A stretch of 64,000 nucleotides of DNA, taken from an uncultured Fluviicola sp. (GTDB taxonomy: Bacteria; Bacteroidota; Bacteroidia; Flavobacteriales; Crocinitomicaceae). The notes under the pieces were generated by a model that saw nothing but the letters and a program-made list of their open reading frames with translations, had not been told where the DNA came from and did no database searches. Positions 1 to 64,000 of this stretch are shown one piece after another. Within the stretch, counting starts at the first letter, position 1, and every line of letters begins with the position of its first letter. The translations under genes and the position numbers were made by a program. Where the stretch lies: contig NZ_CAMLDC010000014.1 of NCBI RefSeq assembly GCF_946478805.1, forward strand, positions 1 through 64,000, in the 5' to 3' direction.

Positions 1-590
1 TTGTTGCTACTGCTGTATTGGAAGAAACCCACGGATTGGTTGCATTCGCAGTTCCGGATCCTGTCAATTGACTAGTTCCACCAATACACACATCCGATCC
101 GGATACTGTTGGCAATGGATTCACAGTAACTACCTGATTATCCAAACATCCGTTCGAATTGGTATAAGTAATTGTGGTAGTTCCAGCGGTAAGTGATGTA
201 ACCAACCCGGTACTTGAAACCGTAGCAACAGCAGTATTGGAAGAAACCCATGGATTGGTTGCATTCGCAGTTCCTGATCCGTTTAATTGAGTTGTAGCTC
301 CGATACAGACAGTCAAGTTTCCGGAAATTGTCGCCCCGGAAGTTATGGTAACGGCTTGTGTTATAGAGCATCCATTGGAATTGGTATAAGTGATTGTACT
401 TGTTCCAGGTGTAAGTCCGCTTACCAAACCTGTTGATGAAATAGTTGCAACAGCCGTATTGGACGATGTCCATGGACTCGCTGCCGCAGGAGTTCCGCTT
501 CCTGTCAGTTGGGTTGTGGAACCTGCACAAACAGTAAATATGCCACCGATCGCTGGAGTTGGATTAACTGTAACAACGGCACTTCCAGCC
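1..590 (-). repeat. BIG2-like tandem repeats, 73-74 residues each
   Basis: The motif encoding NPWVSSNTAVAT recurs with tattgg at 16, 235 and 457, spacings of 219 and 222 bp. Each unit has the pattern G.TQLTGSG...W.SSN..VAT...GLV..L..GT.TITYTN..GC, typical of bacterial Ig-like group 2 domains in surface proteins. The array continues past the window edge. Confidence 0.85.
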
Positions 591-3500
591 TGATTCTGAG
601 AACATGTTGTAGCACTTAAAACACTAACCAGATTATAAGTAAATGTCCCGGTGGTTCCGGTTGGAACTGTCACGGTTGCTGTCGTTCCTGCACCACTACT
701 TACCGTCTGATTTGCGCCTCCATTGAGTGTATAAGTAAAAGTATATGGTGCAGTTCCATTTGCCCCGGTAAATGTTATTGTTGGTGCAACAGCGTTCTGA
801 CAAACCGTTGTTGTTCCTGAAATTGTCGCCGTTGGTAAGGTCTTTACAGTAACTATTGCCGACCCTGTTTGGTTTTGCGAACAAGCCATTGCACTGCTCA
901 CACTCACCAAGTTATAGGTAAAAGTTCCCGCTATTCCGGTTGGAGCAGTAACTGTTGCAGTTGCACCAGCCCCACTACTTACTGTTTGATTTGCTCCGCC
1001 ATTGATGTTATAAGTAAAGCTGTAAGGAGCTGTTCCATTCGCGCCCGTAAATGTAATCGTTGGTGCTGTAGCATTCTGACAAACTGTTGCTGTTCCTGAA
1101 ATCGTTGCTGTTGGCAACGGATTTACGGTGACAATAGCAGAACCTGTTTGGCTTTGGGAACAAGTTGTTGAACTGGCAACACTTATCAAGTTGTATGTAA
1201 ATGTTCCGGTAGCTCCGGTTGGTGCTGTAACAGTTGCCGTTGACCCGGCCCCGCTGCTCACAGTCTGGTTTGCTCCTCCATTGATGTTATAAGTGAAAGT
1301 ATACGGTGCAGTTGCATTCGTTCCGGTAAAAGTAATGATTGGTGCTGTCGCATTCTGACAAACCGTAGCAGTTCCAGAAATTGTTGCTGTTGGCAACGGA
1401 TTAACAGTAATAATGGCAGAACCCGTTTGGCTTTGGGAGCATCCCATAGCACTGCTTACGCTCACTAAATTGTAAGTAAACGTTCCTGAAGCCGGAGTTG
1501 GTGCTGTAACAGTTGCTGTTGTTCCTGCTCCGCTACTCACCGTCTGATTCGCTCCTCCGTTGATATTGTAGGTAAACGTATAAGGTGCAGTTCCATTTGC
1601 TCCTGTGAAAGTGACTGTTGGAGCTGTCCCGTTCTGACATACAGAAGTGGTTCCCGAAATCGTTGCTGTCGGTAATGGATTTACTGTTACAATAGCCGAA
1701 CCTGTTTGGTTTTGAGAGCAACCCATTGCACTTGTTACACTAACTAAGCTATATGTAAACGTTCCGGTCGTTCCGGTTGGTGCGGTGAGAGTTGCTGTAG
1801 TCCCTGCACCACTGCTTATCGTTTGGTTTGCACCGCCATTGAGCTTATAAGTAAAGGTGTAAGGTGCAGTTCCATTTGCTCCCGTGAAGGTGATTGTCGG
1901 TCCGGTAGCATTCTGACAAACTGTTGCTGTTCCGGAAATGGTGGCAATCGGTAACGGGTTTACAGTGATATTCACTACATCTGATGAAGTACATCCCCCA
2001 ACAGGATTTGTTGCAGTAATCGTATAAGCAGTTGTTGTTGTTGGCGATACTGTCGGTGTCAGGGTAGTTGAATTGGTCATATTACTTGTCGGTGACCATG
2101 CAAATGTCGTTGGAACATAATTGTTAAATGTAATTGACCAATCGGTTAATGTTCCAACATCTCCAGATGCCAAATCATAAACCTGCAAGTTCCAGGTTCC
2201 GTTGACAGCACATGAATTCAACAATGAAAATGCCTGTTCGGGAGTAAAACTACCTGTAAAGGGCGCTGTTCCTGAAGTAACGGCAGTAGAACCGGTGGGA
2301 ACAAAAGTTGTATTGGTATAATTATCACCGGCACCACCATTATCAGAAGTAAGTTCTATAGTACTACCATTCGGACATATAAGCCAAACAGTTAAATCCT
2401 CATCATAGGTATGTGTAATATCCAAATTCACCGAGACAATCGGAAGAACACCTGCTGTTTGCGGCGTAATTCCTGAAACAGTTATCGGTGATGTTGCCGG
2501 AGTAATACTTCCATCGGGAATTGCAAAATCGGTCGTATTCGTAAATGTAACCGGATTATTGACTCCTGCAGGTGAAAGCGTTGCATTCAGATTCACACTT
2601 GCTCCCAGGCAAATTGCCTGATCGGCTGTCGTCACATTCGTCGACGGGCTTGCGTTAACCACTACAGTCACCGGCTCAACTTCAGAACACCCGTTTGCAT
2701 TCAGGATTCGGATGTAATAAGTGCCACTGACCGTAATTGCGCTTGGCGAAGCTATCGGAATCGTACATGCCGCGTCTGAAAAATACCCGATCGTTCCTGA
2801 ACCGGAATTAATTGTTACAACACTGGCGCTGGTCAAATCAATCGTTCCGGGAGAACAAACTGCCGGTGGATTGGTTACTGTAATCTGCGGTGTAGGAAGA
2901 ACGGTGACAGAGGAGGTCAATGTAGAATTACAACCCGTAACGGAGGTCATCGTACATTGATAATTGAAAGTCCCTGTTGTACTTGGTGTAAGTGATAATA
3001 CATTTGATGTTCCCAAGACAGTTCCGGGAGCAGAAGTTTCCACCCAGGAATAAGTTGCCGCACCGGTTGGAGCAGTTAAAGTAGAAGTCTGGAACTGGCA
3101 AATGTTCGGAGGTGCGACAATAGCCATCGGGGCACAGGTTGCATCCAGGTAGGCATAGGAATAATGGGCACCGACAGAACAATCCCCGACAGTGAACCGA
3201 ATAGTGACACAAGAACCGATATACGGGGTTAGATCAAGCATTACCGGTGTCCAATCTTTCCAGAAAATTCCAGAACTGCCAACTTGGGTAAATCCCGGAA
3301 TTCCCGGTCCTCCTGTAACCAAAAGATTACCACAAACAATAGGAACACCTGCACAATTCAATGCTTCAATCTGAAAATAAGGCTGTTCTTGAGGAGTATG
3401 TAAAATTGTATCACCATTCGTATCAATTGAATATGCATTCTGAAGAACTGCTGCATAATAATAAGTGAATAGGGCGTTGGAAGCAGTAACCGAGAATTTT

Positions 3501-4279
3501 TGTTCAATAGATGCCCCGCCAAATGCTCCATTAGGTCCATCACCAAGCAAGAGTGAATTCACATTTCCGGGTATTTGAGGACAAACTGTTTGAATTGGCA
3601 CTTGCAAATCCATCCCTGGAGTTGTAATCGTGTGGTGTCCGCCCGTTGTATTGTAAAAAACAGGAGTATATGTTGGGGTTTGTTGCGGGGAAACGCCCGT
3701 TTGCATGGAATGCCCCCAGGAACCTAACCAACCTGAAGTTGAACCTGCATCAAAACCAATATTCGTGCAAGCCGGCTGTGTCGGATTGGCTGGATGCACC
3801 GGAACCGTATTTGAAATCTGGATGTTGTAATTAAATCCGGAAGGACCACTTACGCCATCATTATCAACGACAAAATAATAGCACTGTCCGGCTAAAGGCG
3901 TAAACGGAATACCGTAAGTTCCTGAAAGGTCTCCAAAAATTTGAGTTTGTGCGAGCAAAGTCCCTGTTCCATCTAAAACAGATATGGAGGGCATAACCGG
4001 ATTGGGCAGCCCCCCGGGAGTAAATGTGATCGTCACCCAAAGAGTAGCAGTTGTTGGAGCACAGTAATAATAATACCAATCCGGACCATCATCGAAAGTA
4101 TATCCGGCGGCATTGTAATTATTTGCAGCAGAAGTTGTTGATCCTGCCGCACTAAAAGGCACGATAATTGGCGATGCAAAAGCGCCTGCCTGTGTGTCTG
4201 AACCTTGCGAAAAGGTTAGAAAACCTAACATGGTAAAGAGGGGAAATAGTAAATAACCCCAAAAAATAGTTTTTTTCAT
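1..4279 (-). CDS. Giant secreted repeat adhesin, C-terminus outside window
   Basis: This open frame runs from an ATG at 4279 through 1426 codons to the window edge without a stop. The N-terminus is a signal peptide (Lys-rich start, hydrophobic core, LTFSQG). A PPC-like beta domain follows (about residues 35-140, with a Tyr/Trp-rich WYYYYCAP stretch), then a jelly-roll-like region and PKD/Ig-like segments. Residues about 590-713 resemble a proprotein-convertase P domain (DEDLTVWLICPNG, GTWNLQVYD). Five 93-residue repeats fill about 770-1230, and BIG2-like repeats of 73-74 residues follow to the edge. The architecture fits a cell-surface or type IX-secreted adhesin of gliding Bacteroidota. The expected C-terminal sorting domain would lie beyond the window, so the secretion route is inferred. 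Confidence 0.88.
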   Translation of the reverse strand, partial: MKKTIFWGYLLFPLFTMLGFLTFSQGSDTQAGAFASPIIVPFSAAGSTTSAANNYNAAGYTFDDGPDWYYYYCAPTTATLWVTITFTPGGLPNPVMPSISVLDGTGTLLAQTQIFGDLSGTYGIPFTPLAGQCYYFVVDNDGVSGPSGFNYNIQISNTVPVHPANPTQPACTNIGFDAGSTSGWLGSWGHSMQTGVSPQQTPTYTPVFYNTTGGHHTITTPGMDLQVPIQTVCPQIPGNVNSLLLGDGPNGAFGGASIEQKFSVTASNALFTYYYAAVLQNAYSIDTNGDTILHTPQEQPYFQIEALNCAGVPIVCGNLLVTGGPGIPGFTQVGSSGIFWKDWTPVMLDLTPYIGSCVTIRFTVGDCSVGAHYSYAYLDATCAPMAIVAPPNICQFQTSTLTAPTGAATYSWVETSAPGTVLGTSNVLSLTPSTTGTFNYQCTMTSVTGCNSTLTSSVTVLPTPQITVTNPPAVCSPGTIDLTSASVVTINSGSGTIGYFSDAACTIPIASPSAITVSGTYYIRILNANGCSEVEPVTVVVNASPSTNVTTADQAICLGASVNLNATLSPAGVNNPVTFTNTTDFAIPDGSITPATSPITVSGITPQTAGVLPIVSVNLDITHTYDEDLTVWLICPNGSTIELTSDNGGAGDNYTNTTFVPTGSTAVTSGTAPFTGSFTPEQAFSLLNSCAVNGTWNLQVYDLASGDVGTLTDWSITFNNYVPTTFAWSPTSNMTNSTTLTPTVSPTTTTAYTITATNPVGGCTSSDVVNITVNPLPIATISGTATVCQNATGPTITFTGANGTAPYTFTYKLNGGANQTISSGAGTTATLTAPTGTTGTFTYSLVSVTSAMGCSQNQTGSAIVTVNPLPTATISGTTSVCQNGTAPTVTFTGANGTAPYTFTYNINGGANQTVSSGAGTTATVTAPTPASGTFTYNLVSVSSAMGCSQSQTGSAIITVNPLPTATISGTATVCQNATAPIITFTGTNATAPYTFTYNINGGANQTVSSGAGSTATVTAPTGATGTFTYNLISVASSTTCSQSQTGSAIVTVNPLPTATISGTATVCQNATAPTITFTGANGTAPYSFTYNINGGANQTVSSGAGATATVTAPTGIAGTFTYNLVSVSSAMACSQNQTGSAIVTVKTLPTATISGTTTVCQNAVAPTITFTGANGTAPYTFTYTLNGGANQTVSSGAGTTATVTVPTGTTGTFTYNLVSVLSATTCSQNQAGSAVVTVNPTPAIGGIFTVCAGSTTQLTGSGTPAAASPWTSSNTAVATISSTGLVSGLTPGTSTITYTNSNGCSITQAVTITSGATISGNLTVCIGATTQLNGSGTANATNPWVSSNTAVATVSSTGLVTSLTAGTTTITYTNSNGCLDNQVVTVNPLPTVSGSDVCIGGTSQLTGSGTANATNPWVSSNTAVAT
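580..1971 (-). repeat. Five tandem 279-bp coding repeats
   Basis: The motif ttctgaca recurs at 795, 1074, 1353, 1632 and 1911, an exact 279-bp spacing with no indel. Each unit encodes 93 residues starting near VNPLPTATISGT and containing two Cys (TVCQNA and CSQNQTG). The copies are close to identical in protein but differ at many third positions. The repeats lie inside the adhesin and probably form an elongated stalk. Confidence 0.93.
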
Positions 4280-4304
4280 ACTGGAGAGAGTAGTATTTAG
4301 TAGT

Positions 4305-4658
4305 CTATCTGATTTTTGGATTTTTATTGATGTATAACATCTCTATTCGTTGAATAAAGAGATAAATCATTTCATTTGTTGTGGACTCTTTGAAATGAAT
4401 CGAAATATCCAAACCGTTTATATCGACCTGGGTAATCGCATTCATGGATTCGAGATAATTTTCCAGTTCATCTAAAATTGTAGTTTCCAATGAGGAAGCG
4501 AGATGGTATACTACCGTAGGAGATCCCACTCCGGAAACGTGCGAATTCGCGTAGACACTATCTTCGTGTCTTTCAACCTGTTGGCCATAACTATTCAACG
4601 CGGAAATGAGAGAGAGCGTAGTAGTAATGTACAAACAGTTAATGAAACGATTTTTCAT
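4305..4658 (-). CDS. Small secreted protein of unknown function
   Basis: This encodes 117 residues with a clear signal peptide (MKNRFINC, hydrophobic core, cleavage near NSYGQQ). The mature part is about 90 residues, polar, without recognisable motifs; its C-terminal half alternates hydrophobic residues (DINGLDISIHFKE) and then has an amphipathic helix. It lies 25 bp upstream of the adhesin start on the same strand and could be co-transcribed with it. I do not recognise the family. The signal peptide and the tight fit between neighbours argue that it is a real gene. Confidence 0.6.
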   Translation of the reverse strand: MKNRFINCLYITTTLSLISALNSYGQQVERHEDSVYANSHVSGVGSPTVVYHLASSLETTILDELENYLESMNAITQVDINGLDISIHFKESTTNEMIYLFIQRIEMLYINKNPKIR

Positions 4659-4848
4659 TAAATGAGTATTTTAGTTCTTGACAAATGTGACGAAAAAAAA
4701 TGGGGCTGGTTGTCTTTTTTTTAAATAAAACCTTTTTTTTAACAGTTTATTTTCAAATTTATGTGTGATAATTCACTTTATTAATTAGATATTCGTCCCT
4801 GTTTTCAAGGGTTTCGTCGAAATAAAATCACCTTCAACAAACAAATTG

Positions 4849-4856
4849 TAATTTCG
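4849..4856 (+). promoter_or_regulatory. -7 box TAATTTCG of lnt
   Basis: TAATTTCG matches seven of eight positions of the Bacteroidetes -7 consensus TAnnTTTG. It ends 4 nt before the lnt ATG, so transcription would start at or just next to the start codon. Confidence 0.45.
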
Positions 4857-4860
4857 TATC

Positions 4861-6459
4861 ATGATAGAAAAAATCATTCAAAAAAGACTAAATCGTTGGT
4901 TACTAAGTGTCTTATCCGGAATCCTTTTAACTATTTCGTTTCCAGAAACAGGAGGTTTGACTCCTTTAACTTTCATTGCTTGGGTTCCCTTGCTCCTGGT
5001 AGAGTCCTATTTTCACACACAACGTAAAGCATTTAGCCTCTTTCTCCAGGCATATTTGGTGTTTTTCATTTACAATATCGGCACTACCTGGTGGATCTAT
5101 TACGCAAGTCCGGAAGGCGCATACATGGCTTTCTTTGCCAATAGCCTGTTGATGGCTCTTACATTCTTGGTTTATCATTTATTGAAACGGAAATTGGGAT
5201 CAAAATGGAATGGCCCCATTCTTATCTGTGTCTGGCTAAGTTTTGAGTTTTTGCATTTTCATTGGGAATTATCCTGGCCATGGTTAACATTGGGAAATGT
5301 ATTCGCTTCAGAACCTGTTTTGGTACAATGGTATTCAATGACGGGAGTATTGGGAGGATCGCTTTGGATCCTGATTCTCAATTTATTATTCTTCAAAATG
5401 ATTATCCAACCCAAGAAATGGTTTAAGAGCAGTTATTCCGTCTTAGCTGCTATCATCCTTGCGTTACCGATCATTGTTTCCCTGATTTTATACACTGCAA
5501 AAGATACCAAAGGAATTCCCTACAATGTTGCAGTTCTTCAACCAAACCTGGACCCTTACGGGGAAAAATTTGTTTTGGGCAATGAAGCACAATTGCAGGA
5601 GTTATTGAACCAGGCAGACAAAGCCATTTGCAAAGAAACGCAATTAGTAGTGGCACCTGAAACGGCTCTTTATCCCACTTCCAAAATTTATGAAGACGGC
5701 CTGCGCAAAGAAACATTCTTTCACCTGATCAACGAACACCGCGCACGTTGGGCAAATGCAGGTTTACTCATCGGTGCATCGACCTATCAATTGTTTGATC
5801 ACAAAAACTCATCAGCGAGTAAATTTTACCAACCCCTCAATTCTTTTGTAGAGGATTACAATTCCTCTGTTTTATTCGACAATACTCCTTACCCTAAAAT
5901 TATCCACAAATCAAAATTGGTGCTGGGAGTGGAAAAGATTCCATTTGTAAACATGTTCCCATTCCTGGAAGAACTCGCTTTGGACATGGAAGGTGGCTCC
6001 GGAACGCTCGGAATTGAAAATGAACCCCAAATTTTCGAAAAGAACCGCGTGAAATTCTCTCCGGCAGTTTGTTACGAGTCCATTTACGGCGGATTTATTG
6101 CAAAACAAACAAAAAAAGGATCTCAATTCATCGCGATCATCACTAACGACGGTTGGTGGAGAGATACTCCCGGATATAAACAACATTTCCAATTCGCCCG
6201 ATTAAGAGCAATTGAGAACAACAAATACGTAGTCCGATCTGCAAACACAGGAAAATCCGGAATTATTTCAAATCGCGGAGATATCCTCAAGGAAACAAAC
6301 TGGTGGGTAAAGACCGAATTCAACTATACCATCCAATTGAACTCCAAGCAGACACTCTATCAAATTCTGGGTGACTATATCGGTTATTTTGCATTGGTTG
6401 GATTCGGAATGTTTGTTGTCTTAAGAATTCTTCGGATTTTCAGACGAAGCAAACAATGA
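4861..6459 (+). CDS. lnt: Apolipoprotein N-acyltransferase
   Basis: Lnt transfers a third acyl chain from phospholipid to the N-terminal cysteine of lipoproteins in the inner membrane. The protein has 532 residues (E. coli Lnt has 512). The N-terminal half holds about six hydrophobic segments (ending near residue 215), followed by a nitrilase-fold domain and a last membrane helix near 505-525. The nitrilase triad is visible: Glu near 268 (VVAPETALYP), Lys near 350 (KLVLGVEKIPF) and Cys near 404 (PAVCYESIYG). The gene stands alone and is convergent with the secreted unknown downstream, with 5 bp between the two stops. Confidence 0.95.
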   Translation: MIEKIIQKRLNRWLLSVLSGILLTISFPETGGLTPLTFIAWVPLLLVESYFHTQRKAFSLFLQAYLVFFIYNIGTTWWIYYASPEGAYMAFFANSLLMALTFLVYHLLKRKLGSKWNGPILICVWLSFEFLHFHWELSWPWLTLGNVFASEPVLVQWYSMTGVLGGSLWILILNLLFFKMIIQPKKWFKSSYSVLAAIILALPIIVSLILYTAKDTKGIPYNVAVLQPNLDPYGEKFVLGNEAQLQELLNQADKAICKETQLVVAPETALYPTSKIYEDGLRKETFFHLINEHRARWANAGLLIGASTYQLFDHKNSSASKFYQPLNSFVEDYNSSVLFDNTPYPKIIHKSKLVLGVEKIPFVNMFPFLEELALDMEGGSGTLGIENEPQIFEKNRVKFSPAVCYESIYGGFIAKQTKKGSQFIAIITNDGWWRDTPGYKQHFQFARLRAIENNKYVVRSANTGKSGIISNRGDILKETNWWVKTEFNYTIQLNSKQTLYQILGDYIGYFALVGFGMFVVLRILRIFRRSKQ

Positions 6460-6464
6460 CCAAC

Positions 6465-8012
6465 CTATTCGAAAGCCAGAAAACCGTATTTATCCCGTTT
6501 GTTCGATGCCGCAAAGATCACTTTGTGCGATTTGTAATTCACGCAGGAGAGCTTCAGACAAACAAAAGCTTCAATGGCGTCGTAAGGTGAGAACATGGCG
6601 CGATTCGTTTCTCCGTTTCCCAGGTTAACTGTTGCTTTTGCAAGGCAATAATCCTTATACCTCAATGAATTTGAAAAGGGGATCCGTGTACCCAGATAAG
6701 TTCCGATCGGATCATAATTTTGAATATTGTCATTGAAAAACAACACCAAATTCCCCTTACTGAAATAACTTATCAAGGAAGAATATTGCCCGAAGTCATT
6801 CACCGATTCTTGTTTCTTTGGAATTTTCCGGAACCAATTGAGTTCTCCCATATTCGAAATGGAATAAACAATGCAATCATTGTAATTATAATAATTTGTT
6901 ATCTGGCTCATTCCTCTCGAATCAGTGGAATTCACTTCATAGATATAATACTGTTCTGCCAGTACATTAATCGATCCATCAGGAAGCAGAAGAATATCAC
7001 GGAAGGCATAATTAAGCAATTCACCATTTATATTCTGATAACTGTAAATGTCATCCGATTGCGGATTTTCCTGCTCCAGGATCTCTTTGGGGAATTCTAA
7101 AAATTTAGGCAATTCAATTTTATTCGATACCAGTGAAAATGTGGAATAAAAAATCCCTTTGGCTCCTTTCGAATCTTCATCCCCCCAGGTCCCGGTCACT
7201 ACAGCCGTTGAATCATTCGAATCAATGGAAAAGTTATATACTTTCCGCTGCTCGATATCCAGTTCATACATTTTCGTCGAATCCTGCGGACTCATGTGGA
7301 TCAGAACGGATTTATCAACCAACCCGAAATCTTTCCAAATACTGTAATAAGCTTTGGAAAAAACAGATACCCCTAAAAAGTAATCGCCTGCGTTCGTCAG
7401 GTGCCGTGCTTCAACAGCAGAAAGTTTAGAATCATAAGGAATTTCATATTCACCCTCCCGGACAGAAATCATTTTTTCGTTCAGGATATTGTATCCGAAT
7501 CGGTCGTAGGTTTCCTTCTTCGCAGGAATGAGGTAGTCGACAACCAAAAAATTGTTTTTGGGAGAAACTTTTGTTGTTACCAACACATTTCTGCTCCAAC
7601 CTTTTGGAATGACATAAGATGCTACAATCAATGGTTCGGAAACAGGATCCACATCATCATCGTATTCCTGCATGTACAAGGTTACCGAAGCTCCGACCTT
7701 ATCCGAGAAAAGGCCGAACAGGCGATTCGAAAACATAAAGATATCTTCCAAAGTCACCATTTTCTGTCCGATTCTAGGCTCGATCCGTTTGGAAAGAATC
7801 TCCTTTCCATTCTCAAATCGCGAAACTTTGGCAGATGGCATCAGGGAAGCATTTCCATAATGAAAGGTGAAAAACACACTACTGTCTTTGGGCAAAATAG
7901 CAAGGGTGTTCGGTCTGGAAAGATTATCCGGACCCCAATCAATTTGTGGAGGTAATTGCCCGCACAAGAAATTACTTAGTAATAGAAAAAAAATAAATGG
8001 AATAAATCGCAA
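6465..8012 (-). CDS. Secreted protein of unknown function
   Basis: This encodes 515 residues with a signal peptide (MRFIPFIFFLLLSNFLCG) and no later membrane helix. The mature protein is rich in short beta-type segments separated by D/N/G-rich turns, compatible with a beta-propeller, but I recognise no family signature. It follows purB on the same strand with a 33-bp gap and may be read through from it. The Cys near residue 17 is not in a good lipobox, so a soluble periplasmic or outer-surface location is more likely than a lipoprotein. Confidence 0.7.
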   Translation of the reverse strand: MRFIPFIFFLLLSNFLCGQLPPQIDWGPDNLSRPNTLAILPKDSSVFFTFHYGNASLMPSAKVSRFENGKEILSKRIEPRIGQKMVTLEDIFMFSNRLFGLFSDKVGASVTLYMQEYDDDVDPVSEPLIVASYVIPKGWSRNVLVTTKVSPKNNFLVVDYLIPAKKETYDRFGYNILNEKMISVREGEYEIPYDSKLSAVEARHLTNAGDYFLGVSVFSKAYYSIWKDFGLVDKSVLIHMSPQDSTKMYELDIEQRKVYNFSIDSNDSTAVVTGTWGDEDSKGAKGIFYSTFSLVSNKIELPKFLEFPKEILEQENPQSDDIYSYQNINGELLNYAFRDILLLPDGSINVLAEQYYIYEVNSTDSRGMSQITNYYNYNDCIVYSISNMGELNWFRKIPKKQESVNDFGQYSSLISYFSKGNLVLFFNDNIQNYDPIGTYLGTRIPFSNSLRYKDYCLAKATVNLGNGETNRAMFSPYDAIEAFVCLKLSCVNYKSHKVIFAASNKRDKYGFLAFE

Positions 8013-8045
8013 TGCTTTTTTTCTGTAATATAACCAAAAGATTTC

Positions 8046-9410
8046 TTACACCAACTTCACCCCTGTATAATTTGAAGGTGTTATTTTTTTAAGTCTTTCT
8101 TTCATCGAATCTTCCACTGCCAGCGTATCGATAAAATCGTGAACTGTTTGTTGTGTTACCTTCTCATTCTTGCGTGTCAATCCTTTCAATGCTTCGTAAG
8201 GTTTAGGGAAACCGATACTTCTGAGAATGGTTTGTATCGCTTCCGCTACAACTGCCCAATTGTCTACCAGGTCCTGCTGAATAGCCTTCTCGTTCAACAA
8301 TAACTTACTTAATCCGGCAATAGTCGCTTTGAACGAGATCAGGGAATGAGCCAAAGGCATTCCGATTGCTCTCAAAACGGTTGAATCCGTCAAATCGCGT
8401 TGCAGCCTTGAAACAGGTAATTTTGCCGCAAGGTGTTCATACAATGCATTGGCTATTCCGATATTTCCTTCTGAATTTTCAAAATCGATCGGGTTCACTT
8501 TATGAGGCATTGCTGAAGAACCAACCTCTCCTTCTTTCAATTTCTGTTTGAAATATTCCATGGAGATATACGTCCACATGTCGCGATCCAAGTCCAAAAT
8601 GATCGTGTTGATCCTTTTCAGGCAATCAAATAAATTAGCCAGTTGGTCGTAATTCTCAATTTGGGTTGTCAATTGACTTCTAGTCAAACCCAATTGCCCG
8701 TTCACAAATTTATTCGAAAATGCAACCCAGTCCGTATCGGGAAATGCCACCTGATGTGCGTTGAAATTCCCGGTTGCTCCGCCAAATTTGGCTGCATAGG
8801 GAATCGTTTTCAAAATCTCCAATTGCGTTTCCAAACGGTATACGAAAACACCTACTTCTTTCCCTAATATGGTTGGAGAAGCCGGTTGACCGTGCGTTCT
8901 TGCCAATAAAGCAATCCCGGACCAATCTTTTGTATATCCCTTCAAAACCCCGATCAGTTCATTCAATGAAGGAATATATACTTCATTCACTGCCTCTTTC
9001 AGACTAAGTGGAATCGACGTGTTATTGATATCCTGAGATGTCAAACCGAAATGGATAAATTCCAGGTAGTTCTCCAATCCCAGGTTTTGCATTTTGTCTT
9101 TCAAGAAGTATTCAACCGCTTTTACATCGTGGTTGGTCGTCTTCTCGATATCCTTGATTGCCAAAGCATCCGCTTCAGAAAAAGCAGTAACGATTTCTCT
9201 CAATTTCGGGAAGATTGAAGGCGAAACTTCTTCCAAAGGACCGATTCCTGCTTCAACCAAGGCAATGAAGTATTCAACTTCCACATGAACCCTGTATTTT
9301 ATCAATCCGAATTCGGAAAAATAAGGAGCCAACTCGCTGACTTTTGAGCGATAACGTCCATCAACCGGACTAATTGCTGTTAACGATGTGAGAGACATTG
9401 AATTACTCAT
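8046..9410 (-). CDS. purB: Adenylosuccinate lyase
   Basis: PurB splits fumarate from SAICAR and from adenylosuccinate in purine synthesis. The 454 residues match the usual length of the E. coli-type enzyme (456). The N-terminus has the family pattern LTAISPVDGRY. The superfamily signature GSSAMPHKVNPIDFEN is seen near residues 295-310, and TSQDINNT and ARTHGQPAS mark other active-site segments. A -7 box TATCTTTG lies at 9431-9438 on the same strand, 20 nt upstream of the ATG. Confidence 0.97.
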   Translation of the reverse strand: MSNSMSLTSLTAISPVDGRYRSKVSELAPYFSEFGLIKYRVHVEVEYFIALVEAGIGPLEEVSPSIFPKLREIVTAFSEADALAIKDIEKTTNHDVKAVEYFLKDKMQNLGLENYLEFIHFGLTSQDINNTSIPLSLKEAVNEVYIPSLNELIGVLKGYTKDWSGIALLARTHGQPASPTILGKEVGVFVYRLETQLEILKTIPYAAKFGGATGNFNAHQVAFPDTDWVAFSNKFVNGQLGLTRSQLTTQIENYDQLANLFDCLKRINTIILDLDRDMWTYISMEYFKQKLKEGEVGSSAMPHKVNPIDFENSEGNIGIANALYEHLAAKLPVSRLQRDLTDSTVLRAIGMPLAHSLISFKATIAGLSKLLLNEKAIQQDLVDNWAVVAEAIQTILRSIGFPKPYEALKGLTRKNEKVTQQTVHDFIDTLAVEDSMKERLKKITPSNYTGVKLV

Positions 9411-9430
9411 AGGATCATTTTTTGAAGGTG

Positions 9431-9438
9431 CAAAGATA
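9431..9438 (-). promoter_or_regulatory. -7 box TATCTTTG of purB
   Basis: Read on the minus strand this is TATCTTTG, a full match to TAnnTTTG. It is 20 nt upstream of the purB ATG at 9410. No clear -33 TTG is seen at the expected distance. Confidence 0.5.
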
Positions 9439-9442
9439 GGCG

Positions 9443-9634
9443 TTAATTACGAATTACGAATGCCGAATTACGAATTCGTCGCCCACTCTGTAAAATGACG
9501 GTCGCAGTGATATGATTTTACCTATTTGCACTACATACAACTGTGGAAAGAAGTTGCTCTTAATTAAAATAAGGTATTGTTGATCAACTCAAACCCCATA
9601 ATTCGGAATTCGTAATTTGGAATTCGTAATTTTG
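9443..9634. repeat. Imperfect inverted repeat built from aattacgaatt units
   Basis: The left arm at about 9443-9479 contains aattacgaattacgaatg and gaattacgaattcg. The right arm at about 9597-9634 contains the reverse complement series (aattcggaattcgtaatt, ggaattcgtaatttt). The arms are about 35 bp each and enclose about 120 bp. The right arm runs into the -7 box of the next gene. Confidence 0.6.
9627..9634 (+). promoter_or_regulatory. -7 box TAATTTTG directly before the EI24 gene
   Basis: TAATTTTG is a full consensus match and ends 3 nt before the ATG at 9638. It decides the start: an in-frame TTG at 9617 would lie upstream of the promoter box. Confidence 0.55.
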
Positions 9635-9637
9635 ACT

Positions 9638-10489
9638 ATGCGATTTATCAAGAACCTCTTTATCGGTTACAAAGCTTACGTCAAGGCATTTCGCTTAATC
9701 ATCGATTATAAATTGTATTTCTATATCATTGTCCCTGCGATCCTGATGTTGGGAATTTACAAGGTCGGTTTCATGATTCATCTCCACGAGCCAAAAGCTA
9801 CGGTTAGCAGTATGAATGGCATTATCTGGTACCTGATCAAATTGATGTTTGAGATATTGGTCGCTACCACTTTGATGCGTTTTGCAAAATACCTGGTGGT
9901 AATTCTTTTGGCTCCTTTGTTTTCGAAAATTTCCCAAAAAGTGGAATTCATTTTAACCGGGAATCGCTACCGGTTCAATTTCACCCAGTTGGTGAATGAT
10001 ATCAAACGCGGGCTTAAGATCGGTGTCCGGAACATCATGTGGGAAGTCTTTTTCTTCACCATTATTTTTCTCATTGGAATCATTGGTTGGGGAGATTTCA
10101 GTATCAGTCCCATCCGACATGTCTTATTTTTCATCAGTTTTTATTACTACGGTTTTTCCTTCATGGACTATATTCACGAACGCCTTCAAATGAATGTTCA
10201 GGAAAGTACTCAATTGGCCCGTGAAAACCGTGGAATTGCACTTTCTATCGGCTCTGTTTACTCCATACTCATCTGGAATTTCATCGATTTGAATACATTA
10301 TTTGACTGGTCGGGTTTCAGTGCAGATCCGGGGCAGTTCATGCTCACTTTTCTTACAAACCTCGGTCTTTGGATTTGCGCTTCCTTTGCTCCTATCTGGG
10401 CCATTGTAGCATCGACTATTGCAATGCACGATCTTTTGGATCTGAAGAGCAGATACAAAGATGAATTTTCAGAAAATATCATCAGGTAA
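9638..10489 (+). CDS. EI24/CysZ-like integral membrane protein
   Basis: This encodes 283 residues with about four to six hydrophobic helices (for example near 25-45, 65-95, 125-150 and 225-260). The opening FIGYKAYVKAFRLIIDYKL and the central FMDYIHERLQMN segment resemble the EI24 domain found in CysZ sulfate permeases and in Bacteroidota proteins of unknown substrate. The ATG at 9638 was chosen because the -7 box ends at 9634; a longer TTG start at 9617 overlaps that box. No sulfur genes lie nearby, so sulfate transport is not supported by context. Confidence 0.75.
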   Translation: MRFIKNLFIGYKAYVKAFRLIIDYKLYFYIIVPAILMLGIYKVGFMIHLHEPKATVSSMNGIIWYLIKLMFEILVATTLMRFAKYLVVILLAPLFSKISQKVEFILTGNRYRFNFTQLVNDIKRGLKIGVRNIMWEVFFFTIIFLIGIIGWGDFSISPIRHVLFFISFYYYGFSFMDYIHERLQMNVQESTQLARENRGIALSIGSVYSILIWNFIDLNTLFDWSGFSADPGQFMLTFLTNLGLWICASFAPIWAIVASTIAMHDLLDLKSRYKDEFSENIIR

Positions 10490-10498
10490 TTAAAATTG

Positions 10499-10560
10499 CA
10501 AAATGCAAAACACGACAAGCCCGTCTTTGCCTTTCATTTAGATCACACTTTTGCATTTTG
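10499..10560. repeat. Inverted repeat caaaatgcaaaa / ttttgcattttg
   Basis: A perfect 12-bp inverted repeat has arms at 10499-10510 and 10549-10560 and a 38-nt loop, between the EI24 gene and the TPR-PD40 gene. Further ttttgaat copies follow to about 10580. It is AT-rich with no U-run logic of a clean terminator, and looks like an interspersed intergenic element. Confidence 0.6.
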
Positions 10561-10618
10561 AATTCTTCATTTTGAATTTTTTGTATTACTTTGTCTTCGA
10601 ATTATACAACATCTACAT

Positions 10619-11980
10619 ATGAAAATCCTATTTGGAACTTTGTTACTGCTACTTTGTGCAACTAAATCATTTGCGTTTAACACAGAATCAAAAGACAGTG
10701 TTACCGGAATTATTGACAAATCGGCTGCTTTGATCAAGATCGATCAAGGGAAACAATTGGTTGCAGAGAATAAAATTCGCGAAGCATTATTGGTATTTCG
10801 TGAGGCAGCTATTAAAGATCCGAACTCATGGAAAGCTTCCTATTGGATTTCTTACTGTCACTACCGTCTGAAAAACTTTGGATATGCCAAACAATACGGT
10901 TTGGAAGCAATTGCAAAAGGACCGGATGATGTGGATGCTGAAGTGTATGACATTTTGGGAGTAGCAAGTCACAATATGAATGAATTGGATAGTTCCGAGA
11001 GTTATTTCAAACAGGCATTGAAGCATCTTTCCAAAGCCAGAGCAAAAGAATTAAATACGGAAGGAAAATTAGCGTCCGTTCAGTTTGCGAAAGCGAATTC
11101 GGGAACTGCAAACCTAAGAATGCCTTTAATGGGCGATGTGAATTCCGGATACAACGATTATGCTCCTGTCTTTACTGCTGATGGAAAACGCATCTATTTC
11201 ACTTCCAGGAGAGCAAATACAACCGGAGGAATGATGAATCCGGATGACCAGGAATATTTTGAGGATGTTTATACCGGGGTTTGGGACCAGAAAATGCTGA
11301 AATACGACAGTATTAACAATAAAGTTGAGCGGATCAACGGGCCGGGATTCGAATCCATGTCGTGGCTTTCCAATGATGGTTTGCATGCAATTGTAACAAT
11401 TAACAATACAGCAACGAACTCAAAAAAAGTAACCGGTTCTTCTGATATTGCTGAAGTTGAATTCACTAAAAAAGGAAAATGGAATGTTCCTAAGATGATC
11501 TCAAACAAATCGATCAATACAAGCTTTTTTGAAGGTTCGGCGACCTTAACTGCAGATGGAAATACGATGTATTTCGTCTCGGACAGAAAGGGCGACAAAC
11601 GCTCAACGGATATCTATGTGGTTCAACGCACCGGAAAAACATGGGGAGAAGCAAAAATCCTAAGCGATAGTGTCAATACATTGATGCGTGAAACGACTCC
11701 ATACATTTCACCGGATGGACGATTCCTGTTCTTCAGTTCGGAAGGTCATCTTGGAATGGGCGGTTTGGATGTCTTTGTTTCTGAAAATACGGGTACAGGC
11801 TGGACAAAAGCGAAAAACCTGGGGCCACTTGTGAATTCAGTAAATGACGACACGCACTTTGTTATCTACAAAGAACTTGGGAAAGCTTACATAAGCGGAC
11901 TTACGGTAAACGAAAAGAAAAGTAGCATCGATATTTTTGAAATGGATTTAAGTAAATTGGTTTTACCGGTAAAACTTTAA
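10619..11980 (+). CDS. TPR and PD40 (WD40-like) repeat periplasmic protein
   Basis: This encodes 453 residues with a signal peptide (ILFGTLLLLLCATKSFAF). Residues about 40-145 form TPR-like helical repeats (AREALLVFREAAIKDPNSWKA type). Residues about 175-440 hold PD40 propeller blades with the pattern P.F..DG..IYF.S.R (APVFTADGKRIYFTSR, ATLTADGNTMYFVSDR, PYISPDGRFLFFSSEG). This N-terminal layout is shared with Bacteroidota envelope proteins such as PorE, but the OmpA-type C-terminal domain is absent, so it cannot anchor to peptidoglycan in the same way. The gene ends in a strong terminator. A role in envelope assembly or gliding is an inference from architecture only. Confidence 0.8.
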   Translation: MKILFGTLLLLLCATKSFAFNTESKDSVTGIIDKSAALIKIDQGKQLVAENKIREALLVFREAAIKDPNSWKASYWISYCHYRLKNFGYAKQYGLEAIAKGPDDVDAEVYDILGVASHNMNELDSSESYFKQALKHLSKARAKELNTEGKLASVQFAKANSGTANLRMPLMGDVNSGYNDYAPVFTADGKRIYFTSRRANTTGGMMNPDDQEYFEDVYTGVWDQKMLKYDSINNKVERINGPGFESMSWLSNDGLHAIVTINNTATNSKKVTGSSDIAEVEFTKKGKWNVPKMISNKSINTSFFEGSATLTADGNTMYFVSDRKGDKRSTDIYVVQRTGKTWGEAKILSDSVNTLMRETTPYISPDGRFLFFSSEGHLGMGGLDVFVSENTGTGWTKAKNLGPLVNSVNDDTHFVIYKELGKAYISGLTVNEKKSSIDIFEMDLSKLVLPVKL

Positions 11981-12006
11981 TCGCAAATTGAACGAATTGA
12001 ACACTT

Positions 12007-12036
12007 AAACGTACCTGAATGGGTACGTTTTTTTTT
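12007..12036 (+). terminator. Intrinsic terminator after the TPR-PD40 gene
   Basis: Perfect 9-bp arms AAACGTACC (12007-12015) and GGTACGTTT (12022-12030) enclose a 6-nt loop and run into TTTTTT. It ends only 11 nt before the next ATG. Confidence 0.85.
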
Positions 12037-12047
12037 ACTGCATATTT

Positions 12048-14054
12048 ATGAGACAATTACTAGTAATTTTATTCCTTCTACCCGCTTTCGGTTGGAGTCA
12101 GAAGGAAACCAAGGCGGAAGCTTCCATCCAAAAAGTGACCGTTTTCAAAGAAGGGGCTCAGGTGGAACATTCCAAAGAATTGTCTTTGGGTACCGGGAAA
12201 CAAGTCGTGGTTTTTCAAAAACTGACGGACTTTTTAGACCCGAGTTCCATTCAATTGAAATGTTCCGAATCGGCAACGATCCTAAGCGTCCGCACAAGAA
12301 AGAACTTCGACGATAAATCAATTGCTGAAACGGAACTGACTGAAAAGAATGACCGCAAAAAGGTCTTGGAAAAACAGGAACGTGCCTTGCGGGATGAATA
12401 CAAAGTATTACTACTGGACGAACAGCTTTTGTTGAAGAATAACAGCCTGAGCAGTCAGCAGCAAGCAATGAAAATTGCCGAACTGAAGGAAGCTTCGACT
12501 TTCTTTCATGCGAAGTTGTCGGAAATCAATACCCGCAAGTCGCAACTGGATTCGGAAATCGAGGCAGTGGTCCGCAAGATCAACACGATCGAACAGGAAA
12601 TCAATACAAGAAAAGGCCTTCCGGTGATCAATTACACGGAAGTGGAGGTGGAATTGGATGTCTTAAAGTCGGGAAACGTGAATTTTGATTTCACATACAT
12701 CACACACAAAGCTTCCTGGAAACCGTATTACGATATGCGAAGTAACGGTGTTGGTGCTCCCGTTTTATTGGAAGCAAAAGGGTTAGTGACACAAAGTACA
12801 GGAATTGACTGGAAAGATGTGAAATTGATCCTTTCAACCAATGATCCCTACGACAATACCTTGGAACCAACGATTGATCCGTGGTATGTGAATTACTACA
12901 CTCCTGCACCACGAAAACAAACCATTAATCGCTATGTCCCCGAATACAATTTCGACGGGGAAACCATCCATGGTGAAATTACGGACGCAACTTCAGGTGA
13001 ACCGCTTGCTTTTGCAAAGATTTCAATGAACAACAATCCGTTGACTTCATTCACAACAGACGCAGTGGGACATTTCTCATTCGCTGTTCCAAGAGGAGAA
13101 CGCAGTTATACCATTTCTTATTTAGGATATCATTCCCAATATGTCAACATCACAGCTCCTTACATCAAAACACAATTGTATCCGGAAACAGTTGCAATGG
13201 AAACCTTGAATAATCCGTATGGAGGTAATATAGAAAATCCATTTGCCAATGGTGATGGATTGGATAAGGACTTGGGATACTTCGATAAGAATATCCAAGA
13301 AGTTACCGTTAGCGGTGGATATGCTAAAAAATCACGAAACGATGCATACAGCAGTAGTAAACTGAGTAAAAAAGATATTCAACACCTCCCTGCAAGGAAA
13401 AGTTCCATGATAGCATCTGTTTCAATCGCAAATCAGGTCGAAAAAGATCTGCGCATGGAATTCCAGATCGAGACACCATTTTCCGTTCCTTCGGACGATG
13501 CGGATCACAGAGTGGCAATTGCTACGTACCAAATGAAAGCAGATTACGAATACCATGCGGTTCCGAAACTGGATGAATCGGTTTACCTGGTGGCACAAAT
13601 CTCCGGTTGGGAAAAATTGAACCTGTTGAATGGCGAATCGAACTTATACTTTGACGGAACTTATATCGGGAAAAGTTTTATCGACGTGAATTCTTCGAAA
13701 GATACCTTGAGCTTCTCTTTAGGAAAAGACAAGAAAATTGTCATCAACAGGAAACGCAGCGAGGAAATGAGTAAAACACGCTTACTTGGGAACCGCTACA
13801 AATATGAAGTGACCTGGGATTTCACTGTTAGAAATAACGGTGGTGCAGCGATTCCGATTATCGTAAAAGATCACTTTCCAATTTCTATCAATGATGACAT
13901 CAAAGTGAAACAAGGAAGCTACCTTGGCGCGACTTTGAATGAAAAAACGGGAATCCTGACATGGAAATTCACCACAAACAAAGGGGAAACAAAACAATTC
14001 AAATTTGATTACCAAGTGGATTACGGGAAAAATCAACCTGTTTATTTGGAGTGA
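12048..14054 (+). CDS. MuiA-like DUF4140/DUF4139 protein, copy 1
   Basis: This encodes 668 residues with a signal peptide ending near FGWSQ. The DUF4140 domain follows (about 28-115), then a coiled-coil region rich in K/E/Q (about 110-190) and the DUF4139 beta region (ITHKASWKPYYDMRSN near 220). A carboxypeptidase-D regulatory-like insert (IHGEITDATSGEPLAF near 305-375) interrupts it. A short stretch like the start of a TonB plug (NIQEVTVSGGYAKKS near 415) comes before DUF4139 resumes to the C-terminus. It is annotated in many genomes as mucoidy inhibitor MuiA family; the function is unknown. It is almost identical to the next gene apart from residues about 380-465. Confidence 0.85.
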   Translation: MRQLLVILFLLPAFGWSQKETKAEASIQKVTVFKEGAQVEHSKELSLGTGKQVVVFQKLTDFLDPSSIQLKCSESATILSVRTRKNFDDKSIAETELTEKNDRKKVLEKQERALRDEYKVLLLDEQLLLKNNSLSSQQQAMKIAELKEASTFFHAKLSEINTRKSQLDSEIEAVVRKINTIEQEINTRKGLPVINYTEVEVELDVLKSGNVNFDFTYITHKASWKPYYDMRSNGVGAPVLLEAKGLVTQSTGIDWKDVKLILSTNDPYDNTLEPTIDPWYVNYYTPAPRKQTINRYVPEYNFDGETIHGEITDATSGEPLAFAKISMNNNPLTSFTTDAVGHFSFAVPRGERSYTISYLGYHSQYVNITAPYIKTQLYPETVAMETLNNPYGGNIENPFANGDGLDKDLGYFDKNIQEVTVSGGYAKKSRNDAYSSSKLSKKDIQHLPARKSSMIASVSIANQVEKDLRMEFQIETPFSVPSDDADHRVAIATYQMKADYEYHAVPKLDESVYLVAQISGWEKLNLLNGESNLYFDGTYIGKSFIDVNSSKDTLSFSLGKDKKIVINRKRSEEMSKTRLLGNRYKYEVTWDFTVRNNGGAAIPIIVKDHFPISINDDIKVKQGSYLGATLNEKTGILTWKFTTNKGETKQFKFDYQVDYGKNQPVYLE

Positions 14055-14092
14055 CACATTCAGTAACCAGAACATTAAGAAATAGATCAATT

Positions 14093-16084
14093 ATGAAACA
14101 AATAGTATTTATCCTACTCCTTCTACCCGCTTTCGGATGGAGTCAGAAGGAAACAAAGGCAGAAGCTTCCATCCAAAAAGTGACCGTTTTTAAGGAAGGC
14201 GCTCAAGTGGAACATTCCAAAGAATTGTCTTTGGGCACTGGGAAACAAGTCGTTGTTTTTCAAAAACTGACCGACTTCCTCGATCCGAGTTCCATTCAAT
14301 TGAAATGCTCCGAATCAGCAACGATCTTAAGCGTCCGTACAAGGAAGAACTTCGACGATAAATCAATTGCTGAAACGGAACTGACTGAAAAAAACGACCG
14401 CAAAAAGGCTTTGGAAAAACAAGAACGAACCTTGCGGGATGAATACAAAGTATTGTTATTGGACGAACAGCTTTTATTGAAGAATAACAGTTTGAGCAGT
14501 CAGCAACAAGCTATGAAAATCGCCGAACTGAAAGAAGCATCTACTTTCTTCCACGCCAAGTTGTCTGAAATCAATACGCGCAAATCACAATTGGATTCGG
14601 AAATCGAGGCGGTGGTCCGCAAGATCAATACGATTGAACAGGAAATCAATACGCGAAAAGGCCTTCCGGTTATCAATTACACAGAAGTGGAAGTAGAATT
14701 GGATGTCTTAAAGTCAGGAAATGTTGATTTCGATTTCACGTACATCACCCACAAAGCTTCCTGGAAACCGTATTACGATATGCGAAGCAACGGGGTTGGG
14801 GCTCCCGTTTTATTGGAAGCAAAAGGATTGGTGACACAAAGCACCGGAATTGACTGGAAAAATGTGAAATTGATTCTTTCAACCAATGATCCCTACGACA
14901 ATACCCAGGAACCTACAATCGATCCGTGGTATGTGAATTACTATACCCCGGCGCCAAGAAAACAGATTGTCGAGCGTTATGTTCCGGAATACAATTTCGA
15001 CGGCGAAACCATTCACGGGGAAATCACAGATGCAACTTCAGGTGAACCACTTGCTTTTGCAAAGATTTCAATGAACAACAATCCGTTGAATTCATTCACG
15101 ACTGATGCAGCGGGACATTTTTCATTCGCTGTTCCAAGAGGAGAACGCAGTTACACCATTTCCTATTTAGGATACCACTCACAATATGTCAACATCACCG
15201 CTCCTTACATCAAAACGCAACTTTATCCGGAAACAATCGCAATGGATGAACTGAAAGCATTAGATGATGCAGAGTATGCACCTTACATAATAAATGGAGC
15301 GGTCATCTCCCAAAATGTAAGTGGACTTATCTCCCAAACACCCGGTGTTAATTCCAATAACAGAAAATCCCGTTTAAAAGGATCAAGAGATTATAAATTG
15401 GAAGAATCGGAAATTTCTCATGATCTGGACGCTTCCGGAAGATATGACGTATCGATTGCCGAACAAGTAGAGAAAGACCTACGAATGGAATTCCAAATCG
15501 AAACACCGTTCTCCGTTCCGTCGGATGATGCGGATCACCGAGTGGCAATTGCAACTTATCAAATGAAAGCAGATTACGAATACCACGCGGTTCCGAAACT
15601 GGATGAATCGGTTTATTTAGTGGCGCAAATATCCGGTTGGGAAAAATTGAACCTGTTGAACGGTGAATCCAACCTGTATTTTGACGGAACTTACATTGGT
15701 AAGAGCTACATCGATGTAAATTCTTCAAAAGACACATTGAGCTTCTCTTTAGGAAAAGACAAGAAGATTGTAATCAACAGGAAACGCAGCGAGGAAATGA
15801 GTAAGACCCGTTTGCTTGGAAACCGCTACAAATATGAAGTGACTTGGGATTTCACCGTTAGAAACAACGGTGGTGCAGCCATTCCGATTATCGTAAAAGA
15901 CCACTTCCCTATTTCTATCAATGACGACATCAAAGTGAAACAAGGAAGCTACCTTGGCGCGACTTTGGATGAAAAAACCGGGATCCTGACTTGGAAATTC
16001 ACTACAAACAAAGGGGAAACAAAACAATTCAAATTTGATTACCAAGTGGACTACGGGAAAAATGAACCTGTTTATTTAGAATAA
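14093..16084 (+). CDS. MuiA-like DUF4140/DUF4139 protein, copy 2
   Basis: This encodes 663 residues and is a tandem paralogue of the preceding gene, 38 bp downstream. The ATG at 14093 matches the start of copy 1 (signal peptide, FGWSQKETKAEAS); an in-frame GTG at 14051 overlaps the upstream stop and is unlikely. Domain order is the same. The central segment differs: here it reads VSGLISQTPGVNSNN and LKGSRDY, like the later part of a TonB plug, whereas copy 1 keeps the earlier part. Outside that segment only about twenty residues differ, and many codons differ synonymously. It is followed by a strong terminator at 16192. Function unknown; envelope location inferred from the signal peptide. Confidence 0.85.
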   Translation: MKQIVFILLLLPAFGWSQKETKAEASIQKVTVFKEGAQVEHSKELSLGTGKQVVVFQKLTDFLDPSSIQLKCSESATILSVRTRKNFDDKSIAETELTEKNDRKKALEKQERTLRDEYKVLLLDEQLLLKNNSLSSQQQAMKIAELKEASTFFHAKLSEINTRKSQLDSEIEAVVRKINTIEQEINTRKGLPVINYTEVEVELDVLKSGNVDFDFTYITHKASWKPYYDMRSNGVGAPVLLEAKGLVTQSTGIDWKNVKLILSTNDPYDNTQEPTIDPWYVNYYTPAPRKQIVERYVPEYNFDGETIHGEITDATSGEPLAFAKISMNNNPLNSFTTDAAGHFSFAVPRGERSYTISYLGYHSQYVNITAPYIKTQLYPETIAMDELKALDDAEYAPYIINGAVISQNVSGLISQTPGVNSNNRKSRLKGSRDYKLEESEISHDLDASGRYDVSIAEQVEKDLRMEFQIETPFSVPSDDADHRVAIATYQMKADYEYHAVPKLDESVYLVAQISGWEKLNLLNGESNLYFDGTYIGKSYIDVNSSKDTLSFSLGKDKKIVINRKRSEEMSKTRLLGNRYKYEVTWDFTVRNNGGAAIPIIVKDHFPISINDDIKVKQGSYLGATLDEKTGILTWKFTTNKGETKQFKFDYQVDYGKNEPVYLE

Positions 16085-16524
16085 TCTCAACGTGAGAACA
16101 ACCTTCGTTCTTCGCAGTAAGAAAAAACAATTTAAACCGCAAAGAGAAGAAGATGCAAAGAATTAATTCAAACAAGACTTTCATAAAATTCAAAAGCATC
16201 CGTCAGTGACGGATGCTTTTACCTGATTATGAAGAAAAATTACTATTGCTTCACCAACCGTACCTAACCAACTTCTATAATAGAAAACAAAAAACCTCAC
16301 GGCGTTTTGAGTTGTATAGTCAAACACAGTAAATGTGGCAATATTAAATATTGCTGTAACATGAAATAATACTCTATGGAACTTAGTAGTAAGTTGTAGT
16401 AGGGCGTTTTTTAGTGTTTCAGCTTCACGAATGTAAAAACTAACTTTTAATTTTCAAAATTAGTCTATTGAATAAATGGATTAAATGATAAGTGGTTAAT
16501 TTTCAGTCTAAACGGCAATATTAA
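16085..16524. other. 440-bp intergenic region
   Basis: It holds the terminator at 16192-16220, a degenerate gcaaagaga-type repeat near 16133-16161, and a 17-bp palindrome GCAATATT-A-AATATTGC at 16338-16354. A further half site GCAATATT lies at 16515-16522, just beyond the aroA stop. I see no ORF or RNA gene in the rest. Confidence 0.6.
16192..16220. terminator. Strong bidirectional terminator hairpin
   Basis: AAAAGCATCCGTCA (16192-16205) and TGACGGATGCTTTT (16207-16220) are exact reverse complements; the real loop is formed by the central bases. A-run and T-run flanks allow function on both strands between the MuiA-like pair and convergent aroA. Confidence 0.85.
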
Positions 16525-17763
16525 TTACAGAAGGTCAAATTGTTTCCAAAAATCGGGATAACTTTTAGCTACCGATTCTGCGTTTGTAAGAATTGTTTCA
16601 CCAACGGCAATGGTTCCGGCTATTCCTAAGCACATTGCAATGCGATGGTCATAGTGCGAATCAACCTCCGCACCTTCCAGTTTTCCCGTTCCATAAACCA
16701 ACATGGAATCAGCCTCCAGGTCAATTCTCAATCCCATTTTAGCAAACTCAGCCTGAAGTGCAATTCCCCTGTTACTTTCCTTGTGAATAAGCCTGTTCGC
16801 ACCTTGTATTTTAGAAATCCCGTTGCATTTGGCTGCCAAAACGACCAAAGCCGGAAATAGATCCGGGCAATCCGTTGCATCAAATTCAAATGGCCGGATC
16901 GCCGAACCATCTACCCCGATCCTTTGATCTTCAAATGTGACTTTACATCCCGCGTGCATCAAGGCTTCTAACAATGCTTTATCCGCCTGCAAGCTGCGCA
17001 TACTCAATCCTGAAACAGAGATCGGATGACCTATCGCTGCAGCAACCAACCAATAACTTGCCGAGCTCCAATCAGACTCGATCTCGTATTCAGTTGCTTT
17101 ATACGATTGATTCCCGGCAATTTCAAAGACATTTTTTTCGTTCCCAATAAGAACACCGAATTGCTTGAGTGTACTTATTGTCATTTGGATATATGGTCCT
17201 GATCTCATGTCGATAACAGTCAACGAGCTGGAATTCTTGCTTCGTGGCAATGCCATTAACAAACCCGAAATGAATTGGGAACTCAGTGAGCCGTCAACTT
17301 CCAGATCAGTTCCCACGAGCGGTCCTTTGACTTCAATCGGTAAATATCCTTGATTGGTTGAAATTTCACATCCGAATCGGGGTAAAATGGTATCGAAAAA
17401 ATTCATAGGTCTCGAAAGCAGGCTCCCCCTTCCTGTCAAGGTGATTTTCCGATCAAAACCGGAAGCAACACAGGTAAGCAAACGCAGGCCTAAACCAGAT
17501 TCACCCGCAGACAATTCCAGGTTTCCGGGAGGATCCGTAATTCCGGTAATTTCGATCCTGGAATCGGATATTGGTGTGACTTTCGCTCCCAGCTCAACAA
17601 CTGCTTTCAGCATCGCTTGCTCATCATCGCTCTTTCCAACTCCGGACAAAACGGAAGTTCCATCAGCTAGAGCAGCACAAAGAATCGCTCTTTGGGAATC
17701 ACTTTTGGATGCGGGAATCCGGATGGTTCCGGAAATCAAACCGGGTCGGATAACCTGTTTCAT
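16525..17763 (-). CDS. aroA: 3-phosphoshikimate 1-carboxyvinyltransferase (EPSP synthase)
   Basis: AroA joins phosphoenolpyruvate to shikimate-3-phosphate, the sixth step of the chorismate pathway. The 412 residues match the family. Visible motifs are PASKSDSQRAILCAAL (substrate-binding Lys/Ser near residue 20), GESGLGLRLL near 85 and DHRIAMCL near 370. Its ATG overlaps the stop of the upstream DAHP synthase gene by 4 bp (ATGA at 17760-17763), so the two are translationally coupled and share the attenuated leader upstream. Confidence 0.95.
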   Translation of the reverse strand: MKQVIRPGLISGTIRIPASKSDSQRAILCAALADGTSVLSGVGKSDDEQAMLKAVVELGAKVTPISDSRIEITGITDPPGNLELSAGESGLGLRLLTCVASGFDRKITLTGRGSLLSRPMNFFDTILPRFGCEISTNQGYLPIEVKGPLVGTDLEVDGSLSSQFISGLLMALPRSKNSSSLTVIDMRSGPYIQMTISTLKQFGVLIGNEKNVFEIAGNQSYKATEYEIESDWSSASYWLVAAAIGHPISVSGLSMRSLQADKALLEALMHAGCKVTFEDQRIGVDGSAIRPFEFDATDCPDLFPALVVLAAKCNGISKIQGANRLIHKESNRGIALQAEFAKMGLRIDLEADSMLVYGTGKLEGAEVDSHYDHRIAMCLGIAGTIAVGETILTNAESVAKSYPDFWKQFDLL

Positions 17764-18842
17764 TGTTCTTCTTTATCTGCAGAATTATTCATGACCCGTA
17801 CCTGGTGACGAATGGATTCCTGGTGAATCGCGTCCATCACCTGGCGCACGAAGCGATCACTCAATTTATATTCGGATGCTTTATTCAACCTGGCTGAAAT
17901 CACTTTCTTCCAATGCTCAGGTTGTAGAATCGTAATGTTGTGTTCCTTTTTAAAAATCCCCAAATCCTCGCTCAACTGCATCCGCGCGGTCAGGATATCG
18001 AATAAACGGTCATCCAGATCGCCTATTTTTTCGCGGATCACAGAAATTTGCTCACTATCCAGTTTTTCAGAATTTTGAGAGCGCAAGACCAATGAATCCA
18101 ATAAAATCCCCAGGTTTTGCGGAGTTAATTGTTGCGCAGCATCCGACCAGGCAGCATCCGGATTCCGATGGGTTTCAATCATCAATCCATCAAAATTCAA
18201 GTCCATTGCCTTCTGGGAAACCTCTAATAATAAATTGCGATTCCCTGTAATATGGCTTGGATCATTGATAATTGGCAAATCAGGAAGTCGTTCATGAAGT
18301 GCTATTGGAATTTCCCAGTTAGGAACATTCCTGTATTTCGCATGTTTATAAACTGAGAAACCACGATGAATGGCTCCCAATTCTGTAATTCCCGATTTTT
18401 CCAAACGTTCAAAAGCACCAATCCACAATTCCAAATCCGGATTAACCGGGTTCTTCACCAAAACCGGAATTTTCATTCCTTTCAATGAATCGGCGATTTC
18501 CTGGACTGCAAAAGGATTAACGGTTGTGCGGGCTCCAATCCAAAGCACATCCACTCCTGCTTTCAGTGCCTGTTCCACATGTTTGGCATTGGCAACCTCA
18601 GTTGTCGTAGGAACACCCAATTCCTTTCCTGCGTTCACCAACCAACTTAATCCAACTTCGCCGACACCTTCAAATGAATCCGGTCTCGTACGAGGTTTCC
18701 AGATTCCGGCCCGTAAGATGTCTATTTGACAAAATTCCTGGATCTGAAGTGCTGTTTCCATCACTTGTTCTTCTGTTTCAGCACTACAAGGTCCTGCTAT
18801 GAGAATGGGTCTCTTTCCTCCTTTTTGAATGATGCTACTCAT
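17760..18842 (-). CDS. Bifunctional DAHP synthase / chorismate mutase
   Basis: Residues 1-250 form a class-I beta DAHP synthase (KDO8P-synthase-like: PILIAGPCSAETEEQ, RAGIWKPRTRPDSFEG, INDPSHITGNR), which condenses PEP and erythrose-4-phosphate. Residues about 260-350 form an AroQ-type chorismate mutase (IREKIGDLDDRLFDILTAR), which makes prephenate. The fusion places the entry of the pathway and the Phe/Tyr branch on one chain, as known in Bacteroidota. The gene is first of an operon with aroA. Its leader carries an aromatic-rich peptide and terminator, so control by attenuation is predicted. Confidence 0.93.
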   Translation of the reverse strand: MSSIIQKGGKRPILIAGPCSAETEEQVMETALQIQEFCQIDILRAGIWKPRTRPDSFEGVGEVGLSWLVNAGKELGVPTTTEVANAKHVEQALKAGVDVLWIGARTTVNPFAVQEIADSLKGMKIPVLVKNPVNPDLELWIGAFERLEKSGITELGAIHRGFSVYKHAKYRNVPNWEIPIALHERLPDLPIINDPSHITGNRNLLLEVSQKAMDLNFDGLMIETHRNPDAAWSDAAQQLTPQNLGILLDSLVLRSQNSEKLDSEQISVIREKIGDLDDRLFDILTARMQLSEDLGIFKKEHNITILQPEHWKKVISARLNKASEYKLSDRFVRQVMDAIHQESIRHQVRVMNNSADKEEQ

Positions 18843-18872
18843 GATAGAACCAAATTACTTTTTTTAATTCAG

Positions 18873-18913
18873 ATTAAAACAAAAATCCCGCTCCAAAACG
18901 AAGCGGGATTGAG
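18873..18913 (-). promoter_or_regulatory. Attenuator terminator before DAHP synthase
   Basis: Read on the minus strand, AATCCCGCT (18910-18902) and AGCGGGATT (18892-18884) form a 9-bp stem with a 9-nt loop, followed by TTTTTGTTTT. It lies between the leader ORF and the gene start, not behind a gene. An alternative pairing is possible: AAGCTCATTGAG (18950-18939), which overlaps the leader stop codon, with CTCAATCCCGCTT (18913-18901). That would trap the left terminator arm and act as antiterminator. Confidence 0.75.
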
Positions 18914-18939
18914 ATATATTAACATCTATTGCCTCGAAC

Positions 18940-18993
18940 TCAATGAGCTTCGGGACACCAATAAAAATTCAAACAAAATGCTGTGTTTTTCAT
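18940..18993 (-). CDS. Aromatic leader peptide MKNTAFCLNFYWCPEAH
   Basis: This 17-codon ORF has an ATG 9 nt after a full-consensus -7 box (TAGTTTTG). It encodes consecutive Phe-Tyr-Trp at codons 10-12 and a further Phe at codon 6. It ends 27 nt before the attenuator stem. A ribosome stalled at codons 10-12 for lack of Phe-, Tyr- or Trp-tRNA would leave the antiterminator segment free; one that reaches the stop would cover it. The coding function is inferred from composition, position and the alternative RNA folds. Confidence 0.72.
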   Translation of the reverse strand: MKNTAFCLNFYWCPEAH

Positions 18994-19002
18994 CTTCGGG
19001 GA

Positions 19003-19010
19003 CAAAACTA
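19003..19010 (-). promoter_or_regulatory. -7 box TAGTTTTG of the DAHP synthase leader
   Basis: TAGTTTTG on the minus strand is a full match to TAnnTTTG. It places the transcript start close to the leader ORF. A -33 element is not obvious. Confidence 0.55.
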
Positions 19011-19064
19011 ATGTTATTTATTAAACACTAATGAATTGAATAAAATATTTTTTTCACATTTTTA

Positions 19065-19094
19065 TTGGATTTTTCATTTATGCATGTAAATTTG
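19065..19094 (+). promoter_or_regulatory. trp promoter: TTG - 19 nt - TAAATTTG
   Basis: TTG at 19065-19067 and TAAATTTG at 19087-19094 are separated by 19 nt, the expected arrangement of a Bacteroidetes primary promoter. The predicted start is about 19099-19101, just upstream of the Trp leader ORF. Confidence 0.7.
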
Positions 19095-19116
19095 TACCAT
19101 GATTTTTCAACAAACA

Positions 19117-19164
19117 ATGAAATTTTGGTGGTGCGGGTTAACTGAAACAGTGACTCACGCATAA
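19117..19164 (+). CDS. trpL: trp leader peptide MKFWWCGLTETVTHA
   Basis: This 15-codon ORF has tandem Trp codons (TGGTGG at 19126-19131). An in-frame ATG at 19099 would extend it by six residues but coincides with the predicted transcript start, so 19117 is preferred. The stop is 21 nt before the attenuator stem. The hexamer AGTGAC (19149-19154) inside the ORF is complementary to GTCACT (19194-19199) in the terminator stem and loop. Stalling at Trp codons would expose it, and reading to the stop would hide it. Confidence 0.8.
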   Translation: MKFWWCGLTETVTHA

Positions 19165-19185
19165 TTCATTATATCTATTTTTTTG

Positions 19186-19218
19186 AACGGCTTGTCACTT
19201 TTGGCAAGCCGTTTTTTT
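19186..19218 (+). promoter_or_regulatory. trp operon attenuator terminator
   Basis: AACGGCTTGTC (19186-19196) pairs with GGCAAGCCGTT (19203-19213) through 11 positions including one G-U, with a 6-nt loop, followed by a run of seven T. It lies 20 nt before the trpE ATG and behind the Trp-rich leader ORF. Confidence 0.85.
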
Positions 19219-19238
19219 ATTCCCGAAAATCTCATCTC

Positions 19239-20618
19239 ATGCATATTTACACACAAGATTACACTTTCAACGCTGACAATTTTACTCCGGTAGGCCTCTA
19301 TCTGTCTTTCAGAAACCGTTTCCGCTCACCCTGCTTATTGGAATGCAACGATTACAGCGACCGGACATCGAGCAAATCGTATATCGGATTGAATCCGTTG
19401 ATTGATATCCGGGTTTTTCGAACAACGATTCAAATACAGGAATCGGATACCATTCATCTGGTTCCCATTGCTAATCCACAGAAAATAACCCGGCAAATTC
19501 AAGGATTGCTGGCCAAGTACTCATTCAAAAATGAGTTTGAAGACAATGGTTTTCTGAGCTATTTCAGTTTCGAATTTGCACATTTTGAAGAGAATATCAC
19601 CACCTCACAATCCCAATTGAATCTTCCTTTGGCTCGTTTCACCCTTTTTGAATACCTGATCATACTGGATCATTTCCACGACCAGGGGCGTATTTTGTCG
19701 AACACTTGCAAACCCGGTAAAAAAAGTGATTCCGAGTTCCTGGAGTTACTTCAATTCAACAAGGCTTCCGAATTGCCATTTGAAGTATCCAATGCTGAAC
19801 AAGCCCTGGTTTCCGAAGTCGATTTCCTGGAATTGGTTCAACAGGCAAAAAAACATATTTACCTGGGCGATGTATTCCAATTAGTTGTATCCAGGCCCTT
19901 TGAGCAAGAATTTTTCGGGGATGATTTTCAGGTTTACAGGCAGCTAAGAAGACTCAATCCGTCACCCTATCTTTTTTACCTGGATATGGAATCTTACCGC
20001 TTGTTCGGTTCTTCACCCGAAACACAGATTCAACTGAAGAATGGAATTGCGGAAATCCACCCGATTGCCGGAACCGTTCGGAAAACAGGTGACCGGGCTA
20101 CTGACGCCCAGCTTGTTCAACAATTAATCCTGGATGAAAAAGAAAATGCGGAACATACCATGTTGGTTGATCTGGCCCGAAATGATTTGAGCAAATTCTG
20201 CCATTCGGTAAAGATTGAATCCTTTAAGGAAGTGCAATATTTCTCACACGTGATTCACCTGGTTTCGAAAGTAAGGGCACAAAGCGAAGAAAATCCGCTT
20301 TCATTATTCAGCGGAACTTTCCCCGCGGGAACTCTTTCAGGAACCCCCAAACCAAAAGCCTTGCAGCTTCTCAATTTGTATGAGAAAAAGGAACGTGGTT
20401 TTTACGGAGGAGCTGTCGGATTCATTCATACCAATGGAAATATGAACCTGGCAATCATAATCCGGAGTGCATTGAGTTCCAACAACAAGCTTTGCTATCA
20501 AGCCGGAGCGGGAATCGTCTTGGATTCCATTCCCGAAAACGAACTAATGGAAGTAACAAATAAACTCGGGGCAATCCGTTCGGCGATCCAATGTGCCTCA
20601 AAACCAAATTCACTATGA
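19239..20618 (+). CDS. trpE: Anthranilate synthase component I
   Basis: TrpE converts chorismate to anthranilate with ammonia supplied by TrpG. The 459 residues carry the chorismate-binding fold in the C-terminal half: RLNPSPYLFYL, FGSSPETQIQ, HPIAGTVRKTGD, DEKENAEHTMLVDLARND and GTFPAGTLSGTPKPKA. The N-terminal CLLECNDYSDR stretch corresponds to the Trp feedback site (usually LLES); the Ser position is Cys here. It is first of seven genes and overlaps trpG by ATGA. Confidence 0.96.
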   Translation: MHIYTQDYTFNADNFTPVGLYLSFRNRFRSPCLLECNDYSDRTSSKSYIGLNPLIDIRVFRTTIQIQESDTIHLVPIANPQKITRQIQGLLAKYSFKNEFEDNGFLSYFSFEFAHFEENITTSQSQLNLPLARFTLFEYLIILDHFHDQGRILSNTCKPGKKSDSEFLELLQFNKASELPFEVSNAEQALVSEVDFLELVQQAKKHIYLGDVFQLVVSRPFEQEFFGDDFQVYRQLRRLNPSPYLFYLDMESYRLFGSSPETQIQLKNGIAEIHPIAGTVRKTGDRATDAQLVQQLILDEKENAEHTMLVDLARNDLSKFCHSVKIESFKEVQYFSHVIHLVSKVRAQSEENPLSLFSGTFPAGTLSGTPKPKALQLLNLYEKKERGFYGGAVGFIHTNGNMNLAIIIRSALSSNNKLCYQAGAGIVLDSIPENELMEVTNKLGAIRSAIQCASKPNSL

Positions 20619-21181
20619 AAATTGCAGTCATTGACAACTTTGATTCCTTTGTATTTAACCTCATCCGCTATATCAGGGAAGAAAAGCACGAGGTTTTTGT
20701 TCAGCGGAATAATCAAATCGATTTTAAGATTTTGGAATCCGCTGATGCGATTTTGCTTTCTCCGGGTCCGGGAATTCCTGCAGAAGCAGGTAGGCTTTTA
20801 GAAATTATCCAACAATTTCACGGAAGAAAACCCATTTTAGGCGTTTGCCTCGGACACCAGGCAATTGCAGAGCATTTCGGAGATGTGCTCATTCCTTGTC
20901 CTGAACCGATACACGGAAAATCTTCCCGGATAACCATTTTCGGGGAATGCGGTATTTTTCAGGATCTTCCAAAAGAACTGGAAGTTGGAAGATATCACAG
21001 TTGGCAAACCGAAATTTCCCCATCAAGTGAATTGGAAATTACTGCTACAACTCCAGATGCGGTTGTCATGGCAATCCAACACAAAAAACATCCGACCATC
21101 GGAGTGCAATTTCATCCCGAATCGATCCTGACTCCACTTGGACGGAAAATGATTCAAAACTGGTTAAAAACAAGCATATGA
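20615..21181 (+). CDS. trpG: Anthranilate synthase component II (glutamine amidotransferase)
   Basis: This encodes 188 residues from the ATG at 20615, which overlaps the trpE stop by 4 bp. It starts with the family pattern IAVIDNFDSFVFNLIRYI. The class-I amidotransferase triad is visible: Cys in GVCLGHQAIAE (near residue 80), and His and Glu in GVQFHPESI (near 165). It delivers ammonia to TrpE. No extension or fusion is seen. Confidence 0.95.
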   Translation: MKIAVIDNFDSFVFNLIRYIREEKHEVFVQRNNQIDFKILESADAILLSPGPGIPAEAGRLLEIIQQFHGRKPILGVCLGHQAIAEHFGDVLIPCPEPIHGKSSRITIFGECGIFQDLPKELEVGRYHSWQTEISPSSELEITATTPDAVVMAIQHKKHPTIGVQFHPESILTPLGRKMIQNWLKTSI

Positions 21182-22158
21182 ATTACCTGAAAAAACTAAT
21201 TGATAATAACATATTAAGCCGCGAAGAAGCAAGATCATGCATGATCCGAATCGGAAGAAATGAAATTCCCGAAACACAAGTTGTTGCGATCATAACAAGC
21301 ATTCAATTACGCGGATTACAACTTCCCGAATTGGAAGGATTTCGGGATGCCCTCCTGGAATTGGCGAAACCTGTCACTCTTGAGACAGAGCACAGCATTG
21401 ATTGTTGTGGAACCGGTGGAGACGGAAAAAACACCTTCAATATTTCCACCTTGGCTTCATTTATCCTCGCTTCCATGGGATACAAAGTAATTAAGCACGG
21501 AAATTACGGAGTCAGTTCGCTCTGCGGATCTTCCACAGTCCTGGAATACCTGGGATACGAATTCTCCTCGGACTCAATGGAATTACAAAACCAATTGGAT
21601 CGGAACAATATTTGTTTCCTTCACGCTCCCATATTCCATCATGCATTATTGCAGTTGGCTCCTTTGCGGAAATCTTTGGGGATTACAACACTTTTCAATA
21701 GTCTCGGACCTTTGGTGAACCCACATGATTCTACGCATCAATTGACCGGAACTCATTCCCTGGAACTTGCAAAACAATACCAGCATATTCTGAAATCAAA
21801 ACGAACAAATTTCACGGTTCTCCATGGGCTTTCCGGGTATGACGAACTCACTTTTATTGGCGGAACCCGGATTCTCAAAGCAACAAGTGATGAACTCATC
21901 CAAGATGCTCCGAATCGATTCCAGATCAGACCCGAAGAGATTTCGGGAGGAAATTCGGTTTCGGAATCTGCGCACATTTTCACTTCCATTTTACGAGGAG
22001 AAGGAACGAAAAGTCAGAATACGGTACTCGCAGGAAATGTTGCTTTGGCACTCCAAACCATGGATCCTGAATTACCCTTCGATTCTGCATTTGAAAAAGC
22101 AAACGAACACATCCAAAGCGGAAAGTCCTTTTACACATTCAAAAAAGTCTGTTTATGA
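21178..22158 (+). CDS. trpD: Anthranilate phosphoribosyltransferase
   Basis: TrpD attaches phosphoribose from PRPP to anthranilate. The 326 residues include the glycine-rich PRPP loop CCGTGGDGKNTFNIST (near residue 75-90), KHGNYGVSSLCGS and FNSLGPLVNP. Its ATG overlaps the trpG stop (ATGA). It is slightly shorter than most TrpD proteins (about 335-345), with no obvious missing motif. Confidence 0.95.
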   Translation: MNYLKKLIDNNILSREEARSCMIRIGRNEIPETQVVAIITSIQLRGLQLPELEGFRDALLELAKPVTLETEHSIDCCGTGGDGKNTFNISTLASFILASMGYKVIKHGNYGVSSLCGSSTVLEYLGYEFSSDSMELQNQLDRNNICFLHAPIFHHALLQLAPLRKSLGITTLFNSLGPLVNPHDSTHQLTGTHSLELAKQYQHILKSKRTNFTVLHGLSGYDELTFIGGTRILKATSDELIQDAPNRFQIRPEEISGGNSVSESAHIFTSILRGEGTKSQNTVLAGNVALALQTMDPELPFDSAFEKANEHIQSGKSFYTFKKVCL

Positions 22159-22928
22159 TACCTGTTTTAGACAAAATCGTTGCCAACAAACGCCACGAAA
22201 TCCAACAATTAAAGCAACAAATCGGGTTGTCTGATTATATTCAAAGTCCACACTTTAGCCGATCGGTCTTTTCTATCAGGGAACGGATTCAAAATCACTT
22301 TGGGATCATTGCAGAAATCAAGCGAAAATCTCCAAGTGCCGGCGAGATCAATCCCGGTCTGAATGTTCTTTCCCAAGCTCAAATCTATGAGAGTCAAGGT
22401 GCTACCGGAATATCTGTTTTAACCGATCATTCCTATTTCGGCGGTTCGATTGAAGACCTGGAACAAATCCGTTCCCAAACCCATTTACCCTTACTTCGGA
22501 AAGAGTTCATTGTGGACGAATACCAATTGTTCGAAAGTAAAGCAGCCGGTGCGGATTCTATTTTACTGATCGCTTCAATCCTGGAAAAAGAAGAAGCCCA
22601 TGATTTGACCATTGTTGCGAAAAGCCTGGGCTTGGAAGTGATCTTTGAAATTCACTCTTTTGAAGAATTGGATAAACTCAATGACGAAATTGACATCCTG
22701 ATGGTAAACAACCGGAATCTGAAAACCCAGGAAACCACTTTGGAACATTCCTTCAGATTGGCATCCTACTTACCTAGAAATACGGTGAGCATTTCAGCTT
22801 CCGGGATTTCAACTCCGGATGAGTTGAAGGAATTGAATGCCCTTGGATTCAACGGAGCATTAATCGGCGAAAGTTTGTTGAAAGGAAAATTCAAATTCGA
22901 AGAATCTTTCAAAATGATCGCCTTATGA
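22155..22928 (+). CDS. trpC: Indole-3-glycerol phosphate synthase
   Basis: TrpC closes the indole ring from CdRP. The 257-residue TIM barrel shows IIAEIKRKSPSAGEI (catalytic Lys near 57), VLTDHSYFGGS, LLRKEFIVDEYQ (Lys near 115), VNNRNLKTQE and SASGIS. It is not fused to TrpF, unlike in enterobacteria. It overlaps trpD and trpF by 4 bp each. Confidence 0.95.
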   Translation: MIPVLDKIVANKRHEIQQLKQQIGLSDYIQSPHFSRSVFSIRERIQNHFGIIAEIKRKSPSAGEINPGLNVLSQAQIYESQGATGISVLTDHSYFGGSIEDLEQIRSQTHLPLLRKEFIVDEYQLFESKAAGADSILLIASILEKEEAHDLTIVAKSLGLEVIFEIHSFEELDKLNDEIDILMVNNRNLKTQETTLEHSFRLASYLPRNTVSISASGISTPDELKELNALGFNGALIGESLLKGKFKFEESFKMIAL

Positions 22929-23524
22929 AGATCAAAATTTGCGGATGCAGCATCGAACAGTTTTATCCCGGGTTGTTTGATCTGGATGGAGTCGATTATT
23001 ACGGGTTCATCTTTTATCCCGATTCTCCTCGCTTTGTCACACGAACCCCGGTGATTTCAGGAAAGAAAGTCGGAGTTTTTGTGAATGCACCTTTGGAGTT
23101 TATCCTCCAAAAAGTCAAGGAAGAAGGATTGGATGTCGTTCAATTTCACGGAACAGAATCGCCTGCAGATATACGGAAAGTAAAATTGAATGTACTGAAA
23201 TGGAAAGCTTTCGGGATTCAAAATCCAGGTGACTTCAAGCAATGCAAAGCCTATGAAGGAATTGTAGACGCCTTCCTTTTTGACACCAAAAGTCCACGGT
23301 TCGGAGGAACAGGAAAGGCATTTAATTGGGAATTGCTCGACGAATACCATGGAGAAACACCCTTTTTACTTAGTGGTGGAATTTCGCCAAAGCATGCGGA
23401 ACGGTTAAGGAAACTGAATCACCCGAAACTCATTGGAATTGATTTGAACAGTCGATTTGAGATTGCTCCAAAACAAAAAAACGTCCCTTTGATTGAATCA
23501 TTCATTAAACAATTGAAACCATGA
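22925..23524 (+). CDS. trpF: Phosphoribosylanthranilate isomerase
   Basis: TrpF carries out the Amadori rearrangement of phosphoribosylanthranilate to CdRP. The 199-residue barrel starts MKIKICGCS with the catalytic Cys at residue 6 and shows [35 protein letters not shown] (general acid Asp), LSGGISP and GIDLNSRFE. It is placed between trpC and trpB with ATGA overlaps on both sides. Confidence 0.94.
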
Positions 23525-24711
23525 AAATTGCTAAAACCGTCCATCCGGACGAATTCGGGTTCTATGGAGAATTCGGTGGTGCTTACATTCCCGAATTACT
23601 TCGACCGGCAGTGGAAGAATTAGAAACTGCTTTCAGAAATTACTGTTTCACCAATTCATTCAGATTGGAATACCTGGATTTGTTGAAGAATTATGTGGGA
23701 AGACCGACACCTTTGTATTTCGCTAAGAATTACTCTCAGAAATACGGTGCGAAAATTTATTTCAAACGGGAAGACCTCTGTCATACCGGAGCGCACAAAA
23801 TCAATAATACGATAGGTCAAATCTTACTCGCCAAATATATGGGAAAGACCGAGATCATCGCTGAAACCGGAGCCGGGCAACACGGCGTCGCAACCGCAAC
23901 CGTTTGTGCGTTAATGGGATTGAACTGCATAGTCTATATGGGCGAAAAGGATATGGAACGCCAAGCTCCGAATGTGCAGCGAATGAAAATGCTGGGAGCA
24001 GAAGTGCGTTCGGCAACTTGCGGCAGTAAAACATTAAAAGACGCAACCAATGAAGCAATCCGTCACTGGATCAATTTTCCGGATTCTTACTATCTGATCG
24101 GTTCAGTTGTCGGACCTCATCCCTATCCCGAAATGGTCGCTTACTTTCAATCCATCATATCGGAAGAAATAACGGAACAATTGCGGGAAATCGAATCAGC
24201 ATCACCGACCAAAATAATTGCTTGTGTAGGAGGCGGAAGTAATGCTGCCGGAGCCTTTTATCATTTTTATTCCAATCCTGAAGTCGAGTTGATTGCTGTT
24301 GAAGCAGCAGGAGAAGGATTGAAGTCAGGGAAAAGCGCCGCAACATCGGTTTTGGGTTCTCCCGGAGTTTTACATGGAAGTTTGACCCTGTTGATGCAAG
24401 ATTCTTTTGGCCAGGTTACGGAACCACACAGTATTTCCGCAGGATTGGATTATCCGGGTATCGGGCCGCTACATGCCTACACCATTTCTTCCGGAAGAAC
24501 CAAATCAGTCGTTGTCAGTGATTCGGAGGCATTACATGCTGCATTGGAATGCAGCCGATTGGAAGGAATCATTCCCGCACTTGAAAGCGCACATGCCATT
24601 GCAGCGCTTAAAAAATTAGGATTCACCTCAGAAGAAATAATCATCATCAATCTTTCCGGAAGAGGTGACAAAGACATTAATACGTATCAAAAAGCATTTC
24701 AAGATCTATGA
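23521..24711 (+). CDS. trpB: Tryptophan synthase beta chain
   Basis: TrpB condenses indole and serine using pyridoxal phosphate. The 396 residues have the usual length. Key sites are [13 protein letters not shown] with the PLP-binding Lys near residue 94, [13 protein letters not shown] with the catalytic Glu near 117, and the phosphate loop [10 protein letters not shown] near 240. It opens with [16 protein letters not shown], typical of TrpB1. It overlaps trpF and trpA by 4 bp. Confidence 0.97.
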
Positions 24712-25451
24712 ATCCATTCAAAAAAAACGAGAAATCCCTCAGCCTGTTCGTTACAGCCGGTTATCCCGAAAAAGAGAGTTTAACACAACAGATCCTCGAT
24801 CTGCAAGAACGGGGAATTGATTTCATCGAAATTGGAATTCCATTCTCAGACCCATTGGCAGATGGACCGGTGATTCAGGAAACCAGTTCGATTGCATTGA
24901 AAAACGGAATGAATTTAAACCTTCTGTTTGAACAGCTCACAGCAATCAGGGATCAGGTCAAAATTCCATTGGTTCTTATGGGCTACCTGAATCCCATTCT
25001 TCAATTTGGATTGGACTCCTTTTTGGAACAATGTGAATCAGTCGGGATTTCAGGATTGATCATTCCGGATCTTTCTTTCGAATTGGTTCAACATAAATAC
25101 AAACGCACTTTTGATTCTCATCGGGTTCCACTGATTTACCTGGTCACACCTTCCTCTACCAATGCACGGATCACCCAAATAGTACAAGCAAGCCGGTCGT
25201 CTTTCATTTATCTTGTCGGACAAAATAAAATTACCGGTTCTTCCTATTCCTTATCGGCAAATGCAAAACGTTATTCGGAAGTGAAATCACTTTGTGGAGA
25301 AGTTCCTTTATTCCTTGGTTTTGGAATTTCAAGTTCCGCTCAAAAGAAGGAAGCTTTCAACTACCTGGATGGTGTAATCGTCGGATCTGCCTATCTGCAA
25401 GCACTTTCCATTGGAAAAGAAGAAGAATTTATTGAAAACCTGGTCAGTTAA
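24708..25451 (+). CDS. trpA: Tryptophan synthase alpha chain
   Basis: TrpA cleaves indole-3-glycerol phosphate and channels indole to TrpB. The 247-residue barrel shows [15 protein letters not shown] with catalytic Glu near 45 and Asp near 56, [16 protein letters not shown] and GFGISS. It is the last trp gene. Compared with typical TrpA (about 260-270) it is on the short side, but all core motifs are present. The next gene has its own -7 box. Confidence 0.95.
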
Positions 25452-25474
25452 CAACTCTGTAACGAATGAAGCGT

Positions 25475-25482
25475 TAATTTTG
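25475..25482 (+). promoter_or_regulatory. -7 box TAATTTTG of the MFS gene
   Basis: A full consensus match ends 5 nt before the ATG at 25488. It separates the transporter from the trp operon and implies a nearly leaderless transcript. Confidence 0.55.
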
Positions 25483-25487
25483 CGCGT

Positions 25488-26690
25488 ATGAAAGCGGATA
25501 CAAAATCGTACGACTCAACCAAAACCGCCTATCCGATTCTTTTTGCAATTGCTTTCGGGCATTTACTGAACGATTTGATCCAGGGAGTCTTACAACCTTT
25601 ATTCCCTTTAATCAAGGAAACCCAGCATCTGGATTACGGACAAGTTGGATTCATCATGTTTGCATTCCAGATCACTTCTTCGCTTTTTCAACCTATTGTA
25701 GGCTCCATTACAGACAGATACCCACAACCTTATTCCTTCAGTTTCGGAATGTTGTTTGCCATCGTCGGAATCATTGTTTTGTCTTACTCCGAGAATTTCA
25801 CCATGACCCTGGCTGCTGCCTGCTGCATCGGATTGGCATCATCCGTATTTCATCCGGAAGCCTCACGCGTTGCCTATTCAGCTTCAGGAGGGAAACGGAG
25901 TCTCGCCCAAGCTATTTTTCAATTAGGTGGAAACGGTGGTACGGCGCTCGGTCCTGTCCTGGTCGCCTTGTGCGTTCTTCCTTTCGGACAAAAATATACC
26001 TTGTTGTTTGTTATTGCAGGAGTAGCCGGATTTGGAATTCTGCTTTTTGTCAGTCGCTGGTACAAAGGTTATTTGCAAGAACATCTGAAAAACACAAAAG
26101 CACGAATTATTACCCACCAGCTTTCCAAACAACGGGTCTACATTTCGGTTGTAATCCTGCTGATATTGCTTTTTTCAAAATATTTCTACACGGCCAGCAT
26201 TTCAAGCTACCTGATTTTTTATGCTAAGGAGCGTTTTAACCTCGTGGGAAGCCAGGGACAACTGTTATTAGCTGTTTATCTTTTCGCAATCACTCTTGGT
26301 ACTGTAATCGGCGGATTGGCAGGTGACAAATACGGACGTAGGAATATCATTTGGTTTTCCATTTTGGGAGCCGCACCCTTTACCCTGCTTCTACCTTATA
26401 TGAATCTTACCGGAACGATTGTCTGCCTGGCTTGTGCCGGTTTCATTCTCGCTTCCGCTTTTCCTTCTATTCTCGTTTATGCGCAGGAGTTACTTCCGGG
26501 AAGAATCGGGATGATCTCCGGAATGTTTTACGGTTTTGCCTTCGGAATGGGTGGAATCGGGGCAGCTTTCCTCGGAGATTTGATTGATAAACGTGGAATT
26601 ATCGAAGTCTATCACATCTGTTCCTTCCTACCCTTGATAGGAATCATAGCCGTTTTCCTACCTTCATTCCGCGTAAGAAAACAGGCTTAA
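25488..26690 (+). CDS. MFS transporter, Fsr (fosmidomycin resistance)-like
   Basis: This encodes 400 residues with about twelve hydrophobic helices in two six-helix halves split near residue 200-215. The segment HPEASRVAYSASGGKRSLAQ and the FQLGGNGG motif near 125-155 are characteristic of Fsr-type exporters. GSITDRYP is the MFS motif A equivalent in the first half and AGDKYGRRN in the second. It lies 36 bp after trpA but with its own promoter. Substrate unknown; export of small anionic drugs or metabolites is family knowledge. Its stop overlaps convergent tsaB by 4 bp. Confidence 0.85.
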   Translation: MKADTKSYDSTKTAYPILFAIAFGHLLNDLIQGVLQPLFPLIKETQHLDYGQVGFIMFAFQITSSLFQPIVGSITDRYPQPYSFSFGMLFAIVGIIVLSYSENFTMTLAAACCIGLASSVFHPEASRVAYSASGGKRSLAQAIFQLGGNGGTALGPVLVALCVLPFGQKYTLLFVIAGVAGFGILLFVSRWYKGYLQEHLKNTKARIITHQLSKQRVYISVVILLILLFSKYFYTASISSYLIFYAKERFNLVGSQGQLLLAVYLFAITLGTVIGGLAGDKYGRRNIIWFSILGAAPFTLLLPYMNLTGTIVCLACAGFILASAFPSILVYAQELLPGRIGMISGMFYGFAFGMGGIGAAFLGDLIDKRGIIEVYHICSFLPLIGIIAVFLPSFRVRKQA

Positions 26691-27358
26691 GCTTTTTTAG
26701 GCGGTGCCTGGTAAAACTCTTTCAGGTAAGCCGGCTCAAAATACGCCACATCCTCAAATTCCTGCTTTAAAAACTTATGATATGCAATCGAAATCTGCCC
26801 TTTTGCCGAAGGATCCAGGTTTAAATCAAACTCAACGTTTCTGTCGCCCCAAAGTTCTTCCATCTTTTGAGCACCATCTCCAAAACAGACAAAAGGTTCA
26901 AAATCCGAATAGGAATTCTCATCCAGCACATCTGCACTCACCGGTTTCAGAATATCCGAATCGAAATTGGTGATCAATGAAAAAACTTCCATTCTTCGCG
27001 CATCAATCATCGGACAAAGATTGGATGCAGGATATACAATTCGTGCTACTTCAGCCATGGCTTGAAGTGTATCTACGGAAATAAGCGGAATCTTTAAAGC
27101 ATAACACAAGCCTTTTGCAGTGGAAACTCCAATCCGCAGACCGGTATACGAACCTGGTCCGGCAGAAATGGAAACTGCAGACAAATCCTGTGCTGTAATA
27201 CCTTGTAAATCGAATGTTTTTTGAATAAGGACCGTGAGTTGTTCCCCATGGGAATATCCTTCATCCTTAAATTCTTGAATTTGGACCATTTCCCCATTCA
27301 AGGACAATGCAACGGAACATACTTTCGTCGCAGTTTCAATATGTAAAATCAATGTCAT
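26687..27358 (-). CDS. tsaB: tRNA threonylcarbamoyladenosine biosynthesis protein TsaB
   Basis: TsaB is the non-catalytic partner of TsaD in making t6A37 in ANN-decoding tRNAs. The 223 residues start at ATG 27358 with LILHIETATKVCSVAL, the ASKHA-fold opening; an upstream in-frame extension to 27442 overlaps the response regulator gene and is rejected. SISAGPGSYTGLRIGVSTAKGL near residue 65-85 is the family signature. It lies 22 bp downstream of a response regulator on the same strand and ends inside the convergent MFS stop. Confidence 0.93.
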   Translation of the reverse strand: MTLILHIETATKVCSVALSLNGEMVQIQEFKDEGYSHGEQLTVLIQKTFDLQGITAQDLSAVSISAGPGSYTGLRIGVSTAKGLCYALKIPLISVDTLQAMAEVARIVYPASNLCPMIDARRMEVFSLITNFDSDILKPVSADVLDENSYSDFEPFVCFGDGAQKMEELWGDRNVEFDLNLDPSAKGQISIAYHKFLKQEFEDVAYFEPAYLKEFYQAPPKKA

Positions 27359-27380
27359 GCTACCTGGTTGGGATTCGTCT

Positions 27381-28073
27381 TTAAGGAAGAACTTCCAATT
27401 TGAAACCGATTCCATGAATATTTGAAATCGAAATTTTGTCATCCATGGAAAAATATTTTCTCAACTTGGTGATAAAAACATCCATACTCCTACCTGCAAA
27501 ATAATCATCCTGCCCCCAAACTGCGGTCAGGATATTTTCCCGGGGAACAACTGCATTTTTGAACTTACAGAGGATTTTCAGCACCATTGCTTCCTTTTTG
27601 GTTAATGTTTTTTCAAACTCCGGATGCTTTAATGTAAAATTCTCCGTATCGAAAACGTACGAACCGATCTGAACCGTTTTTTCTTCCGGGTCGTCTTTGA
27701 TATTGACCCTTTTCAGAAGTGCTTTGACCCTTACCGAAAGCTCATCAAAAGAAAAAGGCTTTGTCAGGTAATCATCTCCACCGGCATTGAATCCCGCAAT
27801 CTTATCTTCAGTCATTGCTTTTGCGGTGAGGAAAATGATTGGAATATCCTGGTTCATTGTACGAATTTCGCGTGCCAATGTAAACCCATCTTTTTTGGGC
27901 ATCATCACATCAAAAATGCATAAATGAAACTCATCTTCAGAAAAACGCATATGACCGTCCATTCCGTTTGTACACAGTACAACCTGATAACCTTCTGATT
28001 TCAACTGATCGGAGATAACAAATCCCAAATTGGCGTCGTCTTCAACCAATAATATTCTAGCCTTTGGTTTCAT
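27381..28073 (-). CDS. OmpR-family response regulator, RprY-like
   Basis: This encodes 230 residues: a receiver domain 1-120 with phospho-acceptor Asp55 (CIFDVMMP), Thr83 and Lys105 (DDYLTKP), followed by an OmpR-type winged helix (about 135-230). FDVMMPKKDGFTLAREIR resembles RprY of Bacteroides. No histidine kinase is adjacent, so its partner must lie elsewhere. The leader region upstream contains a hairpin with a T-run at 28150-28199, which could limit transcription into the gene. Confidence 0.9.
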   Translation of the reverse strand: MKPKARILLVEDDANLGFVISDQLKSEGYQVVLCTNGMDGHMRFSEDEFHLCIFDVMMPKKDGFTLAREIRTMNQDIPIIFLTAKAMTEDKIAGFNAGGDDYLTKPFSFDELSVRVKALLKRVNIKDDPEEKTVQIGSYVFDTENFTLKHPEFEKTLTKKEAMVLKILCKFKNAVVPRENILTAVWGQDDYFAGRSMDVFITKLRKYFSMDDKISISNIHGIGFKLEVLP

Positions 28074-28149
28074 TCTAAAATGATTGTTTTTGTGAAGATA
28101 ACAAGAAATAGTTTCGGGATAATTGATCTCTATGAAAATAGATGAACCG

Positions 28150-28235
28150 AACTAAAAAAGATAAGAGCTCAAGACGGGCGTCTCAAGCTCTTATCACACT
28201 AATCAACCTAACCTACTACTACTGCCACAAAGATA
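28150..28235 (-). ncRNA. Candidate small RNA or leader with terminator hairpin
   Basis: On the minus strand a box TATCTTTG (28235-28228) is followed by GTAGTAGTAGGTTAGGTTG and then by a hairpin with arms ATAAGAGCT...AGACG and CGTCT...AGCTCTTAT (28192-28159; two central mismatches), ending in CTTTTTT. This would yield an RNA of about 70-75 nt ending roughly 80 nt before the RprY-like gene. Alternatively it is a conditional terminator in that gene's leader. Confidence 0.4.
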
Positions 28236-28627
28236 AGCCATAATTACATTGGTTTCGCACTTTTGGGAGAGACTTACAAAAAAGAACAAATAAAGGATTT
28301 AAAGAATGGTTTAAACGAAAGTATAACGCTTACGTTAAATAATTCACTGATCAGTCAATTACATCTAAAATTGAACAGATTAGGTACTAATCAAGTCAGT
28401 TAAAATAAAGCATAAGCAAGTACCTTGCCGAATTAAGATTCCAAGAAAGGGTGTTTTTTTTGCACAAAAAAGAATGGCTTTTCAATGTTGAGTGGATGAA
28501 ATGATTGATGAACGGATTTTTTAACAATTTAATCTAAAACACTAAGTACAAGCCACATTTTCAACTACCTCGTTTTAGTGAACCGAATATAATTCAGGAA
28601 TCTCAGACCCTACTCAAAATACTTTCT

Positions 28628-28635
28628 TACCTTTG
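28628..28635 (+). promoter_or_regulatory. -7 box TACCTTTG of the response regulator gene
   Basis: This is a full match to TAnnTTTG, 24 nt before the ATG at 28660. A -33 element is not clear. Confidence 0.45.
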
Positions 28636-28659
28636 AAAGTATCTAGAAACTGATTAAGA

Positions 28660-29328
28660 ATGGATAAAATTTTAATAGTTGATGATGAAGAGGATATCCG
28701 GGAAATTCTTGGGTACAATCTGAAGAAGGAAGGATTCAAAGTCTTTCTTGCCGAAAACGGTCAATCAGGCATTAGCATATGTAAAGAGGAGAAACCCGAT
28801 TTGGTGATTCTCGATGTGATGATGCCGGGAATGGATGGAATCGAAGTCTGTGACCAAATTCGAAATACAAAAGGGTTAGAAAATGTACTGATCTGTTTTT
28901 TGACAGCCCGCAACGAAGACTATAGTCAAATTGCAGGTTTGGATGCGGGAGCGGATGACTACATCTCAAAACCAATCAAGCCACGCGTTCTTATCAGTCG
29001 CGTTCACGCACTTTTGCGAAGAAAGGAATCTGTTCAGGCAAAACCTTCGGGCACGCCTGACCTGGTCATTAACCGCGAGAAATACCTGGTCATTAAAAAT
29101 GGGGAAACACTTCACCTTCCTAAAAAAGAATTTGAATTACTCTCCCTTTTGGCTTCGCGACCGGAAGTTGTCTTTGAACGCGATGTAATCCTGGAACGTG
29201 TCTGGGGAACCGATATCGTTGTAGGTGACAGGACGATCGATGTCCATGTCAGAAAACTGCGCGAAAAAATCGGTGACGATTATATACAAACTGTTAAAGG
29301 GATTGGATATAAATTCAAAAATATTTGA
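28660..29328 (+). CDS. OmpR/PhoB-family response regulator (orphan)
   Basis: This encodes 222 residues: receiver domain with Asp52 (VILDVMMPG), Thr82 and Lys104 (DDYISKP), and a winged-helix effector (about 128-222, ending TVKGIGYKF). It is clearly a paralogue of the regulator at 53586: the segments LPKKEFEL, DRTIDVH.RKLREK and AGADDYI.KPI.PR are shared. That regulator has a kinase next to it and this one does not. It may share that kinase or have one elsewhere. A palindromic terminator follows at 29361. Confidence 0.92.
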   Translation: MDKILIVDDEEDIREILGYNLKKEGFKVFLAENGQSGISICKEEKPDLVILDVMMPGMDGIEVCDQIRNTKGLENVLICFLTARNEDYSQIAGLDAGADDYISKPIKPRVLISRVHALLRRKESVQAKPSGTPDLVINREKYLVIKNGETLHLPKKEFELLSLLASRPEVVFERDVILERVWGTDIVVGDRTIDVHVRKLREKIGDDYIQTVKGIGYKFKNI

Positions 29329-29360
29329 CCTTCGATTAAGTTCTTTAAGGTTGAGATCTA

Positions 29361-29394
29361 AAAAAAGAGCCGTGATATATCACGGCTCTTTTTT
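29361..29394. terminator. Bidirectional terminator
   Basis: AAAAAAGAGCCGTGA (29361-29375) and TCACGGCTCTTTTTT (29380-29394) form a perfect 15-bp stem with a 4-nt loop. It serves the response regulator (+) and the convergent DUF2490 gene (-), whose stop codon it touches. Confidence 0.92.
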
Positions 29395-30277
29395 AATCTT
29401 TGACTTTTTTAATCCCTTTGAATTTATGGAATTCATCAAATATCCAATAAACGTTTAAGGCCAAATTACTTTCCCAATTCTGTTTTTTATATTCAACAAG
29501 ATCATATTTCGGTTGAACTTGCCATAACAATCCTATTTCCACTTTCATTGGATAGGTGTCTTGACAAATTTTCTTTCCAAACAAGCACACCAAGCGATTT
29601 TGATCGATAATTTTATTATTGGAAACATTCTTTCCCAAACTGATAAATGCTTCATCCCAAATTGCGATATAAGATGATCCTGATTTATTCACAGGAATAT
29701 TTGCTCTTACCAAATAGCGCAGCCTGGACTTTCTTGCATTCGAATAAAATTCTCCGCCTTTGCTAAATACGTCCCTAATTCCGCCTATTGCAGTGTCTTT
29801 CGCGCCTAAATACCTAAACTCGTAACGGTAACGTTGTTGAAATTCAATACGCCCCAGTTTTTGATATAATGTTGCTTGAAGGGTTGTTCGAAACTCATGA
29901 TAATATTTCTGCACACCTTCGCTTCTTGGTGTCCATGATCCCCAATGACCCAATGGAGAAATTGAGAAACGCAATTTCCCGGGAATAGGAAAGTAATGTA
30001 TCCATGGACGCACCACATTCGTTGACATATCTTTAAACAAATTCAAATGTTGACCATTCACAATATTGTTTGCATCACTACCTCTTCTGTATTGATAATC
30101 CACTTGGTACTGCCAAGTCATCTGGTCAGCCTTATTTCTTTTTATCGTACCGTTAAAATTCCCCTCAAACCAAAATGATTTGCGCTGAATATATGTCCTA
30201 CTGTCCGTTGTTTGTGCTTGGGTAATTTGTGGTAAAGTACAAACGACCGTCAAAGAAGAGATAATTAATTGTTTCAT
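29393..30277 (-). CDS. DUF2490 family outer-membrane-like protein
   Basis: This encodes 294 residues with a signal peptide (LIISSLTVVCTLPQITQAQ). The rest alternates aromatic and charged residues in beta-strand rhythm (FRTTLQATLYQKLGRIEFQQRYRYEFRY), ending in an aromatic-rich strand. This fits a small beta-barrel and the DUF2490 family of Bacteroidota. Function unknown. A box TAGTTTTG lies at 30323-30330 on the same strand, 45 nt upstream. Family assignment is from pattern memory and moderately sure. Confidence 0.65.
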   Translation of the reverse strand: MKQLIISSLTVVCTLPQITQAQTTDSRTYIQRKSFWFEGNFNGTIKRNKADQMTWQYQVDYQYRRGSDANNIVNGQHLNLFKDMSTNVVRPWIHYFPIPGKLRFSISPLGHWGSWTPRSEGVQKYYHEFRTTLQATLYQKLGRIEFQQRYRYEFRYLGAKDTAIGGIRDVFSKGGEFYSNARKSRLRYLVRANIPVNKSGSSYIAIWDEAFISLGKNVSNNKIIDQNRLVCLFGKKICQDTYPMKVEIGLLWQVQPKYDLVEYKKQNWESNLALNVYWIFDEFHKFKGIKKVKD

Positions 30278-30662
30278 TTTTAAATTTTTGCTCCTGGATT
30301 AACAAGAATCATTTTCTGAGGGCAAAACTAATGGCTTCACATTGAATTAATATCCAACAAATGATAGTTTAATTTTTTGATAACATTTTTAATATTCCCA
30401 TAACATGAAGGTTCTTTTTGAGCGTTTTTTCGAGCATTATTATCCGTTTCACCCCCATTTATTTTCCTCCAAAAAACCATTTCTTAATATTTACTTAACA
30501 TTGGGGCTGTTTTAAATATCTCAAACACTGATACTTTGGGCTATCAGGCATTACAAATACATTGAAATCTTTCAACTTTACCATTTCGTTAACATTTGCT
30601 TTCCGGGAAACATCCTCAACAAAGTAGAATTACATTTGCGCAACAATATTAAGTTTAGTAAA
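30278..30662. other. 385-bp divergent intergenic region
   Basis: It contains minus-strand TAGTTTTG (30323-30330) for the DUF2490 gene and plus-strand TACATTTG (30631-30638) for the PhoU-like gene. ATAACAT occurs at 30380-30386 and 30400-30406, two helical turns apart. No ORF or RNA gene is seen. Confidence 0.5.
30631..30638 (+). promoter_or_regulatory. -7 box TACATTTG of the phosphate uptake pair
   Basis: This is a full match to TAnnTTTG, 24 nt before the ATG at 30663. It overlaps an alternative in-frame TTG start at 30636, which it rules out. Confidence 0.5.
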
Positions 30663-31307
30663 ATGGCATCAGGATTTTTAAAATTTTTCTTACCAAAAGA
30701 CAAAGTGTTTTATTCCCTATTTGAAGAAGCTTCTCAGAATTTGGAAGCAATCGCCGGGAAGTTGGTATTATGTGTAAACGAATCTGATTACAATAAGAGA
30801 GCATCCATCATTAAGGAAATGGAAGATCTGGAGCATCAAAATGATGATCTGACACATAAAATCTTTGTTGAATTAGGTAGAAATTTCATTACTCCTTTTG
30901 ATCGCGAAGATATTCACTCCTTAGCAACTTCGTTAGATGATATTGCGGATTACATTTATGCTTCTGCAAAGAAAATCAACTTCTACAAAGTGGACCCGAA
31001 CGATTCCGGAATCTTGAAAATGGCAGATGCGATTCACGATGCGGTTTTGGCAGTGAACGCGGCAGTTAAAGAGCTTCGAAATTTGAAAAACACTCAAAAA
31101 ATCGTTGAATGTGTCATCAAAATCAATTATGTTGAAAACCAGGCAGATGATATTTTTGACTTGAGTATTGAAAAGTTATTTGATTCGGATATTGATGCAA
31201 AAGATTTGATCAAGAAACGTGAAATCTATCAAATCATGGAGGTTGCAACGGATAAATGTGAAGACGCAGGAAATGTCATCGAATCCATCGTTGTAAAATA
31301 CGCTTAA
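30663..31307 (+). CDS. PhoU-like DUF47 protein, PiT accessory
   Basis: This encodes 214 residues, all helical, with no membrane segment. Repeated acidic metal-site patterns of DUF47/PhoU proteins are seen (EMEDLEHQND near 50, SLDDIADYIYASAKK near 95, YVENQADDIFD near 158). Such proteins are regularly encoded just upstream of PiT transporters and are thought to regulate them. Here the gap to the transporter is 26 bp. The ATG at 30663 was chosen over TTG 30636 because the promoter box covers the latter. Confidence 0.9.
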   Translation: MASGFLKFFLPKDKVFYSLFEEASQNLEAIAGKLVLCVNESDYNKRASIIKEMEDLEHQNDDLTHKIFVELGRNFITPFDREDIHSLATSLDDIADYIYASAKKINFYKVDPNDSGILKMADAIHDAVLAVNAAVKELRNLKNTQKIVECVIKINYVENQADDIFDLSIEKLFDSDIDAKDLIKKREIYQIMEVATDKCEDAGNVIESIVVKYA

Positions 31308-31333
31308 TACTAATTGGTAAACCAACTAAAGAT

Positions 31334-32809
31334 ATGTTTACACTATTAATTGTCATCATTGTCATTGCCTTATTATTTGATTTGGTAAATGGATTTCATG
31401 ATGCTGCAAATTCAATCGCCACGGTTGTTTCCACCAAAGTACTTACTCCATTTCAAGCTGTTGTCTGGGCAGCTCTTTTTAACGTTGTCGCTTTCTGGGT
31501 ATTCGATATGAGTGTCGGAAATACGGTAGCAAAAACAGTCGACAATAGCGCTATTGATTTATATGTGATCCTAGCCGGATTAATCGCAGCAATGATTTGG
31601 AATCTGTTAACCTGGTGGCTGGGGATTCCATCCTCTTCATCCCACACTTTGATCGGGGGATTTGCCGGTGCTGCTGTCGCTCATGCCGGATTTGATGTGA
31701 TCGCTTCCGCAGAGATCATTAAAGTCACTTTATTCATTTTCCTTGCACCATTTATCGGTGGTATCATTGCCTTCGTAATCGCCATGATTACAGTAAGCAG
31801 GAGTTTCGCTAAAAAGATGATCTCCATCTTGATTCTTTCCACCGTGACTTTTTTCATCATGGATTACATGGTGGAATACCTGGATGTCAAACCGGTTATG
31901 ATGTATATTGTCATGGGAATGATCCTCCTGTTTATCCTCACGTATACCTGGTACCAGATTGTTCATGGAAAACGTCAAACTGCCATGAAAGAATCAAACA
32001 TGTACAAGAAATTACAATTACTTTCATCCGCTGCCTTTTCACTAGGACATGGTGGCGCAGACTCTCAAAAAGTAATGGGTATTATTTGTGCAGCATTGAT
32101 GGTATTCGCAAATTCGCAACGCAATGAACAAGGACAAATTACAGGAGAGATTCCTAAAATGTTCCAGATTTCAGAAGTATTCCAAATTGAGTTCGAGGAT
32201 GCAGATGGAAAAAAGGCGAAGTTCAAACCAGAATACACAAAGGATATTGATTCCTTGAAGATCGAAAAGGAAGATCACATTTTGATTTACACGAAGGGTG
32301 AGGATATTTACGATGCAAAAACGCACGATATCATCTTCAAAGGAAAACAGTTGAATAAAGAATACATGGAAGCAAGTATCTTTAATGACTACGTGAACAA
32401 AGAAGGAGAAATTCGCAAAGGACACAAAATCAAGGCGAAAGTGAATTCCGAAACAATGCCGGGCTGGATTGCCTTTTCCTGTTACCTGATGATCGGTTTA
32501 GGTACTATGATGGGAGGATGGAAAATTGTGAAAACCATGGGAACAAAAATCACCAAAGTAACTCCACTGGAAGGTGTTTGTGCTGAAACAGCAGGTGCTT
32601 TGACTTTGTTTACCGTATCTAACTTAGGTATTCCGGTTTCAACAACACATACCATTACCGGATCCATCATTGGTGTTGGAGCGACAAAACGTTTGAGTGC
32701 TGTTCGCTGGGGTGTGACAATCAACTTGCTTTGGGCGTGGATCCTGACCATTCCGGTTTCAGGTTTATTGGCCGCAGGAATTTATTATATCACAAAGTTG
32801 TTTCATTAA
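31334..32809 (+). CDS. Inorganic phosphate transporter, PiT family
   Basis: This encodes 491 residues with about ten to eleven hydrophobic helices in two inverted halves. The duplicated PiT signature is seen as GFHDAANSIATVV near residue 20 and as STTHTITGSIIGVGATKR near 435. Between the halves (about 255-370) lies a long hydrophilic, Lys/Glu-rich cytoplasmic segment. PiT proteins import phosphate with protons or sodium. The PhoU-like gene upstream supports the assignment. A terminator follows at 32831. Confidence 0.93.
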   Translation: MFTLLIVIIVIALLFDLVNGFHDAANSIATVVSTKVLTPFQAVVWAALFNVVAFWVFDMSVGNTVAKTVDNSAIDLYVILAGLIAAMIWNLLTWWLGIPSSSSHTLIGGFAGAAVAHAGFDVIASAEIIKVTLFIFLAPFIGGIIAFVIAMITVSRSFAKKMISILILSTVTFFIMDYMVEYLDVKPVMMYIVMGMILLFILTYTWYQIVHGKRQTAMKESNMYKKLQLLSSAAFSLGHGGADSQKVMGIICAALMVFANSQRNEQGQITGEIPKMFQISEVFQIEFEDADGKKAKFKPEYTKDIDSLKIEKEDHILIYTKGEDIYDAKTHDIIFKGKQLNKEYMEASIFNDYVNKEGEIRKGHKIKAKVNSETMPGWIAFSCYLMIGLGTMMGGWKIVKTMGTKITKVTPLEGVCAETAGALTLFTVSNLGIPVSTTHTITGSIIGVGATKRLSAVRWGVTINLLWAWILTIPVSGLLAAGIYYITKLFH

Positions 32810-32830
32810 ACATCAGATAATTTATGAAAG

Positions 32831-32862
32831 AAAACTCTCATCCTTGTGATGGGAGTTTTTTT
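32831..32862 (+). terminator. Terminator after the phosphate transporter
   Basis: AAAACTCTCATC (32831-32842) pairs with GATGGGAGTTTT (32848-32859) with one G-U pair and a 5-nt loop, followed by a T-run. Confidence 0.85.
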
Positions 32863-32910
32863 TGTAACTAGTTTTATGAATTCACGTTTACAAAAGCAAA
32901 ATTTACTCCT

Positions 32911-33837
32911 ATGAAAATTTCCCTGATTTCTATTTCTATCCTTGCCGCGATCGCATTCTTTTCTTTTTCAAAACCCGGAAAACCTGTTTTGGATTTGGCC
33001 GGGTTAAAAAATGCAACAAAAGTCGGGTTTTCTTATATCCCTCCCGGAAAAACAGTCATGGGAACCGATACGATCTCTTGTGATGGTTTTTTCATATCGA
33101 AAAAGGAAGTTTCCAATTTCTATTATCAGGAATATTTAGATGATTTGAAAAAGGCAGGGAAAATGGAGGAATATCGATTGGCACTGGTTGATTCCGCAAA
33201 ATGGAATTCAGCTTACTTTAAGGGAGATAAATACGTCCAGCACTATTTTAGCCATAAAGCATACAAATATTATCCTGTGGTAAATCTAACACGTCAACAA
33301 GCAGAAAAATATTGTGAATGGTTGACGCAGGTTTGGCGTAAATACACCCAAAACCAAAGCCTCGTCTTTCGTTTGCCCAAAAGAGCCGAATTTCTTCGTG
33401 CAGCGAATGGAACCAGTTTGTGCAGACCTTATGCGTGGAATTCTCCTTACATAAGATCTCAAAATGGGAAAATGATGGCTAATTTCTTACAAATTGATGG
33501 CGGAGCTATCACCCGAGATACCATTACGGGGAAATTCAAAGTAACAGGTACCTATTTCGATCTCCTTGGAAACGGAGCAGAATATGCAGATGTAACCGCG
33601 CCGGTTGAATCCTACTTTCCGAATGAATTCGGGATCTATAATTTAAATGGGAATGTTTCCGAAATGGTTTTCGAGCAAAATATAGCTGTTGGTGGTGATT
33701 GGCATTCTCCGGGATATGATATCCGCAATGAGAGCACCAAGAAATTTACAGAAGCAAATCCGATGGTCGGTTTCAGACCGGTTATGACCTTTCTGGAAAG
33801 TTCAAACAGTGAAAAAGGTTCCAAGGGTTCCAAGTAA
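32911..33837 (+). CDS. Secreted SUMF1/FGE-sulfatase-fold protein
   Basis: This encodes 308 residues with an N-terminal signal segment. The fold markers are FSYIPPGKTVMGTD near 45, PVVNLTRQQAEKYCEWL near 120, FRLPKRAEFLRAA near 152 and NLNGNVSEMV...VGGDWHS...VGFRPV near 245-295. The Cys pair needed for formylglycine-generating activity is absent from the C-terminal segment, so this is probably a structural relative, as are GldJ and GldK. It lacks a clear lipobox. The last residues (KGSKGSK) come from simple repeat DNA. Confidence 0.8.
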   Translation: MKISLISISILAAIAFFSFSKPGKPVLDLAGLKNATKVGFSYIPPGKTVMGTDTISCDGFFISKKEVSNFYYQEYLDDLKKAGKMEEYRLALVDSAKWNSAYFKGDKYVQHYFSHKAYKYYPVVNLTRQQAEKYCEWLTQVWRKYTQNQSLVFRLPKRAEFLRAANGTSLCRPYAWNSPYIRSQNGKMMANFLQIDGGAITRDTITGKFKVTGTYFDLLGNGAEYADVTAPVESYFPNEFGIYNLNGNVSEMVFEQNIAVGGDWHSPGYDIRNESTKKFTEANPMVGFRPVMTFLESSNSEKGSKGSK

Positions 33838-33923
33838 GAAGTTTAAGTAAATCTATTTTGAACTTTTGATCCCGATAGTTATCAGGATTTGAACTTTTGA
33901 ACTTTTTGAACCTTCATTTTGAA
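33818..33923 (+). repeat. Short direct repeats at and after the SUMF1 gene end
   Basis: GGTTCCAAG is repeated across the end of the coding region. TTGAACTTTTGA-type units then recur at about 33857-33923. This resembles the low-complexity ttgaac strings common between Bacteroidota genes. Confidence 0.55.
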
Positions 33924-33924
33924 C

Positions 33925-33932
33925 TATATTTG
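33925..33932 (+). promoter_or_regulatory. -7 box TATATTTG of the MazG-like gene
   Basis: This is a full consensus match, 16 nt before the ATG at 33949. An upstream in-frame TTG (33919) lies before it and is not the likely start. Confidence 0.5.
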
Positions 33933-33948
33933 TAAAAACACAAGAACA

Positions 33949-34341
33949 ATGACACTCAAAGAAACCATTTCAGCGGTTGAAACTTTTCACAATGCGTTCA
34001 ACATCCAGAATAATTACGAACCGACAGCACAATTGTCCGAAGCCGATATCACTCTTCGTTACAACTTGATGAAAGAAGAAAACGAAGAGTACCTGGAAGC
34101 TGCAAAAAATGGGGATCTGGTAGAAATCGCCGATGCTTTGGGCGATCAATTGTACATCTTGTGCGGAACAATACTAAAACACGGGTTACAAGACAAAATT
34201 GCAGAAGTTTTTGAGGAGATTCAACGCTCAAATATGAGTAAACTGGATGCGAATGGCTCACCTATTTACCGTGAAGATGGAAAAGTCCTGAAATCCGAAT
34301 TGTATTTCAAACCGAACATCTTAGCTGTTTTGGACAAATAG
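33949..34341 (+). CDS. MazG/PRA-PH-like nucleotide pyrophosphohydrolase
   Basis: This encodes 130 helical residues with the all-alpha NTP pyrophosphatase metal motif: KEENEEYLEA near residue 42 followed by EIADALGDQLY near 60 (ExxE ... ExxD arrangement). Relatives hydrolyse non-canonical NTPs or phosphoribosyl-ATP. There are no histidine genes nearby, so a house-cleaning role is more likely than HisE. The Nudix gene starts 1 bp after its stop. Confidence 0.85.
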   Translation: MTLKETISAVETFHNAFNIQNNYEPTAQLSEADITLRYNLMKEENEEYLEAAKNGDLVEIADALGDQLYILCGTILKHGLQDKIAEVFEEIQRSNMSKLDANGSPIYREDGKVLKSELYFKPNILAVLDK

Positions 34342-34342
34342 G

Positions 34343-34768
34343 ATGCAGCGTTTCAATATTCGTGTTTACGGGATTTGCATCAATGAAAGACAGGAAATTC
34401 TGCTTTCAGATGAGTCACATCGGGATTGGAATTTCACGAAATTTCCGGGAGGTGGATTGGAATTTGGAGAAGGAATGACTGATTGCCTGAAACGCGAATT
34501 TCAGGAGGAATTCAACCTGGAAATTCAAATTGGTGAATTGTTTTACCTGACCGATTTTTTTCAGGTTTCGGCATTCTCCGAAAACGATCAGGTTGTCTCT
34601 ATTTATTATTTGATCCAAGCAGACCTGGAAGCTTTGGATCAACTTGTGAATGATCAGGCAGGCGAAGAAAAACTGCATTGGATAAAGCTTTCTGAATTAA
34701 CAGCCGAGCTGATCACTTTTCCAATTGATAAGATTGTAGCACAAAAACTATTGACTCTTCATAAATGA
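34343..34768 (+). CDS. Nudix hydrolase
   Basis: This encodes 141 residues with a Nudix box at about residues 38-60: GGLEFGE, then KREFQEEFNLEI. The box fits GX5EX7REUXEEXGU except that the last Gly is Asn. The metal-binding Glu residues are kept, so it should be active on a nucleoside diphosphate derivative; substrate unknown. It sits directly behind a MazG-like gene, which suggests a pair that cleans nucleotide pools. Confidence 0.88.
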   Translation: MQRFNIRVYGICINERQEILLSDESHRDWNFTKFPGGGLEFGEGMTDCLKREFQEEFNLEIQIGELFYLTDFFQVSAFSENDQVVSIYYLIQADLEALDQLVNDQAGEEKLHWIKLSELTAELITFPIDKIVAQKLLTLHK

Positions 34769-34965
34769 CTTGGTGAGGAGTTGCAAACCTGGCAATTACT
34801 CGTTGAATTGAAGAATCTTTAGAAGAAAACCATTTAAATAAATTAATTTTATCCGATTTTTGATCATATAAATTTCTTTTTAGAAAACAGGTTTGCAGCG
34901 TAAACAATAAAATAATCGGATTGTTTGCAGTGATTGAGGTAGTGAGGAAGCGTTAAACTAAGAGA

Positions 34966-36105
34966 ATGAACAAAAAAATACTAGTTGTTTTCGGTACAAG
35001 ACCCGAAGCTATAAAAATGGCTCCATTGATTAAAGAACTTCAATCATATAGGGATCATTTTGAGGTGCGCATTTGTGTTACGGCACAACATCGTGAAATG
35101 CTCGACCAAGTCATGCTCTTTTTTAATTTAACTCCCGATTATGACTTGGATCTGATGAAACCGAATCAGAATTTGTTCCAACTGACTGCCGATATCGTCA
35201 GCGAATTAAAAGCTGTTTTTGATTCCTACGAACCGGACTTTACATTCGTCCATGGTGACACCACCACCACTTTCAGCGCAAGTTTAGCTGCATTTTATTC
35301 AGGATCGCGTGTTTTCCACGTGGAGGCCGGTTTACGGACCAATGATAAGCACTCTCCTTTTCCGGAGGAAATGAACCGTCAATTAACAACCCGGTTGACG
35401 GATCTTCATTTTGCTCCAACTGAAGAAGCAAAACAGAATCTCCTGAAGGAGAATGTGCCGGAAAAATCGATCTTTGTAACTGGAAATACAGTAATTGATG
35501 CGCTTTTGCAGAGTGTGGAAAAAGTGAAATCAAATCCGAGTAAACTAATCATTGATCTTTCAGGCAAATTGGGGAATAAAGACGTGATTCTGGTAACCGG
35601 GCACCGGAGGGAAAACCATGGTGAGGGATTCATGAATATTTGTCAGGCTTTGAAGGAAATTGCGGAAAGTTATCCGGATCTTTGGATTGTTTATCCTGTA
35701 CATCTAAATCCAAACGTACAGCAACCCGTTTACAGCTTACTGGGTACTACTGAGAATATTTTATTGATAGACCCATTGGATTATCCTGATTTTATCTGGA
35801 TGATGGACCGATCAAAACTAATTATTACAGACAGCGGTGGCGTACAGGAAGAAGCTCCAAGTCTCGGAAAACCCGTGCTTGTTATGCGGGATACAACGGA
35901 GAGACCTGAAGCTGTTGTTGCCGGAACGGTCAAATTGGTTGGGACGAACACAGATTCAATTGTTTCAGAAGTCAGAAACCTGCTTTCCAATAAGGATTAT
36001 TATATGAAAATGAGTCAGTCACATAATCCGTATGGCGATGGCAAAGCCTGTGAGCGAATTGTAAAACATATTATGGACAGCATTTCGTCCGACACTATAC
36101 AATGA
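34966..36105 (+). CDS. wecB: UDP-N-acetylglucosamine 2-epimerase (non-hydrolysing)
   Basis: This interconverts UDP-GlcNAc and UDP-ManNAc to supply ManNAc-type sugars for surface polysaccharide. The 379 residues match the family: VFGTRPEAIKMAPL at the start, HVEAGLRTND near 110, LVTGHRRENHGEG near 208, and TDSGGVQEEAPSLGKPVL with TTERPE near 285-310. It is first of the polysaccharide cluster, 197 bp after the Nudix gene, and overlaps the flippase by 4 bp. The usual partner dehydrogenase WecC is not in the window. Confidence 0.95.
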   Translation: MNKKILVVFGTRPEAIKMAPLIKELQSYRDHFEVRICVTAQHREMLDQVMLFFNLTPDYDLDLMKPNQNLFQLTADIVSELKAVFDSYEPDFTFVHGDTTTTFSASLAAFYSGSRVFHVEAGLRTNDKHSPFPEEMNRQLTTRLTDLHFAPTEEAKQNLLKENVPEKSIFVTGNTVIDALLQSVEKVKSNPSKLIIDLSGKLGNKDVILVTGHRRENHGEGFMNICQALKEIAESYPDLWIVYPVHLNPNVQQPVYSLLGTTENILLIDPLDYPDFIWMMDRSKLIITDSGGVQEEAPSLGKPVLVMRDTTERPEAVVAGTVKLVGTNTDSIVSEVRNLLSNKDYYMKMSQSHNPYGDGKACERIVKHIMDSISSDTIQ

Positions 36106-37583
36106 ATCTTAAGCAACAGGCATTTTCGGGGGTAAAATGGACAACTTTATCTGCTTTGGTCAATATCTTAGTTCAATTAGTTCAGCTTGTTATACTGACA
36201 CAGTTACTTAGCCGGCAAGATTTCGGATTGATGGCAATTGTAATGGTTGTTATCGGTTTTTCTCAGCTATTCATTGATATGGGAGTTTCTAACGCAATCA
36301 TTTATAAAAAAGAAATCAGTTATAAAGAGTTGAGTTCCCTCTACTGGTTTAACATCGTTGTAGGGTGTACCTTTTTCCTGCTGTTAGTTTTTTCATCCTG
36401 GTCAATTGCCCGATTTTACGATAATAACAGACTTTCGTCATTGGTGCAATTGGTGGCAATTTCCTTTGTGATCCAACCATGGGGGCAACAGTTCATGATC
36501 TTTCTTCAGAAAGAGTTGAAATTTAAAATCCTGGCCCAGGTTGAAATCATTTCCAAGTTCGTATCTTTTTCCTCGGTAATCATTCTCGCTTATTTGGATT
36601 ATGGAGTGTATTCACTTGCACTGGGAACTCCTGTTTACGCTCTTTGCAGTGCTGTCGGTTATAACATTGTGGGGAGAAGATATTACCAACCGAAGCTTTT
36701 CTTCAGTTTTCAAAAAGTGAAGACCTACCTTAATTTTGGCTTGTTTCAAATGGGAGACAAATTCCTGAACTATTTTGCCTTGCAAATGGACACCATTTTG
36801 ATTGGAAAAATAATGGGAATTGAGATTCTTGGAGTATATAATATTGCAAAGGACCTGACAAGCAAACCTTATATGATAATAAATCCGATCATAACACGGG
36901 TTACCTTTCCGGTGATGTCCAAAATAAATCACGATATTCCTAAACTAAAGCTGATTTTCCTTCAGACCCTAAATTACCTTTCTTACATAAATATTCTAAT
37001 CTACTTGTTGATTATCCTTTTAGCAGAACCAATTGTACTCGTTTTATTCGGTTCCAAATGGGTGGATGCAATCCCTTTAATTCAAATCCTTGCGTTAACA
37101 TACGTTTTCCGGTCTTTCGGAAATCCTTCAGGAAGTCTTTTATTATCACTTGGAGCCGCGAAACAGGCATTTATTTGGAATTTGCTCGTCTTTATCTTAT
37201 ATCCGGTATCCATTTTTAGTGGAAGTTATTGGGGGTTAATCGGAATTGCTATTGGAACTTGCATACTTCAGGTTGTATTGTTTATCCCGAATTGGAAAAT
37301 GAATGTGCAACCATTTATAAATGTCAGTTTTTCAGAATACCTTGCAGTATATGCCAAACCATTCTTATTGCCGTTAATTGCATCCCTTCCGTGTTATCTG
37401 TTATTAATGTTTATGCAACCTACGATTTGGTCCATGCTCATTACAAGTATATTGTTCACCGTATTGTTCCTTTCCCTTGCTTTGAAATTTGAGAAATATT
37501 TGGTTATTGACGCCGTTGAATTTTTGCCTGACAAATTAAAACAGTCTAAGGCTTTGGTTAAATTAAAAAACAAAGGAGATTGA
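36102..37583 (+). CDS. Polysaccharide flippase, MOP/Wzx family
   Basis: This encodes 493 residues with about twelve to fourteen hydrophobic helices and the MOP-family opening LKQQAFSGVKWTTLSALVN, plus QDFGLMAIVMVVIGFSQLFIDMGVSNAIIYK near residue 38-70. Such proteins flip lipid-linked oligosaccharide units across the inner membrane. Context (wecB, glycosyltransferases, a polymerase) supports Wzx. Its ATG overlaps the wecB stop. Confidence 0.92.
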   Translation: MNLKQQAFSGVKWTTLSALVNILVQLVQLVILTQLLSRQDFGLMAIVMVVIGFSQLFIDMGVSNAIIYKKEISYKELSSLYWFNIVVGCTFFLLLVFSSWSIARFYDNNRLSSLVQLVAISFVIQPWGQQFMIFLQKELKFKILAQVEIISKFVSFSSVIILAYLDYGVYSLALGTPVYALCSAVGYNIVGRRYYQPKLFFSFQKVKTYLNFGLFQMGDKFLNYFALQMDTILIGKIMGIEILGVYNIAKDLTSKPYMIINPIITRVTFPVMSKINHDIPKLKLIFLQTLNYLSYINILIYLLIILLAEPIVLVLFGSKWVDAIPLIQILALTYVFRSFGNPSGSLLLSLGAAKQAFIWNLLVFILYPVSIFSGSYWGLIGIAIGTCILQVVLFIPNWKMNVQPFINVSFSEYLAVYAKPFLLPLIASLPCYLLLMFMQPTIWSMLITSILFTVLFLSLALKFEKYLVIDAVEFLPDKLKQSKALVKLKNKGD

Positions 37584-37609
37584 ATCTGATTCATTTCTAA
37601 TATTCACTT

Positions 37610-38857
37610 ATGAAAATAGGTATTGTAACAGTTTGGTTTGAGCGTGGTGCGGGGTATGTTTCTCAACAGTATAAAAAGATTCTGGAACAGGAACACGAGG
37701 TATACATTTATGCTAGAGGTGGAGAACACTTCGCGAAAAATGACAGTCATTGGGATGATGGAAAAATAACATGGGACAATTATTCTTATTTTAGAGTACC
37801 TACTTTTTTAAACCTTAAAAGATTTAAGAAATGGATTTCAGATAATGAAATTGAAATTGTTTTCTTCAATGAACAACACTGGTGGTTGCCTGTATTGCTG
37901 TGTAATGAAATGGGAATCAAGACAGGTTCGTATATTGATTATTATACAAAAGAAACAGTTCCCTTTTTTAAAAGCTATGATTTCCTGATCTGCAATACGA
38001 AAAGGCATTATGAAGCTTTTTCATGGCATCCACAATGTTTTTTTATTCCCTGGGGCACAGATGTCGACATTTTCAAACCCCAGATTACTGTTCCCGATAA
38101 GACACATAAAATTAATTTTTTCCACTCTGCAGGATTCAATCCATACCGTAAAGGAACCGATCTCGCTATTAAAGCATTTGACAGCCTGAATGCACCGGAA
38201 GCAAAGTTGATCATTCATACGCAAGTGGATCTCGGAATTTATTTTCCAGGATTGGATCCGGTCATTGAAAAATTGCTCCGGCGTAATCAGCTTGAAATCC
38301 TCACTAAAACAGTTCCTGCTCCAGGTCTGTATCATTTAGGAAACGTTTATGTATATCCTTCGAGGCTAGATGGGATTGGATTGACAATGTCTGAAGGTTT
38401 GGCTTGCGGACTTCCATTAATTGCATCTGATTGTCCCCCGATGAATGAATTCATTGTTGAAGGAGAAAATGGCAAATTGGTTTCAATTGATTCTTATGAG
38501 ATGAGAAAAGACGGGTATTATTGGCCCGAATGCAATCCATCTGTAGATTCGTTGAAAGAAGCAATGGATTTTTATGTCGAGAATGCAGACAAAATCGAAA
38601 CATATCAGCAGAAAGCCAGAGCCTATGCCCTTGAAAACTTGAACTGGGCTGTAAATGCAGAACCAATCAATCAGTTGTTTCAGTCAGTCGGAATCATAGA
38701 AAACAAAGATCTTGAATTTATTAACCAATTTGAAAACAACCGATTTTTCTATAAAAAGAGAACTTCGTTGAAGTTGGTCTGGTTCGCTTTTCATAAAGCC
38801 AAACCCTTTGCTAAAAAGGTTATTCGATTAACTAAAAAGATCTTTAAAATTAAATAA
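37610..38857 (+). CDS. Glycosyltransferase, GT4-like
   Basis: This encodes 415 residues with two Rossmann-like halves. The second half has HSAGFNPYRKGTDLAIKAF near 165, YVYPSRLDGIGLTMSEGLACGLPLIAS near 248-275 (the E-x7-E nucleotide-sugar motif) and ENGKL. A basic C-terminal tail (KKVIRLTKKIFKIK) may bind membranes. Donor and acceptor are unknown. It stands 26 bp behind the flippase. Confidence 0.9.
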   Translation: MKIGIVTVWFERGAGYVSQQYKKILEQEHEVYIYARGGEHFAKNDSHWDDGKITWDNYSYFRVPTFLNLKRFKKWISDNEIEIVFFNEQHWWLPVLLCNEMGIKTGSYIDYYTKETVPFFKSYDFLICNTKRHYEAFSWHPQCFFIPWGTDVDIFKPQITVPDKTHKINFFHSAGFNPYRKGTDLAIKAFDSLNAPEAKLIIHTQVDLGIYFPGLDPVIEKLLRRNQLEILTKTVPAPGLYHLGNVYVYPSRLDGIGLTMSEGLACGLPLIASDCPPMNEFIVEGENGKLVSIDSYEMRKDGYYWPECNPSVDSLKEAMDFYVENADKIETYQQKARAYALENLNWAVNAEPINQLFQSVGIIENKDLEFINQFENNRFFYKKRTSLKLVWFAFHKAKPFAKKVIRLTKKIFKIK

Positions 38858-38935
38858 CTAGAGATTATACTTTAAATTCACATATGATGCTCAGGGATTA
38901 GGTCATTCAAGCTTAATTCACCTGGTAAAAGAAAA

Positions 38936-40051
38936 ATGGAATACTTAACAAATTTCTTATTTAATGCTACAGGCATATCCTACTTGCTGATATGGCTGAT
39001 GGTCTTTATTTCTATCATTGATAAGAAAAGGACTATTAAGTTCTGGACTGTATCCATGATTCTCTTATTTTCTTTTCTATTCCTAGGCTTGAGAAGCAAT
39101 ACATCCGGAACAGACACCATTAATTATGTAAAGTATTTTAACTCGGATACACCCAATGAAGGATTCGAGGCATTTTACAACGCTTTTACATATCTGTTGC
39201 GCCTAATTACCGGACCGGAAGGATTTGTATTTGCAAATGTATTCGTTCAAATGCTACTGATCGTACTTATCTGCCGGATCATTAAGCTTCAGAATATGGC
39301 TTTGGTGCTGTTGGCTTACGTGAGTTTTTTACCGGGTTTTGATATGCTTACAAATGGTCTTCGGCAAGGATTATCGACATGTATTGTCACACTGATATTT
39401 GTATTGGCTTATCAGCGACAGGTGATTCCTAAAATAACAGCATTCTGCGTGGTCTTTTTACATAAGTCGACTTTAACTTTTGGAATCTTCTACTTTTTAG
39501 CATGGATCAAAAACGAAAAATACCTATTCCGGATAATTAACGTGTTGGCAATTGCTTTTGTCCTATTAATTGCTTCATGGCATGTGATCAATTTTACAGA
39601 AGATTTAGCCGGATTTGCAACAGCAGTATCTATGCCGATGTTCGACGTAGACCAAAGTGTGGGTAATAAATTCAATATCTATCTAATTGCAGAACAGGAA
39701 ATCCTTTTAGGAGCATTTAAATATTACTTCCTACTGATTCTGTTGGGGTTTTTGAGTACTTTCTACATCTATCGGAAACAAATCAAAATGTTGCCCGATA
39801 AGCGCCAAATATTGTTGTTTGCAATGCTGGTATTCCTTCTGGCATTGCCATATGCATTGATCTGGCAAAGTCCGTATTCGTACCGATTTATGTATAGTGC
39901 GTTTTTACCCGGATTAGTGTTCGCCGTAAAAATGGTTGAAATCGGAAATCAAAGAAAACACATGCTGTATCTGCTATTGATTTTACTTGTTTCAGCAGTC
40001 CTTACATATGGAAGTAACACCTATTTAAACTTCACCTATATTTTCGCATAA
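38936..40051 (+). CDS. EpsG-like polysaccharide polymerase (Wzy)
   Basis: This encodes 371 residues with about ten hydrophobic helices and few charged loops. The pattern FLGLRSNTSGTDTINYVKYF near 55-75 and NGLRQGLSTCIV near 140 is typical of EpsG-family proteins, which polymerise repeat units at the outer face of the inner membrane. It is flanked by glycosyltransferases and leaves 1 bp before the next gene. Confidence 0.85.
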   Translation: MEYLTNFLFNATGISYLLIWLMVFISIIDKKRTIKFWTVSMILLFSFLFLGLRSNTSGTDTINYVKYFNSDTPNEGFEAFYNAFTYLLRLITGPEGFVFANVFVQMLLIVLICRIIKLQNMALVLLAYVSFLPGFDMLTNGLRQGLSTCIVTLIFVLAYQRQVIPKITAFCVVFLHKSTLTFGIFYFLAWIKNEKYLFRIINVLAIAFVLLIASWHVINFTEDLAGFATAVSMPMFDVDQSVGNKFNIYLIAEQEILLGAFKYYFLLILLGFLSTFYIYRKQIKMLPDKRQILLFAMLVFLLALPYALIWQSPYSYRFMYSAFLPGLVFAVKMVEIGNQRKHMLYLLLILLVSAVLTYGSNTYLNFTYIFA

Positions 40052-40052
40052 G

Positions 40053-41249
40053 ATGAACAACCTGGTTATTATTCCGTTTCACGATTATAAAGTGTCTCTG
40101 CAGGAAGGCTTCAGAACCCGTGATGCCCATTTGTACGAACATTTTATTAAAAATGAGAACGTTGACAAAGTTGTAATCGTGAACAGGCCTACTTCACTTG
40201 CAGAAGTACTCGTGAAAAGAAAAAAAATCCGTACACTTAAAAACGTTATCTACAGTGATCATTTTTGTTATTTGCAGCAGCTAAATGAAAAAGTTTATAT
40301 CATAGATTTTTTTGTTTTTGATTTTTTATCAGTGATCCGGAAAAGACATGCTTGGTTGCCGTTTATTTATTCCAAAAAGGAGATCGCAGCAAAAACAAAG
40401 AATGCTCTGAATTATTTGGACATCAAGCATTTTGCTGTTTATATGTCCGCTCCATTTTCTGTTGAAACTGCCATGAACCTTGAAGCAGATGTCAAAGTCC
40501 TTGATGCTGTAGACAATTTTGCAAAGTACAAAAACTGGGATTACTTCAACAACACCATCGTTTCTCTTTATGAAACAGCCAAACAACATTTCGACTTCAT
40601 TTTTGTTAATTCTCAAGACACATATAATTATCTGGAGCCACAATGCAGAGCATTCTTAGAACTTGTACCTAATGGTGTTGATTTTGAAAAGTTCCGGGGA
40701 ACTTTCCCCAGACCCTCAGATTTACCTCCGGGTAAAATTGTGGGTTACGCAGGTAAAATGCAACGTATGTTCAATGCTTCGCTTATGATCAGACTTGCTG
40801 CAAAATACCCGGATGTTCAGTTTGTGCTGTTAGGGAAGTTTCTGGATATTGAATGGAAAAAGAAGTATTGGACAAATGGTATGTCACAGATCAAAAACAT
40901 TCACTTTTTAGGTGATAAGCAATACGATTCACTTCCAGCTTACTATAACTCATTTGACATCTGTATTATACCGTATTATATTGAGGAGCAACATGGCGGA
41001 GATCCAATTAAATTCTACGAATATATGGCGTGTAACAAGCCAATCGTATCTACTGACATCGGGAATATCAGAAAATTCAATGATGATCAATCCATCTTTA
41101 TCTGTAACAACGAAGAAGCCTTTGTTGAAAAAACCGGACTACTGATCTCCAGACTTCCCGTAGAGAACATTCACTATCAATTACCTACTGAGATAACTTG
41201 GGAAATAATAGCGGCACGAATGGTAAAACAGGTATTCAAGCTCAATTAA
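40053..41249 (+). CDS. Glycosyltransferase, TuaH-like
   Basis: This encodes 398 residues. LVPNGVDFEKFRG near 205, VGYAGKMQRMFNASLM near 230 and DPIKFYEYMACNKPIVSTD near 315-335 mark a GT-B C-terminal domain of the GT1/GT4 type. The N-terminal half lacks known motifs. Acceptor unknown. It follows the polymerase by 1 bp, so it is in the same operon. Confidence 0.85.
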   Translation: MNNLVIIPFHDYKVSLQEGFRTRDAHLYEHFIKNENVDKVVIVNRPTSLAEVLVKRKKIRTLKNVIYSDHFCYLQQLNEKVYIIDFFVFDFLSVIRKRHAWLPFIYSKKEIAAKTKNALNYLDIKHFAVYMSAPFSVETAMNLEADVKVLDAVDNFAKYKNWDYFNNTIVSLYETAKQHFDFIFVNSQDTYNYLEPQCRAFLELVPNGVDFEKFRGTFPRPSDLPPGKIVGYAGKMQRMFNASLMIRLAAKYPDVQFVLLGKFLDIEWKKKYWTNGMSQIKNIHFLGDKQYDSLPAYYNSFDICIIPYYIEEQHGGDPIKFYEYMACNKPIVSTDIGNIRKFNDDQSIFICNNEEAFVEKTGLLISRLPVENIHYQLPTEITWEIIAARMVKQVFKLN

Positions 41250-41277
41250 TGCGGCATTAAATGCAGTCTAAAAGATT

Positions 41278-42369
41278 ATGAATAAGAAGAAGAAAAATAA
41301 AATAGCTATTATTGGTTCAGCCGGTATCCCAGCAAATTATGGTGGATTCGAGACCTTAGCAGAACAATTGGTAAATTATCTGGGCGAAGATTTCAACTTT
41401 ACGGTTTATTGCAGTACCAAAAACTATAAACAAAGAGAAAAGAACTACAAAAACGCAAAGCTAAAGTATATTTCTCTCAATGCAAACGGCGTCCAAAGTA
41501 TTCCTTATGATATTGTGTCTGTTTTACATGCGGTTTTCTCCCATAAGACAATTCTTATGCTTGGTGTGTCAGGAGCTTTAATATTGCCTTTTTTGAAAAT
41601 CTTTACCCGTCGTAAATACATTGTTCATTTGGATGGTTTGGAATGGAAAAGAGATAAATGGGGAAAAACAGCCAAAAAATTCCTTCGTTTATCTGAATCA
41701 CTTTCTGTTAAATGGGCGGATGAACTAATTGCCGATAACATAGAAATACAACGCTATCTGGAAAAAGAATATGGGAAATCCAGCTGGCTCATCGAGTACG
41801 GAGCAGATCATGTAAATACCTTTTCATACAGCGGCGAAAACGACATCAAATTTCCTGAAGAATATGCGTTCGGTGTATGCCGTATAGAACCGGAAAATAA
41901 TATTCATCTCATACTTGAGGCTTTTTCGCAATTACCAGCTGTTAACCTGGTGATGGTTGGGAACTGGAAAAATAGCAACTACGGGCAAAATTTGCTGGAA
42001 AAGTATAAATCCTGTACCAACATTTACATGGTTGATCCGATTTATGACACCGGTAAATTGAATACTTTAAGAAAGGCTTGCCTGATATATATTCATGGTC
42101 ACAGCGCCGGTGGCACAAATCCTTCCTTGGTAGAAGCCATGTATTTATCCTTGCCGGTCATAGCTTTTGATGTGCATTATAACAGGGCTACAACGGAAAA
42201 CAAAGCCATGTATTTTTCAGATGTATCCGCGTTAAAAAATCTGGTTGAAACCTCTTCAGCTTTCTTTACCCAAAATGGAAAAGACATGAAAGCAATTGCA
42301 GAGAACCGTTATATATGGCAAGTTGTTTCACAAAAATATAAATCTCTATTAGAGAATACCCCAGAATGA
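41278..42369 (+). CDS. Glycosyltransferase with DUF1972 N-terminal domain
   Basis: This encodes 363 residues. IIGSAGIPANYGGFETLAEQ at residues 11-30 is the DUF1972 signature found in rhamnosyltransferases (WchF/Cps2T type). The second half has FGVCRIEPENNIHLILEAF near 195, HGHSAGGTNPSLVEAMYLSLPVIA near 275-298. A role in adding rhamnose or a similar sugar next to the priming sugar is family-based. It is the last gene of the cluster. Confidence 0.88.
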   Translation: MNKKKKNKIAIIGSAGIPANYGGFETLAEQLVNYLGEDFNFTVYCSTKNYKQREKNYKNAKLKYISLNANGVQSIPYDIVSVLHAVFSHKTILMLGVSGALILPFLKIFTRRKYIVHLDGLEWKRDKWGKTAKKFLRLSESLSVKWADELIADNIEIQRYLEKEYGKSSWLIEYGADHVNTFSYSGENDIKFPEEYAFGVCRIEPENNIHLILEAFSQLPAVNLVMVGNWKNSNYGQNLLEKYKSCTNIYMVDPIYDTGKLNTLRKACLIYIHGHSAGGTNPSLVEAMYLSLPVIAFDVHYNRATTENKAMYFSDVSALKNLVETSSAFFTQNGKDMKAIAENRYIWQVVSQKYKSLLENTPE

Positions 42370-42478
42370 TCAAAGAAACAAAACTGATGTAAAACTGTCT
42401 GTGAAAAATGAGATAACCCGGTAAATGATCCGGCACTGTAGCCCTTACATTTGTCGGAAAAATTAAATCCATAAAGTT

Positions 42479-43672
42479 TCATTCCTTCGAAACCACAAAA
42501 TACTTCTCCTTCAATTGATTGTAATCGGTGATAAAATAAACTTTCAGCAAGGCGGTATAATAGTTATACGGTTTATGCTGCAACAATACTTTGTCGCGTT
42601 TGTAGACACTTTTTTCCTCAAACACGCCATTTGCATCCCGTTTATACAACCTCATCAGGGAATCATTCTGCAAGATACTCGAATCTTTCAATTCCAACGG
42701 ATATTGGGTCGGTGGCAACAAAATGGGATTCGAAGTGTGCATGAAATTGGATTCTTTCCGGTATTTCGGCATGCGAAAATCTCCCAGGACTTTAACTAAT
42801 TGACCTTCCACATTATTTGAGATGCCATTATTTAATTTACCAACCTTACTTCCCATCATGCTCAACAAACCTTCTTTCATACTTTCTTTAAAACTGAAGT
42901 TTTCACGATCGAAAAGCATCGTTTGCAGGTTACTCTTCCAAAAGGTGGAATCATTATACGAAACCGGCATTTTCGGGACAATATCTTCCGGATTGTGTAC
43001 TAAAAAACTATAACCGGGATCAGCAAAACGTCTTTGATATTCTTGCGCGAACGTTTTATTTCCGATCATCGGGTTTGCAAAGGCGTAGACTTTAAACGTG
43101 TTTTTCGGATTCAACCGGGATTTTGGCAGGAAATACAAATATGCGCGTGCCATTTGAGCCAAAGCACCCCCCTGTGAATGCCCGATGATGTAAATCGTGA
43201 AAATTCCTTCTTTGTTGAGATTCCGGATCTGTTCCAAAATATCATCTGCGCAATACGACAACCCAAGTATGTATCCGGCATGAATTGCAGCAGATTCATC
43301 TTCCGCACATGTATACAAAAAGGTGGTTTCTCCTTTGAAAATAGTGTCTTTCGCCGGAACCAAGGACGAATACATATTCTCCAACCAACTTGATTTCTGG
43401 TCTGTAGATCCTCTGAAATTCAGTACCGCCTTCGTTTTCGACTGATTTACGTAGACCTGGAACAGGTTATCCATTCCAAATGCCGGAGATGTATAAATTC
43501 GGGTATATTCCTGGGGAATAATGGCATTGTCGGAACCATGCAAATCCAAATAAGTAAAAGAATTGCAGATTTGAATAAAATCCCGGGCCTCTTTTGCATC
43601 AAATCCGGGGGAATGCTGGGCATAAGAATCCATACACAGCAAGGCAAAGAGTATTAACAGCAACTTATTCAT
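42479..43672 (-). CDS. Secreted lipase, class 3 family
   Basis: This encodes 397 residues from the ATG at 43672, which places a clean signal peptide first (LLLILFALLCMDSYAQ); an in-frame ATG at 43702 would add ten polar residues before it. The alpha/beta-hydrolase nucleophile elbow IIGHSQGGALAQMA is near residue 170, and FANPMIGNKTFAQEY near 200 is typical of lipase-3 proteins. Catalytic His is probably in VHNPEDIVP or further on. Exported triglyceride or phospholipid hydrolase; substrate unknown. It is last of a minus-strand run after mazG. Confidence 0.85.
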   Translation of the reverse strand: MNKLLLILFALLCMDSYAQHSPGFDAKEARDFIQICNSFTYLDLHGSDNAIIPQEYTRIYTSPAFGMDNLFQVYVNQSKTKAVLNFRGSTDQKSSWLENMYSSLVPAKDTIFKGETTFLYTCAEDESAAIHAGYILGLSYCADDILEQIRNLNKEGIFTIYIIGHSQGGALAQMARAYLYFLPKSRLNPKNTFKVYAFANPMIGNKTFAQEYQRRFADPGYSFLVHNPEDIVPKMPVSYNDSTFWKSNLQTMLFDRENFSFKESMKEGLLSMMGSKVGKLNNGISNNVEGQLVKVLGDFRMPKYRKESNFMHTSNPILLPPTQYPLELKDSSILQNDSLMRLYKRDANGVFEEKSVYKRDKVLLQHKPYNYYTALLKVYFITDYNQLKEKYFVVSKE

Positions 43673-43736
43673 GGAGAGTTGATTACTTGGTTCTAACCAC
43701 ATAAAGCAAAAATTATTCCGTGGTTACGTGCGGGAT

Positions 43737-44063
43737 TTACTTTAATTTTTCATTGTCCCGATGCCGGGTTGCATCACGGCTGGTTTTCTTCGCTAAGTTC
43801 TTTTTTAAAGCTTCCTCCAAATCAACACCTGTTTGATTTGCCAGGCAGATCACCACAAAAAGCACATCAGCTAATTCATCTCCCAAATCTTTGTCCTTGT
43901 CACTTTCCTTCTCACTTTGTTCACCATATCTACGCGCAATAATCCTGGCAACTTCACCCACTTCTTCCGTGAGCATAGCCATGTTGGTCAATTCATTGAA
44001 ATAACGAACACCAACCTCCTTAATCCATTGATCAACTTTTTTTTGTGCTTCTGAAATTTCCAT
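43737..44063 (-). CDS. MazG-like nucleotide pyrophosphohydrolase
   Basis: This encodes 108 residues with the single-domain MazG pattern: MLTEEVGEVARIIARRYGE near 30-48 and DLGDELADVLFVVICLANQ near 58-77, which carry the metal-binding Glu/Asp. It hydrolyses NTPs or dNTPs, probably damaged ones. Its ATG overlaps the dtd stop by one base (TAATG), so translation is coupled. A second, different MazG-like gene lies at 33949. Confidence 0.9.
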   Translation of the reverse strand: MEISEAQKKVDQWIKEVGVRYFNELTNMAMLTEEVGEVARIIARRYGEQSEKESDKDKDLGDELADVLFVVICLANQTGVDLEEALKKNLAKKTSRDATRHRDNEKLK

Positions 44064-44515
44064 TATTCTTTATTTTTTGAATCGATGATAATTGTAACCG
44101 GTCCATCATTCATTAAGCTCACTTTCATATCCGCACCAAAAATCCCTGTCTGAACCGATCTCCCCAAAGCCGTTTGCGCCTTATCAATGAATGATTCATA
44201 CAACGGAATGGCTTGTTCCGGTCGTGCCGCTGAGATAAAACTAGGTCGATTCCCTTTTTTGGTAGATGCATGAAGTGTAAACTGGCTAACTACCAATAAT
44301 TCCCCTTGAATATCTTGTAAGGAACAATTCATTTTACCCTCCACATCGGAGAAAATGCGCATTTGAAGTGTTTTTTGAATCAACCAATCTATGTCCTCTT
44401 CAGAATCCTGGTGTTCAATTCCTAAAAGAACCAAAAGGCCAACGCCAATTTGGCCAATAATCTGATTATCTACTGTTACACTTGCATGGGAAACCCGTTG
44501 AATGACTAGTCGCAT
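44063..44515 (-). CDS. dtd: D-aminoacyl-tRNA deacylase
   Basis: Dtd removes D-amino acids and misplaced Gly from tRNA. The 150 residues start with MRLVIQRVSHASV, the conserved opening. VVSQFTLHA near 80 and MNDGPVTI near 140 are the two active-site segments. An upstream TTG at 44521 lies inside the -7 box and is rejected. It is part of an rsgA-dtd-mazG series on the minus strand. Confidence 0.96.
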   Translation of the reverse strand: MRLVIQRVSHASVTVDNQIIGQIGVGLLVLLGIEHQDSEEDIDWLIQKTLQMRIFSDVEGKMNCSLQDIQGELLVVSQFTLHASTKKGNRPSFISAARPEQAIPLYESFIDKAQTALGRSVQTGIFGADMKVSLMNDGPVTIIIDSKNKE

Positions 44516-44518
44516 GAT

Positions 44519-44526
44519 CAAATATA
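44519..44526 (-). promoter_or_regulatory. -7 box TATATTTG of dtd
   Basis: On the minus strand TATATTTG ends 3 nt before the dtd ATG, implying a leaderless transcript. Confidence 0.55.
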
Positions 44527-44611
44527 GGGATTGTTTGAAAAATTTGAAATTTCCAAATTAGCTAAATTGGTAAATATCAATATCGGAACATCGGTATATA
44601 CCGATCTTCAA

Positions 44612-45574
44612 CTACTCTAATCCACGTTTGTTCCTGCGATGTACATCATCATCATCGCCAGTCATTAATTGCAAGTATGTAAAGTACCTGCTTTCATAAA
44701 TCTCCCCGCTTTTCAAAGCTTCCTTCACGGCACAGGCCGGTTCATTCAAATGCTGACAATTGTGGAACTTGCATTTTCCGATCAATTCCCGCATTTCCGG
44801 AAAATAATGTGAAATCACTTCTTTGTCCAGGTCCACGATCCCGAATGCCCTGATTCCCGGTGTGTCAATAATAAAACCTCCCGATTGCAGCGGATGCATT
44901 TCTGCAAAAGTGGTGGTATGTTGTCCTTGATGATGTGCAGATGAAATTTCGCCAACCCGTAAGTCCAGATTCGGATCCAGGGCATTCACCAAAGTACTTT
45001 TCCCGGTTCCTGAATGGCCCGCAATCATCACTTGCTGATCCTTGATTTCTTCTCTCAAGAATTCAATATCTTTTTGATTCGTAGCAGAAATAGCATAACA
45101 AGGATAACCGACAGTTTCATACATGAACATAATCGCCTTCAAATCCAACAAACCTTCGTCATCCAGTAAATCAACCTTATTAAAAATTAATGTTGTAGGA
45201 ATTCGAAACGACTCAGCAGCGACTAAAAACCGGTCAATGAATACGAAATGTGTTTCAGGATGCTTCAAAGTTACCATGAGGTAAGCACGGTCGATATTTG
45301 CAGCTAAGATGTGCATTTGCTTACTTAGGTTCGTGCTCTTCCGCACAATGTAATTTTCACGAAGTTCGTAATCAACAATCACCCGTTTTCCCTCCTCGTC
45401 AATTTTAGGATCAAGAATTACAATATCCCCAACCGCAATTGGATTCGTTGTTTTCAGGCCTTGTAACTTCAGCTTCCCACGGACCCTGCACTCCACAACT
45501 TCTCCCGTTGGCATCAAGACCTGATACCATTTACCTGTCGATTTCAATACTCTTCCGTGAAGGTTGTCACTCAT
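44612..45574 (-). CDS. rsgA: Ribosome small-subunit-dependent GTPase A
   Basis: RsgA assists late 30S maturation. The 320 residues show an OB-fold N-terminus, a circularly permuted GTPase domain with TLIFNKVDLL (G4) near 130 before the P-loop GHSGTGKSTLVNAL near 188, DTPG near 235, and a C-terminal zinc site CKFHNCQHLNEPAC near 270. All hallmarks of the family are present. Confidence 0.96.
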   Translation of the reverse strand: MSDNLHGRVLKSTGKWYQVLMPTGEVVECRVRGKLKLQGLKTTNPIAVGDIVILDPKIDEEGKRVIVDYELRENYIVRKSTNLSKQMHILAANIDRAYLMVTLKHPETHFVFIDRFLVAAESFRIPTTLIFNKVDLLDDEGLLDLKAIMFMYETVGYPCYAISATNQKDIEFLREEIKDQQVMIAGHSGTGKSTLVNALDPNLDLRVGEISSAHHQGQHTTTFAEMHPLQSGGFIIDTPGIRAFGIVDLDKEVISHYFPEMRELIGKCKFHNCQHLNEPACAVKEALKSGEIYESRYFTYLQLMTGDDDDVHRRNKRGLE

Positions 45575-45654
45575 GCAGTAAAATTACCGAAAGAGATTGT
45601 AAAATAATCACCGAAAAGCATTTATATCTCTCTTATCAGATACAAATTATCTAT

Positions 45655-45725
45655 TTTGAACCGCGAAGAATGAAAGAACATAAAGTTAACTCCTTCCCTT
45701 TCTTAGCGCCTTTGCTTCTTTGCTC
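45655..45725. repeat. Degenerate gcaaagaa/ttctttgc-type intergenic repeat
   Basis: GAACCGCGAAGAATGAAAG at 45658-45676 and CTTTGCTTCTTTGCTC near 45712 resemble the cgcaaag / ctttgcg strings spread between Bacteroidota genes. A related piece, ACCGCAAAGAGAAG, is at about 16136-16149. Confidence 0.45.
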
Positions 45726-45782
45726 TAAAATTCCAACGTTATTCCATTCCCATTCGTTATCTTCGTAGCCAAAGTTTTTAGT

Positions 45783-46685
45783 ATGTCAATTGAAGTAAAA
45801 AACCTTTCCAAATATTACGGTGAACAAGCGGCGGTAAATGACATTACTTTTTCCGTCGGGAAAGGTGAGATCATCGGTTTCTTGGGGCCAAACGGAGCCG
45901 GTAAATCAACGACAATGAAAATGATTACCGGTTTTATCCCTGCTTCACAAGGAGAGATCAGCGTTTGTGGAATTCCTGTTTCCGTAGACTCAATTGAAAC
46001 CAGAAAACGCATTGGTTACCTTCCGGAAAACAACCCGCTGTATTTAGACATGTATGTCAAAGAATACCTCGAATTTGTTGGGAAAATCTACAAGGTGAAG
46101 AACCTGAAAGAACGTGTGAAGGAAATGATCAAATTGGTTGGCCTTGAAGTAGAGCAAAACAAAAAAATCGGGATGCTTTCGAAAGGTTATCGTCAACGTG
46201 TGGGACTTGCACAAGCAATCATACACAACCCGGACGTACTGATTCTGGATGAACCGACTTCCGGTCTGGACCCAAACCAATTGGTCGAGATTCGCGAACT
46301 GATCAGACGCATCGGAAAAGAAAAAACAGTGATGCTTTCCACGCATATCTTACAAGAAGTGGAAGCAATTTGCGACCGTGTTGTCATTATCCGGCAAGGG
46401 AAACTGGTTGCGGATAATTTATCTTCAAACCTACAATTGGCAACAGACACCCAAGTGGTATATGCTGAATTTGATGGTGCTGTCACCAAAAACTTGCTTC
46501 AGAAAATTCCGGGTGTTTCCAAAATCGAACGGGTTTCGGATTCCAAGTACCTCATCGAAAGTCAATCTTTGGACGATTTACGTAAAACCGTCGCTCAATT
46601 TGCTCAAAAAAATGACTTGCTGGTGCTGACTTTAAGAACAGAAGAGAAATCATTGGAAGAAGTCTTCAAAACATTGACGAAGTAA
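45783..46685 (+). CDS. gldA: Gliding-motility-type ABC transporter ATP-binding protein
   Basis: This encodes 300 residues: Walker A GPNGAGKST near residue 39, the ABC signature (here LSKGYRQRVGLAQAI) near 138, Walker B VLILDEPTSGLD near 160 and switch His in STHILQE near 192. A C-terminal extension from about 215 follows. Length and the YGEQAAVNDITFSV opening fit GldA, which works with GldF and GldG in flavobacterial gliding. Neither partner is adjacent here, so the motility link is family-based. Confidence 0.85.
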   Translation: MSIEVKNLSKYYGEQAAVNDITFSVGKGEIIGFLGPNGAGKSTTMKMITGFIPASQGEISVCGIPVSVDSIETRKRIGYLPENNPLYLDMYVKEYLEFVGKIYKVKNLKERVKEMIKLVGLEVEQNKKIGMLSKGYRQRVGLAQAIIHNPDVLILDEPTSGLDPNQLVEIRELIRRIGKEKTVMLSTHILQEVEAICDRVVIIRQGKLVADNLSSNLQLATDTQVVYAEFDGAVTKNLLQKIPGVSKIERVSDSKYLIESQSLDDLRKTVAQFAQKNDLLVLTLRTEEKSLEEVFKTLTK

Positions 46686-46709
46686 TTTTAGTATACTTCA
46701 ATTGAGCTA

Positions 46710-46742
46710 AAAAGGCTCCGAAAACAGTTTTAGAGCCTCTCT
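46710..46742 (-). terminator. Terminator after aqpZ
   Basis: On the minus strand AGGCTC and GAGCCT arms (about 46712-46738) enclose an A/T-rich loop and are followed by TTTTTAG. It lies just behind the aqpZ stop and close to the gldA stop on the other strand. Confidence 0.7.
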
Positions 46743-46757
46743 CAGTTTTAGTTGAAA

Positions 46758-47444
46758 TCAGTCATTATTCGGAGCTAAAAACTTATAAAGAAGTCCGGCA
46801 ATAATTGCTCCTGCAATCGGAGCTACCCAAAACAACCACAATTGTTCGATCGCCCATCCTTGTACAAAAATTGCCTGACTTGTACTTCTTGCAGGATTTA
46901 CAGAAGTATTAGTAACCGGAATACTGATTAAGTGAATCAAAGTTAATCCCAAACCAATTGCTATTCCCGCAAAACCGGCAGATGCTTTTTTATGGGTCGT
47001 TCCTAAAATGATGATCAGAAAGGCAAAAGTCATTACGATTTCCGTTATCAATGCAGATTGCATGTTATAACCTCCCGGGGAATGTACTCCATAACCATTC
47101 GCAGCAAATCCACCCAGTTCAAAATCCGATTTTCCACTTGCTATCAAATACAAAACTCCGGCTCCGGCTATTCCTCCCAATACTTGTGAGGCAATATACG
47201 AGAGCACATTCTTTCCTTCAAATCTACCACCAACCCAAAGACCAACAGTCACTGCTGGATTCAGATGACAACCGGAAATATGTCCGATTGCATACGCCAT
47301 GGTCAAAACAGTCAAACCAAAAGCGATGGAAACTCCAACAAATCCAATTCCCAATTCAGGAAAACCTGCTGCCAGGACAGCGCTTCCACAACCTCCCAGT
47401 ACCAACCAGAAAGTTCCAATAAATTCAGCGATTAACTTCTTCAT
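46758..47444 (-). CDS. aqpZ: Aquaporin Z
   Basis: This encodes 228 residues with six hydrophobic helices and the two half-helix NPA boxes HLNPAVTVG near residue 62 and [10 protein letters not shown] near 182. The Arg after the second NPA and the His in the fourth position of the filter region fit a water-selective AqpZ rather than GlpF. It stands alone, with a terminator behind. Confidence 0.95.
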
Positions 47445-47532
47445 AAACAGTGTTTTATTGAGTTAAATTCTTCATCGTTCCGACGAATTCACACTAAATA
47501 TAAACTATTAGTTGAAACAACCTGTTAATTCT

Positions 47533-48237
47533 TTAACCATTAACCGGTTTTTCACCCAGTATCTTTCGTGCCAAATAATGCATTAAATAGATGAGTGGAG
47601 TGAGGAAGACTGCAATCACCAATTTTGTCAGGTATCCGGTAATTGCCAAAATGAGAACCATTTTCAATGGATAAGCTCCCGAAAGATACAGCCCGATCAG
47701 TGCAACGATAAAGGAATCCACCAATTGTGAAACAACAGTTGACCCGGTGCTTCTCAACCAGATCATTTTTCCTTTGGTCAGCTTACTGAAAAAATGGAAG
47801 AGCTGGACATCCAATAATTGGGACACAATAAATGCACAAATACTACCAACCATGATCCAAAGCGAACCACCAAAAGCTTTTGCAAATTCTTTATCAGACA
47901 ACCAGGAGCCTTCCGCTGTGGGAAGCTGTACAGCAATGTAAACGATTAAAAAACAAAATGCGATCAGACCCGTTGTAATCCAACTCAATCTGCGAACTGC
48001 CTGCTTTCCGAAATACTCGTTCATGACATCCGTCAGCAAGAAAACAACCGGCCAGGGGACAATTCCCGCAATCATCGGAGCCAGGTAAGATCCCATGTAA
48101 ACTAATTTTGCAGAAATCAATTCAGCTACAATGGCACTGGTGATAAAAATCCCGGCCATGACCATAAAGGCAATTTCTTTTCGCGTTTGAAGCATGGTCG
48201 AAGATACTACATTTGTTGATTCTTGCATCTTGTTCAT
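47533..48237 (-). CDS. Queuosine precursor transporter, YhhQ family
   Basis: This encodes 234 residues with six hydrophobic helices. LLTDVMNEYFGKQAVRR near 68, QLLDVQLFHFFSK near 140 and STVVSQLVDSFIVALIGLY near 170 are conserved in YhhQ (DUF165) proteins, which import preQ0/preQ1 for queuosine tRNA modification. Start could also be the internal ATG three codons later. It is divergent from tyrS; no queuosine synthesis gene is visible nearby. Confidence 0.88.
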   Translation of the reverse strand: MNKMQESTNVVSSTMLQTRKEIAFMVMAGIFITSAIVAELISAKLVYMGSYLAPMIAGIVPWPVVFLLTDVMNEYFGKQAVRRLSWITTGLIAFCFLIVYIAVQLPTAEGSWLSDKEFAKAFGGSLWIMVGSICAFIVSQLLDVQLFHFFSKLTKGKMIWLRSTGSTVVSQLVDSFIVALIGLYLSGAYPLKMVLILAITGYLTKLVIAVFLTPLIYLMHYLARKILGEKPVNG

Positions 48238-48269
48238 TTAAACTTCGCCCCAAAAAGCGGAATATTCCC

Positions 48270-48277
48270 TATTTTTG
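48270..48277 (+). promoter_or_regulatory. -7 box TATTTTTG of tyrS
   Basis: This is a full consensus match, 52 nt upstream of the preferred tyrS ATG at 48330 (28 nt from the in-frame ATG at 48306). Confidence 0.45.
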
Positions 48278-48329
48278 CCCATTAAATAATTAAGCCCTGC
48301 GATAAATGCCGGGATCAAAAAAAAGACAC

Positions 48330-49610
48330 ATGAAAAAGAATGTCATTGAAGAATTAAGATGGAGAGGAATGGTACAAGATATCATGCCCGGTTTGGAAGA
48401 ACAATTGCTTAAGGAAATGACATCCGGTTATGTGGGATTTGATCCGACTTCCGATTCGTTGCACGTAGGGAACCTGCTTCCAATCATGTTATTGAAACAT
48501 TTCCAATTGGCAGGCCATAAACCTTACACATTGATTGGTGGAGCCACCGGAATGGTCGGAGATCCATCCGGAAAATCTGCAGAGCGGAACCTATTGGATG
48601 AAAAAACACTGAATCACAACGTAGCTTGCTTTGAAAAGCAATTGCGTAAGTTCCTGGATTTTGAAGAAGGAGAAAACAAAGCGGAATTGGTAAACAACTA
48701 CGATTGGATGCGCCATTTCTCATTCCTGGAGTTTATCCGTGATGTAGGGAAACACATTACAGTAAATTATATGAGTGCGAAAGATTCCGTGAAAAAACGC
48801 ATTGAAACAGGGATTTCATTTACTGAATTCTCGTACCAATTGATCCAAGGATATGATTTCCTGCATTTGTACAGAACCAACAACGTGAAAGTTCAATTCG
48901 GAGGTTCGGACCAATGGGGAAACATCACCACAGGAACGGAATTAGTACGCAAAATTGCCGCTGGAGAAGCTTATGCTTTCACTTGTCCTTTGTTGACAAA
49001 AGCAGATGGAGGAAAATTTGGAAAAACAGAATCCGGAACCGTTTGGTTGGATCCTGAAAAAACGAGTCCTTACGCATTCTACCAATTCTGGTTAAATGCA
49101 ACGGATGTGGATGCTGTCAAATTGATCCGTTTCTATACTTTGAAAACACAAGCGGAAATTGAAGCTATTGAAAAAGAACACAATGAAGCTCCTCATTTAC
49201 GTATCTTACAAAAAGCAATCGCAGAAGAAGTAACCATTCGTGTTCATGGAAAAGAAGCTTTGGATATGGCGATTGCCGCTTCCAATATTCTATTTGGAAA
49301 ATCCACTTCGGAAGATTTGAAGAAATTGTCAAACGATACTTTCCTAAGCATTTTTGATGGTGTCCCAATGGCAACCATCAAGCGGTCAGAATTAACCGAA
49401 GGAATTAGTATTGTTGACCTACTTTCTGCTAAAACGGGATTCTTACCTTCCAACGGGGAAGCAAAACGCGAATTAAAAGCAAACGCCATTTCATTGAATA
49501 AGGATAAGATCAGTGAAGGTACCTTGGTTGGTCCGAGCGACTTGATCAATGAAAAATTCATCCTTTTAGGCAAAGGAAAAAAGAATAATTACATTGTCAT
49601 TGTGGAATAA
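48330..49610 (+). CDS. tyrS: Tyrosyl-tRNA synthetase
   Basis: This encodes 426 residues from the ATG at 48330, whose start ([18 protein letters not shown]) matches the family; an in-frame ATG at 48306 adds eight residues outside the alignment. Class I signature DSLHVGNL near residue 45 (HIGH), the Tyr-binding [10 protein letters not shown] and GGSDQWGNI near 190, and KFGKTESG near 230 (KMSKS equivalent) are present. The C-terminal S4-like domain is at about 350-426. Confidence 0.96.
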
Positions 49611-49624
49611 AAATCCTGTAAAAT

Positions 49625-49666
49625 AAATCCTTTGGGTACGTGATTAATCGTGTGCCCAAAGGATTT
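49625..49666. terminator. Hairpin between tyrS and the sensor kinase
   Basis: AAATCCTTTGGG (49625-49636) and CCCAAAGGATTT (49655-49666) form a perfect 12-bp stem with an 18-nt loop that may pair further. It lies between two convergent stop codons; the T-run is short. Confidence 0.75.
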
Positions 49667-49673
49667 CAATCCA

Positions 49674-52598
49674 TCAACCTTTGCTGAATATCGGAATAGA
49701 AATCGTCACCTTGGTTCCCTTTGCCTGTCCCTCGGCATTTTGGATCATCCGAATGGAAAAATCAAATTCGGAATCGTACTTTTCTTTGAACAAACTCAAC
49801 CTTTCCGAAGTGATTTGTGTTCCATAGGATTTGTGAGTCGAATCTTTTACATTACTCTTGTTTTTGAGATAGCCTAATCCATTATCAGTGACTTCCACCA
49901 CCAATTTACCCTCATTGATTGTCTTGAAGTTCAAATTAATGAGTCCTCCCTGGTTTAATTGTTTAAATCCATGAATAATCGAATTCTCGATAAACGGTTG
50001 GATCAGCATAGGCGGAACAAAGAGATTCAATTCTTCCTTCGATAAGGCGATGTCAATTTCAAATTCAAACCGATCTTTGAATCTCATCTTTTCCAGCTCC
50101 AGGTATTTTGCAAGTACATCTATCTCCTGTTGAACGGTAATTTCACTTTCCCGTGAATTCGTCAAAGTCATCCGGATCAATTGGGACAATTTGGTCAAAT
50201 ACCTTTCGGCAAGTTCATTTTCATTGAATAATAAGAAGCTTTGGATCGAATTCAACGAATTAAATATAAAGTGGGGATTCATCTGTGCGAGCAATGCTTT
50301 CTGCTCCAAATTATCAACCTTCCGCAACAATTCATTTTTTCGTTGAATGACTTTCAACCGCCTTCTGAAAAACAAGAAACCACTTGCAATGATCAAAACC
50401 AGGATGATAGCAAAAAACCAATTGGTGGCGTAAAAAGGCGGATAAATTATAAAATCCGAGAGGACATACGGTTTACTCCAAAGCCCGTATTCATTCTTAT
50501 AGGAAACCTCCAGGAAAAAGTGCTCAAATGAAGGATTCAAAAGCAAGATTTCACCGGATGTTCCGGTAATCCAAGGGTTATCTTTAGAGAATCGGTACTT
50601 GTAAGGTTGCTTGGTTTGTGATTTGAAATTGGTCGTCTTCAATAAGAAACGGATGGCTTTTTTCGTATGATCGAATTCAAAGCTCCGATTATTCCCTGAT
50701 AATTGTTTCCCATTCACAAAAATCGATTGGATCTGCAATTGTTTTTTCGGGTATTCAATTGGCCATTGATAGTTTTCACCTATAACTGCAATTCCCAATT
50801 TCGTGGCGATATATAATTTCCCTTCAAATTTATAAACCCGATTCACTTCAGAAGATTCCAGTCCATTGAGTTTTGAAAGATTTTGGATGCGGTAAAATGA
50901 ACTGCTGAACCGTTCTATTTTTGATAACCCGGTATTACTTGTCGCGTAGAGTTTTCCATCTTCGTCAAAATAAAGTGAATTCAACAAATCATTCACTAAT
51001 CCGTTTTGAGCGGTAATCCGTTTTATCACTTTCTCATTCTTAAGAATGTAGATTCCCTTTCCCCTTGTTGCTACCACCAATCCCCATTTCGGATGATAAT
51101 TCATATCTGTCACCCTGGCTCCCATCAAATCGACCGGCAACTGAACCGGCACATACTGTCCATTCGCAAACAGATACAAGCCATTTATTGAACCTCCATA
51201 TAAATTTCCCTTATCATCAAAAGCAAGTGAATAAATGATTCCCTGGCCATTCAATCCCTTATTTGATTCAAAATCATAAACTGTTTCTATTTTTCCATTT
51301 GACTTATAGTAGAATAAATTTGAAAACGAATAGTAAAAACCTCCGAATTTATCCTTCACTACACCTGCGTACGCATCTTTTTGGGTCAGGAAATCCTTGG
51401 AATACTTCTTTTTCACTTTATAGTCTCCAAGACTAACAAACAACCTTCCGTTCCATTCAAACATCCTGTTCCGGGAAGAAAACTGTACCGGTGGATTCAC
51501 CTGTTCCCGGGTCTTAAAATGATGAAAGCCCAAAATATTGGAATAAAAAAGTTTTCCTTGCGTTGAATTGATGTCATAAATATTGTTTTCGCTTCGTACC
51601 TTGGAAGGTTTCAAATTCTGAATTGCCACATTTGGTGCGTAATAAACTCCGTTGTCCAAAGTACTGAACCAATAACCTCCTTCCCGATCAATTGCGACAG
51701 AAGAAACTTGTAAATCTTTGAGAAAAACACGGTCAGGTTTTGAAAGGTCAAAATGTGAATCAACGTCGAACATATAGGCGCCTTTCGTACTACAAACCCA
51801 AACTTTATTCTTTGTAGTGAATAGCCCTGTGACATTTAGATAATCGCATTGATTCTTTCTATTGAATGCTTCATAAACGATCGGATTTGCTCGAACAATC
51901 ATTTTAGAATTGATTTCAACCGCACTGATTATATTTAGATAAGTTGAACTTCCGAAACTCTCGATTTCCGGCGATAATTTCGGATTACGATAAGAAAAAA
52001 AGTTATTCTTTTTCTTTGACTTGGTTCCGTGAAAATAAATCCATTTATCAGCAACTTTTCTCAAGGTATTGCCACTATCATGTTTCAATAAAGTCAATTT
52101 CCCTCGTGGCGTAACCTTTACGGTCCAAATTCCCTGGACGGAATAATACAGATTATCATCCTTATCGAAGGTTAATGCTTTTACCGGATAAGTCAGGTTT
52201 ACGGACTTTAACAGCAAATCATTGTACTTATACGGATAGATTTTTCCTTTATAGTAATAAGTTAGCTTTCCATTCATTGTGATGAACCATATCCTGCCCT
52301 TTCTATCCTCATAAATGTGAAAAACAACATTATCAAGTAATCCGTTGGATTGATTGAAAACCACCATCCGGAAACCATCGTATCGCACGACACCACGGTC
52401 AGTACAAAACCACATATATCCTTCCCGATCCTGGTGAACAAAATACGTCTCGGAGCTTGGAAAACCCTGATCAACGTCAAAATTCCGATACAAAGGCTCC
52501 AATTCAGAGGTTTGCGCACCACTTGAGAAAGAGAATCCGATCAGTAATAATACGAATTGAATTACCCTAAAAAGCCTTATATTGTATCCCTTAGACAT
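49674..52598 (-). CDS. Propeller-type sensor histidine kinase (LytS/His_kinase family)
   Basis: This encodes 974 residues from the ATG at 52598, which starts a signal peptide (VIQFVLLLIGFSFSSGAQ); the frame is open further upstream but runs into truA. Residues about 35-640 hold two-component-regulator propeller repeats (GYMWFCTDRGVVRYDG, GRIWFITMNG), then a Y_Y_Y domain and one membrane helix near 727-750. The kinase core has ALLAQMNPHFIFNSLNSIQ near 770 (phospho-His region of the His_kinase family) and an ATPase domain ending the protein (FIENSIIHGF, VEVTDNGLG). No LytTR regulator is adjacent. Confidence 0.92.
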   Translation of the reverse strand: MSKGYNIRLFRVIQFVLLLIGFSFSSGAQTSELEPLYRNFDVDQGFPSSETYFVHQDREGYMWFCTDRGVVRYDGFRMVVFNQSNGLLDNVVFHIYEDRKGRIWFITMNGKLTYYYKGKIYPYKYNDLLLKSVNLTYPVKALTFDKDDNLYYSVQGIWTVKVTPRGKLTLLKHDSGNTLRKVADKWIYFHGTKSKKKNNFFSYRNPKLSPEIESFGSSTYLNIISAVEINSKMIVRANPIVYEAFNRKNQCDYLNVTGLFTTKNKVWVCSTKGAYMFDVDSHFDLSKPDRVFLKDLQVSSVAIDREGGYWFSTLDNGVYYAPNVAIQNLKPSKVRSENNIYDINSTQGKLFYSNILGFHHFKTREQVNPPVQFSSRNRMFEWNGRLFVSLGDYKVKKKYSKDFLTQKDAYAGVVKDKFGGFYYSFSNLFYYKSNGKIETVYDFESNKGLNGQGIIYSLAFDDKGNLYGGSINGLYLFANGQYVPVQLPVDLMGARVTDMNYHPKWGLVVATRGKGIYILKNEKVIKRITAQNGLVNDLLNSLYFDEDGKLYATSNTGLSKIERFSSSFYRIQNLSKLNGLESSEVNRVYKFEGKLYIATKLGIAVIGENYQWPIEYPKKQLQIQSIFVNGKQLSGNNRSFEFDHTKKAIRFLLKTTNFKSQTKQPYKYRFSKDNPWITGTSGEILLLNPSFEHFFLEVSYKNEYGLWSKPYVLSDFIIYPPFYATNWFFAIILVLIIASGFLFFRRRLKVIQRKNELLRKVDNLEQKALLAQMNPHFIFNSLNSIQSFLLFNENELAERYLTKLSQLIRMTLTNSRESEITVQQEIDVLAKYLELEKMRFKDRFEFEIDIALSKEELNLFVPPMLIQPFIENSIIHGFKQLNQGGLINLNFKTINEGKLVVEVTDNGLGYLKNKSNVKDSTHKSYGTQITSERLSLFKEKYDSEFDFSIRMIQNAEGQAKGTKVTISIPIFSKG

Positions 52599-52659
52599 CG
52601 ATTCCTTTCGTTTATTGAATTTGTTGGTTGATTCTCTGCATTGTATAATCAATATCCGA

Positions 52660-53418
52660 TCATTTTTTGTCTGAAGGAAAATCCGGATAGCGGATATCAA
52701 CCAAAAATAACCCGTGGGCCGGAACAGAAAGTTTCGCTTTCCCCCGATCCTTCGATTCAATAATACCCAAAAGTTCGTTTTCCTGTAGATTTCCATAACC
52801 AACTTCCAGTAATGTCCCTACAACTGCCCGGACCATATTCCTTAAAAATCGATCCGCTTTTATTTCAAAATACCAGGTATCTTCTGCCATTTGGTTCCAC
52901 CTGGCTTCGGAAACGGTACAAATATTCGTTTTGACATCTGTATGGAGCTTTGAAAAAGAAGTGAAATCCTGCTTTCCCAATAAATACCCGGCAGCTCTGT
53001 TCATGGCATCAAAATCAAGCTCCGACACTACATGAAGGCTATCCAATGAAAACGGATTTTTCTTTTGATGGATAAAGTAGTGATAGGTTCGTGAAAGTGC
53101 AGAAAACCGTGCATGAAAATCTGCTGTCACTCGCTGCGTTGAAAAGATGGTAATATCACCCGGAAGCATCTTGTTCAACTTATATACCAACTGACTTACA
53201 TCCAGCTCTTTATCGACATCCAAGTGCAATACATAATAGGATGCGTGAACCCCTGTATCCGTTCTTCCGCAACCAACTACTGAAACAGGTATATTGCCCA
53301 TTAATTGGGACAACCTTTTTTCAATTTCTTCCTGCACGGAAGATGCATTCGGTTGAATTTGCCAACCATGATAATTCGTACCGCGATAAGCGAGTTCCAA
53401 GGCATATCGAAATGTCAT
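52660..53418 (-). CDS. truA: tRNA pseudouridine synthase A
   Basis: TruA makes pseudouridine at tRNA positions 38-40. The 252 residues show YALELAYRGTNYHGWQIQ at the start, GCGRTDTGVHA with the catalytic Asp near residue 53, FHARFSALSRTYHYFI near 100 and DRFLRNMVRAVVGTL near 195. A -7 box TAACTTTG lies 4 nt upstream of the ATG. The sensor kinase follows 61 bp downstream. Confidence 0.96.
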   Translation of the reverse strand: MTFRYALELAYRGTNYHGWQIQPNASSVQEEIEKRLSQLMGNIPVSVVGCGRTDTGVHASYYVLHLDVDKELDVSQLVYKLNKMLPGDITIFSTQRVTADFHARFSALSRTYHYFIHQKKNPFSLDSLHVVSELDFDAMNRAAGYLLGKQDFTSFSKLHTDVKTNICTVSEARWNQMAEDTWYFEIKADRFLRNMVRAVVGTLLEVGYGNLQENELLGIIESKDRGKAKLSVPAHGLFLVDIRYPDFPSDKK

Positions 53419-53422
53419 TCTG

Positions 53423-53430
53423 CAAAGTTA
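53423..53430 (-). promoter_or_regulatory. -7 box TAACTTTG of truA
   Basis: On the minus strand this is a full match to TAnnTTTG, ending 4 nt before the truA ATG at 53418. Confidence 0.5.
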
Positions 53431-53554
53431 ATCAATCCTTTTTCTTCGAAAGGGCTTATTCCAAACAGCCGAATCCTTAACATTAAAATAATCCGCCCTG
53501 TATTAATTAATTATTTCGTAACACAACCCTAATTATTAAGGAAACTTACAAGGA

Positions 53555-53562
53555 TACTTTTG
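53555..53562 (+). promoter_or_regulatory. -7 box TACTTTTG of the two-component operon
   Basis: This is a full consensus match, 23 nt before the ATG at 53586. Confidence 0.45.
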
Positions 53563-53585
53563 CTCAAACATTAACAAGGAGCACA

Positions 53586-54275
53586 ATGCAAATAAGTAAG
53601 GGACAAACCATACTTTTAGTGGATGACGAAAAAGATATTCTGGAATTTTTACAGTATAATCTGGAGCGGGAAGGATATAAGGTATTTGTTGCCAACGATG
53701 GGCTTGAAGGAGTTCAGATGGCACAGAAAGTCTCTCCTGATTTGATCTTGATGGATGTGATGATGCCAAGAATGGACGGGATCGAAGCTTGTCAGACTAT
53801 TCGACAGGATCTTCAGCTAAATTCACCTTTGATAGCATTTCTGACCTCAAGAGCCGAAGATTATTCACAGGTTGCCGGTTTCGAAGCCGGGGCCGATGAT
53901 TACATTACCAAGCCGATCAGGCCGCGTTTATTGGTTTCAAAAGTGGAAGCCTTGCTTAGAAGAGCAGGACGTATCAATGGCGGCGAAGCGGAAATCAAGA
54001 CCTCCACCATTACCGTTAACCGTGAAAAATTCCTGGTATACATGAATGACGAAGAAATTCAATTACCTAAAAAGGAGTTTGAATTGATCGAATTACTTGC
54101 TTCAAGACCCGGAAAAGTATTTACACGGGAACAAATTCTGACAACTGTTTGGGGTGATGAAACAATTGTGGGTGAACGGACGATTGATGTTCACATCCGA
54201 AAATTAAGAGAGAAACTAGGAGAATCGTATATTCGTACCATAAAAGGTGTTGGTTATACATTTTCTGAAAAGTGA
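53586..54275 (+). CDS. OmpR/PhoB-family response regulator
   Basis: This encodes 229 residues: receiver with Asp57 (LILMDVMMPR), Thr87 and Lys109 (DDYITKP), then a winged helix (about 130-229, ending TIKGVGYTF). It is followed by a PhoR-like kinase whose GTG start overlaps its TGA stop. Similarity to PhoB is general; regulation of phosphate uptake is possible but not shown. It is a paralogue of the orphan regulator at 28660. Confidence 0.93.
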   Translation: MQISKGQTILLVDDEKDILEFLQYNLEREGYKVFVANDGLEGVQMAQKVSPDLILMDVMMPRMDGIEACQTIRQDLQLNSPLIAFLTSRAEDYSQVAGFEAGADDYITKPIRPRLLVSKVEALLRRAGRINGGEAEIKTSTITVNREKFLVYMNDEEIQLPKKEFELIELLASRPGKVFTREQILTTVWGDETIVGERTIDVHIRKLREKLGESYIRTIKGVGYTFSEK

Positions 54276-55357
54276 AAAAATTAAATCCGTTTACCATTGT
54301 TCTAATAGGAAGTATCATTGTCGCAGCTTGTTTGTCACTCATTCTGCTCGTTGTTAACTTCTTCCATTCGATTTCTGCCGGTGCTTTTGTTTGCATCGTC
54401 CTATTTGGTTCGTTGGCTACTTTCACGACCTTTTATTTTCTCTTCAGGGAATTTATCTACAACCGATTGCGTATTCTTTATCGTTCCATTCGAAAAGGGA
54501 AACTGACGCCGGACGAAAAGCTCTATATCAATATGTCGAAAGACATTATTGGAAAAGCAGAACTGGATTCAAAAAACTGGAGTGAACAACGGAAATCCGA
54601 GATCACCCAACTCCAGGAGCAGGATAAATTCAGGCGGGAGTTTATTGGGAACCTGGCTCACGAATTAAAGACACCCGTATTTTCAATTCAAGGATATGTT
54701 CTGACCTTATTGGAAGGTGGACTGGAAGATGAAAAAGTCAATCGCATGTTCCTGGAACGGGCTTCCAAAGCAATTGATCGCATGACCAATATCCTGAACG
54801 ACCTGGATGAATTGACGAAATTGGAAGTCAACGACCTGAAAATGGATTTACGTCCATTTGACCTGAAGGACTTGGTGAAAGAGGTGATAGACGGATTGGA
54901 ATTACGTGCTCAGGAAAAACACATTAAATTGCGGTTCGCCAAAGATTATCACAAAGAAATCATGGTACGGGCAGATCGTGGAAAAATTGCACAAGTACTT
55001 ACCAACCTACTCAGTAATTCCATTTCATACGGAAATGAAAACGGGGAAACCTTGATTCGTTTTTATGAGGTCGATGATATCGTTTCAATTGAAATCTCGG
55101 ACAACGGCCCGGGAATTGAACCACATGAGTTACCTCGATTATTCGAACGTTTTTATCGCGTGGAAAAAAGTAGGAACCGAAATGAAGGAGGATCCGGATT
55201 GGGACTTTCCATCGTGAAGCACATCCTGGATTCCCACAATCAAACAATCTCAGTTCGCAGTACAATCGGTGTTGGAAGTACATTTACCTTCTCGTTGGAT
55301 AAGTTTGAAGGAAACTCGAATACCTTGATCTCTTCAAGAGGAATTACGATAAAATAA
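54272..55357 (+). CDS. Sensor histidine kinase, PhoR-like
   Basis: This encodes 361 residues from a GTG start that overlaps the upstream stop (GTGA), with two membrane helices at about 8-28 and 37-57, so almost no periplasmic sensor domain. HisKA has FIGNLAHELKTPVFSIQG with the phospho-His near 131. The HATPase_c domain shows QVLTNLLSNSISYG (N box), ISDNGPGIE (G1) and GGSGLGLSIVKHI (G2). It forms a cognate pair with the regulator upstream. The lack of a large sensor region suggests membrane or protein-partner sensing. Confidence 0.93.
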   Translation: MKKLNPFTIVLIGSIIVAACLSLILLVVNFFHSISAGAFVCIVLFGSLATFTTFYFLFREFIYNRLRILYRSIRKGKLTPDEKLYINMSKDIIGKAELDSKNWSEQRKSEITQLQEQDKFRREFIGNLAHELKTPVFSIQGYVLTLLEGGLEDEKVNRMFLERASKAIDRMTNILNDLDELTKLEVNDLKMDLRPFDLKDLVKEVIDGLELRAQEKHIKLRFAKDYHKEIMVRADRGKIAQVLTNLLSNSISYGNENGETLIRFYEVDDIVSIEISDNGPGIEPHELPRLFERFYRVEKSRNRNEGGSGLGLSIVKHILDSHNQTISVRSTIGVGSTFTFSLDKFEGNSNTLISSRGITIK

Positions 55358-55400
55358 TTGAAAATCTACAATTGAGAATCGAAAAGAGGTATAACCCTTT

Positions 55401-56297
55401 TCAATTATGTAATTCTGCCAAATACTCCTGCTCCAACTGCCCGGGTGTTGGGATAAGAATCGCTTTTTTATCCAGGAATTGAAGATCCATCAAGGTAGAA
55501 TAACCATTTCTTGAAACAATTGTTTCAGCAGAGGTGATTTCCCTATCAGCCAGTTTCCAGTCCGTAACCAGCCTGACATTCCCTGGTACTTCCCCATACT
55601 TTTTCGGAGAAATCAAAACCAGGTTTTCCGTTCCATACTTTTCAAGGATCCAATGAAAAAATTGCTCCGAATAAGGTTCCGGTCCGCTTACAATTCCTAC
55701 AACCTTATCGGGAATAACTGTAATCTCCTGACCTTGAAAGCGGGAATAAAACCCGATATAACGCGATAAATTATTCGATTCACTCAGTTTACCTGCTAAA
55801 CGCCTACCTGCTTCATCCATGATCCAAACTTCCTTGAACCGACTTATCCATTTTCGGTGGATGCGCTGTGCAATCCAGCTGGCTTTCGGAGGAAGAAAAA
55901 CCTGGTGCGTAATGAAAATAGAAGGAACTTTATTCGAACGGAAACCATAACAGTGATCGGATAAAACCAGAGAAATCAGATGTTCTTCCACCAACTTCTC
56001 CGTTCGTTTCTGTTCCCGTTTGATCCAGCGTGAAAAACGAAGGGCATTCCGTCTCATTTCCGAGGTGAAATTACCGTCTCCCTTGAATCGAAACAGGAAG
56101 TTATCCATTATGAGATACTTCGCAGGAATTCCGTATGATAGAAAAACAGACCGCTGATTTTCCGTGCAGCAGATAACTAATTCGTTTCCCTGATCGGCTA
56201 ACTGCTTCAACAACGAAATGGATCTGGCAACATGTCCGCTTCCCCAATCGAGACATGCAAATAAGATTCGTTCCTCTCTCAGTTGTTCCGGAACCAT
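55401..56297 (-). CDS. Glycosyltransferase-like protein, GT28/MurG-type fold
   Basis: This encodes 298 residues. The N-terminus ERILFACLDWGSGHVARSISL has the Gly/His loop of GT-B enzymes such as MurG. The C-terminal half has IVSGPEPYSEQFF near 205 and TIVSRNGYSTLMDLQFLDKKAILIPTPGQLEQEYLA near 258-293, the acceptor/donor site pattern SRxGxxTxxE-like with PxPxQxEQ. Donor and acceptor unknown. It starts 3 bp after the kup stop, which is an odd pairing. Confidence 0.75.
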   Translation of the reverse strand: MVPEQLREERILFACLDWGSGHVARSISLLKQLADQGNELVICCTENQRSVFLSYGIPAKYLIMDNFLFRFKGDGNFTSEMRRNALRFSRWIKREQKRTEKLVEEHLISLVLSDHCYGFRSNKVPSIFITHQVFLPPKASWIAQRIHRKWISRFKEVWIMDEAGRRLAGKLSESNNLSRYIGFYSRFQGQEITVIPDKVVGIVSGPEPYSEQFFHWILEKYGTENLVLISPKKYGEVPGNVRLVTDWKLADREITSAETIVSRNGYSTLMDLQFLDKKAILIPTPGQLEQEYLAELHN

Positions 56298-56300
56298 TAT

Positions 56301-58289
56301 TTATTCACTTCTTTTCAGATTGATTGGAGCAGCTTTCGAAAGTACATAAGGGAAGTTCTCCTCCACATAGGAACTCGGATCCAATCCAAACTCATTTTTC
56401 TCTGACAAACTTCTGCTCTTAATAAAGAAATAAGAATTCATGATCAATTTATGGAACCATGGCAGCTCGTTGTCATTTGATAAGAACTTACGGATCACAA
56501 TGAATTTAAAATCGCCGATATGGTCACTATGGTGATATTCGCAAGCATACCTGGAACGAATTTCAATTTCCTTATTCTGAACCAATTCTTCCACCACTTG
56601 CTTGAACATGGTATCCAATTTCGGTTGAATTCTGAATCCGAGTTTGAAATCAATCCGGATCAAATCATTCTCATCGTGCTTCGTTACCTTGTATTCTTTC
56701 GTATACGGTTCATCTGTCGTAATGACATGTACAAACCAGTAACGCTCGGCACGTTTCGGTTGTTGTTCCAAAATAGAATAAAAAACTTTCGATTCTACTT
56801 CATCGATTCGTTCTGCACTTGTCAAATAGACCAAATGAGTTGCATAGGTCGGAATCTGATCATCAACAGAAAGTTTTTGCAAAATGGGTAAATAACTCTT
56901 TACTTTCACAAAGTCGATAATGCTATTTCGAATGATCTTACTCTTAAAAATGATATACATGACTGCAATTAATAAGGATGCAATCATCAATGTAATGTAA
57001 CCTCCTTCCGGAAATTTTTCTACTTGCGCAACAGCAAATCCACCTTCGATGAAAAGGAATATTGTGATCATCAAATATCTGAATATCGGATTCCAATGTT
57101 TCTTCGCCATATAGAATATCAGCAATACAGAGGTACTAATCATTGCAAGCACTATTGACAAACCATATGCTGCTTCCATGTTTTCGGATTTTCTAAAAAC
57201 CCAAACAACTCCTAAGCAGCCGAACATTAAAAACCAATTGATTGATGGGATATACAATTGTCCTTTAATATCGGATGGGAAATTTACTTTCACACGCGGC
57301 CAAAGATTCAATCGAATAGCCTCATTAATCAATGTAAATGAACCGGAAATTAATGCTTGAGATGCCACAATAGCTGCCGCAGTTGCAATAATAATCGCCG
57401 GTAACTTAAACCACTCAGGTACAATCATGTAGAATGGATTCTCTTCATTAATGAATTGATTTCCGTGTTTACTCAACAAGAAAGCTCCTTGCCCAAAGTA
57501 ATTGATAATCAACATACTTTTTACAAAAATCCAGCTTACCCGAATATTTTCTTTTCCACAGTGTCCCAGGTCTGAATACAATGCTTCCGCTCCGGTTGTA
57601 CATAAGAACACAGCTCCTAACAACCAAAAACCTTTCGGATAGTGTGTTAATAGGTCATATGCATAATATGGATTCAAAGCCTTTAAAATAGACAAATCTG
57701 AACTCAGGGATAACGCTCCGACCAGTCCCAACATCAGGAACCAGATCATCATAACCGGTCCAAAAGCCCTTCCGATAAATTTAGTCCCAAATTGTTGAAT
57801 CACAAAAATGAGAATAATAACAGCTACTACGATAGGTGTTATCGGAATATGCTTCATGGAAGGAATGTATGCCAATCCCTCAATCGCAGAAGAAACCGAT
57901 ATCGGTGGTGTGATAATTCCATCTGCAAGTAAAGCAGCTCCTCCGATCATTGCCGGAATCACCAACCATTTCTTTTTCCTGCGAACCAATGTATACAGCG
58001 AGAAAATTCCCCCTTCACCTTTATTATCTGCCCGAAGAGTAATGATCACATACTTAATTGTCGTCTGTAATGTCAGTGTCCAAAAAATACAAGACAAAGC
58101 CCCCATAATCAGTTGGTCGGTAATCAATTTACCGCGCTCAATCAGGTGCCCATGGGCATCTCTAACCGGATCTGCGTTTGTTATAGCTTTAAGTACATAA
58201 AGTGGTGAGGTACCGATATCTCCGAAGATAATCCCGACTGTGATAATCAATCCCGCGAACGAAAGCGCGTGATGATGGCTCTTTGACAT
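56301..58289 (-). CDS. kup: Low-affinity potassium transporter Kup
   Basis: Kup imports potassium with protons. The 662 residues carry about twelve hydrophobic helices in the first 430 residues and a hydrophilic C-terminal domain (about 450-662), as in E. coli Kup (622). Family motifs are IIFGDIGTSPLYVLKAI near 20 and ALYSDLGHCGKENIRVSW near 240. It is divergent from trmB with a short shared promoter region. Confidence 0.96.
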   Translation of the reverse strand: MSKSHHHALSFAGLIITVGIIFGDIGTSPLYVLKAITNADPVRDAHGHLIERGKLITDQLIMGALSCIFWTLTLQTTIKYVIITLRADNKGEGGIFSLYTLVRRKKKWLVIPAMIGGAALLADGIITPPISVSSAIEGLAYIPSMKHIPITPIVVAVIILIFVIQQFGTKFIGRAFGPVMMIWFLMLGLVGALSLSSDLSILKALNPYYAYDLLTHYPKGFWLLGAVFLCTTGAEALYSDLGHCGKENIRVSWIFVKSMLIINYFGQGAFLLSKHGNQFINEENPFYMIVPEWFKLPAIIIATAAAIVASQALISGSFTLINEAIRLNLWPRVKVNFPSDIKGQLYIPSINWFLMFGCLGVVWVFRKSENMEAAYGLSIVLAMISTSVLLIFYMAKKHWNPIFRYLMITIFLFIEGGFAVAQVEKFPEGGYITLMIASLLIAVMYIIFKSKIIRNSIIDFVKVKSYLPILQKLSVDDQIPTYATHLVYLTSAERIDEVESKVFYSILEQQPKRAERYWFVHVITTDEPYTKEYKVTKHDENDLIRIDFKLGFRIQPKLDTMFKQVVEELVQNKEIEIRSRYACEYHHSDHIGDFKFIVIRKFLSNDNELPWFHKLIMNSYFFIKSRSLSEKNEFGLDPSSYVEENFPYVLSKAAPINLKRSE

Positions 58290-58383
58290 AAGATGTTTGT
58301 ATTAAAGTGTAAATGTACATATTGCACAGAATACTTGCTAGGATTTGAGAAAAATTCAACAAAAAACTTTGACTTGGAATGCG

Positions 58384-58391
58384 TATTTTTG
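58384..58391 (+). promoter_or_regulatory. -7 box TATTTTTG of trmB
   Basis: This is a full consensus match ending 9 nt before the ATG at 58401. It lies inside the longer in-frame reading from 58293, which argues against that longer start. Confidence 0.55.
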
Positions 58392-58400
58392 CACCGATTT

Positions 58401-59081
58401 ATGGGAAAGAATAAACTGAGACGCTTTGCGGAAATGAAATTATGGGACAATGTGTTCGAACCGACATTGGCATCAAACCCGCAGGAAGCATTTCCATTAA
58501 AGGGAAAATGGCATCAAGATTACTTTAAGAACTCCAACCCCATTGTATTGGAATTGGGTTGCGGAAAAGGGGAATATTCCGTTGGACTGGCAAAACATTA
58601 TCCAAACAAGAACTTTATTGGCGTAGATATCAAAGGTTCCCGCATGTTTGTAGGAGCAAAAGAAGCGCTTGACGAAAACCTCGCGAACGTTGCTTTCCTC
58701 AGAACCAAAATTGATTTTATCGATTCCTATTTTACGGAAAGTGAAGTGGATGAAATCTGGTTGACCTTTTCAGACCCTCAACCTCTGAAACCGCGAAAAC
58801 GATTGACTTCAGAACAATTCATCTCGCGCTACAGAAGCATATTAAAACCAGGTGGGATTATCCACTTGAAAACGGATTCCGATTTATTGTTTGAATCAAC
58901 CGAAGAACAGATCCGGGAGCATAAATACGATCTGATCGAATCAACTTGGAATCTGTATCAATCCATGCCTGAAGACCTGGATCCGACTATCCGGGATATT
59001 TTACATATCAAAACGCATTACGAGCAGCTGTTTACCGCAAAGGGTTCGGTGATCAAGTATTGTTCGTTCAGAATTCATTAA
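58401..59081 (+). CDS. trmB: tRNA (guanine-N7-)-methyltransferase
   Basis: TrmB methylates G46 of tRNA. The 226 residues from ATG 58401 start MGKNKLRRFAEM, as is usual in Bacteroidota. The SAM-binding loop VLELGCGKGEYSVGLA is near residue 55, FIGVDIKGSRM near 75, and FSDPQPLKPRKRL near 125 is the family's tRNA-binding loop. An in-frame extension back to 58293 is possible on paper but overlaps kup's promoter region and this gene's -7 box. Confidence 0.94.
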   Translation: MGKNKLRRFAEMKLWDNVFEPTLASNPQEAFPLKGKWHQDYFKNSNPIVLELGCGKGEYSVGLAKHYPNKNFIGVDIKGSRMFVGAKEALDENLANVAFLRTKIDFIDSYFTESEVDEIWLTFSDPQPLKPRKRLTSEQFISRYRSILKPGGIIHLKTDSDLLFESTEEQIREHKYDLIESTWNLYQSMPEDLDPTIRDILHIKTHYEQLFTAKGSVIKYCSFRIH

Positions 59082-59134
59082 AAGTTAATTCGGCTACGGT
59101 AATGGTCTTTTAAATATAAAATGATCCAATTATA

Positions 59135-59181
59135 AATTATCAAGGGGATTCATCTTCTTCAGACAAATCCCCTTGATAATT
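59135..59181. terminator. Bidirectional terminator between trmB and clpX
   Basis: Arms at 59135-59150 and 59166-59181 are exact 16-bp reverse complements around CAAGGGGATT/AATCCCCTTG, with a 15-nt loop. It separates two convergent genes. Confidence 0.85.
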
Positions 59182-59205
59182 CATTCGTTTATAATTGATA
59201 ATTTT

Positions 59206-60426
59206 CTAAGCCACTTTCAATCTCGCAACTTTGCTCTTCGAAAATTGTGCTTTCGCATATTCCAGGTCGACTCTGAAGTCTGTTTCATTTTTAGACGGTA
59301 ATTCATACATCGCATCGGTAAGGATAGCTTCACAAATGGAACGCAAACCGCGGGCTCCCAATTTGAATTCGATTGCTTTCTCAACGATAAAGTCCAATAC
59401 ATCCGCATCAAACTTCAAACGAATTCCATCAATTTCAAATAACCGTATATATTGCTTGATAATTGCGTTTTTAGGTTCCGTTATGATACGCTTCAAGCTT
59501 TTCGCATCCAATGGTTCCAAATAAGTCAACACCGGGAAACGGCCGATCAATTCCGGAATCAACCCGAATGATTTGACATCTGTCGGAGTGATGTACTTCA
59601 GGAAATTATCCTCATCCACTTTTTCAGTAACCTGGGAACCGAAACCGATTGTCTGTCTGTTTACACGACTTGCAATAATGCGTTCGATTCCGTCAAAAGC
59701 ACCACCACAGATAAATAAGATATTCTTCGTATCGATAGCAATCATTTTTTGTTCCGGATGCTTTCTTCCTCCTTGAGGTGGAACATTGACAGTAGAGCCT
59801 TCCAATAATTTCAAAAGCGCCTGCTGAACACCTTCCCCCGAAACATCACGTGTGATTGACGGATTGTCGCTTTTACGGGCAATCTTATCGATTTCATCAA
59901 TGAATACAATTCCATGTTGTGCTGCCTGGACATTGTAATCTGCAGCCTGCAACAAACGGGAAAGAATACTTTCCACATCTTCTCCCACGTAACCTGCTTC
60001 GGTGAGTACCGTTGCGTCCGCAATACAAAATGGAACATTCAACATTTTCGCAATGGTCTTAGCCAACAATGTTTTTCCGGTTCCTGTTCTTCCCACCAAA
60101 ATCACGTTCGATTTTTCAATCTCAACATCTTCTATCTTGGTTTGGTGCAAACGTTTATAATGATTGTAAACCGCAACGGAAAGGGTTTTCTTGGCATCAT
60201 CCTGACCAATCACGTATTCATCCAAACGCTCTTTGATATCCTGAGGTTTCAGGACATTTACAGGAGCGGCTTCCGGTGAAATTTTGGTGGATTGGTCTTC
60301 TTCGATAATAACCTTTGCCTGTGCAATACAGTGGTCACAAATGTGACCGGACAATCCGGCTATTAACAAACCTACTTGACTTCGGGGTCTTCCACAAAAT
60401 GAGCAAGAAGTTTCTTTTTTTGACAT
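59206..60426 (-). CDS. clpX: ATP-dependent protease ATP-binding subunit ClpX
   Basis: ClpX unfolds substrates and feeds them to ClpP. The 406 residues show a zinc-binding domain with Cys8, Cys11, Cys30 and Cys33, Walker [12 protein letters not shown] near 112, Walker [13 protein letters not shown] near 172, the pore loop GYVGEDVE near 140, and the ClpP-docking loop IGF (RQTIGFG) near 262. It is downstream of clpP on the same strand; a hairpin between the two may reduce read-through. Confidence 0.97.
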
Positions 60427-60442
60427 ATTCTACTTTTTATCG

Positions 60443-60480
60443 ACAAAAAAGTCATCCCAATCAGATAATCGAGATGACTT
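60443..60480 (-). terminator. Hairpin with T-run between clpP and clpX
   Basis: On the minus strand AAGTCATC (60480-60473) pairs with GATGACTT (60456-60449), followed by TTTTG. It lies between clpP and clpX in the direction of transcription and could act as a partial terminator. Confidence 0.6.
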
Positions 60481-60503
60481 AGATAATATGGTGCAAAGTT
60501 AGA

Positions 60504-61172
60504 CTATTTTGGATTGCGAAGCAATATCTCGTCTACCATTCCGTAATCTTTTGCTTCAGCAGCCGTCATCCAATAGTCACGGTCCGAATCTGCCCAAACT
60601 TTTTCATACGTTTGTTTCGAATGTGTTGCAATAATGTCGTACAATTCTTTTTTCAATTTCTGAATTTCACGAGCTGTAATCTCGATATCAGAAGCTTGAC
60701 CTTGTGCACCACCAAGTGGTTGGTGAATCATTATACGTGCATGTTTCAAAGCTGAACGTTTTCCTTCAGCACCGGCACACATCAAAACAGCTCCCATTGA
60801 AGCAGCCATTCCTGTACAGATCGTTGCCACGTCCGGTTTGATATACTGCATCGTATCGTAAATTCCCAAACCTGCATAAACAGATCCTCCCGGTGAATTC
60901 AAATAAATTTGGATATCCTTCTTGGAATCAGCCGATTCCAGGAATAACAATTGTGCGTTGATGATATTTGCGACTTGATCGTTGATCCCTGTTCCCAAGA
61001 AAATGATACGATCCATCATCAGGCGTGAAAACACGTCCATTTGCGTCATATTCATCTGACGTTCTTCAATAATATAAGGTGTTAATGAAGATTCGATGTA
61101 GCTTTCTAAATGCATACTGGAAATTCCGACATGCTTTGTTGCGTACTTGTTAAATTCGTTTTTGTCGAACAT
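60504..61172 (-). CDS. clpP: ATP-dependent Clp protease proteolytic subunit
   Basis: This encodes 222 residues. The serine protease triad is recognisable: Ser in CTGMAASMGAVLM near 121, His in RIMIHQPLGGAQGQ near 147, and Asp in the SDRDYWMTAAEAKDYG region near 195. RIIFLGTGINDQVANII and YLNSPGGSVYAGLGIYDTMQ are conserved. The first 25 residues are a probable propeptide. It pairs with clpX downstream. Confidence 0.97.
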   Translation of the reverse strand: MFDKNEFNKYATKHVGISSMHLESYIESSLTPYIIEERQMNMTQMDVFSRLMMDRIIFLGTGINDQVANIINAQLLFLESADSKKDIQIYLNSPGGSVYAGLGIYDTMQYIKPDVATICTGMAASMGAVLMCAGAEGKRSALKHARIMIHQPLGGAQGQASDIEITAREIQKLKKELYDIIATHSKQTYEKVWADSDRDYWMTAAEAKDYGMVDEILLRNPK

Positions 61173-61279
61173 GTTTGATAGTTTTTATACAAGTATTAAA
61201 ATTAATATGATTCAGAAGATTTGAATCTTTTTTTGGCAGAAATTAACGAGAATAATTACAACATTCAAAAGTTCAAAAC

Positions 61280-62077
61280 TTAATCGTATGAAAATTCGAT
61301 TTCATAGCTAGTATGTTTCCGGATATTCAGTACACTTTCATCATCGAAGATCAGGTACTGACCTTTGATTCCCACTAGTTTTCCGCGAATGACCGGCGTC
61401 TTGTCAAAACTCACACTTTTCACCTTCACCGGATATTTTTCAACCGGATAAATCAATGAAATAATGGTGTCGTCCATACTTACAAAATCCCTCATATCGA
61501 ATGGCAACAAATCCTCTACTCTTCCCTTTTCATCCAACAAATCCAGTTCGTGATTGATCTCATTCTTCAGCATCCGTTGCCAGTTTGTTTTATCTGTCAT
61601 GTAGGACTTCAAAGCAACTTCAATGATTCCTGCTTCATACCGATTCGATGTTTCGGCAAGAATAATTGCTTTTGAAGCTCCCTGATCGATCCAGCGCGTC
61701 ATTGTTTGTTCGGCACGTGTCACCCCGACTTTTATATTGTCGGAAGCAGCCAGGTAAACAATATGCGGCTGATTATGATGCTTGTGTTCCCATTCGATAT
61801 CTCTTCCTTCACCCAAATGAGCTCTGCACAATTCCGGATTGATAATACATGGCGCAGCTTGCGGTGCAGACTGAAAACAAGGAAAACAAAAACCTTGTCC
61901 AAAAGAGTTTTTCGTCTGTTTCCCGCAATTGGAGCAGGTAATTTTCCCGGTCCAGCTCAATTGGATTTCACTTCCGATCAATTCATTCATGCGAATTTGA
62001 GGTTCCCCGTTCAAAACTAAGTGATATTGAATCGGTTCTTCAAAAGAAACACGCATTTTATCTAATAATCCTATCAT
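61280..62077 (-). CDS. DUF2797 protein with a zinc-ribbon-like Cys set
   Basis: This encodes 265 residues. ITCSNCGKQTKNSFGQGFCFPCF near 46-68 forms a CxxC...CxxC zinc-ribbon-like site, followed by CIINPELCRAHLGEGRDIEWE near 77-97 and HIVYLAASDNIKVGVTRA near 105-122, the DUF2797 core. The function is unknown; YLAxSxxxKVGxTR resembles a GIY-YIG-like strand pattern, which is only a suggestion. It lies behind the ABC-F gene on the same strand, with an inverted repeat between. Confidence 0.8.
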   Translation of the reverse strand: MIGLLDKMRVSFEEPIQYHLVLNGEPQIRMNELIGSEIQLSWTGKITCSNCGKQTKNSFGQGFCFPCFQSAPQAAPCIINPELCRAHLGEGRDIEWEHKHHNQPHIVYLAASDNIKVGVTRAEQTMTRWIDQGASKAIILAETSNRYEAGIIEVALKSYMTDKTNWQRMLKNEINHELDLLDEKGRVEDLLPFDMRDFVSMDDTIISLIYPVEKYPVKVKSVSFDKTPVIRGKLVGIKGQYLIFDDESVLNIRKHTSYEIEFSYD

Positions 62078-62092
62078 TTTTTTATAGATTTT

Positions 62093-62136
62093 AAGACTGA
62101 AGACAAAAGACTTTAGACAGATTTGTCTTCAGTCTT
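62093..62136. repeat. Perfect 15-bp inverted repeat with internal gactttagac units
   Basis: AAGACTGAAGACAAA (62093-62107) and TTTGTCTTCAGTCTT (62122-62136) are exact reverse complements around a 14-nt loop, which itself contains agactttagac. Related pieces (cgtctaatgtctc) follow. No clear T-run follows on the minus strand, so it looks like an interspersed repeat rather than a standard terminator. Confidence 0.65.
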
Positions 62137-62163
62137 TCATCTCTCGTCTAATGTCTCAAAATA

Positions 62164-64000
62164 TTAATCTTGTATACTTTCCAATTCCTCTGTTGCTTCC
62201 ATCCACAAATCCGAATAATAATCCAATTTGGATTTTACTTCTTCGAACGCTTTCAGAACCGGAGCAGTTTTGGTTGAGTCCGTGAAATCCATGGTAGCCA
62301 ATTGGTCTTCCAATAATTTCACTTCTTTTTCCAATTCCTGGACGCGGTCCTCGTGTTGTTTCACTTTATTCTGAAGCTGATTCTTTTTGCGTTTTTGCTC
62401 CTTCCGGTCTTCCTGAGATTGTGCTTTCACAGGTTCGGGAACCACTTCCTTCTGAACTATCTTAGCTTCTACTTTTTTAGCAGGAACCACCACAGATAGT
62501 TTGCGCTGCAGATATTCGTATACTCCGAAATGGTGAATCTTCAGTGTCTGATTTTCAATATCCCAGATACGGTTCGTCAAACCATCCAAAAATTCCCGGT
62601 CGTGGGAAACAATTAAAAATGTTCCTTCATACTGCAACAACGCTTTTTTTAGTACCTGCTTGCTTTGAATATCCAAGTGATTCGTCGGCTCATCCAGGAT
62701 CAAAACGTTTGATGGACTTAAGAGCAGTTGACAAAGTGCCAGGCGAGTCCGTTCCCCTCCCGACAAAACACCTACTTTCTTATCAATGTCTTCTCCGGAG
62801 AATAGGAATGCTCCCAAAATGGATCGCAGGTCTTTTCTCACATCACCCGACGCAACCAGGTCAACAGTTTCATAAATTGTCAGGTTCTTGTTTAATCGCT
62901 CTGCTTGATCCTGAGCAAAATAAGTGATTTTGACATTGTGTCCATATTCCACTTTTCCTTCAAAATCAATTTCCTTGGTCATGCATTTGAACAGCGTCGA
63001 TTTCCCGACACCATTCGGTCCAAGAAGTGCTATTTTTTCTCCTCTTCCAACAGTAATTGAAATATCCTTGAACAAGGTTCTGCCATTATATCCTTTTCCT
63101 AAATGTTCCATTTCAAGCACCCATTTTCCGGGTTGAACATTCAATGGGAAGAAAATATTCATTTTAGCTACAGCATCACTTTCCAGTTCAATGCGTTCTG
63201 TCCGGTCCAATTTCTTGATCAGGGACTGGGCAAAAGCCGCCTTATTCTTTTTCGCACGGAATTTATCAATAAGTTCCTGCGTCTGCTTAATTTCTTTGTC
63301 CTGCTGCTTTTTTGCATCTGCCAAACGATCCAACTCTTCCGAACGCAATTCCTTATACTTGGAATAGGCATAGGGAAAGTCCAAAATTTTCCCGAAGGAA
63401 ATTTCCCAGGTTCTATTGGTGACATTATCTAAAAACAAGCGGTCGTGGGAAATGACAATTACTGCACCATCAAATTTTGTCAGGTAATTCTCCAACCACT
63501 GAATGGAAACGATATCCAGGTGATTCGTCGGCTCATCCAGCAAAAGCAAATTCGGTCGATTCACCAATATCTTAGCTAACTCGGCTCTCATTTTCCATCC
63601 ACCTGAAAACGAATTCAATTGTTTTTCGAAATCTTCCTTATGGAAACCGAGCCCATCCAAAACTGATGCAATTTTCTCTTCCCACTGAAATCCATCATGG
63701 ATATTGAACAGGTCATTAGTTGCATTCAGATCGTTCAACAATTCAAGGTAGGATTCGGATTCATAATCCTCCCGGGTGGTTAATTGGTGATTGATTTCCT
63801 CGATATGCTTTCTCAGATGATTCAATTGCTCATTGGAAAAAAACAGGTAATCAAATACACTTTGAGTTGTGTCAATGACAATATCCTGAGTCAGAAAACC
63901 TACTTCCAAACCTCTCTGACGATGGATCTGACCATCTGTAGGTTTTTCTGTTTGAGCGATTAATCTCAAAAGGGTCGATTTCCCCGCTCCGTTCTTACCC
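62164..64000 (-). CDS. ABC-F family ATPase, N-terminus outside window
   Basis: The frame is open to the window edge, where it reads GKNGAGKSTLLRLIAQ, the first Walker A; the true start lies beyond 64000. Two ATPase domains are seen: the first with LSGGWKMRAELAKIL and LLLDEPTNHLD, the second with LLGPNGVGKSTLFKCM, LSGGERTRLALCQLL and VLILDEPTNHLD. A linker rich in charged residues joins them, and a C-terminal coiled coil follows (QNKVKQHEDRVQELEKEVKLL). This is the ABC-F layout of Uup-like proteins acting on ribosomes; no membrane helices. Confidence 0.93.
   Translation of the reverse strand, partial: GKNGAGKSTLLRLIAQTEKPTDGQIHRQRGLEVGFLTQDIVIDTTQSVFDYLFFSNEQLNHLRKHIEEINHQLTTREDYESESYLELLNDLNATNDLFNIHDGFQWEEKIASVLDGLGFHKEDFEKQLNSFSGGWKMRAELAKILVNRPNLLLLDEPTNHLDIVSIQWLENYLTKFDGAVIVISHDRLFLDNVTNRTWEISFGKILDFPYAYSKYKELRSEELDRLADAKKQQDKEIKQTQELIDKFRAKKNKAAFAQSLIKKLDRTERIELESDAVAKMNIFFPLNVQPGKWVLEMEHLGKGYNGRTLFKDISITVGRGEKIALLGPNGVGKSTLFKCMTKEIDFEGKVEYGHNVKITYFAQDQAERLNKNLTIYETVDLVASGDVRKDLRSILGAFLFSGEDIDKKVGVLSGGERTRLALCQLLLSPSNVLILDEPTNHLDIQSKQVLKKALLQYEGTFLIVSHDREFLDGLTNRIWDIENQTLKIHHFGVYEYLQRKLSVVVPAKKVEAKIVQKEVVPEPVKAQSQEDRKEQKRKKNQLQNKVKQHEDRVQELEKEVKLLEDQLATMDFTDSTKTAPVLKAFEEVKSKLDYYSDLWMEATEELESIQD

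Follow-up and report, generated by a model that had tools for sequence, protein, structure and literature searches.

The DNA analysed here (that is, the window) is a stretch of 64,000 nucleotides from an uncultured Fluviicola sp., in which a minus-strand operon for a DAHP synthase–chorismate mutase fusion and EPSP synthase (aroA) lies divergently to a plus-strand trp operon (Table 1). Between the two, the DAHP synthase gene is preceded by a promoter-like box, a short leader ORF with adjacent Phe, Tyr and Trp codons and an intrinsic terminator. The box matches TAnnTTTG, the consensus of Bacteroidota promoter boxes, and the 5′ untranslated region of the leader is predicted to be very short. Folded in isolation, the terminator hairpin has a minimum free energy of −17.1 kcal/mol; once the right terminator arm is removed, the best fold of the leader is an antiterminator in which AAGC..ATTGAG pairs with CTCAAT..GCTT (−13.2 kcal/mol). 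An earlier sequence-only reading of this DNA had described the same box, ORF with TTT TAT TGG, terminator and DAHP synthase gene, all of which are present as it described them, and the antiterminator overlapping the leader stop that it proposed is this best fold. Elsewhere in the window, two tandem plus-strand ORFs (12048-14054 and 14051-16084; 668 and 677 amino acids) are near-identical over most of their length, and probably reflect a recent duplication.

Table 1. Features of the DAHP synthase–aroA leader, its operon and the divergent trp operon, in window positions
Feature	Position	Strand	Remarks
Promoter-like box TAGTTTTG	19010-19003	−	9 bases upstream of leader ATG; matches TAnnTTTG
Leader ORF MKNTAFCLNFYWCPEAH	18940..18993 (ATG 18993, TGA 18942-18940)	−	17 codons; TTT TAT TGG (Phe-Tyr-Trp) = codons 10-12
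Candidate antiterminator strand, region	18931..18951	−	two versions, each able to pair with the terminator 5′ arm
Antiterminator version 1, GAAGC..ATTGAG	18951-18939	−	that of the sequence-only reading; spans the leader stop codon
Antiterminator version 2, CGAGGC	18936-18931	−	3 bases past the leader stop; form common to four Fluviicola sequences
Spacer, leader stop to hairpin		−	29 bases
Predicted intrinsic terminator hairpin AATCCCGCTTCG-TTT-TGGAGCGGGATT	18910-18884	−	12 base pairs; T-rich tract to about 18873
DAHP synthase–chorismate mutase fusion	17760..18842 (ATG 18842)	−	360 amino acids; PF00793 and PF01817
aroA (EPSP synthase)	16525..17763	−	PF00275; 4-base overlap with the DAHP synthase gene
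Promoter-like box TAAATTTG of the trp leader	19087..19094	+	from sequence
trp leader ORF MKFWWCGLTETVTHA	19117..19164	+	alternative start 19099, MIFQQTMKFWW...
trp leader terminator	19185..19214	+	upstream of trpE at 19239
trp operon	19239..25451	+	trpE and trpD by Pfam; G, C, F, B and A named from sequences only

How often chance would supply these parts was gauged by dinucleotide shuffling of the intergenic region (396 bases). An ATG-initiated ORF 10-30 codons long, in which F, Y and W make up a single run of three residues, arose in 154 of 20,000 shuffles, and none of 3,000 shuffles gave an ORF followed 15-45 bases beyond by a terminator scoring at least 14 (a cut-off on the scale of this analysis, which the real window terminator passes). 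No Rfam family matched the DAHP synthase leader, whether in the window (searched at gathering scores) or in ten relatives (E values up to 1); hits to BTnc231 and snoR53Y in the ten relatives did not reach the gathering scores of those families and were put down to chance. The Bacteroid-trp family (RF01692) likewise had no match in the window at its gathering score, and sub-threshold matches on the strand and at the place of the divergent trp leader were found in 3 of the 10 relatives scanned (L011, L017 and L020; 45.3, 43.6 and 38.8 bits against a cut-off of 49).

For comparison, loci were collected from one genome-contig scan and a search of 240 genomes of the family of Fluviicola chungangensis (G002), 235 of which have a DAHP synthase match. 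These gave 231 loci, among them the window and a further five at second copies of the gene (L226-L230); removal of identical upstream sequences left 164, in which those five are still counted. Requiring a W-containing ORF that lies 15-45 bases before a terminator whose stem has at most one mismatch, we found a leader with terminator at 41 of the 164 loci, the window included; three further leaders whose terminators the scan had missed (L019, L150 and L153) were added by eye from nine loci, mostly in genomes with trp genes, bringing the leader-peptide attenuator to 44 of 164 non-identical DAHP synthase loci. In 20 of the 41, a TAnnTTTG box is found no more than 35 bases from the leader ATG, and in 38 a TTTG no more than 30 bases from it; their terminator 5′ arms comprise 32 distinct sequences. 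For counts by genome, 145 genomes were taken from the top of the match list with gene fragments left out, and 143 were used after removal of two with too short an upstream sequence (L155/G077 and L187/G036); close relatives are hence over-represented in these counts, and incomplete metagenome-assembled genomes can mimic the absence of a gene or leader. A rule blind to W found a leader and terminator in 41 of the 143 genomes, and Trp is present in 40 of those 41. In the remaining one (G107; L142/L039), a genome in which trpD was not found, leader and terminator are retained with no Trp codon (MFNSTRILQIVIGG), possibly as a decaying leader. One locus close to the window (L005; DAHP synthase 92% identical) comes from a record titled Glaciecola amylolytica THG-3.7 (CP034120.1); it groups in the Fluviicola family, and the record is probably mislabelled. 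On the opposite strand, a Trp leader was accepted for 38 of the 39 loci with divergent trpE (the window among them, and the trp leader of L090 added by hand), none being found for L013. The DAHP synthase leader most likely stands back-to-back with a trp attenuator.

Pairing between the stretch around the leader stop and the terminator 5′ arm was compared with dinucleotide shuffles at the 41 loci. The mean z was −1.4 and p was below 0.05 in 14 loci, whereas in the other 27 pairing was not significantly above shuffles (window p 0.06). When strands were swapped among 27 clusters, own pairs averaged −10.6 kcal/mol versus −8.4 kcal/mol for swapped ones, with a mean gain of 2.3 kcal/mol, and 4 of 100,000 permutations did as well, a result that residual relatedness can inflate. 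The leader-stop strand does therefore co-vary with the terminator 5′ arm, as the sequence-only reading had suggested checking. The helix of that reading gives the window leader its best fold, yet L001 has not kept the first half of this helix. The second version is the one shared instead: in the window, L001, L002 and L005, CGAGGC, CGAAGT or CGAAGC lies 3-4 bases past the stop opposite GCTTCG, and L006 has CGAAAC opposite GTTTCG (that is, a two-sided change); L090 departs from this pattern. Spacing is narrow as well, the last Trp codon lying four or five codons upstream of the stop in 30 of 41 loci (five in the window), and, given the footprint of a ribosome, this distance would leave the strand at or just after the stop free when a ribosome waits on Trp. 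By sequence and folding, an ORF with codons for an end product, a predicted terminator and an antiterminator exclusive with it are all found, with pairing that is weak in single loci. Together, conservation, co-variation and spacing support the leader-peptide attenuator that the sequence-only reading had proposed.

The presence of the leader follows the trp genes. A trpD match was found in 52 of the 240 family genomes and prephenate dehydratase (PF00800) in 29. Counting a genome as trp+ if trpD was found or trpE is adjacent, the leader is present in 40 of 50 trp+ versus 3 of 93 trp− genomes under the first rule, and in 40 of 50 versus 4 of 93 when one looser rule is used uniformly for the 143; with trpD alone, the first rule gives 33 of 46 genomes with the gene versus 7 of 97 without. 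Corrected for relatedness on a protein tree rather than a genome tree (DAHP synthase, FastTree), the link comprises 21 independent pairs, 12.6 of which agree on average and none of which disagree (median p 0.0002), whereas for prephenate dehydratase on the same tree the median p is 0.375, and within trp+ genomes that gene had no effect on leader presence (16 of 21 versus 24 of 29). Loss of trp may simply have removed the shared intergenic region, leader included; W leaders persist in G014, G015 and G070, where trpD is on another contig and DAHP synthase lies well inside its own. Five Fluviicola-like genomes (G058-G062) whose DAHP synthase is 88-95% identical to that of the window have neither a trpD match nor a leader; in these, DAHP synthase and aroA are still adjacent, and a prephenate dehydratase match is absent too.

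Building on the parts, their conservation, the co-varying pairing and the trp link, which sequence comparison establishes, we infer the transcription start, leader translation, stalling, termination and response to amino acids. We consider it probable that the DAHP synthase–aroA leader is a ribosome-mediated attenuator that senses tRNA-Trp, with the Phe and Tyr codons as accessories. When charged tRNA-Trp is plentiful, the ribosome would reach the leader stop and cover the strand just beyond it, allowing the terminator to form and transcription to stop before the operon. When charged tRNA-Trp is scarce, the ribosome would pause at the Trp codon, five codons upstream of the stop, and the strand at and after the stop, left free, could pair with the terminator 5′ arm, allowing transcription to continue into the operon. 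Codons for Phe and Tyr immediately upstream of Trp could lengthen the delay, as a secondary input that varies among lineages. Paired with the divergent trp leader, the DAHP synthase leader would let one cue open both the Trp branch and the common pathway. Counting against this model are the 10 of 50 trp+ genomes without a detected leader and the three or four trp− genomes with one, the many loci (window included) in which pairing does not significantly exceed shuffles, and the half-helix lost in L001. The window leader also has just one codon for Trp, against two or three in most of the 34 leaders that remain distinct after collapsing by similarity; according to modelling, sensitivity is lower when regulatory codons make up a small part of the leader (PMC1183508), so the window leader would be less sensitive.

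Two alternatives differ from the Trp attenuator with accessory codons only in the role that they give to the Phe and Tyr codons. In the first, the attenuator senses Trp alone and those codons are inert, as relics of a Phe-making ancestor or products of AT-rich composition. That the leader tracks trp and not prephenate dehydratase agrees with this, as does the replacement of Tyr in close relatives: the nearest leader cores read N-F-Y-W (L001), N-F-I-W (L005) and S-F-R-W-H-F (L002), F-R-W being also the form in F. chungangensis. Among the 34 distinct leaders, in which the scan demanded W, Trp occurs in 34, Phe in 25 and Tyr in 17, with Phe and Tyr varying among them; a consecutive F-Y-W run is found in five of the 44 leaders (the window, L001, L017, L125 and L019), and we rejected it as a conserved feature. 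The sequence-only reading had tied itself to the F-Y-W codons being kept along with the terminator, and relatives do keep the terminator and Trp, but mostly without the run. Inert codons are harder to reconcile with the composition around Trp. In 27 non-redundant pairs of a DAHP synthase leader and the trp leader of the same locus, F or Y occupies 40 of 175 positions within three residues of Trp in the former versus 14 of 284 in the latter (Wilcoxon p 0.0002), a more than fourfold excess over the matched control, and F or Y is also commoner there than in the remainder of the DAHP synthase leader peptides (17 of 199). Phe and Tyr beside Trp in these predicted peptides are hence not noise. Moreover, FFYWY and FYWW leaders occur in genomes that gave no prephenate dehydratase match, which sits poorly with inert relics. 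We regard inert Phe and Tyr codons as plausible, while leaning against them.

In the second alternative, Phe, Tyr and Trp codons are each regulatory, and the operon opens whenever one of the three amino acids runs short. The enrichment of F and Y beside Trp speaks for this also, and, judging from the sequence, a ribosome halted on any one of these codons should leave the antiterminator strand free. All three residues stand in the core around Trp in 8 of the 34 distinct leaders, which provides some examples but falls short of the conservation of all three codons expected of a multivalent aromatic attenuator, and Y and F vary freely among leaders. Nor does the frequency of F or Y near Trp clearly depend on whether a genome has prephenate dehydratase (0.26, n = 12, with it versus 0.20, n = 22, without; p 0.14, non-redundant); without collapsing, the figures for all leaders are 0.28 (n = 16) versus 0.19 (n = 27; p 0.02). 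As this difference is unclear, we rejected the ability to make Phe as an explanation of the F and Y codons. A second DAHP synthase–chorismate mutase copy was also set aside as the determinant of Phe/Tyr content, given that G004, G005, G053 and G121 have one and their leaders still contain F or Y. Further against a three-way sensor, the closest relatives of the window (G001-G003), which retain the leader and trp, have no match to prephenate dehydratase (PF00800) or prephenate dehydrogenase (PF02153), so the operon there would probably do little against a shortage of Phe or Tyr; absence of PF02153 alone says little, since it is missing from all ten genomes tested, some of which have prephenate dehydratase. 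A biopterin-dependent hydroxylase is present in G001-G003. If these absences hold for the organism of the window, its chorismate would feed Trp and not Phe or Tyr. One Tyr and one Trp codon should, in addition, mean weak sensitivity. The claim of the sequence-only reading that one peptide senses all three amino acids is thus weakly supported: F and Y are clearly enriched relative to trp leaders, but relatives mostly lack the F-Y-W run, the leader is linked to trp and not to prephenate dehydratase, and the known Phe/Tyr enzymes were not found in the nearest genomes. We think a three-way sensor doubtful, and equally would not expect, with some reservation, that the Phe/Tyr input matters in the window leader. 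A third alternative, that a constitutive 5′ terminator or other RNA regulator acts here with the ORF incidental, draws on leader translation being deduced from sequence and on the lack of an Rfam match, but is very improbable given that ORF, aromatic codons, Trp-to-stop spacing and terminator co-occur across diverged loci and are linked to trp.

Aromatic leader candidates also occur at other loci of the common and Phe/Tyr pathways. At prephenate dehydratase loci (L311-L340), 25 of 30 have at least one aromatic leader ORF candidate with a terminator, mostly rich in Phe and Tyr, a few candidates being on the wrong strand because both strands were scanned. Trp is sometimes mixed into these leaders (L322, L330 and L340, in which one candidate is a Trp leader), and this mixing favours a three-way sensor. 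Phe/Tyr-rich leaders precede two of the five second-copy DAHP synthase loci (L229 and L230) and 6 of 60 order-level regions (L252, L258, L265, L266, L275 and L282), which came from a search of 150 genomes and were scanned over about 2.5 kb upstream; the other 54 had no aromatic leader within that distance. Some prephenate dehydratase genes are preceded by a pair of aromatic leader ORFs, one after the other, with a terminator no more than 50 bases from each (L230 in G121, L266, L275/L311 in G246 and L328 in G129); these are possible tandem attenuators. Since Phe/Tyr-rich leaders stand at prephenate dehydratase operons and at second copies of the DAHP synthase gene, the predicted leader alphabet is graded across three operon kinds, from Trp (trp operon) through Trp with Phe/Tyr (DAHP synthase–aroA) to Phe/Tyr (phe operon). 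That the 17-residue leader integrates the charging of tRNA-Phe, tRNA-Tyr and tRNA-Trp and forms, with the trp and phe-operon leaders (some of them tandem), a graded three-level attenuation network in Bacteroidota nevertheless seems to us unlikely.

Leader peptides whose codons cover more than one amino acid made by a branched pathway have a precedent in the multivalent attenuator of Escherichia coli ilvGEDA, reportedly described by Lawther and Hatfield in 1980; that system concerns branched-chain amino acids and was studied experimentally, whereas in the leaders described here Trp dominates. The trpL and pheL leader sequences of E. coli each hold several codons for one amino acid. For Corynebacterium glutamicum, Neshat et al. 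are said to have described the AroR leader in 2014. AroR is described as a Phe-Tyr-Phe leader before the DAHP synthase gene aroF (PMC11802643, PMC4046766), and a review reports that it responds to the availability of Phe but not to that of Tyr (PMC11802643). It resembles the leader described here as a short peptide with adjacent aromatic codons that controls a DAHP synthase gene by attenuation, but it lacks Trp, belongs to Actinobacteria and is likened by description rather than by homology of the leaders. Given AroR, mixed aromatic codons in the leader peptide of a DAHP synthase gene are nothing new, which bears on the remark of the sequence-only reading that it knew of no description. A table on Shewanella bears on it too, listing an 'attenuator sensing tyr-tRNA' for aroF (citing E. 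coli work) and 'possible transcription termination' for aroH (PMC2659441, table 3). These are also DAHP synthase genes with predicted attenuators, although in proteobacteria and with no mixed-aromatic leader peptide named in that table. E. coli trpL and pheL are, in the review cited for AroR, leader-peptide attenuators (PMC11802643), and share with the present leader the peptide, competing hairpins and terminator, but serve one amino acid each and genes other than DAHP synthase. Within Bacteroidota, the Bacteroid-trp leader RNA (RF01692; Weinberg et al. 2010, PMC2864571) is, as summarized there, a Trp leader; its weak matches to the divergent trp strand make it the counterpart of the opposite-strand neighbour and not of the DAHP synthase leader, which has no match. 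A putative attenuator is listed upstream of pheA>hisHb>aroA-aroQ>tyrA in Bacteroides thetaiotaomicron (PMC1173090, table 7), likewise with a DAHP synthase–chorismate mutase fusion; that operon is a Phe/Tyr one for which the table names no leader peptide, and resembles the F/Y leaders at other copies found here. For Flavobacterium psychrophilum, leader-peptide attenuation before amino-acid operons is suggested in one report (PMC9723704). Literature searches found nothing joining leader peptide, DAHP synthase and bacteroid names; what is new, as far as these searches go, is the family in Bacteroidota, with Phe/Tyr flanking a Trp core, and its back-to-back placement with a predicted trp attenuator.

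In summary, we add a family of Bacteroidota leader-peptide attenuators on the first gene of the shikimate pathway, predicted by comparison and unmatched in our Rfam searches. The three kinds of leader within one family offer a natural test of how codon content determines what an attenuator senses, and of whether leaders with codons for several amino acids really integrate signals. If the three-way reading were true, one leader would set entry into the shikimate pathway from the charging of the Phe, Tyr and Trp tRNAs.
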